Shown here: piece after piece, positions 1-33,122 of the stretch
Position numbering within the stretch: the first letter of the stretch is position 1
How the letters are laid out: each line of letters starts with the position of its first letter
NCBI GenBank assembly: GCA_020722005.1
Contig: DYLP01000027.1
Location: forward strand, 252 to 33,373
From: Melioribacter roseus
GTDB taxonomy: Bacteria; Bacteroidota; Ignavibacteria; Ignavibacteriales; Melioribacteraceae
Length of the DNA stretch: 33,122 bases
Reading direction: 5' to 3'
The notes under the pieces: model-generated
Seen by the model: the letters and a program-made list of their open reading frames with translations, nothing else
Told to the model about the DNA's origin: nothing
Databases searched by the model: none
Program-made: the position numbers and the translations under genes

Positions 1-13
1 AAACGTAAAACAT
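1..13 (-). CDS. Start of a second GIY-YIG gene copy, cut by the window edge
   Basis: The minus strand shows ATG at 13-11 followed by codons for F-Y-V, identical to the first 13 coding bases of the full gene at 325-313. The 42 bases upstream are also identical to those upstream of the full copy. Seen: start codon and identical leader. Inferred: a second copy of the gene continues to the left. It could instead be only a duplicated 5' end. Confidence 0.4.
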
Positions 14-55
14 AAAATGCTGTGCTTGAAAATGCAGAGGCGGCGGTCGGATTCG
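1..55. repeat. Direct repeat, copy 1
   Basis: This stretch is identical over all 55 bases to 313-367. It covers the start of a GIY-YIG gene, the spacer, and the acceptor and T-arm end of tRNA-Cys. The two copies lie 312 bases apart, which defines the length of a tandem unit made of GIY-YIG gene, tRNA fragment and spacer. Confidence 0.9.
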
Positions 56-88
56 CCCGCCTAAGGCGGGTTGCAGACCTTCGCCTTA
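39..88 (-). pseudogene. tRNA-Cys remnant carrying a palindrome
   Basis: Compared with the intact tRNA-Cys at 350-423, bases 39-55 (acceptor 3' strand and part of the T arm) and 71-88 (anticodon region and part of the D arm) are identical. The 18 bases between them (3' anticodon strand, variable loop, 5' T stem) are replaced by a 15-base palindrome at 56-70. The 5' acceptor strand is missing because the GIY-YIG gene joins here: its stop codon is the TAA of TAAGGCG. It cannot fold as a tRNA, so it is a remnant of a tRNA gene or part of a mobile unit. Confidence 0.8.
56..70. repeat. GC-rich palindrome, copy 1
   Basis: CCCGCCTAAGGCGGG has 7-base arms around a single central A. It stands out in an AT-rich neighbourhood. 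An identical copy lies at 469-483 in the same position relative to another tRNA-Cys-like remnant. It could be a small palindromic insertion or an endonuclease-related site. Confidence 0.8.
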
Positions 89-325
89 TTTAGAGATAGA
101 ATTTAAGAATTCTCTGCCTTTACCAGTTTTGAAGAATTTTTCTCTTTCCATAGCATCAGATTTTTGGGGGAAAGATTCATAGTAAGTCAACTCAAAGGGG
201 CGACGATAGCGAGTAGATTTTACCAGTCCACGTTGGTGTTCCGAGAAGCGACGAGCAATGTCATTAGTGATACCAATATACCTTTTATTGTCTTTTAGAC
301 TTCTTAAGACATAAACGTAAAACAT
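86..325 (-). CDS. Small GIY-YIG endonuclease-domain protein
   Basis: The 79-residue product is a minimal GIY-YIG domain of the UPF0213/YhbQ type. Tyr5, the YIG triplet at 16-18, Arg25/Arg26 and a glutamate near 60 (MERE) match the conserved active-site pattern. The family cleaves DNA or acts in repair or mobility; the role of single-domain members is mostly unknown. The gene begins 24 bases downstream of the intact tRNA-Cys on the same strand, and its stop codon is the first three bases of a damaged tRNA-Cys copy. Leader and start codon recur at 1-55, so it seems to be part of a tandem unit. No clear Shine-Dalgarno site is visible. It could be a selfish element tied to tRNA-Cys or a passenger of tRNA duplication. 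The domain call is firm; the mobility idea is inference. Confidence 0.85.
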   Translation of the reverse strand: MFYVYVLRSLKDNKRYIGITNDIARRFSEHQRGLVKSTRYRRPFELTYYESFPQKSDAMEREKFFKTGKGREFLNSISK

Positions 326-367
326 AAAATGCTGTGCTTGAAAATGCAGAGGCGGCGGTCGGATTCG
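313..367. repeat. Direct repeat, copy 2
   Basis: Identical to 1-55. This copy runs from the first codons of the complete GIY-YIG gene through the spacer into the 3' end of the intact tRNA-Cys gene. Confidence 0.9.
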
Positions 368-423
368 AACCGACGAATAAAGGTTTTGCAGACCTTCGCC
401 TTAGACCACTTGGCTACGCCGCC
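350..423 (-). tRNA. tRNA-Cys (anticodon GCA)
   Basis: Reading the minus strand gives a full cloverleaf. The acceptor GGCGGCG pairs with CGCCGCC, the D loop holds AGTGGT, the anticodon loop is CTGCAAA with GCA, and the T arm holds GGTTCGAATCC. The discriminator base is U and CCA is not encoded. This is the only intact tRNA-Cys in the window, with damaged relatives on both sides. Confidence 0.95.
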
Positions 424-452
424 TGATTAAAAAAATTAGAAGAACAAACATA

Positions 453-520
453 TCGGCGGTCGGATTCGCCCGCCTAAGGCGGGTTGCAAAATTATAGCTT
501 AGACCACCAGTAACCAGTAA
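453..520 (-). pseudogene. Decayed tRNA-Cys-like remnant with the same palindrome
   Basis: Bases 454-468 match the T-arm end of tRNA-Cys exactly. They are followed by the palindrome at 469-483, then TTGCA as in the anticodon region, then a diverged stretch that regains identity at CTTAGACCAC (D-loop region, about 499-508). Beyond this the match fades, so the right boundary is approximate. It is older than the copy at 39-88 but shows the same replacement of the anticodon and T-stem segment. Confidence 0.65.
469..483. repeat. GC-rich palindrome, copy 2
   Basis: The same 15 bases as 56-70, again set between the T-arm end and the TTGCA of a tRNA-Cys-like remnant. Confidence 0.8.
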
Positions 521-562
521 TAAAATACTACAAATTAAAAAATTGAATCACATATTTAATAT

Positions 563-592
563 AAAAAAGAAATCCCGATATAATCGGGATTT
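563..592 (-). terminator. Rho-independent terminator after tRNA-Gly
   Basis: The arms AATCCCGAT (571-579) and ATCGGGATT (583-591) form a perfect 9-bp stem with a 3-base loop. On the minus strand a T-rich run follows (complement of 563-570). It lies just downstream of tRNA-Gly and would separate it from tRNA-Cys. Confidence 0.85.
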
Positions 593-597
593 ACTAG

Positions 598-670
<73 letters not shown>

Positions 671-802
671 AAAATTATATTAAGAGGATAAGCTTTATTT
701 GCTACAACTCTTAATTTATGTTTTTTCAGATTTTATAAGAACTAACTTATTGAAATTTTGTGCCTAAATATAATACTCTATTTGATATCACGCAATAGCT
801 TA

Positions 803-1336
803 TTAAACTCTAGGTCCATGAGTATATCCTCTAAAAGGGCGAGAATGTTGAATTGTTATGAATGCGTGTTTATCAATAGATTCCACAATTTTCATTATTT
901 GTTTAAGGTGCTTTCTTTTTATAATTGCTGTTAATATTGAAACACCGCCTGAACTACCTTCGGCAGGTAAAATAGTAACTCCAAATTTCGCTTTCCTTAA
1001 TGCATCAGCAATTTTATCAGTGTAGTACAGAGATATGATGTTAATCTGAACATAACCAACCGCAATCTTTTCTTCGAGGGTTATTCCCATTATATTACCA
1101 ATAGCAAAACCAGCTGCATATCCGATTAAGTTAACTGTATTATCCATATGAGCCACAATATATCTCATCGCAGAAATCCAGATTAGTACTTCGAAAAAAC
1201 CAGTTATTGCGGCGTGATATTTTTTAGCTTGAACAACGAGCATAGTTCTTAAGGTACCGAGTGTGACGTCGCAAATGCGCATTAACATTATGATAATTGC
1301 TCCCAGAACAATTTCCCAAGAAATAGCGAATTCCAT
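803..1336 (-). CDS. UPF0316 / DUF2179-type membrane protein
   Basis: The 177-residue product resembles the UPF0316 family. Three hydrophobic segments occupy about residues 8-28, 40-62 and 68-90. A soluble C-terminal half follows, with the DUF2179-like pattern of an alpha/beta domain (GVTILPAEGSSGG, about 119-131, and a final ITIQ strand). The biochemical role of the family is unknown. The N-terminal motif RICDVTLGTLR is typical of it. The gene is divergent from pcm across a 45-base A/T-rich gap, so the two promoters must be compact. The ATG at 1336 precedes the first membrane helix, and no strong ribosome-binding site is seen. Confidence 0.85.
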   Translation of the reverse strand: MEFAISWEIVLGAIIIMLMRICDVTLGTLRTMLVVQAKKYHAAITGFFEVLIWISAMRYIVAHMDNTVNLIGYAAGFAIGNIMGITLEEKIAVGYVQINIISLYYTDKIADALRKAKFGVTILPAEGSSGGVSILTAIIKRKHLKQIMKIVESIDKHAFITIQHSRPFRGYTHGPRV

Positions 1337-1381
1337 AAGTATCTTTTTTTATTTTTATTTTTGTAGTATAAAAAATTTTTA

Positions 1382-2026
1382 ATGGTAATGTACGAAGAAG
1401 AAAGAAAAGAATTAGTAGAAAATTTAAAGAAGAAGGGCATTAAAAACGAAAAGGTACTCGAAGCAATCTTTAAGGTAGAACGTCATCGGTTTGTACCCGA
1501 AATTGTAGCACCTCATGCTTATAATGATGTAGCTTTGCCTATTGGTTATGGTCAGACAATTTCTCAACCTTATACGGTTGCCATTATGACCCAAACACTT
1601 GATGTTCACCCTTCACAGAAAATTCTTGAAATTGGCACTGGATCGGGTTACCAGGCGGCTATATTAAATTATTTGGGTGCAAGAGTATTTACTATCGAAA
1701 GAAATCACAACCTTTATAATAGAGCTCTCAAAATATTCGACGAACTAAACTTGAAGATTGCTGCAAGGTGTAGCGACGGTACCTTAGGTTGGGAAGAGTA
1801 TTCACCTTATGACCGTATTATAGTTACAGCAGGCAGCCCCTCTATTCCTACTCAACTGAAAAAACAATTAAAAATAGGCGGAAAACTTGTTATACCTGTA
1901 GGCGACAGAACTTCGCAAGTGCTTAATGTGTTGAACAAAATTTCAGAAGACAAGTTCGAAGTTCAGGAGATTCCTTACTTTGCTTTTGTTCCTTTAATTG
2001 GAAAAGAAGGATGGCGAGAAAAGTAA
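1382..2026 (+). CDS. pcm: Protein-L-isoaspartate O-methyltransferase
   Basis: This enzyme transfers a methyl group from S-adenosylmethionine to L-isoaspartyl residues in aged proteins, starting their repair in the cytoplasm. The 214-residue length is usual for the family. The signature GQTISQP (58-64) is present, and the SAM-binding motif I is ILEIGTGSGYQ (81-91). A second possible start, ATG at 1388, lies two codons in. The end overlaps miaA by 16 bases, which suggests translational coupling in a run of small housekeeping genes. Confidence 0.95.
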   Translation: MVMYEEERKELVENLKKKGIKNEKVLEAIFKVERHRFVPEIVAPHAYNDVALPIGYGQTISQPYTVAIMTQTLDVHPSQKILEIGTGSGYQAAILNYLGARVFTIERNHNLYNRALKIFDELNLKIAARCSDGTLGWEEYSPYDRIIVTAGSPSIPTQLKKQLKIGGKLVIPVGDRTSQVLNVLNKISEDKFEVQEIPYFAFVPLIGKEGWREK

Positions 2027-2928
2027 TTTTAATTGTTGGACCAACATGCTCTGGTAAAACTAAATTGAGTTTGAAACTTGCAGAAATTCTAAATACAGAA
2101 ATAATTTCTGCCGATAGCAGACAAATTTACAAGTATCTCAACATTGGCACTGCAAAGCCGTCTGAGGAAGAATTGAAATCAATCAGACATCATTTTATCA
2201 ATTACCTTGAACCCGATGCTACTTATAATGTTAGCAAGTACGAAAAAGAAAGTTTACATATAATAACAAATTTAATTCATAAGAATAAAATTCCCATTGT
2301 TGTAGGTGGTTCAGGGCTCTACATTAAGGCTATTGTTGACGGAATTTTTGATACAGCTGATACAGATGAGGAATACAGGACATATCTTAAGGAGATAAGG
2401 ACTAAATTCGGAAATGAATATTTACACAAAATGCTTGAAATGATAGATCCTCTGAGTGCCCGGAACATGCTGCCTCAGAACTGGAAAAGAGTAATGAGAG
2501 CTCTCGAAGTTTTCCATATAACAGGAAAATCGATTGTAGAACTCCAAAAAGAATACGAAAGGGAAACTGATTTTGAATTCCTTCAGTTTGGATTGCTATG
2601 GGAACGAAGCATTTTAAATGAAAACATAGAAAAACGTGTGGATGAAATGATAAATCGAGGATTGGTCAATGAAGTCAAAAGAATTCTAAATCTGGGATAC
2701 AGTGAAGAACTCAATTCGTTAAATACGGTTGGGTACAAAGAAATTATCAATTATTTGAACAATAGATTATCATTTGAAGATGCCATCAGATTAATAAAAA
2801 GAAATACAAGACGCTATGCCAAAAGACAGATGACCTGGTTCAGGAAAGATGAAAGAATCGAATGGTTGAAGGTTGACAAAAAAGAAGATATTGATAATCA
2901 CCTGAATTATATCTTGTCGAAAATCTGA
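2011..2928 (+). CDS. miaA: tRNA dimethylallyltransferase
   Basis: MiaA adds a dimethylallyl group to A37 of tRNAs that read codons starting with U. The 305-residue product has the P-loop GPTCSGKT (10-17), the substrate motif ISADSRQIYKYLNIGTAKP (about 33-51) and the C-terminal RRYAKRQMTWFRKD region, all typical of the family. It starts inside the last codons of pcm and is followed after 59 bases by prfB. tRNA-Cys and some tRNA-Leu species are among the usual substrates of this modification (family knowledge). Confidence 0.97.
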   Translation: MARKVILIVGPTCSGKTKLSLKLAEILNTEIISADSRQIYKYLNIGTAKPSEEELKSIRHHFINYLEPDATYNVSKYEKESLHIITNLIHKNKIPIVVGGSGLYIKAIVDGIFDTADTDEEYRTYLKEIRTKFGNEYLHKMLEMIDPLSARNMLPQNWKRVMRALEVFHITGKSIVELQKEYERETDFEFLQFGLLWERSILNENIEKRVDEMINRGLVNEVKRILNLGYSEELNSLNTVGYKEIINYLNNRLSFEDAIRLIKRNTRRYAKRQMTWFRKDERIEWLKVDKKEDIDNHLNYILSKI

Positions 2929-2987
2929 TAAGGATTTCATTCTAAAAATAAGTTGATTAAATTTGTGTATAAATATCAGGAGAACTA

Positions 2988-4089
2988 ATGGTTGAAGAAC
3001 AATTACGACTGGTGAGGGATTTGAAAGAGAAGACCGACAATCTAAGGGGGTATCTTTAAATTAGAAGAAAAACAGAAGGAAATTGACGAAATACAAAAAT
3101 TGAGCGAAGCCCCAGATTTCTGGAACGATCAAAAAAGAGCTCAGTCATTATTACAAAAAAGTAAATCTTTGCAAAATTGGGTCGATATGTGGAACAAGCT
3201 AAAAGAAAAAATCGACCACATTATGGAATTTACTGAACTGGTTAAAGCCGAAGAAGATGATTCGTTTATCCCGGAAATAAATAAAGAGCTTGCTGAAACA
3301 GAAAAGCTTTATAGTGAACTTGAAATGAAAAGTATGTTAAGCGGGAAAGACGACGATAAAAATTGTATACTCACAATACATTCCGGAGCTGGCGGAACCG
3401 AAGCGCAAGATTGGGCAGAAATGTTAATGCGTATGTATATGAGATGGGGTGAGCAAAACGGTTATAAAATGTCGATTATCGATTTCCTCGAAGGTGACGG
3501 CGCGGGAATTAAAAGCGTTACTATCGAAGTTGAAGGACCGTATGCTTACGGTTACCTGAAAGCAGAGTCTGGCGTTCATCGCCTTGTTAGAATATCTCCG
3601 TTCGATGCAAATAAAAGACGTCATACATCTTTCGCCTCTGTTTTTGTTATCCCTGAAGTTGACGATTCAATAGATATCGAAATAAATCCCGCTGACCTTC
3701 GCATAGATACTTATCGTTCCGGTGGCAAAGGCGGGCAAAATGTTAATAAAGTTGAAACTGCCGTTAGAATTACACATATTCCCACAGGTCTTGTTGCTGC
3801 TTGTCAAACGGAACGATCGCAGTTGCAAAATAAAACGAATGCTATGAAACTATTGAAGGCGAAATTATATCAACTGGAGCTTGAAAAGCAACAGGCAGAA
3901 ATCAACGAGATTGAAAAAAATAAAATGAAAATCGAATGGGGAAGTCAAATTCGTTCTTACGTTTTTCATCCATATAATCTGGTTAAGGACCATCGTACCG
4001 GTTATGAAACTTCGGATACACAAGCTGTAATGGACGGCGAAATTAATGAATTTATTAAGCAGTACTTACTAATGTATTCACAGAATTAA
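2988..4089 (+). CDS. prfB: Peptide chain release factor 2, expressed by +1 frameshift
   Basis: RF2 ends translation at UGA and UAA. The ATG at 2988 follows the ribosome-binding site AGGAGA. The first 23 codons run to CTT at 3054-3056 and meet an in-frame TAA at 3057-3059. Skipping one base continues into a 343-codon frame, giving 366 residues (E. coli RF2: 365). In full-length numbering the UGA-recognition tripeptide SPF is at 203-205 and the catalytic GGQ at 248-250. A TTG at 3100 could open a shorter frame, but it would lose the conserved N-terminal LRGYL region, so I reject it. The coding sequence is join(2988..3056,3058..4089). The internal stop is UAA rather than the usual UGA. The gene overlaps the next one by one base. 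Confidence 0.97.
3045..3060 (+). promoter_or_regulatory. Programmed +1 frameshift site of prfB with UAA stop
   Basis: AGGGGG (3045-3050), TAT, CTT and TAA are spaced as in the classical RF2 site. The Shine-Dalgarno-like AGGGGG pairs with 16S rRNA just upstream of the slippery CUU. The peptidyl-tRNA slips from CUU to UUU and reading continues with AAA TTA GAA. In the known autoregulatory model slow termination at UGA by scarce RF2 favours the shift. Here the stop is UAA, which RF1 also reads. Confidence 0.93.
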
Positions 4090-4418
4090 TGTCGAAATTG
4101 AAAAAATATCTAAAAGGAGAAACAATTGCCGCCGAGGGAGAAAAGCCTCGAGGACTTTTTATCCTTGTTGATGGTAAAATTGGTATAGTTAAAGGGAACA
4201 AGAAAATTGCTGAATTCGATAAAGAAGGGACAGTCGTAGGCGAAATGAGTCTTATACTAAAGAAAGAACGTACTGCATCGATAGTTGCGCTTGAAGATTC
4301 AAAGCTGTTAACTGTGGAAGGTCAAATCGACGATATAATAAAACTATATCCCGATATTACACAAAAAATACTTGTAAGCCTGGCAGAAAGGCTGGCAAAA
4401 GCTACTGAAAATATTTAG
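4089..4418 (+). CDS. Stand-alone cyclic nucleotide-binding-domain protein
   Basis: The 109 residues form a single cNMP-binding beta-roll like the CRP N-terminal domain: [21 protein letters not shown] near the start, then [10 protein letters not shown] (48-57) and [15 protein letters not shown] (60-74). These correspond to the phosphate-binding cassette region, where the canonical RxA is represented by RTAS. There is no DNA-binding domain, so it is not a complete CRP-type regulator. The ATG shares its A with the TAA of prfB (TAATG), indicating coupled translation. The ligand and partner are unknown. It may be a small sensor subunit or a domain that binds another protein. Confidence 0.8.
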
Positions 4419-4437
4419 CAATAAATTGGTCAGGAAG

Positions 4438-4851
4438 ATGAAAAGTTACACCGAATACCTCTGGTTTAACACAAGTAAAAAAAGAGATTATATCAACATA
4501 ACACCAGAAATAGAAAAAGCACTTATCAAAAGCGGCGTTCGAGAAGGGATGGTGCTTGTTTCGGCAATGCATATAACTGCTGGAGTTTACGTCAACGATG
4601 CTGAAAGCGGACTGATTCAGGATATCGACGAGTGGCTCGATCAACTGGCTCCTTATAACCCAAAATACAGGCATCATCGTACCGGCGAGGATAATGGTGA
4701 TGCTCATTTGAAAAGTTTATTAGTTCACCACGAGGTTATTATTCCTGTTACCGAGGGACGTCTTGATTTTGGTCCGTGGCAGCAGGTTTATTATGCCGAA
4801 TTCGATGGGCAAAGACGTAAAAGGGTCATTATTAAAATAATCGGCGAATAA
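4438..4851 (+). CDS. YjbQ/UPF0047 family protein
   Basis: The 137-residue product belongs to the YjbQ (UPF0047) family. Conserved family stretches are visible: [11 protein letters not shown], the [17 protein letters not shown] block with its histidines, and the C-terminal [18 protein letters not shown]. Family members show weak thiamine-phosphate synthase activity in vitro, but the real role is uncertain. A TTG at 4426 is an alternative start, four codons earlier. The ATG at 4438 is preferred because the family begins near [10 protein letters not shown]. It sits 19 bases after the cNMP gene in the same operon. Confidence 0.85.
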
Positions 4852-4858
4852 AATTCAA

Positions 4859-5185
4859 GTGAAAAGACAAAAAGATTTTTTCGATAAAGTCTATTCTATT
4901 GTTGAAAAAATTCCTAAAGGCAGAGTTACAACTTACGGAGCAATTGCCGAAGCATGTGGTATTAAATCATCTGCACGCACTGTAGGCTGGGCATTGAACA
5001 GTGCAAAAAATTCTTCATTACCCTGCCACAGAGTTGTAAACAGGTTTGGAGCACTCACCGGTAAAATTCACTTTGGTGATCCGGATTTAATGGAAAATCT
5101 ACTCCGCTCCGAAGGCGTCGAACTCGATGACGATAATTGCGTTATTATGTCGAAATATTTCTGGCACCCTAAAGAAAATAAGTAA
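4859..5185 (+). CDS. MGMT-domain (Ogt/ATL-like) DNA repair protein
   Basis: The 108 residues cover only the DNA-binding/active-site domain of O6-alkylguanine-DNA alkyltransferases. Helix-turn-helix features are present: Tyr26 in VTTYGAIA and the probable base-flipping Arg40 in SSARTVGWAL. The motif PCHRVV (55-60) keeps the acceptor cysteine Cys56, which typical alkyltransferase-like (ATL) proteins of this length replace with Trp. The N-terminal domain of Ogt/Ada enzymes is absent. It may repair alkylated DNA directly or act as a damage flag for excision repair. The start is GTG at 4859, seven bases after yjbQ. Confidence 0.85.
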   Translation: MKRQKDFFDKVYSIVEKIPKGRVTTYGAIAEACGIKSSARTVGWALNSAKNSSLPCHRVVNRFGALTGKIHFGDPDLMENLLRSEGVELDDDNCVIMSKYFWHPKENK

Positions 5186-5187
5186 TT

Positions 5188-6087
5188 TCAATACCTTTTC
5201 AGGTTAATTGAAGAAATTCCTCCTTTAATAAAAATGTCAATTTTTTTCTTTGCAGTGTCGTAGTTAGCGGATTTATAGTAACCGGGATTAATTTTTTCGA
5301 TGCCTTCGAGATAGCGCGATACAAGAAATAAATCACTTTTCATACTGCAAGCAGAATTTTCCGGAATGTAAAGGGTAAGCTTCGCAGCACCCATTTCGAC
5401 ATCCATTAATGTAGTATCATATTTATCGCCTAATCTGACGACAACGTCCGAAGCCCCTGTCTTAATGCTTATGTTTCGTGTTCTGAAATTCCTTAAATCG
5501 AAACGCCCTTTTGCAGCTCCAAAATTGAGGTTGAAATCCCAAACTGGTTTGTCGTTCAAATGCAGGCGTAGATTGTTTATGAACTTGTTTCCGTCAATAT
5601 CAATATCATTTTCTCCATCCAGTTTGATTTCGAGATATGCAGTCGAATCATCTGTGTAAGAATCAATGTTGTAATCTGCCAGCGCGCCCCGGACTTCAGT
5701 TTCGTAAAATTTGTCGGTTAAGTTATCAATTTCAAAATAACCTGCGCCCGACTCGAAATTCAAACTGGCGTACTTGACTTCTGGCAATTGATCTTGTTTG
5801 TATTCGGTGTAATCATCAGTACTGTTAGTATAAATTTCACATCCGTTGAAAATGTAAATAATAAATCCGAACAATAGGACAGCCATAAAGATGCCGAAGA
5901 GAAGATTAATTATATGACGTATGAAAGAATCCTTGAAAATTATTAGACTGCCCCAGAAAACAAAAATTAATGGCCAGATATTCCAGATAAACTCGTAGTT
6001 TGATTGAATCCAATCGTATTTGTATGCAAAAGTAAGAGCGCCGATTGTAAGGAAGAAGAAACCCCAAAATAATTGTCTGCTTTTCAT
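5188..6087 (-). CDS. LiaF-like membrane protein
   Basis: The 299-residue product begins with hydrophobic helices at about 6-22, 34-52 and 60-82 (LiaI/LiaF-TM or DUF5668 pattern, with FLTIGALTF and LIFVFWGSLII). A long extracytoplasmic beta-rich part follows (about 90-299), with repeated strand motifs such as FGAAKGRFDLRNF and TGASDVVVRLGDKY that resemble the LiaF C-terminal beta-helix. Family members take part in envelope-stress sensing, often with PspC. It lies 12 bases after the PspC gene on the same strand, so the two are probably co-transcribed. The exact role is unknown. It converges with the MGMT gene with only two bases between the ends. Confidence 0.75.
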   Translation of the reverse strand: MKSRQLFWGFFFLTIGALTFAYKYDWIQSNYEFIWNIWPLIFVFWGSLIIFKDSFIRHIINLLFGIFMAVLLFGFIIYIFNGCEIYTNSTDDYTEYKQDQLPEVKYASLNFESGAGYFEIDNLTDKFYETEVRGALADYNIDSYTDDSTAYLEIKLDGENDIDIDGNKFINNLRLHLNDKPVWDFNLNFGAAKGRFDLRNFRTRNISIKTGASDVVVRLGDKYDTTLMDVEMGAAKLTLYIPENSACSMKSDLFLVSRYLEGIEKINPGYYKSANYDTAKKKIDIFIKGGISSINLKRY

Positions 6088-6099
6088 AATTTACCTCGT

Positions 6100-6513
6100 C
6101 TATTTACGCGTAGAATTCCAAATTAAAAATATTCCGATTACTACCAGAGCAATTGGGAGTAAGTCCTCGAAATCGAATGCCGCAATATACTGTTCTGCAA
6201 GAAGCAGTGAACCGATAATGATGAGTAATATTCCAAGAACGGTTCTGCCTTTGCCACTGGATTGTGGGTAGCTCTCCTGTATGTCCTCGGCGTCGGCTTC
6301 TTCTTTGTTAATGTTGTAAGTCAGCTCGATAGGTTCTTCAGGAATAACAATCCAGAGAATAATATACAAAAGAAAACCTAGTCCGCTAATTAATGCCACT
6401 ATAACAAAGATAACCCTCATGAGTACCGGATCGAGTTCAAAATATTCTGCCAGACCGCCGGCTACACCTCCGAAGATGCGATGTTTTCTGGACCGATATA
6501 ATTGTTTCTGCAT
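6100..6513 (-). CDS. PspC-domain membrane protein
   Basis: The 137-residue product has an N-terminal PspC domain (KHRIFGGVAGGLAEYFELDP at 9-28, then a membrane helix at about 32-58). A second hydrophobic pair at about 95-113 and 117-132 is of the LiaI-like kind. PspC proteins sense or buffer inner-membrane stress. The open frame extends upstream to 6675, but the ATG at 6513 is preceded by AAAGGAGGTT at 6517-6526. That is the best ribosome-binding site here and fits the usual PspC start. The longer form would overlap nadE and is rejected. It is the first gene of a two-gene operon with the LiaF-like gene. Confidence 0.9.
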   Translation of the reverse strand: MQKQLYRSRKHRIFGGVAGGLAEYFELDPVLMRVIFVIVALISGLGFLLYIILWIVIPEEPIELTYNINKEEADAEDIQESYPQSSGKGRTVLGILLIIIGSLLLAEQYIAAFDFEDLLPIALVVIGIFLIWNSTRK

Positions 6514-6516
6514 GAC

Positions 6517-6526
6517 AACCTCCTTT
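6517..6526 (-). promoter_or_regulatory. Strong ribosome-binding site fixing the PspC start
   Basis: AAAGGAGGTT on the minus strand lies 3 bases before the ATG at 6513 (GTC between). It is close to the full anti-16S complement and unusually strong for this window. Confidence 0.8.
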
Positions 6527-6619
6527 GGGTTAATTTCGATTATTAAGACGTTCGATCTAACCAGAAGTTTGAATTCTATCCAGTAGTTACTAATTTTAGT
6601 ACAACAAAATGATAACATT

Positions 6620-8260
6620 ATGAAAATTGCTATTTTCCAAGCTAATCCGATTATTGGTGATTTACAAGGAAACAAAGAAAAAATTGTAAAAGGATATAAA
6701 AAAGCAAGAGAAGATGGAGCTGACCTTGTAGTCTTTCCCGAGTTATTCCTCCCCGGTTATCCGCCGCTCGATCTGGTGGAAAAAAAAGAATTTCGTAGTG
6801 CAGTTCTGGAATACGCTTATAATATTGCTTCAATAACCAATAGCACTGGATTAATTTTCGGTTCAATAACGGAAGATTATCAGGAGGTAGTCGGTACGGG
6901 AGTTTATAACTCTGCTTTACTTTGTTACGATGGAAAAATACAGTTTGTCCAGAGTAAATCATTAATTCCCAACTATGATGTATTTGACGAAGTCCGATAT
7001 TTCGAACCAGCAAAGAAAATTCAGGTACATCCATTTAAAAAGGAGATACTTGGTATTTCTGTGTGCGAGGATATATGGAACGACGCTGACTACTGGAAAA
7101 AAAGAAGATATGAAATCGACCCCGTACAACGACAGGTGGACTTAGGTGCCAGTTTACTTATTAACATCTCGGCAAGTCCATATGCATATGGTAAAAGAAA
7201 ACAAAAATACGATATGCTGAACCTGTTGACAAAGAACGACAGGATCCCGTTAGTTTATGTATGTTGTGTAGGTGCGCAGACAGATTTGATTTTCGACGGT
7301 GCTAGCATGTGTTTTGACTCTAACGGTCGATTATGTATGATAGGTAAAACCTACGAGGAAGATTATTTTATTTACGATACTTCTGCTAATTACGAAGAAG
7401 TTACTCATATTGAATCGTCCTTTGAAAAAGAAATACTCGATGCTTTGATTATGGGATTGCGCGATTACGGTAAAAAAACAGGTTTTAATAAAGCTCTGGT
7501 CGGTTTAAGCGGAGGCATCGACTCTGCTCTTGTAACGTATATTGCTGTTCAATCTTTTGGGAAAGAAAATGTTCACGTTGTACTGATGCCTTCGCAATTT
7601 TCGAGTCGCAGCAGTATTGACGATTCTCTGAAACTAATCGAAAATTTGGGCATCTCACACAACATAATTTCAATTCAACCTGTATACGAAAAAATTTTGG
7701 AAATGCTAAATGTGCTGTTCGAAGGTAAACCGCATGACGTTACGGAAGAAAACATACAGGCAAGAATTAGAGGTATTTATTTAATGGCGATTGCAAACAA
7801 GTTCGGCTATCTCCTTTGTTCAACAGGGAATAAATCTGAATTAGCCGTCGGATATTCAACTCTATATGGCGATATGTGTGGTGCAATAGAAGTAATCGGT
7901 GATGTTTATAAAACGCAAGTCTATAAACTTGCAAAATTTATTAATCGATATGAGGAAATTATTCCTGAAAAAATTATTACAAAAGCACCTTCTGCTGAAT
8001 TGAGACCGAACCAAAAAGACCAGGATACACTACCACCCTATGAAATCCTCGACCGTATACTGCAATTATATCTGGAAGAACAAAATGAAATTAGTGAAAT
8101 TAACGAAGAGATTAACGACTATGATACAGTCTATAAAGTTTTGAGAATGGTCGATTTGAATGAATTTAAACGTAAACAGGCTCCACCTGTATTAAGAGTA
8201 TCAACCAAAGCATTCGGTTACGGCAGAAGGTATCCAATCGTACAGGGTTGGAGAAAATGA
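6620..8260 (+). CDS. nadE: Glutamine-dependent NAD+ synthetase
   Basis: This enzyme converts nicotinic acid adenine dinucleotide to NAD+ with ATP, using ammonia from glutamine. The 546 residues hold an N-terminal nitrilase-type amidase with the catalytic triad Glu41 (FPELFLPGYPP), Lys113 (QSKSLIPNYD) and Cys149 (ISVCEDIW). The C-terminal synthetase domain has the ATP-binding loop SGGIDS (297-302) and the STGNKSELAVGYSTLYGD motif. The ATG at 6620 starts directly at the conserved KIAIFQANPIIGD strand. It is divergent from the PspC operon. Confidence 0.97.
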   Translation: MKIAIFQANPIIGDLQGNKEKIVKGYKKAREDGADLVVFPELFLPGYPPLDLVEKKEFRSAVLEYAYNIASITNSTGLIFGSITEDYQEVVGTGVYNSALLCYDGKIQFVQSKSLIPNYDVFDEVRYFEPAKKIQVHPFKKEILGISVCEDIWNDADYWKKRRYEIDPVQRQVDLGASLLINISASPYAYGKRKQKYDMLNLLTKNDRIPLVYVCCVGAQTDLIFDGASMCFDSNGRLCMIGKTYEEDYFIYDTSANYEEVTHIESSFEKEILDALIMGLRDYGKKTGFNKALVGLSGGIDSALVTYIAVQSFGKENVHVVLMPSQFSSRSSIDDSLKLIENLGISHNIISIQPVYEKILEMLNVLFEGKPHDVTEENIQARIRGIYLMAIANKFGYLLCSTGNKSELAVGYSTLYGDMCGAIEVIGDVYKTQVYKLAKFINRYEEIIPEKIITKAPSAELRPNQKDQDTLPPYEILDRILQLYLEEQNEISEINEEINDYDTVYKVLRMVDLNEFKRKQAPPVLRVSTKAFGYGRRYPIVQGWRK

Positions 8261-8312
8261 TATATGAACTATTTAGATAGAACGTATCGTTTATAAAAAA
8301 AATGGTAACACT

Positions 8313-10064
8313 ATGAAATTAAAATCGCTTTTTTTCCTTTTCCTTCCATTCATCATATCGGCACAATTCGGTTTGCAAAAAAATATTATAAAGATGGAAT
8401 TGGTGGAAGGGCAGGACGTTGCTTATCCTAATTCTAATTATAAATTTGCTGTAAAACTTAAAATTTCCGAAGGGTGGCATATTAATTCTGATAAGCCGAA
8501 GGAAGATTTTCTTATACCAACGAATCTTGTAAGTCAGGATCCCCGATTCCAGTTTGCTGAGATTGTCTATCCTGATTCAAAAGATCTGAAATTTGAATTT
8601 TCAGAAAAACCTGTTTCGGTCTTCGACGGCACTTTACATATCGGTGCTCTTTTAAGAATAGATGCCGGTCTTCAAGAAGGTGATTATAGAATTCCAATAA
8701 GAATTACATATCAGGCATGCAATAATCAAAGTTGTTTGCCGCCGTCGAGTTTGACCGATACTTTGCTAATAAAAGTTGTCAACGAAAATACACCTATAAC
8801 TGAATTAAATTCGGAGATAATTGGAACTATCGATTATGGTAAGACGAGCATAGAACAGAATAATGAGAATACTATTGCTTCCACATTGGAATCGAGTGGT
8901 CTGCTGCTTAGTCTATTGTTTGTTTTTTTGGGGGGATTGGCATTGAACCTTACGCCCTGTGTATATCCGCTAATACCAATTACAGTCGGCTATTTCGGAG
9001 GTCAGAGCGAAGGTAGAACAGGAAGACTGTTCCTACTGGGAGTTTTATATGTGCTCGGCATGGCTTTAACTTATTCAATAATTGGTGTAATTACAGCACT
9101 AAGCGGAGCTGTGTTTGGTAGCCTTTTGCAGAATACAATTATTATTATTGGAATAGCATTAATCTTTGTTGCTCTATCTTTGAGCCAATTTGGTGTTTAC
9201 GAATTTAAATTACCTGATTCATTGGTTATGAAAGCCGGAGGTGCAAAGGCGGGATTTTTCGGAGCGTTTTTTATGGGATTAACTATGGGTATTGTTGCGG
9301 CTCCGTGTATTGGTCCATTTGTCCTTGGCTTGGTTACATACGTTGCGGCAAAAGGCGACCCTCTATACGGATTCTGGCTCTTCTTTGTAATGGCTCTGGG
9401 TCTCGGGCTCCCTTATCTCTTCTTGGCACTCTTTTCTGGTAAGATTAAAAAATTACCACGGGCAGGTGACTGGATGGAAGGTGTCAAACATATTTTCGGA
9501 TTATTACTTCTTGGAATGGCAGTCTATTTTATTGCCCCCTTGTTTCCAAAAGATATCAATACATATTTCCTGCCAGTTTTCGGTGTCGCTGCGGCATTGA
9601 TATTATTGGTTTTTGACAGGACGGCAAACAATAATAAGGGTTTTAAATTCTTTAAAATTATTTTTTCATTGATTGTGCTTGCGGTCTCGATCTATTCTTT
9701 GGTGCCTTCTTCCAGACCTGAAATACCATGGGAAAATTTTTCCGATGAAAAATATCAGGCATCGCTTGATGTTAGAGAGAAAATAATTATCGATTTTTAT
9801 GCGGATTGGTGCATTCCCTGCAAAGAATTGGAAGCTATTACTTTTGCAGATAGTAAAGTAGCCGAAAAGATGAAGGAATTCAAGCTTTTTAAAGTTGATA
9901 TGACACAGACAATGTCCCCCGAAACTGAAAGACTCAGGAACAAATTTAATATTCTTGGAATGCCCACTATTTTGATTATCGACTCAAACGGCAGGGAAGT
10001 AAAAAGATTGACAGGTTTTTTAGAACCGGAAGAATTCTTTGAAATAATAAATGGAGTTGAATGA
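8313..10064 (+). CDS. dsbD: Thiol:disulfide interchange protein DsbD
   Basis: DsbD carries electrons from cytoplasmic thioredoxin across the inner membrane to periplasmic thiol proteins. The 583 residues show all three parts. A signal peptide (about 1-17) is followed by the periplasmic alpha domain with Cys136 and Cys141 (ACNNQSC). The membrane core of about eight helices has Cys216 (LTPCVYP) and Cys332 (AAPCIGP). The C-terminal thioredoxin fold has ADWCIPCKE, Cys500 and Cys503. All six redox cysteines are present. It stands alone between nadE and korA. Confidence 0.96.
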   Translation: MKLKSLFFLFLPFIISAQFGLQKNIIKMELVEGQDVAYPNSNYKFAVKLKISEGWHINSDKPKEDFLIPTNLVSQDPRFQFAEIVYPDSKDLKFEFSEKPVSVFDGTLHIGALLRIDAGLQEGDYRIPIRITYQACNNQSCLPPSSLTDTLLIKVVNENTPITELNSEIIGTIDYGKTSIEQNNENTIASTLESSGLLLSLLFVFLGGLALNLTPCVYPLIPITVGYFGGQSEGRTGRLFLLGVLYVLGMALTYSIIGVITALSGAVFGSLLQNTIIIIGIALIFVALSLSQFGVYEFKLPDSLVMKAGGAKAGFFGAFFMGLTMGIVAAPCIGPFVLGLVTYVAAKGDPLYGFWLFFVMALGLGLPYLFLALFSGKIKKLPRAGDWMEGVKHIFGLLLLGMAVYFIAPLFPKDINTYFLPVFGVAAALILLVFDRTANNNKGFKFFKIIFSLIVLAVSIYSLVPSSRPEIPWENFSDEKYQASLDVREKIIIDFYADWCIPCKELEAITFADSKVAEKMKEFKLFKVDMTQTMSPETERLRNKFNILGMPTILIIDSNGREVKRLTGFLEPEEFFEIINGVE

Positions 10065-10148
10065 ATTTAGGCATTTAATTTTATGTATAGTTTTCATATT
10101 TTAATAATCGACAAAAAGATAAACTAACTTATTTAAGAGAAAAGCAAA

Positions 10149-11990
10149 ATGGCAAAAGAAAGTAAAATAGTTGAAGATGTAACCGTAAGATTTGCTGGTG
10201 ATTCCGGCGACGGTATGCAATTAACTGGTGCACAGTTCACAGAAACCACTGCAAAAGTAGGTAACGATTTAAGCACGCTGCCCGACTTCCCCGCTGAAAT
10301 CCGTGCACCTGCCGGCTCGCTATCGGGTGTGAGTGGATACCAACTTCATTTCAGCAGCAGCGATATTCAAACACCAGGTGATTCTCCTGACGTACTTGTG
10401 GCTATGAATCCAGCTGCGCTTAAAGTTAATTTGCTAGATTTAAAACCAGGCGGTACTATTATAGTTAATACCGACTCGTTCGACGACAAAAATTTACGCC
10501 TGGCAAAGTTTAATTCAAACCCTCTCGAAGACGGGTCATTGAGTAATTATAATGTGATTCAGATTCCGTTAGCACAAATGACTATGGAAGCACTGAAAGA
10601 TATGAACCTTTCAGTTAAAGAGAAGGAGAAGTGCAAGAACTTTTTTGCTCTCGGTTTAATGTATTGGATGTACAATCGACCGATCGATGTAACGCTGAAA
10701 TGGCTTGAAACGAAATTCAAGAATAAACCCGAAATTATGGAAGCCAATAAAAAAGTTCTTATGGCTGGATATCATTTCGGGGAGACTACAGAAATATTTA
10801 CGACAAGATACGAAGTTAAAGCCGCAGAATTGCCGAAAGGTAAATATCGAAATATTTCGGGTAACGAGGCTACTGCTCTTGGCTTTATCACGGCTTCATT
10901 AAAAAGTGGCTTAAAATTATTCCTTGGCTCCTATCCAATAACGCCAGCTTCGGAATTTTTGCATGAATTAAGTAAATACAAAAATTTTGATGTCGTTACC
11001 TTCCAAGCAGAAGATGAAATAGCGGGCATAAGTTCTGGTATCGGCGCTTCTTTTGCAGGTGCGCTTGGTATTACAACCACTTCTGGACCCGGCTTCTCTT
11101 TAAAAAGTGAAGCGCTTGGACTTGCTGTTATGACAGAATTACCGCTGGTTGTAGTTGACGTCCAAAGAGGAGGACCGAGCACAGGTTTGCCCACTAAAAC
11201 TGAACAGGCAGATTTATTGCAGGCATTTTTCGGAAGGCACGGCGAAGCTCCGCTGGCAATTATTGCTGCCAAAAGTCCCGCAGACTGTTTCTTTGCAGCT
11301 ATTGAAGCTTCCAGAATTGCGATTAAATATATGACTCCGGTTATCCTTTTAACCGACGGTTATCTGGCTATGGGTTCCGAACCTCTACGAATTCCTGAGT
11401 TTGATGAATTACCAGATATCGATGTGAAATTCCGTACCGACCCTGAAGGCTTTTATCCTTATCTGAGAGACGAAAAATTGAGCAGACCATGGGCAATACC
11501 AGGTACCCCCGGTCTAGAACACAGAATCGGTGGTTTAGAAAAACAAAACATCTATGGAACAATCAGCTACGAACCGGATAACCACGAAGAAATGGTAAAA
11601 ATAAGAAAACAGAAAATTGATAATATCGCAAATGATATTCCTGAACTTGAAGTAGACGGCAATGACTCTGATGATTTATTGGTCCTTAGTTGGGGTAGTA
11701 CCTATGGCGCTATCAGGGAAGCTATTCGTAATGCCCGCAAAAAAGGTTATAGGGTAGCTCATGCCCATTTGACCTATTTGAATCCATTTCCACGAAATAT
11801 TAAGGAAGTACTCGATAAGTATAATAAAGTACTTATTCCCGAACTCAATACAGGTCACCTTGCATTGTTGATTAAAGGTCGCTTTTTGAAAGACGTCATT
11901 CAATTAAATAAAATAAAAGGACGCCCGTTCAAAGTAGCAGAAATTGAAAATAAAATATATGAAGTACTTGGAGGTACTAATGGAAACTAA
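10149..11990 (+). CDS. korA: 2-oxoacid:ferredoxin oxidoreductase, alpha (gamma-alpha fusion) subunit
   Basis: With KorB it interconverts 2-oxoglutarate and succinyl-CoA (or a related 2-oxoacid) with ferredoxin and CoA. The 613-residue chain is a fusion. The N-terminal gamma domain (about 1-190) has GDSGDGMQLTG at 17-27, and the alpha pyrimidine-binding domain begins near 240 with the motif YPITPASE (262-269). This arrangement matches the two-subunit KorAB of Chlorobi and related bacteria, where it serves the reductive or oxidative TCA cycle. The substrate is inferred from family resemblance; pyruvate or another oxoacid cannot be excluded. korB begins inside its last codons. Confidence 0.92.
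   Translation: MAKESKIVEDVTVRFAGDSGDGMQLTGAQFTETTAKVGNDLSTLPDFPAEIRAPAGSLSGVSGYQLHFSSSDIQTPGDSPDVLVAMNPAALKVNLLDLKPGGTIIVNTDSFDDKNLRLAKFNSNPLEDGSLSNYNVIQIPLAQMTMEALKDMNLSVKEKEKCKNFFALGLMYWMYNRPIDVTLKWLETKFKNKPEIMEANKKVLMAGYHFGETTEIFTTRYEVKAAELPKGKYRNISGNEATALGFITASLKSGLKLFLGSYPITPASEFLHELSKYKNFDVVTFQAEDEIAGISSGIGASFAGALGITTTSGPGFSLKSEALGLAVMTELPLVVVDVQRGGPSTGLPTKTEQADLLQAFFGRHGEAPLAIIAAKSPADCFFAAIEASRIAIKYMTPVILLTDGYLAMGSEPLRIPEFDELPDIDVKFRTDPEGFYPYLRDEKLSRPWAIPGTPGLEHRIGGLEKQNIYGTISYEPDNHEEMVKIRKQKIDNIANDIPELEVDGNDSDDLLVLSWGSTYGAIREAIRNARKKGYRVAHAHLTYLNPFPRNIKEVLDKYNKVLIPELNTGHLALLIKGRFLKDVIQLNKIKGRPFKVAEIENKIYEVLGGTNGN
11970..11975 (+). promoter_or_regulatory. Ribosome-binding site of korB inside korA
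   Basis: GGAGGT lies 4 bases before the ATG at 11980 and within the korA reading frame. It fixes the korB start and suggests coupled synthesis of the two subunits. Confidence 0.8.
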
Positions 11991-13011
11991 GAATCTTGAG
12001 TTAAAACCTAAATATACTGCCAAAGATTTTGCATCTGATGTAGATGTTAAATGGTGTCCGGGTTGTGGCGATTATTCGATATTAGCACAAGTTCAAAGGA
12101 CAGCTCCCGATTTCGGCGAACTGAAAGAAAATATAGTTTGGGTTTCGGGCATCGGCTGTTCGAGCCGCTTTCCATATTATATGAATACGTACGGCTTCCA
12201 CGGCATACACGGCAGAGCAGCTGCAATTGCGACAGGTGTAAAACTGGTAAATCCAAAATTGCAGGTTTGGGTTGCTACTGGTGACGGCGATTCATTAAGT
12301 ATCGGCGGAAATCATTTTATACATGCCTGCAGAAAAAATATGGATATAAAAATTGTCCTTTTTAATAATAAGATTTACGGACTGACAAAAGGGCAGTATT
12401 CTCCTACGTCCGAAAAAGGAAAGATTACGAAATCTTCTCCTTACGGTACAGTCGATTTTCCCTTTAATGCAATTAAACTTGCTGATGCCGCCGGCGCAAC
12501 ATTTATTGCCAGAACTATCGACAGAGAACCCAAGCACATGCAAGATATGTTGAAAAGAGCTTCCTCGCACAAAGGACTTGCTTTCATCGAAGTATATCAA
12601 AATTGCACAATATTTAACGACGGCGCTTATGCACCACTTACTGACAAAAATACTAAAGAAGACAATGTTCTCTATCTCGAACACGGTAAACCATTAGTAT
12701 TTGGTAAAAATAAGGACAAAGGGATTAAGCTGGATGGACTGAAACCTGTGGTTATCGATCTGAATGATGGGAAACATTCTGTCAACGACTGCTGGGTACA
12801 CGACGAATTCGACAATGACTCCACAAGGGGATTCATACTGTCAAGATTTATCGATATCGAAAATATGCCAACTCCAATTGGAGTCTTCCGTCAGATTAAC
12901 AAACCTACTTACGGGGAGGAATACTGGAAGCAGGTTCAAGACGTCAAATCAAAAAAAGGTGCAGGCGACTACAATAAATTGATGTTTAGTATGAACACCT
13001 GGGAAGTTTAA
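11980..13011 (+). CDS. korB: 2-oxoacid:ferredoxin oxidoreductase, beta subunit
   Basis: The beta subunit binds thiamine diphosphate. From the ATG at 11980 the product has 343 residues. CPGCGD (26-31) and further cysteines (Cys60 and later) fit binding of the 4Fe-4S cluster. The TPP/Mg motif is GDGDSLSIGG (101-110) with NNKIYG at 129-134. The open frame runs back to 11944, but GGAGGT just before 11980 decides the start. It overlaps korA by 11 bases. A hairpin with a T run follows at 13026, so korAB forms a two-gene operon. No separate ferredoxin-like delta subunit is present. Confidence 0.93.
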   Translation: METKNLELKPKYTAKDFASDVDVKWCPGCGDYSILAQVQRTAPDFGELKENIVWVSGIGCSSRFPYYMNTYGFHGIHGRAAAIATGVKLVNPKLQVWVATGDGDSLSIGGNHFIHACRKNMDIKIVLFNNKIYGLTKGQYSPTSEKGKITKSSPYGTVDFPFNAIKLADAAGATFIARTIDREPKHMQDMLKRASSHKGLAFIEVYQNCTIFNDGAYAPLTDKNTKEDNVLYLEHGKPLVFGKNKDKGIKLDGLKPVVIDLNDGKHSVNDCWVHDEFDNDSTRGFILSRFIDIENMPTPIGVFRQINKPTYGEEYWKQVQDVKSKKGAGDYNKLMFSMNTWEV

Positions 13012-13025
13012 CAAAAATAAATGTA

Positions 13026-13080
13026 GAGGTTGTCTAAAAAGTAATTGTTCAATTTAGACAACCTCATACTTTTTTTATTT
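13026..13080 (+). terminator. Terminator hairpin after korB, related to the 19234 element
   Basis: The arms 13026-13038 and 13053-13065 pair perfectly (13 bp) around a 14-base loop, followed by a T-rich run (13070-13080). It should end korAB transcripts. The left side shares CTAAAAAGTAAT, within a longer GAGG.TG.CTAAAAAGTAAT pattern, with the hairpin at 19231-19250. Both may therefore derive from the same repeat or transposon end. Confidence 0.85.
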
Positions 13081-13122
13081 CCCACCATTTCAATATTTTT
13101 ATTTCTTAAAAGAATTTCTGTT

Positions 13123-14109
13123 ATGAACTATTTTACCGAATTGAAAAATATTCTGGATTCTTACGAATCTTTTACAATTACCTCACATGTAAATCCCGAT
13201 GCAGATGCAATCTGCTCTGAACTTGCATGCTTCTTCCTTTTACAAGAATTAAATAAAAATGTGAGAATTATTAATTATAGCCCCACCCCGAACAATCTTA
13301 AGTTCCTAGATGAAAACGAGGTTGTTGAGCAATACAATCCCGAAGAACATGACAGGTACATTTTAAGTTGCAAAGTAATTTTGTTCCTCGATTTGAACAG
13401 TATAAGCAGAACGAAAAGCATGGAAAAAGTTTTGAGGAATTCGAAAGCCAAAAAAATATGCATAGATCATCATCAGGAACCCGAAAATTCTTTTGACTTT
13501 TTACTGGTAGATACAAATGCCGCTGCCACTGGCGAAATATTGTATGATTTTATTAATTCTACTAAAATTTCCGAAATCGACTACCGGATTGCATTGCAAC
13601 TCTACAGCGCTATTATGACCGACACAGGTTCTTTCCGCTTCGAAAGGACTTCTCCTAAGATCCATTCAATTGCAGGTGAACTTATTAAGAGGGGAGTTAA
13701 TCCTACCGAAGTTTATGACAAAATTTATAACCAAACCGACCTTAATAATTTACGCCTGCTCGGCAAATCAATTAGTAGCATTAATACCGATTTGAAAGGT
13801 AGTCTGGCATATATGATAATAACAAAAGAAGACCTCAATCAGTATGGAGTCAGTGAGAGCGATGTTGATGGATTCGTTACATATTGTATGTCAATTAAAA
13901 ATGTTGTAATTGGTCTACTCTTTCTGGAATTGGACGATGGAATTAAAATTAGTTTCCGTTCTAAAGGAGATATTAAAGTGAACAAATTGGCTGCTGAATT
14001 CGGAGGTGGGGGACACATAAATGCTGCCGGTGCCAGACTTAACGATAAAGATATTAATAAAGTAGTAAAGGATGTTATACTGCGAGCACAAAAATATATT
14101 GGAGTCTAA
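13123..14109 (+). CDS. nrnA: DHH/DHHA1 phosphoesterase, NrnA-like
   Basis: NrnA-type enzymes degrade 2-5 nt RNA oligomers (nanoRNA) and dephosphorylate pAp. The 328 residues contain motif I HVNPDADA (22-29), the DHH triplet at 115-117 (CIDHHQ), and the DHHA1 substrate motif GGGGH (294-298). Motif I has Ala-Asp where NPDGDA is usual, a mild change near the metal site that keeps the aspartates. The open frame extends to 13045, but that part would read through the korB terminator, so the ATG at 13123 is chosen. pepA follows with no gap. Confidence 0.88.
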   Translation: MNYFTELKNILDSYESFTITSHVNPDADAICSELACFFLLQELNKNVRIINYSPTPNNLKFLDENEVVEQYNPEEHDRYILSCKVILFLDLNSISRTKSMEKVLRNSKAKKICIDHHQEPENSFDFLLVDTNAAATGEILYDFINSTKISEIDYRIALQLYSAIMTDTGSFRFERTSPKIHSIAGELIKRGVNPTEVYDKIYNQTDLNNLRLLGKSISSINTDLKGSLAYMIITKEDLNQYGVSESDVDGFVTYCMSIKNVVIGLLFLELDDGIKISFRSKGDIKVNKLAAEFGGGGHINAAGARLNDKDINKVVKDVILRAQKYIGV

Positions 14110-15621
14110 ATGTTATTCGACCTTAAAATCAATGCGAAAGATGACAAAATTAGATTTGGCAAAAAATCACTCCTTTTGAAATTCTTTATCGATACACCAA
14201 GGTTGGCTAAGCAACTGAGTAGTTTCCTTGAACTTCTGGATTTGAATATTCATCCTCTATATAAAGAAAAGTTTCTTGAGGATGATACCAGCGAAATTAC
14301 TTTCCATTCTGATAAAGACGAACCCGTAGCTGTTATCCTTAAAAGAATAAAAAAGGACAAAAAATTAAATTCCGATTTTTTTCGTGATTATCTCGCAGGC
14401 TTAATACCCAGGCTAAAGGATGAGCCAATAGATTCAATTTCTATTATAGTTCCACAATTCAAAGATTTTGAAAAACATTACATTGAAGAAAAACACTTTC
14501 TTCGCACGTTGATAGAAGGTTTACATCTTGGCAATTATTCATTCGACTGTTACAAGACTACTGCTAAAAAATCTACACAGCTCGAAATTAATCTTTATTA
14601 TACAGATATGAATTTACTCAAACAGGTATTGAATGAAACGAATTATATAATGAATGCAGTTTATCTTGCCCGGGATCTGGTTAATGAACCTGCAATTAAA
14701 TTAACACCGGCGGAACTGGCTTTACGCACAAAAAAAGAACTTGCACTGCCAGGTGTAAAAGTTGCTGTGTGGGATAAAAAAGAACTCGAAAAAAAGAAAA
14801 TGAATGCAATCTTAGCCGTTGGAGGTGGAAGCATCAATCCTCCCTGTATGATTGTAATTCACTACAAACCAGGCAAGACAATCAAGAAAAAAATTGCGCT
14901 GGTAGGCAAGGGTGTAACATACGATTCAGGTGGCTTGTCGATCAAGCCAACGTCTGGTATGCTTGATATGAAAGCTGATATGGCTGGCGGCGCTGCAGTT
15001 ATTGGAGCAATAAAAGCCGCCGCATTATTAAAATTGCCCGTTGAATTAATTGGAATAATTCCCGCCGTCGAAAATATGGTTGGTGGAAATTCGTATAAAC
15101 CGGGGGATATAATCGAATCTGCTTCTGGCAAAACCATCGAAGTTAAAGATACCGACGCTGAAGGAAGAATAATTCTCGCAGATGCTCTCTATTACGCTTC
15201 AAAACAAAAGCCACAAGAGATAATTGATTTTGCGACTTTAACAGGTGCCTGCGTGGTCGCTTTGGGTGAAATTGCAGCAGGACTATTTACTGAAAACGAT
15301 GAATTGGCAAGTGGACTATTGAAAGCATCGGAAACGACATTCGAAAGACTCTGGCAGTTGCCATTCTGGAGTGAATACGATAAAATGATTGAAAGCGAAA
15401 TTGCAGACGTCGCAAATCTGGGCCCACGCTGGGGCGGGGCAATCACCGCAGCTAAATTTCTGCAAACATTTGTAGACCCTGACATCCCATGGGCTCATAT
15501 CGATATTGCAGGACCTGCAATAAAACATAAATCACGTTCATATACGGAAAAGTACAATACAGGTTTCGGGGTAAGGTTGATAATTGATTATTTATTACAT
15601 ACAATTAATAGCAGTAAATAA
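14110..15621 (+). CDS. pepA: Leucyl aminopeptidase, M17 family
   Basis: This cytosolic dizinc or dimanganese exopeptidase removes N-terminal residues from peptides. The 503 residues have the family length. The metal and catalytic motifs are GKGVTYDSGGLSIKP (266-280, Lys267 and Asp272), DMKADMAGG (286-294) and DTDAEGRI (347-354, with Arg353). The usual NTDAEGRL signature has Asp in place of Asn here. The ATG immediately follows the nrnA stop codon, so the two are likely one transcript. Confidence 0.95.
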   Translation: MLFDLKINAKDDKIRFGKKSLLLKFFIDTPRLAKQLSSFLELLDLNIHPLYKEKFLEDDTSEITFHSDKDEPVAVILKRIKKDKKLNSDFFRDYLAGLIPRLKDEPIDSISIIVPQFKDFEKHYIEEKHFLRTLIEGLHLGNYSFDCYKTTAKKSTQLEINLYYTDMNLLKQVLNETNYIMNAVYLARDLVNEPAIKLTPAELALRTKKELALPGVKVAVWDKKELEKKKMNAILAVGGGSINPPCMIVIHYKPGKTIKKKIALVGKGVTYDSGGLSIKPTSGMLDMKADMAGGAAVIGAIKAAALLKLPVELIGIIPAVENMVGGNSYKPGDIIESASGKTIEVKDTDAEGRIILADALYYASKQKPQEIIDFATLTGACVVALGEIAAGLFTENDELASGLLKASETTFERLWQLPFWSEYDKMIESEIADVANLGPRWGGAITAAKFLQTFVDPDIPWAHIDIAGPAIKHKSRSYTEKYNTGFGVRLIIDYLLHTINSSK

Positions 15622-15663
15622 TTGTTCTTAATTTTGAACTAAAAATAAAATGAGGGGGTTTAT

Positions 15664-15861
15664 ATGAGTAAATCATTTGAAGTTATTGAAAGAGTCGGAA
15701 TTTCGAACGAAAGTATTTCCGACGCAATTAAAAATGTTCTTAAAGAAGCTAATGAAGAAAAACCCGTTGCCTGGTTTGAGGTAGTTGAACAAAGAGGAAG
15801 ATTGACTTCAGACGGCAACGTGGAATTTCAAGTGAAAATTAAAATTGGACGTAAACTATAA
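15664..15861 (+). CDS. Dodecin
   Basis: The 65-residue product is a dodecin, a small protein that forms hollow dodecamers binding flavins (and CoA in some members). The family pattern is clear: KSFEVIERVGISNESISDAIKNVL, then WFEVVEQRG (37-45) with the aromatic Trp37 that stacks on the isoalloxazine ring, then the final VEFQVKIKIGRKL strand. GAGGGGG at 15652-15658 is a strong ribosome-binding site 5 bases from the ATG. It precedes two peroxiredoxins by only 16 bases, which fits a redox or flavin-storage role. Confidence 0.95.
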   Translation: MSKSFEVIERVGISNESISDAIKNVLKEANEEKPVAWFEVVEQRGRLTSDGNVEFQVKIKIGRKL

Positions 15862-15877
15862 AAAGAAAGGAATAAAT

Positions 15878-16357
15878 ATGGCTTTAAATATAGGTGACAG
15901 AGCACCGGATTTTGCATTAAAAAATGCGGACGGTACAACATACAGACTTTCAGAATATAAGGGTAAGAAAAACGTCGTATTGCTTTTCTTTCCGGCTGTG
16001 GGCACTTCAGTATGTGAAAAAGAACTCTGCTCGACACGCGACAGTATGAAAGATTATGAAAGTCTTGACGCCCAGGTATTTGCTATAAGTGTTGACGGTC
16101 CCTTTGCTCAAAAACTCTGGGCTGATAAACACCAATTCAACTTTCCTCTGCTCAGTGATTTCAATAAAGAAGTATCCAAACTTTACGACGCATACTACGA
16201 TTTATGGTTGCCGGGTAAATTCGACCTGAATGGAGTTTCCAAAAGAGCCGCATTCGTAATCGATAAAAACGGCATCATCCACTACGCCGAAGTACTCGAA
16301 AATGCAGGCGAAGAACCGAATTATAATGCCATCAAAGAAGCATTGAACAAACTTTAG
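15878..16357 (+). CDS. Peroxiredoxin (AhpC/TSA family)
   Basis: Reduces hydroperoxides through a reactive cysteine. From the ATG at 15878 the product has 159 residues. FFPAVGTSVCEKELC (38-51 region) carries the peroxidatic Cys46 and a second cysteine at 51. A CX4C spacing like BCP is therefore possible, although the rest resembles AhpE-like enzymes. The open frame reaches back to 15845 inside the dodecin gene. The ATG at 15878 is preceded by AAAGAAAGGA and fits the family start (IGDRAPDF). Confidence 0.9.
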   Translation: MALNIGDRAPDFALKNADGTTYRLSEYKGKKNVVLLFFPAVGTSVCEKELCSTRDSMKDYESLDAQVFAISVDGPFAQKLWADKHQFNFPLLSDFNKEVSKLYDAYYDLWLPGKFDLNGVSKRAAFVIDKNGIIHYAEVLENAGEEPNYNAIKEALNKL

Positions 16358-16373
16358 TAATTGAGGGGAAAAT

Positions 16374-16841
16374 ATGATTGAGGAAGGTAAAAAAGCGCCA
16401 GCTTTTACTTTGCCCGACCAAAACGGCAAAAAGATATCTTTGAAAGATTTTAACGGTAAAAAAGTTGTCCTTTACTTTTATCCGAAAGATAATACCAGCG
16501 GTTGTACAAAAGAAGCCTGTGACTTCAGGGATGCTTTCCCCGATTTCCAAAAAATAAACGCTGTCGTCATCGGCATTAGTCCAGATTCGGTGGAGTCCCA
16601 CAGAAAGTTTGCAGACAAGCACCAACTCCCTTTTATTCTTTTGAGCGACGAAAAGAAAGAAATACTTGAAAAGTATGGAGTCTGGAAAGAAAAATCGCTG
16701 TACGGAAAGAAATATATGGGAGTAGAAAGGACAACCGTAATTATTGATGAAAACGGAAAAATAATCAGGATCTTTCCGAAGGTAAAAGTAAACGGACATT
16801 CGGAAGAAGTATTAAAAGCAATTCAAGATTCCGGGAAATGA
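16374..16841 (+). CDS. bcp: Thioredoxin-dependent peroxiredoxin (BCP type)
   Basis: The 155-residue product is an atypical 2-Cys peroxiredoxin. YPKDNTSGCTKEACDFRD contains the peroxidatic Cys44 and resolving Cys49, the BCP hallmark. The remaining fold signatures, FILLSDEKKEILEKYGVW and YMGVERTTVIIDENGKI, are also present. A GAGGGG ribosome-binding site precedes the ATG. Its stop overlaps the next start (ATGA). It is thus coupled to the pterin genes, probably for shared expression rather than shared chemistry. Confidence 0.93.
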   Translation: MIEEGKKAPAFTLPDQNGKKISLKDFNGKKVVLYFYPKDNTSGCTKEACDFRDAFPDFQKINAVVIGISPDSVESHRKFADKHQLPFILLSDEKKEILEKYGVWKEKSLYGKKYMGVERTTVIIDENGKIIRIFPKVKVNGHSEEVLKAIQDSGK

Positions 16842-17245
16842 TTTACATTACAAGAAGGGAAGTCTTCTCGGCTTCGCATCGTATTTATAATCCAGAGCTG
16901 AGTGACGAAGAAAATTATCGTCTTTATGGAAAATGCAGCAATCCCAACGGGCACGGACACAATTATATCCTCGAAGTAACTATTGCCGGCGAAGTTAATC
17001 CTGCAACAGGTTATTTAGTTGACCTGAAAAAGTTGAAGTCGATAATACGTGAAAATGTAATTGACCTGCTCGACCATAAAAATCTTAATTTAGATGTCGA
17101 GTTTTTGAAGAATAAAATTCCAACTTCGGAAACTATTGTGCTCGAAATATGGAACCAGCTTGTCGACAAAATACCAGAGGGTAAACTCTACTCAGTTAAA
17201 CTTTATGAAACAGAAAACAATTATATTGAATACAGAGGAGAATAA
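16838..17245 (+). CDS. 6-pyruvoyl-tetrahydropterin synthase / QueD family
   Basis: The enzyme uses 7,8-dihydroneopterin triphosphate to make 6-pyruvoyl-tetrahydropterin (PTPS) or 6-carboxy-tetrahydropterin (QueD). The 135 residues contain the zinc histidines His14 (SASHRIYN), His39 and His41 (NGHGHNY), the catalytic Cys33 and the LLDHKNLN motif. Sequence alone does not separate the two activities. The next genes are folE and two SDR reductases, with no queuosine genes, so PTPS for tetrahydrobiopterin is the better guess. The ATG overlaps the bcp stop by four bases. Confidence 0.85.
17235..17240 (+). promoter_or_regulatory. Ribosome-binding site for the TTG start of folE
   Basis: GAGGAG ends six bases before TTG at 17247 and lies in the last codons of the PTPS gene. 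It supports the rare TTG start over the much longer overlapping frame. Confidence 0.7.
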
Positions 17246-17246
17246 G

Positions 17247-17813
17247 TTGAACAGAAAAGTAGTAGAAGATGCTGTACTAACTATCTTGAATGAAATTGGA
17301 GAAGACCCCACGCGTGAAGGTCTGAAACACACGCCCCATCGTGTAGCTAAAGCCTACGAATTTCTTACGCAAGGTTATAACAAAAATATTGAGGAGATCC
17401 TTAATGGAGCCATCTTCGAAGAAAAATACGACGAGATGGTCATTGTTAAAGATATCGATTTTTACAGCTTGTGCGAACATCATATGCTCCCCATCTTCGG
17501 TAAAGCTCACATCGCATACATACCTAAAGGAAAAATTGTTGGATTGAGTAAACTACCGAGGATAGTGGATGTTTTTGCAAGAAGGCTGCAGGTTCAGGAA
17601 AGATTAACACAACAAATTGCCGATACAATCGATCAATATCTAAATCCCGCAGGAGTGGCTGTTGTAATTGAAGCATATCATATGTGCATGATGATGCGCG
17701 GAGTAGAGAAACAGAATTCAATAACGACAACAAGTGCTATGCACGGAGTATTTTCAGAAGATACGCGCACACGTTCAGAATTTCTTAATCTCATTGCTCA
17801 AAAGAGGATATGA
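17247..17813 (+). CDS. folE: GTP cyclohydrolase I
   Basis: Converts GTP to 7,8-dihydroneopterin triphosphate, the entry step to folate and biopterin. Zinc ligands Cys76, His79 (SLCEHHMLP) and Cys147 ([10 protein letters not shown]) are all present, with the [16 protein letters not shown] motif near the N terminus. The open frame reaches 17136 but would overlap the PTPS gene by 110 bases. The TTG at 17247, with GAGGAG before it, gives 188 residues and the usual family start. The stop overlaps the next ATG (ATGA). Confidence 0.95.
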
Positions 17814-18517
17814 TGAAAGAATTAAATGAAGCTGTATGGATTACCGGTGCAAGTTCCGGTATCGGGAAAGAACTGGCTCTCACATTTGCCAGTAAAAATA
17901 ATACTGTGCTGGCTACCGGCAGAAGGCTTCATTTACTCGAAGCCCTAAGTTCTGAAAATCCATTAATTATCCCTTCAAAACTCGACGTTTCGGATTACGC
18001 TGAGGTAAATAATTTTTACAGGGAGTTCTCTTCAAAATATGAAATCAATGTTTTAATAAACAATGCAGGACTTACTTCCTTTGAAAAGGCAGGGAACGAT
18101 TCGATTGACACTATAAAGAAAATCATCGAAGTAAATTTGCTCGGAGCAATATATACAATCAAATCGGTACTGCCTGATATGATTCAAAGAAAGGAAGGAA
18201 CCATTATCAACATACTTTCGGTAGTTACGAAGAAAATTTTTAAAAACAGTAGTGCTTATGCTGCTTCCAAAAGTGGACTCTATGCCTACCTTAATGTTCT
18301 CCGTGAAGAAGTAAGAAAATATAACATCAGGGTTATTAATGTAATCCCCGGTGCAACAAAAACGCCAATATGGGACAGCACAATTCTTGAAAAATATTCG
18401 CACAGAATGATGCCTCCTCGAGAAATTGCAAATCTTATTTATGACCTGTCTGTATTAAAAAGTAATATTGTCACTGAAGAAATAATTCTTAGACCAAAGG
18501 AAGGCGATCTGGAATGA
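17810..18517 (+). CDS. Short-chain dehydrogenase/reductase, first of pair
   Basis: The 235-residue product is a classical SDR. The NAD(P)-binding TGASSGIG is at 12-19, NNAG at 84-87, and the catalytic Ser137, Tyr150 and Lys154 are in place (YAASK). Substrate is not shown by sequence. Its position directly after folE and PTPS, in an unbroken run of overlapping genes, makes a sepiapterin-reductase-like step (reduction of the 6-pyruvoyl side chain) plausible. Gly-Arg-Arg after the second beta strand suggests NADPH preference. Confidence 0.88.
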
Positions 18518-19224
18518 AAGATGATGTTACAATTGTAACCGGTGCCTCCAGAGGAATAGGTAGGGCAATTGCAATCAGACTGGCAAAAAACGGTGGTAAC
18601 CTGGTCTTAATCGGTAGGGATAAAAACAAACTTGAGGAAACAGTAAAAATTGTGTCAGAGCAGGGAGTTAATGGTGTTTATTATACAGGAGATGTTTCGA
18701 ATAAAAGTTTTATTGAAAATACTGTGAAAGATGTTATAGACAAATTTGGTAAAGTGGATAATTTAATTAATAATGCAGGCGTCGCAGTATTTAAAAAATT
18801 TGTGGACACTTCTATTGATGACTTTATGCTCCAGATGAATGTAAATATGTATGCCGTTTTCAATTTTATTAAAGCCGTAGTCCCTTATATGATAGAGAAT
18901 AACCGGGGAACCATCATAAACATTTCTTCTTTGGCTGGGAGAAATCCATTTGTCTACGGCACTACTTACTCGGCTACAAAACATGCCTTAATGGGTTTTA
19001 CAAAATCCTTAATGCTCGAATTGAGAGAATTTAATATTCGCGTTGCTGCAGTATGCCCGGGCTCGGTACAGACCGATATGATTATCAACACGCCGGTCGC
19101 TCCTAAGGAGATTTCAAAAGCTCTACAACCCGAAGATGTGGCAGAAACAGTAGCTCTGATTATCAACTTATCTGAGAGTGCCCTCGTAAGCGAAATTGAG
19201 ATTAGACCTACAAAACTGAAATGA
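18514..19224 (+). CDS. Short-chain dehydrogenase/reductase, second of pair
   Basis: The 236-residue product is a second classical SDR with TGASRGIG (9-16), NNAG (87-90), Ser138/Ser139 and YSATK (Tyr152, Lys156). It resembles 3-oxoacyl-ACP reductase (FabG) and sepiapterin-reductase-like enzymes. It overlaps the previous gene by four bases and ends the operon before a large hairpin at 19234. Two SDRs in a row could reduce the two side-chain carbonyls of 6-pyruvoyl-tetrahydropterin in turn, or one may be unrelated. Confidence 0.88.
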   Translation: MKDDVTIVTGASRGIGRAIAIRLAKNGGNLVLIGRDKNKLEETVKIVSEQGVNGVYYTGDVSNKSFIENTVKDVIDKFGKVDNLINNAGVAVFKKFVDTSIDDFMLQMNVNMYAVFNFIKAVVPYMIENNRGTIINISSLAGRNPFVYGTTYSATKHALMGFTKSLMLELREFNIRVAAVCPGSVQTDMIINTPVAPKEISKALQPEDVAETVALIINLSESALVSEIEIRPTKLK

Positions 19225-19233
19225 TAAAAAGAG

Positions 19234-19324
19234 GGTGACTAAAAAGTAATGTTTTTTAATATAGTAGCCACGTATTCACTAATTAATTACGAATTTATTT
19301 TTGAATAATTACTTTTTAGTCACC
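19234..19324. terminator. Long-loop hairpin between convergent genes
   Basis: Arms 19234-19250 and 19308-19324 are a perfect 17-bp inverted repeat (GGTGACTAAAAAGTAAT and its complement) with a 57-base AT-rich loop. Short A and T runs flank it, so it can end transcripts of the SDR operon and of the Spy-like gene from the other side. The terminal repeats and their likeness to 13026-13065 also suit a small non-autonomous transposon (MITE) or IS remnant. No clear target-site duplication is seen. Confidence 0.7.
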
Positions 19325-19342
19325 GTGCTTTTATGTTATTGA

Positions 19343-19801
19343 CTATCTACGCCACCTGTTGAAGCGGGGTTGACCATCACAGCAATTGTCGTTGAATCTT
19401 TTACCAAACCCGTAATAATCGTTTCTGTATTTTGCCCATAATTCTTTCTGCTTGTCGTCGAGTAGATTGTAAACAGCAAGCCAGTGTTTTGCGGTTTCGG
19501 TTCTTATTTTTGAACGCAAAGTATTGGAGTTTTCAACCAGCTGTATATATTGTTTTTCGTCAATCTGACTTTGAGATTTTATCTTTCTCAATTCAAGACG
19601 ATTCTTTTGAAGTTCGGCTTTAAGGTCGATCAATTTTTCTCTTAGTTCGTACCTTAATTCGTCAATCCGTTTTTGTTGTTCTTCTGTCAGATTCAATTTA
19701 TCACGAAGGAACATCCGACCTTTTCCATCAAAAGGTTGTGCATTGTTTAAGGCTGGCACTGCAAGTAAAATTACCAGTACGAGTGAAAATAATTTTTTCA
19801 T
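19343..19801 (-). CDS. Spy/CpxP-like periplasmic protein
   Basis: The 152-residue product has a signal peptide (about 1-21, ending NNAQ) and then a helical, charged body. LNLTEEQQKRIDELRYELREK (about 36-56) is the LTxxQ-type motif of Spy/CpxP/ZraP proteins, which act as periplasmic chaperones or stress sensors. The C terminus is rich in Asn, Arg and two adjacent cysteines (NDNCCDGQ), which could bind metal. It is divergent from the ECF sigma gene and may be its target or sensor. Confidence 0.8.
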   Translation of the reverse strand: MKKLFSLVLVILLAVPALNNAQPFDGKGRMFLRDKLNLTEEQQKRIDELRYELREKLIDLKAELQKNRLELRKIKSQSQIDEKQYIQLVENSNTLRSKIRTETAKHWLAVYNLLDDKQKELWAKYRNDYYGFGKRFNDNCCDGQPRFNRWRR

Positions 19802-19917
19802 TTTGACTTCTCCTTAATTATTTTTGAATTCGAACATTGGACATCGGCTTATATCCGTGGGTTTAATTAAACCTTAATGTCGGCTAAAATGTCTATTAAA
19901 TAGTTAATACGTATGCT
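19802..19917. promoter_or_regulatory. Divergent control region with palindrome and direct repeat
   Basis: This 116-base gap separates two divergent genes. It holds the perfect palindrome GGTTTAATTAAACC (19860-19873) and two direct copies of TCGGCT followed by AT-rich bases (19844-19849 and 19880-19885, 36 bases apart). These could be operator or promoter elements. An ECF-type promoter could not be assigned with confidence. Confidence 0.4.
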
Positions 19918-20472
19918 ATGAATAAAGATAATGATTTTGAGCTGGTAAATAGATTCAAGGCAGGGGATGAAACTGCTTTCAATGAAATTGTCAGAAAGTA
20001 CCAGAAAAGAATTTACTGGCATGCACGACAAATGCTGGTCGATCATCTCGATGCCGACGAAGTGACACAACAGGTATTGATTGTGATTTATGAAAAGTTA
20101 CATACTTTCAACTTTCAATCGTCGCTTTTTACCTGGATATACAGAATTGTTACTACAAGAAGTCTCAATCTCTTGAAAAGAAAAAATGTAAAACGATTTT
20201 TCTCGATAGATGACGACAATGTAGACTTCGATTTAAAGTCGGAGGTTGATATTGTTAAAGATATCGACAATAAACAAAAATTGGAACGTCTTCAGAAAGT
20301 GATGGACAAATTACCACCAAAACAAAAACAGGTTTTTATTTTGCGTAATTTTGATGAACTTTCTTATGAAGAAATTTCACAGATAACAGGAACAAGCGTT
20401 GGTGGACTGAAAGCAACATATTTCCATGCAATTAAAAAAATAATGGAGCTGATGAACAATGAAAATAAGTGA
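19918..20472 (+). CDS. ECF-type RNA polymerase sigma factor
   Basis: The 184-residue product has sigma region 2 (about 10-77, with NEIVRKYQKRIYWHA and DADEVTQQVLIVIYEKL) and region 4 (about 125-178, LPPKQKQVFILRNF then a helix-turn-helix ISQITGTSVGGLKATYFHAIKK). There is no region 3, as in ECF sigma factors. The next gene overlaps by 14 bases and looks like its membrane anti-sigma factor. The set probably controls an envelope or protein-folding stress response. Confidence 0.93.
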   Translation: MNKDNDFELVNRFKAGDETAFNEIVRKYQKRIYWHARQMLVDHLDADEVTQQVLIVIYEKLHTFNFQSSLFTWIYRIVTTRSLNLLKRKNVKRFFSIDDDNVDFDLKSEVDIVKDIDNKQKLERLQKVMDKLPPKQKQVFILRNFDELSYEEISQITGTSVGGLKATYFHAIKKIMELMNNENK

Positions 20473-20989
20473 TGAAATATTAAAGTATCATTCTGGTTTA
20501 ATGACCGAAGAAGAAATGAAATTGCTGGAGAAAAAAATATCCGACCTCCCAAACATGAGAGAGGAGTTCAATAAAACCAAAGAATTAATTGAACGCTTAA
20601 AGGACTACTCCAATATAGAGACAGACGAAAGTTATTTTACAAATCTTCTTCCAAGGGTAAGAGAAAGGATTGATAAACGTAAGGGACAAGTTGCTATCGG
20701 AAGGATTGCATATGCTCTTTCTATTTCCGTATTCGTAGCATTCACATTAATTATTTCATTTATCAAAGCTCCGTTGAACACCGAAGTTAATTATGTCCTA
20801 GAGCAGGAAGAAATTATAAAAAACATGGTCACTGATTATTTATCCGCAGATAATTTCGTAGATGATTACACAATTGATATTCAAGCTGTAGATGTTGAAG
20901 ACAACCATCTGGTTGATTATCTTTTGTCGGATGAAAATTTGATTACTGAACTTTATATCGATACTGATTTGCTGCTTAATGAACAATGA
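20459..20989 (+). CDS. Probable membrane anti-sigma factor
   Basis: The 176-residue product starts with a cytoplasmic helical part of the zinc-less anti-sigma type (ISDEILKYHSGLMTEEEMKLLEKKI). A single membrane helix spans about residues 79-101 (RIAYALSISVFVAFTLIISF). An acidic periplasmic tail of about 75 residues follows, rich in Asp, Val and Leu. No HxxxCxxC motif is present, so it is not a classical ZAS protein. Overlap with the sigma gene and the topology support the role. The signal it senses is unknown. Confidence 0.8.
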   Translation: MKISDEILKYHSGLMTEEEMKLLEKKISDLPNMREEFNKTKELIERLKDYSNIETDESYFTNLLPRVRERIDKRKGQVAIGRIAYALSISVFVAFTLIISFIKAPLNTEVNYVLEQEEIIKNMVTDYLSADNFVDDYTIDIQAVDVEDNHLVDYLLSDENLITELYIDTDLLLNEQ

Positions 20990-21008
20990 AAAAACAAAAG
21001 GTGAGGTC

Positions 21009-21464
21009 ATGAAAAAAATCTTTATGCTTATCATACTTACGAGTTTTGCTTTATATGCACAAGACGAATGGCAACAGCGAAAAGCGTGGGAAGAGTATAA
21101 AAAATTTGATCAACTCGAAAAAGCTAAGATCATCGAAATCCTCGATCTTAATGAGGAAGAGTCTGTCCGATTCTTTGCAAAGAGGAATGAATATAGAAAT
21201 GAGGTTAGAAGGTTACTAGAAAGAAGGAAGGATTTAGTTGAGGATTTAGAAACTAATCTCGAAAAAAAGAATCAGGATAAAAACTATTACAAAAAAGCCG
21301 TTGCCGAAATTAATTCTATTGATATGAAAATTAGCGAGGAAAAGCAAAAATTTTACCGTAGTCTGGGAGAAATTCTTGAAGCAGACGAAATTGCCAAATT
21401 AATCGTTTTTGAATACACGTTTCGGCGAGATATGGCTCGAAAACTGATGAAACGGGGTAGATAA
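21009..21464 (+). CDS. Secreted helical Spy-like protein
   Basis: The ATG at 21009, preceded by AGGTGAGGTC, gives 151 residues with a short signal peptide (KKIFMLIILTSFALYAQ). A strongly charged, coiled-coil-prone body follows, with ILDLNEEESVRFFAKRNEYR, similar in shape to the LTxxQ motif of Spy-like proteins. An upstream ATG at 20979 would lie inside the anti-sigma gene and is rejected. Probably a periplasmic chaperone or sensor partner of the sigma/anti-sigma pair. It is the last gene of the operon. Confidence 0.78.
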   Translation: MKKIFMLIILTSFALYAQDEWQQRKAWEEYKKFDQLEKAKIIEILDLNEEESVRFFAKRNEYRNEVRRLLERRKDLVEDLETNLEKKNQDKNYYKKAVAEINSIDMKISEEKQKFYRSLGEILEADEIAKLIVFEYTFRRDMARKLMKRGR

Positions 21465-21490
21465 AAATTTCCAGTTCTTTTAAAATTGGG

Positions 21491-21519
21491 TTGCATTTTT
21501 GATAATATGAAATTATTTT
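21491..21519 (+). promoter_or_regulatory. Candidate promoter of tRNA-Leu
   Basis: TTGCAT (21491-21496) and TATTTT (21514-21519) are spaced by 17 bases, and the tRNA starts 16 bases later. The fit to a sigma-70-like consensus is only partial in AT-rich DNA. Confidence 0.3.
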
Positions 21520-21534
21520 TTGACCCGTTAATAT

Positions 21535-21618
21535 GCGGAAGTGGTGAAATTGGTATACACGCTACTTTGAGGGGGTAGTGCCCGTTAGGGCGTGCGGGTT
21601 CGAGTCCCGCCTTCCGCA
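21535..21618 (+). tRNA. tRNA-Leu (anticodon GAG)
   Basis: The 84 bases form a class II tRNA. Acceptor GCGGAAG pairs with CTTCCGC, the anticodon stem CTACT/GGTAG encloses TTGAGGG (GAG), a long variable arm (TGCCCGTTAGGGCG) follows, and the T arm has GGGTTCGAGTCCC. The discriminator is A and CCA is not encoded. Confidence 0.96.
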
Positions 21619-21651
21619 CGAGCTTTTTTATAATAAGATGAGGATGATATC

Positions 21652-22410
21652 ATGGAAAAAACACGCTTTATTGTTTTGTCACTGGCATTTGTTTTTTTTG
21701 CTTTTTCACTTTATGCTCAGGAAATGCCAAAGGAAGCAGCCAAAACATATAATGAAGGAAATCAATTTCTTAAAGCCGGCAATTACGAAAATGCTATAAA
21801 AAAATACCAGGAAGCTCTTCAATACTCAAAAGATTACAGAATATTCTATCAATTGGGAGTTACTTATAAAAAACAAAATAAATTATCCGAAGCAGAAGAG
21901 GCATTCAAAAATTCAATCAAAAGTAATTCTGGATTCAATCTCGCTTATAACGGATTAGGAGGTACATATTTTCTTGAAGGAAAATTTCAGGAAGCCGTCG
22001 AAGCATTCAAAAAATTCGCAGAACTCACAAATAAAAAATCACTTAAAGAACAGGCTAATGAAAATATTGCACGAGCATATGTAAAATTAGCCGAAACATC
22101 CAAAAAAGACGGCAATTATCAAAAAGCTATCGAGCAGCTTCAAGCAGCAATCAAGTTTAACGAATTCGACGCTGCCTATGTTTTGCTGGCTAATACATTA
22201 TACGAAAACGGCGATTATGACGAAGCAATCAAAGCTGCCGACAAAGTAATTTCGATGAATTCCAAACTCAAAGGAGCCGCTTATTACTACAAGGGTCTTG
22301 CCTTGAAACAAAAACAGGATACAGAAAAAGCAAAGGAAAATTTTGAACTAGCTAAAAAAGACCCGCAATACAAAAAACTCGCCGAATACGAATTGAAGTA
22401 TCTGAGATAA
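21652..22410 (+). CDS. Secreted TPR-repeat protein
   Basis: The 252-residue product has a signal peptide (about 1-23, ending FSLYAQ) and about five tetratricopeptide repeats. Examples are AAKTYNEGNQFLKAGNYENAIKKYQEAL, then ASEAEEAFKNSI-like and YEKAIEQLQAAI-like units, and DYDEAIKAADKVI. TPR arrays bind other proteins, and the partner is unknown. It is probably periplasmic. It is a single transcription unit between tRNA-Leu and a strong terminator, and it is followed by the larger TPR operon. Confidence 0.85.
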   Translation: MEKTRFIVLSLAFVFFAFSLYAQEMPKEAAKTYNEGNQFLKAGNYENAIKKYQEALQYSKDYRIFYQLGVTYKKQNKLSEAEEAFKNSIKSNSGFNLAYNGLGGTYFLEGKFQEAVEAFKKFAELTNKKSLKEQANENIARAYVKLAETSKKDGNYQKAIEQLQAAIKFNEFDAAYVLLANTLYENGDYDEAIKAADKVISMNSKLKGAAYYYKGLALKQKQDTEKAKENFELAKKDPQYKKLAEYELKYLR

Positions 22411-22430
22411 TTGAAAATAAACTAAATAAA

Positions 22431-22461
22431 AAGTCGGCTCCGTCAGCCGGCTTTTTTTTTA
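22431..22461 (+). terminator. Rho-independent terminator
   Basis: AGTCGGCT (22432-22439) pairs with AGCCGGCT (22445-22452) around CCGTC, followed by a run of nine T. One pair is G-T. It ends the small TPR gene. Confidence 0.9.
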
Positions 22462-22596
22462 TTTAAATCAGGAACGTAGCTAACAGGTGTTTGTATAAGA
22501 AACTAAATTATCAGTATATTATTATTATCTTTTATACTATTGTGAGTATTTATTCTCGAGGCATGTTTAATAGTTCTTATAAAGAGTTCGGATTAA

Positions 22597-25569
22597 ATGA
22601 AATATAAAATAATATTATTATCTTTATTGACGTTTTGCCTCGCAACTGTAAAGGCACAGTCGCTAGATGAAATTCTTGATAGAGCAACAGAGCTTTACAA
22701 TCAAAAAAATTATACCGACTCGTATCGTTACTACTCGTTAATCATCCATTCAGATGAAGCAAACGACAGACTAAAAACGGTAGCATTATACTATGCCGGC
22801 GAAAGTTTAATAAACACTTCGGATTACACGGCGGCTGCTACTCAATTTGAAACTCTTATTTCCGATTACCCATTATCAAATTATCATGAAGTGTCACTTC
22901 TACGTCTTGGCGAAATCTACTATTATTCCCGAGCATATCGAAAATGCAGAGAACGACTTTTCAATTTCATCGAAAAGTATCCTGAAAGCAGTCATAAAGG
23001 TACTGCATATTACTGGCTTGCGGAATCATATGCGGCGGAAAATAAATTCTATGAAGCTGAAGAGTATTTCAACTTAAGCATATCGAATGCCGAAACTAAT
23101 AAATATCTCGTGAATGCCATCTATTCGCTGGGTACGGTCTACGAAAAATTGGGCGATTACCAGGAAGCCATTTCCAATTACGACGAACTATTGTCGTACT
23201 ACAATAATAGTGACCTTACTCCGATGGCACAGTTGCGTATCGGTATCTGCTATTTTAAGGTAGGCGATTATTCCACAGCCACTCTTGAATTGACCAATCC
23301 TATCCTCGGTAATTTAGGCGATCAATTGAAAGTTGAAAAAGATTATTATCTCTCCAATGCATTTATGGGATTGGGTGAATACAATAAAGCGGAAAAAATA
23401 TTGTCGAATTTAATTGCCACCGATATTTCGGAAGAGATGAAACGAAAAATTATTTACAACCTCGGATGGATAAAATTTCAAATCAAGGATTATAAGAGCG
23501 CCTATGAGATATTCAACAATTTAAATAAAACGGGCAATGATACTATTTCCGTTTACGCCTTGTTCTGGAGTGCCGAGTCTAAAAGATATATGAACGACAC
23601 AGAAGCAGCCGAACAGCTTTATCGAGAGTTTATCGAAAATTATCCTAATCATCCTCTGGCTTCAAAAGTAAACTTGAGTAAAGGTGCCTTGTTATTTGAA
23701 TTTGCAACTACCCAAAATGCCGAGTCAATATTAATTCATGCAGCAGCGTCAAACGACATCGATACTAAAAGCCGTGCACTAACTATGCTCGGCGAACTTA
23801 AGTTGAACGAAAAAAAATATAACGATGCAAGAAATTATTTCAGCGAGACATTGAGAATCAACGATAATTACAACGAACCATATAAACGCTCTAAACTGGG
23901 GAAAGGTGTTTCTGAATTCTATTTGAATAAATACCGTGAAGCCCTTGGCGACCTCATCTTTTTGTACAATAAATTTAGAGATTTTGAGAAAGACAAAGTA
24001 AACTTTTACATAGCCGAAACTTATATGTCTCTGGGTGATTACGAACAAGCTCTAAAACATTATAATCTTGTAGCAACCGACGATCGATTCTTGCATAAGC
24101 AGGTAATGTTAGGCAAAGCCTACGCTTATTTCAACAAAAAGGATTTTCCCAATTCCGTCTACTATTTTAATAACTATCTAAAAAAATACGGCAACGAAAA
24201 AATAAGTAGGGAAGTTAAACTGAGACTTGCCGATAGCTATTTCGGTATGAAAAATTTTACAAAAGCCAGTGAGATATATGAGGACTTATTCAAAAAAGAA
24301 AATGTAATTACAAATGCTCAAAATTATTACCAATATTGCCAGGCTCTCTATAAGGCAGGTAAAACAGCTCAAGCAATAATCGAATTTTCAAATCTGAAAA
24401 AATTATTTCCCCATTCAAATTATAACGACGACGCACAATATGTTATCGGCTGGATTTATTTCCAGCAGAACCAGTACGACTGGGCTGTCGATAGTTATTT
24501 AAGGCTTGTAAAAGAATATCCAAATTCAACACTAATTCCGATTGCTTATTATTCAATAGGCGACTCGTATTACAATATGGGACAGTACGACTCAGCACTG
24601 GTTTATTACAGCAAAGTGCTAAGTAAGTATCCGAATACGTCATACATTATCGACGCAGTCAATGGTATTCAATATGCTTACATTGCAAAAAACGAAATAG
24701 AGAAAGCCATAAAAGTAATCGATGATTTTATTAAACAATATCCAGATCAAAAATACAGCGACCAGTTTTATTTGAAGAAGGGCGACATTTATTACAGCAT
24801 AGGCGATTACAACAAAGCCATTAATGCGTACTACGACTTTATAAATAAATTCCAGAAGAGCAATATTTTAAAAAACGCATATTACTGGCTGGGTAAGAGC
24901 GCTGTTAATACAAAAAACGATCCTCTCGCCATCGACGCTTTCAATCAGGTGCTTAACTTATCGCTGACTTCGGACATTTCAATCTCGGCAGTTCTGGAAT
25001 TGTCGAATCTTTATTCAGCACGAAATCGATTCGACAAGGCTATCGAAATATTGAACAAAGTAATTACCAATGTTGGCGAGTCGAAAAGAATGCCGGAATT
25101 GCTTTTCACTCGAGCATTAATTGAAGCAAAGAGTAATTCACTGGATAAAGCATACCAGACATTTGAAAAGGTAATTAATAATTACGATGGTACGCTCTTT
25201 GCCGACAAAGCTAAAACTGAGGTTGCAAAGCTGGAACTGAAAAATAAAAGATACGAAAGCGCTATACCTCTATTAAAAGAGGTTGCGGAAAAACGATTAG
25301 ACGACATTGGGGCTGAAGCTCAATATTATCTTGGATTAATTTATATGGAGCAAGAACAGTTCAATGAGGCAATAACTGCTTTTGTCCGCGTGAGGTCTGT
25401 ATTTGCTGCTTATGACGAGTGGTTTACAAAATCTCTGTTACGACTGGGTGATTGCTATCTGAAATTAAACGATAAAAAATTAGCCAGAGAAATGTATAGA
25501 ACGGTTTTAAAAAGACACAATTCCGGAGAGTATGCTGACGAAGCAAATAAAAAATTGAAACTACTATGA
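22597..25569 (+). CDS. Giant secreted TPR protein
   Basis: The 990-residue product has a signal peptide (about 1-21, ending VKAQS) and is otherwise almost wholly TPR and TPR-like repeats, of the order of twenty or more. Units such as GDYQEAISNYDELLSYY and NQYDWAVDSYLRLVKEYPNS show the BamD/YbgF style with Pro-Asn-Ser turns. It is probably a periplasmic scaffold. Downstream are an outer-membrane barrel, a HU-SPOR protein and ExbB/ExbD/TonB, which suggests a large envelope complex powered by the proton gradient. It ends with an ATGA overlap on the barrel gene. The 186-base gap before it shows no other feature I can support. Confidence 0.88.
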   Translation: MKYKIILLSLLTFCLATVKAQSLDEILDRATELYNQKNYTDSYRYYSLIIHSDEANDRLKTVALYYAGESLINTSDYTAAATQFETLISDYPLSNYHEVSLLRLGEIYYYSRAYRKCRERLFNFIEKYPESSHKGTAYYWLAESYAAENKFYEAEEYFNLSISNAETNKYLVNAIYSLGTVYEKLGDYQEAISNYDELLSYYNNSDLTPMAQLRIGICYFKVGDYSTATLELTNPILGNLGDQLKVEKDYYLSNAFMGLGEYNKAEKILSNLIATDISEEMKRKIIYNLGWIKFQIKDYKSAYEIFNNLNKTGNDTISVYALFWSAESKRYMNDTEAAEQLYREFIENYPNHPLASKVNLSKGALLFEFATTQNAESILIHAAASNDIDTKSRALTMLGELKLNEKKYNDARNYFSETLRINDNYNEPYKRSKLGKGVSEFYLNKYREALGDLIFLYNKFRDFEKDKVNFYIAETYMSLGDYEQALKHYNLVATDDRFLHKQVMLGKAYAYFNKKDFPNSVYYFNNYLKKYGNEKISREVKLRLADSYFGMKNFTKASEIYEDLFKKENVITNAQNYYQYCQALYKAGKTAQAIIEFSNLKKLFPHSNYNDDAQYVIGWIYFQQNQYDWAVDSYLRLVKEYPNSTLIPIAYYSIGDSYYNMGQYDSALVYYSKVLSKYPNTSYIIDAVNGIQYAYIAKNEIEKAIKVIDDFIKQYPDQKYSDQFYLKKGDIYYSIGDYNKAINAYYDFINKFQKSNILKNAYYWLGKSAVNTKNDPLAIDAFNQVLNLSLTSDISISAVLELSNLYSARNRFDKAIEILNKVITNVGESKRMPELLFTRALIEAKSNSLDKAYQTFEKVINNYDGTLFADKAKTEVAKLELKNKRYESAIPLLKEVAEKRLDDIGAEAQYYLGLIYMEQEQFNEAITAFVRVRSVFAAYDEWFTKSLLRLGDCYLKLNDKKLAREMYRTVLKRHNSGEYADEANKKLKLL

Positions 25570-27146
25570 AACGTATTATCTTTTTATTATTTGTTATATC
25601 AACTTTTTTAATGGCTCAGGAAGAGCAAAAGAGTATCGAATTGCCAGACTTTGTAATTACCGGAAGTCAGTCAATTCAAATACCAAAAGCTGAAAAAGCT
25701 AAACCGGAATTAATCTCAATTATCACTAAAGATTTTCTGTTGCCGAATTATTCGCCTGAATTAATGCCAATACTCATTGAAACCGTCCCTGGTAAAATAG
25801 TACCCCAAATAAACACCAATAATTATTACATCGGAAGATTGAACGTAGGTTTGGGTTTTTATACTTATCCAACCGGTGCATTGAACTTATCGGCTCCTTT
25901 TGACAATTACTTGTTTGGGCTCGACGTTTGGGGTAAAAACATAAAAGAATATACTGACTATGCATATTATAATACTTCCGGTATTTCTCTGAAAAATGAT
26001 TTCTTCGTGAGTCCAAATTCAGATTTTCTACCAGGTACGTCTCTTAGACTCGGCGGATTATATGAACGATTTTCGTATAAATATTTCGGAGCCGTTACGC
26101 CAGATTCTTTAAGCAAAAACGATTTTATCAAATTCGACTTGAGCATTAAAAACAAGTTTATTCGAAATATTAATTTCGACTTTGATTTTAACGGACAACA
26201 ATTCAGGCATAATAATTACGACTTGGACGAAAAGTTATTTTCTGGCAAAGCTGAAATGTCTGTTAATTTTCCCCTTTTTTCTTTAGGTGGTAGCACCGTT
26301 TTAAAAAGACAACTGGCAGATCATACGAATCTAAATTACCGCGAAAATTTTTATTCCTTTACAGGTTTCATAAAATTATATTCTCTTTCCAACCTGATTT
26401 TGACAGGAGGAATAACATACGCTTCCGATGACGATAATTCTGGATTGTATCCGTTTGTGGCCTTGAACTACAAACTTAATGAAAGAATATCAGCATTTGC
26501 CGAATATAAACCGCAAGCAGAATTTATTGATCTTCACACACTTTACAAACAGAATCTATATTTAAAAAATATCTCCGCCAACAATATCTTTCTTAACAAC
26601 AAACTTGCATTCAAAGCTGGACTCAATTATGGAATCGAAAATATATTTACGGCAGGTCTATGGACGGAATTCAAGTCGTCAGATAATTTCTATTACTTTC
26701 TCGATATCGCACGAACTGGTTTTTATGATCTAATAACCGAAAACGATGTTAATACTTTTTCAGGCGGAGCCGAAATTATCTTAAAATCCAAGCTTCCAGG
26801 ATATATCAATCTTAAGGTGGGTTATTATAAAATTACTAATTCAGCCGATATGGAAATTCCATTCCAGCCCAAGCTAAAATTAAGCGCCACATACATCAAA
26901 GAAATTTTTGGCAATTTTAATATATTTTTATCCTATGTATTTATGAAAGGAGCTTTTACCGATATTGCCAATAATAATATTCTTCCCGATTATCATAATT
27001 TATCGATTAAGATAGATTACAAATTGTTTGATAATTTATATCTCTGGATGGATTTTCAAAACATCCTAAATAAAAGTAATTTTGTGTATCCGAATTATCG
27101 TGAAAAGCCGTTTGATTTGATCGGGGGTGCAACTTATAGATGGTAA
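25566..27146 (+). CDS. Outer-membrane beta-barrel protein, plug-less TonB-receptor-like
   Basis: The 526-residue product has a signal peptide (about 1-18, FLMAQ) and then IELPDFVITGS, which resembles the start of a TonB-dependent receptor N-terminal region. After that come alternating aromatic beta-strands to the very end, closing with GGATYRW, a C-terminal aromatic barrel signal. A normal plug domain of about 130 residues is not seen: only about 60 residues separate the TonB-box-like part from the barrel. It may be a porin-like channel with a Ton-linked tail. It is in an operon with ExbB/ExbD/TonB. Its substrate is unknown. Confidence 0.78.
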   Translation: MKRIIFLLFVISTFLMAQEEQKSIELPDFVITGSQSIQIPKAEKAKPELISIITKDFLLPNYSPELMPILIETVPGKIVPQINTNNYYIGRLNVGLGFYTYPTGALNLSAPFDNYLFGLDVWGKNIKEYTDYAYYNTSGISLKNDFFVSPNSDFLPGTSLRLGGLYERFSYKYFGAVTPDSLSKNDFIKFDLSIKNKFIRNINFDFDFNGQQFRHNNYDLDEKLFSGKAEMSVNFPLFSLGGSTVLKRQLADHTNLNYRENFYSFTGFIKLYSLSNLILTGGITYASDDDNSGLYPFVALNYKLNERISAFAEYKPQAEFIDLHTLYKQNLYLKNISANNIFLNNKLAFKAGLNYGIENIFTAGLWTEFKSSDNFYYFLDIARTGFYDLITENDVNTFSGGAEIILKSKLPGYINLKVGYYKITNSADMEIPFQPKLKLSATYIKEIFGNFNIFLSYVFMKGAFTDIANNNILPDYHNLSIKIDYKLFDNLYLWMDFQNILNKSNFVYPNYREKPFDLIGGATYRW

Positions 27147-27159
27147 GAACGAATTTATT

Positions 27160-29199
27160 ATGACAATTGACGAACTGAAAAAGAAAATATCTGCTTTGCT
27201 TGGTATTTCCTCGAGTGAAAGAGAACTTGCTTTTACGATTTTTGTAAAAAAACTTGCTGAGCAACTCGCACCCGGATTAACGATTAAAATACCCAGTCTG
27301 GGATTCTTCCAACTGAAGAATAATGAAACGAGCGATAAATTTGAGGAGATTCTGTTCTCTCCATTGAGAGAAAGTATTTCAGATAAAATTATATTCCTTA
27401 CTATCGATATCCCTCTGGATTTCTACGATGAATCTAACGAGGAAAAGGAAACATTCAGCATTGGTGTAGGCAAACCAATAATTCCAATTGGAGAAAATGC
27501 AGGACAGGATGCCGATGCTTCGTATATCGTATTCAAAAAATTAATAGGAGAACGCATCAACGATCTTCTTTCTGAATCGGAACGTATACCTGATATAAAT
27601 ATTTGGGACGAATACTACAAAAGCGAAATATCTGGTACAAAAAGCGATATCAAAACTGAATTATTGGAACTTACCGCCGACCTCAATTTTAATGAAGAAC
27701 AGTTTACTCATGAAGTCGTTAATAATATTATCGATGATAAAGTTGAGGATACCAACGCGGAAATTTTCGAAAATAGCGATTTGACTCCTAGCCAGTTGCT
27801 GGAAGACTATGATTCATTTAACGATTCAGAAAATAATAGTTCGACTAAAAGCAACGATGATGAAGAAGATGTGTCCGGTCTGGAATATCTGTTCGAAAAT
27901 TTAAATACTGAAATGGCTGAAGGAAATGTTGAACCAGAAGGAGAACTGCAAATAAGTCGAAACGACAAAATTTATGATACTACTAAAAACTCGGAAGCAG
28001 AATTGAGGGAGGACGAAAAAAAACAGATTGATGAGAATATAGAGCTGAATAAAATAGTCGATAATCAGCTGGAAGATGGAGACGAGGGAATAAATCCAGA
28101 AGATGAAAAAGAAAAAGAGGAAGAAGCCCACGAAGAGCAAGAACCGAAGAATACATTAGAAATTCAGCCTACGGAAAATGACGACAAAGATTTTACTACG
28201 GAAATAGAAATTGAATTGGGTAAACATCGTTATAAAAATGTGGAAGAAGAACGAATTGAAACTGGAGATAGCGAGGATATACTTGATGTAGAGGTCGATG
28301 AAGATGAGGAAGAATTTCTCGGACTTAGAAAAAAAATTCAGGAAACTACAGAATGGAACTGGGGAGATGAACTAAAAGACGAATTGGAAAATTACGACGA
28401 CTCTAAATTTGATGAGGAAATGGAAGATTTGAAAGAGGAAGATATCCTGAAGTCGACTCGGCCTGTATCTGAGAATCTGTTTAAAAAACTCGAAACAACA
28501 ATCAAGGAGGAACTGAAGGAAGAAAAAGTTTCTACTAAGTACGAATTTATTGAACAAAAAGAAGAAAGTTACGAAAGCACTTCGACTAACGATGCGTATG
28601 ATCAAGAGCAGGAAATTGAGGAGGGAGAGAAACATGGATATTTTAAATATGGAATGCTTGGTTTGTTTATTTTGATAATGTTTCTCGGTGTGGTTTATTT
28701 ATATTTTCAGGGCAAGGAGGAACCAAATCTGGAAATACCTGTCGAACAACAAAGCGCTTCGGTTACACAAAGTAAGGATGAAAATGAAATTGCATCACTT
28801 GAAAAAGAACAGAACAAAAATATTAGCGATGATATTCTCAGCGTAATTGAGGATGATTTTCCGCGTGTTGCAAAACTCGAAGACAAAACGCACAAAACAA
28901 CAGGCACACCACCAAAACTAACCTTGGAAGATGGTGCTTTATATATAAATCCTGAAAATGATATCCATGTATATAAGACTATTTTCTCGGATGGCTCAAA
29001 GTATTATGTTCAGACTTCATCCTGGAGGAACGAATCGAAAGCAATAGACGAAGTAGGTAATTGGAAGCGCAAAGGATACAGTTCCTTTATCATGAAAGTA
29101 AACATTCCAGAAAAGGGAGGATTGTGGTTTCGGGTGCGTGTTGGTCCTTTTAATAGTGAAAACGAGGCACGTAAATTTTACGAGCAAAATTTTCAATAA
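27160..29199 (+). CDS. HU-like domain, transmembrane, SPOR-domain protein
   Basis: From ATG 27160 the product has 679 residues. The first about 80 residues (TIDELKKKISALLGISSSERE, then KIPSLGFFQLKN) resemble a HU/IHF or CCDC81-HU DNA-binding fold. A very long Asp/Glu-rich disordered stretch follows (about 160-490), then one membrane helix near 493-517 and a periplasmic SPOR domain (about 610-679, YYVQTSSWRNESKAIDEVGNW and FRVRVGPFNSENEARKFYEQ). SPOR domains bind denuded peptidoglycan at division sites. The chain could thus link DNA or a cytosolic partner to the cell wall. A GTG at 27127 overlaps the barrel gene and is less likely. DNA binding is inference only. Confidence 0.8.
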   Translation: MTIDELKKKISALLGISSSERELAFTIFVKKLAEQLAPGLTIKIPSLGFFQLKNNETSDKFEEILFSPLRESISDKIIFLTIDIPLDFYDESNEEKETFSIGVGKPIIPIGENAGQDADASYIVFKKLIGERINDLLSESERIPDINIWDEYYKSEISGTKSDIKTELLELTADLNFNEEQFTHEVVNNIIDDKVEDTNAEIFENSDLTPSQLLEDYDSFNDSENNSSTKSNDDEEDVSGLEYLFENLNTEMAEGNVEPEGELQISRNDKIYDTTKNSEAELREDEKKQIDENIELNKIVDNQLEDGDEGINPEDEKEKEEEAHEEQEPKNTLEIQPTENDDKDFTTEIEIELGKHRYKNVEEERIETGDSEDILDVEVDEDEEEFLGLRKKIQETTEWNWGDELKDELENYDDSKFDEEMEDLKEEDILKSTRPVSENLFKKLETTIKEELKEEKVSTKYEFIEQKEESYESTSTNDAYDQEQEIEEGEKHGYFKYGMLGLFILIMFLGVVYLYFQGKEEPNLEIPVEQQSASVTQSKDENEIASLEKEQNKNISDDILSVIEDDFPRVAKLEDKTHKTTGTPPKLTLEDGALYINPENDIHVYKTIFSDGSKYYVQTSSWRNESKAIDEVGNWKRKGYSSFIMKVNIPEKGGLWFRVRVGPFNSENEARKFYEQNFQ

Positions 29200-29216
29200 T
29201 ATAACGGAAGGAAATT

Positions 29217-29867
29217 ATGGATTTACTCTCAATTTTTCTAAAAGGTGGCTGGATAATGTATCTAATTCTGGCTTGCTCGTTGATTGCTGTTGCAATTATA
29301 ATTGAAAAATTTATCGTCCTTAAAAAAGCTAAAGTTAATGTCCCGGCATTCTTGGTCAGAATAAGGACAATGTTAAAAAAGAAAGATATTGACGGTGCAA
29401 TTGCAATTTGTATTGCCGAAAGAACACCGGTATCGAATATCGTCAAAAAAGGATTAAAAAAATACAAGCACGGTCATCAACGCGTAGTTGAAGCAATCGA
29501 AAGCGCCGGTAGACAGGAGATAGCCAAACTCGAAAAAGGTTTGCCGATATTGGCATCGATATCGGGTATCGCGCCTTTACTTGGATTTTTGGGAACGGTA
29601 ACAGGTATGATTGCAGCATTTATGAAGATTCAAGAATTGCAGGGCTCGGCTAATCCTGCCGACCTTGCAGGCGGAATCTGGGAAGCGTTAATCACAACAG
29701 CATTTGGCCTTATTGTGGGTATTCCGGCGCTCTTTTTTTATAACTATTTTACCAGCGCCATAAACAAATTAGTAATGGATATAGAACTCATTACAACCGA
29801 CGTCATCGATATTCTCGAAGATTCTGGAAAAGGAATTGTTGATGACGAGGAGGAAATTAATCTCTGA
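29217..29867 (+). CDS. exbB: MotA/TolQ/ExbB proton channel protein
   Basis: The 216-residue inner-membrane protein has three hydrophobic segments: about 12-30 (GWIMYLILACSLIAVAIII), about 110-135 (ISGIAPLLGFLGTVTGMIAAF) and about 155-178. The motif GLPILASISGIAPLLGFLGTVTGM is the family signature. Together with ExbD it forms the proton-driven motor that energises TonB. AAGGAA lies before the ATG. It could be a TolQ, but the partner gene at 30276 is TonB-like. Confidence 0.95.
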   Translation: MDLLSIFLKGGWIMYLILACSLIAVAIIIEKFIVLKKAKVNVPAFLVRIRTMLKKKDIDGAIAICIAERTPVSNIVKKGLKKYKHGHQRVVEAIESAGRQEIAKLEKGLPILASISGIAPLLGFLGTVTGMIAAFMKIQELQGSANPADLAGGIWEALITTAFGLIVGIPALFFYNYFTSAINKLVMDIELITTDVIDILEDSGKGIVDDEEEINL

Positions 29868-29875
29868 GGTTAACC

Positions 29876-30283
29876 ATGAAATTCGAAACCAATAATAAAC
29901 CGTTGAGTATATTTGCCTATTCATCGCTTACAGATATTGTTATGCTTCTGTTGATATTCTTCCTGCTGACCTCACAATTCGTTATTCAAACCGGTGTGAA
30001 AATTAAATTGCCATCAGCAAAGAATAACGAACAGGTAGCTCCAGCCAAATTAATTGTTACCATTACCGAAGGTAATCAAATATTTCTTGGCAGCGAAGAA
30101 ATTACGATTGAAAGAATTGCTGGTCGCCTCGATATTCTGCGAAGACAAACTAATGAAAGTAATCTTATTATAAGAGCCGATAAATCAGTAAATATTGACA
30201 TTATTATTAAAATAATCGATGCAGCTAAAGGTGTGGGCATCGATAAGTTTACAATCGAGACAGAGAAAGCAGAATATGAATGA
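29876..30283 (+). CDS. exbD: ExbD/TolR family protein
   Basis: The 135-residue product has one N-terminal membrane helix (about 18-37, TDIVMLLLIFFLLTSQFV) with Asp19 in the place of the conserved proton-binding aspartate. A periplasmic domain follows (VTITEGNQIFLGSEEITIE and LIIRADKSVNIDIIIKIIDAAKGVGI). It is the ExbB partner. The next gene begins inside its last codons (TATGAATGA overlap). Confidence 0.95.
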   Translation: MKFETNNKPLSIFAYSSLTDIVMLLLIFFLLTSQFVIQTGVKIKLPSAKNNEQVAPAKLIVTITEGNQIFLGSEEITIERIAGRLDILRRQTNESNLIIRADKSVNIDIIIKIIDAAKGVGIDKFTIETEKAEYE

Positions 30284-30950
30284 CAACATAAGGAAAAATT
30301 CTTATTTAGCTTCCTTTTTGATACATCTCGTAATTATTGCTCTCTTTGCTTTTATTCATTTGCCTGTAAATTTGGGAGAGGAAGATTTTGTTACAGTTGG
30401 GTTCGGTACGGGTACTTTTGCAGGCAGCAGAGGTGCGGTTACGAAAAATGAAGTAAAAGAGGAACCCAAAAAACAAAAGGAAGAAACGAAAAAGGAAGAA
30501 AAAAAAGTCGAGTTGCCCCCGGCTCGCGCTGAAGATACGGATAATATTGTTACTAAAACGGAAAAGAAGAAAGAAGAAACAAAGAAAGAAATTGATAAGA
30601 ATCGTAAAGGTATTGAAGAAAATAAATTCAGTGGAACCGAAGCGACTGGCGAAGGATTCGGTGGCTTCGGTTTCGAACTCGACTTCGGCGGTAAAGGAAT
30701 AAGAAAAATCTACAGCTACATACTACCGGAATATCCGGAAGGTGTTTCCAAAGAAATCGACGTAAAATTAAAATTCACTATTCTGCCAGACGGTACTGTT
30801 GGGAAAATTATTCCTCTTATAAAAGCCGATGCTAAACTCGAAATGGCAGCAATCAATTCCCTTCGTCAGTGGCGTTTTGAACCCCTGCCACAGAATGCAA
30901 AACAAACAGAACAAACGGCTATTATTACATTTCCTTACCGATTGCAGTAG
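30276..30950 (+). CDS. tonB: TonB-like energy transducer
   Basis: From ATG 30276 the product has 224 residues: a membrane helix at about 12-29 (LASFLIHLVIIALFAFIHLP), a Lys/Glu-rich spacer (about 60-115) and a C-terminal TonB domain (about 145-224) with PEYPEGVSKEIDVKLKFTI, then LPDGTVGKIIPL and AINSLRQWRFEPLP. This matches the beta-alpha-beta TonB core with the conserved QWRFxP end. The start at 30219 lies within exbD in another frame and is rejected. The 3' end overlaps a minus-strand gene by 26 bases. Confidence 0.92.
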   Translation: MNDNIRKNSYLASFLIHLVIIALFAFIHLPVNLGEEDFVTVGFGTGTFAGSRGAVTKNEVKEEPKKQKEETKKEEKKVELPPARAEDTDNIVTKTEKKKEETKKEIDKNRKGIEENKFSGTEATGEGFGGFGFELDFGGKGIRKIYSYILPEYPEGVSKEIDVKLKFTILPDGTVGKIIPLIKADAKLEMAAINSLRQWRFEPLPQNAKQTEQTAIITFPYRLQ

Positions 30951-31221
30951 TCTTATGACCGTAATAAAACCGGTAAAAAAAGAATTCTCCGATACTTAAT
31001 AAAATTAATGAAATTGTATCGCTATTTAATTCCAGACTAATCCCCTCACTATTAAAAAATATTTTAACGATGCTACTCGATATCGACCAGCCGACTGTAA
31101 ATAATATGATTATTAACGCTACATTCAGAAAAGCTGAACCGAGAGATTCCTCCTGATATTTCATTACGAAAATATAAACTACGAAAATTAAATGAAGTGT
31201 CATCAGTAATGCAGCTATCAT
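30925..31221 (-). CDS. Small membrane protein
   Basis: The 98-residue product is mainly hydrophobic, with about three helices (LLMTLHLIFVVYIFVM, LNVALIIILFTVGWSISS, ISLILLSIGEFFFYRFYY). No family is recognised. It starts with a four-base overlap (ATGA type) on the next upstream gene, so it is translated with it. Its end overlaps tonB tail-to-tail by 26 bases, so transcripts of the two genes are partly antisense. Confidence 0.65.
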   Translation of the reverse strand: MIAALLMTLHLIFVVYIFVMKYQEESLGSAFLNVALIIILFTVGWSISSSIVKIFFNSEGISLELNSDTISLILLSIGEFFFYRFYYGHKTTAIGKEM

Positions 31222-31727
31222 TCTTCTATATTCCCCATTCTATTGTTGATTATTTGAGCTCCGGCAAGTCCGCCGATAGCTCCGAACAATGTATTTATTA
31301 CAAAGTTATTTATAAGAACTGAAATAGTATAAAGAAATGAGAAGCCTGTTGTTACTATATCATTGCGTAAATTTTGAAACATCCGGGTTATCTTTTCTCG
31401 TATATCTTCACTCACAGGAAAAGAATTGATCATTTTCTGAAATTCAGGAAACGAAGCTACTATATCGTTGCTACGTGTAATGAATGTAATTATTAAGTCG
31501 AAAACTGAGCCGAAAATGGCAGCAAAAACTCCAGTCATTACTCCGATTAGAAATCCCCTCGAAGCCGGTACCCTACTCCTATCTTTGGTGGATTTTCTGT
31601 CAAGAACGAGCGCTAAATAAGCTGCAAGTGGAATAATAATACAGCAGGTCAATCCTTTTGCAAGAGGAACTATCGAAAGCACTCCCGCACCGAATCCGCT
31701 CACTATGGCAGGTAAATATTTTCTCAT
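31218..31727 (-). CDS. Membrane protein, DUF4199-like
   Basis: The 169-residue product has four hydrophobic segments, with glycine-rich pieces (GFGAGVLSIVPL, FLIGVMTGVFAAIFGSVFDL, NTLFGAIGGLAGAQII). This layout resembles DUF4199-type membrane proteins of Bacteroidetes and relatives, but I am not certain. It overlaps the genes on both sides by four bases and so belongs to one operon with the DUF2085 protein. Function unknown. Confidence 0.65.
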   Translation of the reverse strand: MRKYLPAIVSGFGAGVLSIVPLAKGLTCCIIIPLAAYLALVLDRKSTKDRSRVPASRGFLIGVMTGVFAAIFGSVFDLIITFITRSNDIVASFPEFQKMINSFPVSEDIREKITRMFQNLRNDIVTTGFSFLYTISVLINNFVINTLFGAIGGLAGAQIINNRMGNIEE

Positions 31728-32167
31728 TTATCTCTGTTTTTATTTAGTGAACTGTAAAAATATAAAAATATTATCGAACCGAAAAGAAAGCCTGTAATTA
31801 CCGCCGCAGTTCTGGAGTATGCTTTTATGCCAAGTAATACAAGTAACCAGTCAATTAGAATTGGGAGAGATAAAATATATAACAGTTTATTGGATTTTAT
31901 ATAGATCTTCCCGTATAAGAGAGTTGAAAACGAGGAGATTAAAGCCCCAGCATAAATCCCGCTGCATCGCGCACATACCAGCATCGAATGACCATCTATT
32001 ATTATTGTCCTTTCCGGATTTTGATGGCATACAACAGAAAATGTTTTTTTTATAAAAGGCAGCAAATACAAATAATCGGGTAAATTAAAAAGCCAAAATT
32101 CCGATAATATTAAGAGAAACCAGATGGATAGACTGAGGAATAATATTAATCGGTAGACTAATTTCAC
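31724..32167 (-). CDS. DUF2085 membrane protein
   Basis: The 147-residue product shows the DUF2085 signature: CHQNPERT (47-54), then CARCSGIY (65-72) in the first loop, between membrane helices at about 7-25, 73-90, 95-115 and 120-138. The paired Cys/His residues could bind metal or haem, but the role of the family is unknown. Two bases separate its start from the NHL gene stop, and its end overlaps the next gene. Confidence 0.85.
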   Translation of the reverse strand: MKLVYRLILFLSLSIWFLLILSEFWLFNLPDYLYLLPFIKKTFSVVCHQNPERTIIIDGHSMLVCARCSGIYAGALISSFSTLLYGKIYIKSNKLLYILSLPILIDWLLVLLGIKAYSRTAAVITGFLFGSIIFLYFYSSLNKNRDK

Positions 32168-32168
32168 G

Positions 32169-33026
32169 CTATTTGAGTAAGTTATAGACGTAAATTGTTC
32201 CGGGTGTAAGAACGTATAATTTTTGGTTGAACAATATCGAGTCGGTGATTGGCTCTTCTAATTGTGGCGAGAATTTAATTAAAGGCAAATTCAGTAAATC
32301 CCTGTTGTTGTATGCATAATAAATGTTCTTTGAGGTATTAATTGTTAATCCTGTTGGTGTGGCATTAATATTTATCGGGTCGAAATCGAAATCCTTTCGA
32401 GCGATGTTATTTCCCCAAATGTCGAATATAAAAAGGCTCTGTGTATCGAGTACAAAGATTTTATTGTCGATAATCGAAAAGGCTTCTGGATTTTCGAGTA
32501 CAGAATTCCCTGCTAAAATTCCACCAACTTCCAGAAGGTACTGTCCGTCGGATGTAAATTTAAGGAGACGACTATTGTCGGAATCGATGAGAAAGATATC
32601 ACCTTGATTCGATACACCTACTGAGATTGGATACCTGAAAGGCTCGGATGAATACGTCGATAAAGTTGTGATGTAATTCAAATCCTTGTCGAAAATTTGA
32701 ATTCTGTCGTTATATTTATCGGCAACATATACATTCAATAGAGTCGAATATACATCTGCGGGGAAATCAAAAGTATAATTGTCCCAGCCGTATCCGCCAA
32801 TAACTTTTATTATAACACCAACAGAATCGATTTTGAGCAATTCATTTGTTGAGATATCTACGACGTAGATTGAACCGGCAGGGTCAATTGAAAATGAACG
32901 AGCAGATGTAAAATTTCCAATTGTATGACTGTAAACCGGCATCTGGGCTTTTATAAAGGTAAGATTGAAAAGTAAAAATGACATGTAAAAATGTGCTAAA
33001 CCATATTTTAAGCGCGAAATTACCAT
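32169..33026 (-). CDS. Secreted NHL-repeat beta-propeller protein
   Basis: The 285-residue product has an N-terminal hydrophobic stretch (about 12-28, FYMSFLLFNLTFIKAQ) that looks like a signal peptide. A series of NHL-type repeats follows: SIDPAGSIYVVDISTNELLKID, FDFPADVYSTLLNVYVADKYND, VSNQGDIFLIDSDNSRLLKFT and YPISVGV. Such proteins form six-bladed beta-propellers and bind proteins or sugars. It heads the minus-strand operon. A second ATG at codon 15 is possible, but the first one keeps a more usual signal peptide. Confidence 0.85.
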   Translation of the reverse strand: MVISRLKYGLAHFYMSFLLFNLTFIKAQMPVYSHTIGNFTSARSFSIDPAGSIYVVDISTNELLKIDSVGVIIKVIGGYGWDNYTFDFPADVYSTLLNVYVADKYNDRIQIFDKDLNYITTLSTYSSEPFRYPISVGVSNQGDIFLIDSDNSRLLKFTSDGQYLLEVGGILAGNSVLENPEAFSIIDNKIFVLDTQSLFIFDIWGNNIARKDFDFDPININATPTGLTINTSKNIYYAYNNRDLLNLPLIKFSPQLEEPITDSILFNQKLYVLTPGTIYVYNLLK

Positions 33027-33073
33027 TTTTTAAAGGCACGGATTATGTGAGTTTTTGTTTAATAAAGATAAAT

Positions 33074-33099
33074 GAGTCTGCTCTAAAAAGCTAATTATT
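33074..33099 (+). repeat. Possible third copy of the hairpin/IS-end motif
   Basis: CTCTAAAAAGCTAATTATT resembles CTAAAAAGTAATTGTT at 13034-13049 and the related left arm at 19239-19250, with one or two small gaps. The window stops about 20 bases later, so no right arm can be checked. Confidence 0.3.
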
Positions 33100-33122
33100 A
33101 AAACCAGTGGTTTTTAGATTTA

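Follow-up and report, generated by a model that had tools for sequence, protein, structure and literature searches.

A tRNA-adjoining GIY-YIG nuclease unit of about 300 bases that looks like a widespread minimal mobile element of bacteria

A unit of about 300 bases that adjoins tRNA genes and carries the gene of a single small GIY-YIG nuclease looks, from the comparison of sequences across genomes, like a widespread and apparently undescribed minimal mobile element. The reading that we prefer, and that we hold with modest confidence to be the correct one, is that of a minimal, homing-like selfish element that is specific for a tRNA isotype and in which a nuclease of about 80 residues is joined by a short spacer and by a fragment of the tRNA that usually bears a hairpin. 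The initial annotation of the array described below had proposed a mobile element that inserts at a tRNA gene and amplifies in tandem, and this proposal is largely supported by a second gene copy, by empty sites, and by the proximity of such genes to tRNAs, with mobility through a cut made by the nuclease itself being the part that we infer. The anatomy that it gave stands, and what it left out is the hairpin found in most remnants, the 18 tRNA isotypes, the occurrence of both geometries, and the nuclease-free derivatives.

Results

A tandem array at a tRNA-Cys gene of Melioribacter roseus

The window, by which we mean the whole stretch of 33,122 nucleotides that was analyzed, corresponds to bases 252-33373 of contig C5 in a genome assembly of 2.66 Mb and 79 contigs. 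One end of a tandem array lies at window positions 1-423, where an intact tRNA-Cys gene is followed by a spacer, a GIY-YIG gene, a tRNA-Cys remnant, the spacer again, and the next gene (Table 1). The initial annotation had described an intact tRNA-Cys, a spacer, a 79-residue GIY-YIG gene, and a remnant that shares its TAA with the stop of the gene, and ARAGORN, Rfam, Pfam, and alignment to the tRNA all agree with it: the remnant consists of tRNA-Cys positions 21-75 with the middle swapped (TAAGGCGAAGGTCTGCAA / CCCGCCTTAGGCGGG / CGAATCCGACCGCCGCCTC), and the gene stops at the first TAA of this remnant. The identity that had been reported between bases 1-55 and 313-367 holds at 55/55 positions. 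A second gene copy, which it had suggested looking for to the left of position 1, is found there, since beyond 100 N (C5 152-251) there are 55 bases (C5 97-151) that repeat, without a difference, a part of the gene's 3' half, past which the sequence of C5 diverges; this indicates a further copy that is apparently cut at its 3' end, and the 100-N gap hides the true copy number.

Table 1. Features of the array end at tRNA-Cys, in window coordinates
Feature	Position	Strand	Basis
Next GIY-YIG copy, first 13 bases	1..13	-	Repeat comparison
Spacer, second copy	14..36	-	55/55 repeat
tRNA-Cys remnant: tRNA positions 21-38, hairpin, positions 57-75	37..88	-	Sequence, alignment to tRNA
Perfect palindrome CCCGCCTAAGGCGGG (+ strand) within remnant, tRNA position 38|57	56..70		Hairpin search
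GIY-YIG nuclease gene, 79 aa, UPF0213/Slx1-like	86..325	-	ORF; Pfam PF01541 E 1.8e-18
tRNA-gene spacer TGCATTTTCAAGCACAGCATTTT, 23 bases	326..348	-	Sequence; repeat at 14-36
Intact tRNA-Cys(GCA), restored copy	349..423	-	ARAGORN; Rfam match 350-423
Further tRNA-Cys relic, 5' side of intact tRNA, 35/35 bases = 41-75; hairpin 469-483	454..488	-	Repeat and hairpin search

A second array of the same plan lies on contig C31 of this genome at tRNA-Pro(CGG) and has two copies of a 313-bp unit. These two tandem genes and the gene in the window are three of five PF01541 matches in the genome, and the other two belong to long frames (622 and 552 codons) that we regard as UvrC-like. The unit of 311-313 bp fits one GIY-YIG open reading frame and has no integrase or recombinase, by which an integrase-bearing tRNA element is rejected, and a group I intron or IStron is rejected by a search at the Rfam gathering threshold, which finds tRNA only, in the window and at locus L009, and no ribozyme.

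Eight of the 32 tRNA genes of this genome lie less than 500 bp from a contig end, against an expectation of about 3% (hand count), and hidden arrays at tRNA genes may break its assembly. The position of the window near a contig end and next to the 100-N gap could itself suggest an artefact of assembly, or chance, but the same anatomy recurs in the single-contig genomes G001, G035, G046, and G048 and in named isolates of, for example, Flavobacterium, Winogradskyella, and Joostella, which refutes this explanation and leaves it a negligible probability.

Arrays beside tRNA genes in related genomes

PF01541 matches are present in 58/58 genomes searched (57 relatives and the window's own). Nine near-complete genomes were re-searched for this domain, and the stand-alone clusters were fetched from five single-contig genomes, in which 21 of 36 stand-alone GIY-YIG clusters have a tRNA on the same strand within 300 bp (7/11 in G001, 2/4 in G035, 6/6 in G046, 4/11 in G048, and 2/4 in G049), with the chance rate for such proximity estimated by hand at about 0.5%. 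None of these 36 clusters has a tRNA on the opposite strand only within 300 bp, and no tRNA was found in the 3.2-kb stretches around four long-frame GIY-YIG loci fetched from two genomes. The arrays of the relatives have 2-5 intact copies, the largest, with five, being at tRNA-Leu in G046 (450-bp unit) and at tRNA-Asp in G048 (315-bp unit), and 6 of the 12 loci compared (L077, L101, L059, L066, L065, and L075) end, on the side away from the tRNA, in a truncated copy.

The other 15 of the 36 clusters in the five single-contig genomes are without a tRNA within 300 bp, and several are in other repeats or beside tmRNA. At L047, L063, L064, L083, and L089 (G001 and G048) stand-alone GIY-YIG genes with no nearby tRNA sit amid other intergenic repeats, such as the repeat beside the L047 gene, TGTCATCCTGAA...TTTCAGGATCT, and palindromes occur in several such loci; these tRNA-free genes may represent a related kind of element that is associated with such other repeats. 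At L087 (G048:C1 around 2259464) the gene follows a tmRNA gene (Rfam match 479-837), about 160 bp further downstream, and so tmRNA may also be targeted, through its tRNA-like end. The stretch L091 (G016:C1:205029-213704) has a pair of GIY-YIG genes separated by about 6.5 kb and contains 13 palindromes of type ATACCCGC/ATTCCCGC. At L068 (G001:C1 around 1598250) another gene with a GIY-YIG domain is preceded by a piece of tRNA-Asp whose hairpin is degenerate; this piece is a displaced remnant, about 26 kb from the tRNA-Asp array.

Spread across bacteria and association with tRNA isotype

Contigs were scanned with an alignment of six sequences, mostly of the Cys type, and the best 80 of 221 confirmed loci were kept. 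Among these best 80 of 221, 65 have a tRNA within 150 bp, with the gene on the tRNA strand in 65/65; a search for UPF0213-like genes within 50 bp of tRNA genes had been suggested by the initial annotation. The 65 tRNA-adjoining loci come from 14 named phylum-rank groups: 27 are from Bacteroidota, including cultured Flavobacteriaceae, 12 from Ignavibacteriota, 4 from Omnitrophota, 3 from Calditrichota, 2 each from Elusimicrobiota, Acidobacteriota, Chlorobiota, and Altimarinota, and 1 each from six others, with 5 unassigned. In other phyla the closest relatives, again among the best 80 of 221, often adjoin tRNA-Cys. The 15 of the best 80 of 221 that are without a tRNA within 150 bp include both Cloacimonadota loci, and some of them are at contig ends.

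Eighteen tRNA isotypes are represented among 109 tRNA-neighbor GIY-YIG proteins, and on a tree of these proteins the isotype changes 36 times, compared with at least 62 changes in 200 shuffles (mean 69.6), on a tree that has 72 columns and mostly weak forks and in which near copies add to the clustering by isotype. Judged from this tree, the lineage of the protein follows the tRNA isotype across hosts.

The GIY-YIG protein

By sequence similarity and catalytic motif the window protein belongs to the UPF0213/Slx1-like GIY-YIG family. Residues Y16, G18, R26, H30, A58, E62, and K66 are invariant in an alignment of 23 sequences, a set that we take to include the GIY-YIG catalytic residues. Pfam matches GIY-YIG at residues 1-69 of 79 and, weakly, T5orf172 at 3-51, and it finds nuclease-domain models only and no separate DNA-binding module in this 79-residue protein; GIY-YIG homing enzymes usually have such a module. 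The nearest solved structures by sequence are the UPF0213 proteins 1zg2 and 1ywl and SLX1, followed by I-TevI. Matches to PHROG homing endonuclease families are weak (E 2e-6 and 7e-6), and the match to the NCBIfam group I intron endonuclease is below its cut-off. Cargo of phages or plasmids was considered and rejected, with 2 phage and 13 plasmid records all below 60% identity, as was a defense system, for which one of three proteins gave weak matches (E 3e-4 and 5e-4).

Between the window gene and that of G001 dN is 0.134 and dS is saturated, and for Pro-type orthologs dN is 0.07-0.10 at a dS of about 1.6, values that point to purifying selection on the gene between genomes. Two copies from the L065 array differ by one synonymous and three nonsynonymous changes, with no sign of selection within this array.

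tRNA remnants and their hairpins

The units occur in two geometries, type 5, in which the order is intact tRNA, spacer, gene, and remnant, and type 3, in which it is remnant, gene, spacer, and intact tRNA. In general, a remnant of type 5 reaches the 3' end of the tRNA and one of type 3 begins at its 5' end, so that in both geometries one intact tRNA is kept, with a partial copy across the gene. In a set of 117 loci, restricted to tRNAs on the strand of the gene and no more than 300 bp from it, pieces of the cognate tRNA score at least 16 in 83, and in 42 the cognate piece beat about 39 other tRNAs per locus, a control that is severe because tRNAs of one isotype are alike. By this cognate-piece test the remnant is absent from some loci, for example L013, L067, L081, and L171.

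In most remnants the tRNA sequence is broken by a perfect, GC-rich palindrome. A hairpin lies in the 160 nt on the remnant side of the gene at 75 of 116 loci, where dinucleotide shuffles lead one to expect 3.4; beyond the intact tRNA one is present at 26 of 112 loci, some of these being perhaps terminators or older relics. In 83/117 loci one or both flanks of a hairpin match the cognate tRNA, and 34/117 lack such a hairpin. A strict search (stem of at least 6 with 5 or more G or C, loop of at most 5) of the 33-kb window gives two hairpins, both in tRNA-Cys remnants, and across the genome CCCGCCTNAGGCGGG is confined to these same two places, both of them tRNA-Cys relics, so that for this one pattern searched a dispersed palindrome family is not seen in the genome. 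Among the 117 tRNAs classed as intact by ARAGORN, two themselves contain a strict hairpin (L195 and, in the T-arm, L199), and both were kept in the counts. At L195 (Chitinophagaceae) this is a tRNA-Pro 3' of the gene with the hairpin in its D-arm, and on that account it is probably itself a tagged copy, in which case the tRNA on the 5' side may be the true intact one.

The place of the hairpin within the tRNA is set by isotype more than by phylum or geometry. For tRNA-Cys a hairpin is present in 15 of 21 loci, in 15/15 at 36-38|55-57 and in 15/15 between the flanks TCTGCAA (or like) and CGAATCC (or like), and this place is common to Ignavibacteria, Bacteroidota, and Calditrichota and, in the other geometry, Elusimicrobia; L132 and L136 are loci that have the Cys place in that geometry. 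For tRNA-Arg it is present in 24 of 33 loci, 22 of the 24 having it in the D-loop at 21-23|22-24, and a type-5 locus of Flavobacterium G111 (L287) has a near-perfect hairpin at this D-loop place and a second in the T-loop, so that the Arg place, too, recurs in the other geometry. Four type-5 loci of tRNA-Asp have the hairpin at 50-51|59-60 and the type-3 locus L153 has it at 22|37; for tRNA-Asn the place varies between loci. In single loci of Pro (L101), Val (L094), Ala (L176), and Lys (L031) the anticodon arm is replaced by a hairpin of like length, and some remnants hold two hairpins. The letters of the palindrome differ from locus to locus, and the arm-swap comparison of hairpins, having used loci preselected for near-perfect pairing, is no fair test of covariation. 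When the remnant is folded as single-stranded DNA, the lowest-energy form pairs the hairpin arms with other parts of the tRNA, and thus the fold does not show the hairpin as such. The GIY-YIG gene of G007 contains an in-frame insert with a short palindrome. A further Arg-type hairpin, CCTGCCTGCCGGCAGGCAGG, is found at 601-620 of L286 (G058, Flavobacterium), a 1.2-kb stretch without tRNA or GIY gene, and hence hairpins are not always tied to tRNA.

One reading of these hairpins is that they form a REP-like pair with a structure-specific nuclease, such that the hairpin, or the cloverleaf formed by single-stranded tRNA DNA, would be the substrate, cutting would drive recombination into tRNA genes, and the hairpin would be an active site of the element and no scar. 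Such a reading would be in keeping with UPF0213 and SLX1 as the nearest solved relatives, with a protein in which no separate DNA-binding part was found, and with hairpins whose letters vary by locus and which take D-, anticodon-, or T-arm places, at times two to a remnant. Alone, however, it gives no reason for the nuclease lineage to follow the isotype, and a cut at the hairpin with repair from the intact tRNA should erase hairpins, which the arrays L077, L079, L082, and L101 nevertheless keep, and for these reasons we regard it as unlikely.

Empty sites and nuclease-free relics

tRNA-Cys genes both with and without the unit, which the initial annotation had proposed searching for in related genomes, were found: tRNA-Cys is present in 55 of the 58 genomes searched, and of 51 tRNA-Cys loci examined, that of the window among them, 5 carry the gene, 40 are without it within 600 bp, and 6 are at contig ends, meaning ends less than 200 bp from the tRNA. 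The occupied tRNA-Cys genes are those of G000 (the window's genome), G001, G007, G024, and G041, with the gene always 3' of the tRNA and on the same strand, and the tRNA-Cys of G010, which is outside the 51 loci, is probably occupied as well, judging by coordinates. tRNA-Gly is upstream of tRNA-Cys in 50 of the 51 stretches, the exception being L223, which begins 76 bases before the tRNA. The tRNA-Cys beside the element is the same as that of the unoccupied G017 at 75/75 bases, and only the remnant is altered. When downstream flanks of occupied and unoccupied tRNA-Cys are compared they mostly do not align, and only G041 (L052) has a downstream stretch that is common to unoccupied tRNA-Cys relatives.

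In Flavobacterium soyangense (L184) the insert begins with the tRNA-Arg remnant, stops where the intact tRNA starts, and is 311 bp long; it is made up of the gene and the duplicated part of the tRNA. The empty junction at tRNA-Arg that this predicts is matched, with 11 to 56 bases of upstream flank, by 11 of 33 loci taken from 61 genomes of the genus, where two of the 33 are L184's own place and most of the non-matching loci have one flank only; the known occupied places L253-L256 match the joined flanks only from the tRNA onward. The tRNA-Ser(gct) genes of G000 and G001 were rejected as an empty-site pair, as L120 aligns to L065 through the truncated terminal gene copy and so represents a contracted or ancestral state and no empty site, and for Leu and Ser(cga) the same two genomes gave no usable downstream flank.

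The distribution over tRNA-Cys loci also bears on a role that is useful to the host, in which the gene would be co-transcribed with the tRNA and act at the RNA level in tRNA expression, decay, or quality control, while the hairpin would block folding or processing of the remnant as a tRNA. A gene that is very close to the tRNA and on its strand in 65/65 loci (best 80 of 221), low dN compared with dS between genomes, and a hairpin in place of the anticodon arm (Ala L176, Lys L031, Val L094, and Pro L101) would all suit such a role, but presence is patchy, at 5/51 tRNA-Cys loci, the isotypes are many, and gene copies are found broken or truncated, all of which makes it quite improbable.

Hairpin-tagged tRNA sequence is found without the gene as well. 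G009 has a hairpin-tagged piece about 65 bp after tRNA-Cys and no gene, G055 has a full-length hairpin-tagged tRNA-Cys upstream of tRNA-Cys and no gene, and full-length tagged copies are also present in G019 (a contig-end case) and G001. In G048 (L207 1564-2405) tRNA-Cys is followed by 9.1 tandem copies of a 92-bp unit with the hairpin-bearing 3' part of tRNA-Cys and no nuclease gene. This array and the gene-free tagged duplicates imply that the repeats can grow without the gene in cis, which would be expected if the nuclease were a passive passenger with no part in insertion or amplification and the tRNA repeats recombined unaided. A passenger would not account for a gene family that recurs by 18 isotypes in many phyla with intact catalytic residues and isotype-linked lineages, and we consider it very improbable. 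Ordinary recombination between repeats, which the initial annotation had offered as an alternative, may still be the last step of amplification, and a nuclease-free array does exist.

Discussion

Under the reading that we prefer, of a homing-like selfish element specific for a tRNA isotype, the nuclease would break its own tRNA gene at the place where remnants hold the hairpin (Cys 38-57, Arg 22|23). The two ends of the broken tRNA would match the element-bearing locus on both sides of the element, and repair from that locus would insert the nuclease and a part of the tRNA in such a way that one intact tRNA results. The other tRNA copy would stay as a remnant with the hairpin in place of the cut site, and we propose that for this reason the remnant could not be cut again. 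Recutting of the restored tRNA, with repair from the sister copy, would add units and yield arrays whose remnants keep the hairpin. Loss of the nuclease would then give rise to hairpin-tagged relics and nuclease-free arrays, and copying of the remnant only would produce a full-length hairpin-tagged tRNA without gene, a form that is seen in relatives. The cleavage, its site, the repair route, and the role and origin of the hairpin are in this scheme predictions drawn from the arrangement of the loci.

One consequence concerns the donor. As the restored tRNA-Cys is identical to that of the unoccupied G017, the donor should be cut too, and the cell must tolerate or limit cutting. Assuming that the cleavage site is within the tRNA, classical homing immunity would thus be lacking, and since neither an altered site nor a separate DNA-binding part is found we do not class the protein as a classical homing endonuclease. 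More tentatively, the unit may represent a new class of autonomous mobile element, in which a nuclease of about 80 residues and a working hairpin would target isotype-specific tRNA loops, spread between phyla, and leave MITE-like nuclease-free derivatives, and which would perhaps be among the smallest in bacteria; we see this as plausible and put it forward with less confidence than the homing-like reading itself.

The unit can be set beside several known systems. Tyrosine-integrase elements insert at tRNA genes, restore an intact tRNA, and leave a fragment, and the likeness lies in the restored tRNA and the leftover fragment, whereas the unit described here has no integrase, is about 310 bp long, and has a duplicated tRNA part that is either 5' or 3'. 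REP elements are short GC-rich palindromes linked to the RAYT transposase, a small nuclease gene, and the unit likewise pairs a GC-rich palindrome with a small nuclease gene, but its enzyme is of another class and its hairpin is at fixed places within tRNA sequence; a REP/RAYT-like system is rejected because the gene of the unit is GIY-YIG and not a Y1 (HUH) transposase. The UPF0213/Slx1-like single-domain proteins 1zg2 and 1ywl are of the same family and size; in the unit described here the gene is tied to tRNA fragments and hairpins.

SegB of phage T6/T4, at about 220 residues, is larger than the nuclease of about 80 residues found here. SegB is described as a free-standing GIY-YIG homing endonuclease that cuts tRNA genes at the motif RAWTSGAAC and that drives tandem tRNA-segB repeats arisen under defense pressure (PMC13096335). 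By our own reading, RAWTSGAAC is the tRNA T-loop on the other strand. The resemblance consists in a GIY-YIG nuclease by tRNA genes and in tandem tRNA-nuclease repeats, and the difference is that SegB belongs to a phage and the present unit to the chromosome, and that "hairpin" and "palindrom" occur 0 times in the main text on SegB (PMC13096335). Mobile ORFs of fungal mitochondria (Allomyces atp6; Glomus atp6, atp9, cox2, and nad3) are described as bringing a replacement gene end and leaving the native end as a remnant; they are similar in having an endonuclease gene in a host gene with a replacement end and a remnant, and different in that the hosts are mitochondrial protein genes and the enzymes LAGLIDADG or GIY-YIG, and the passages that describe them speak of no hairpin in the remnant and of no arrays (PMC3630166). 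The unit would work like SegB and like the fungal mobile ORFs, and there is a fair chance that it forms a class of its own. Among the papers listed in full-text searches of a literature that took in some subscription journals and no preprints, none presents bacterial chromosomal GIY-YIG genes with tRNA remnants in its title or in the opening of its abstract.

If the preferred reading is correct, many bacteria, among them cultured Flavobacteriaceae and many uncultured lineages, would house in their tRNA genes a very small selfish element, the gene of which annotation would list as a mere "GIY-YIG nuclease family" member, and the element may account for some assembly breaks at tRNA genes. It would offer a simple system in which to ask how a single-domain nuclease finds one tRNA gene, and also how an inserting element spares an essential gene and how palindromes arise at fixed sites.
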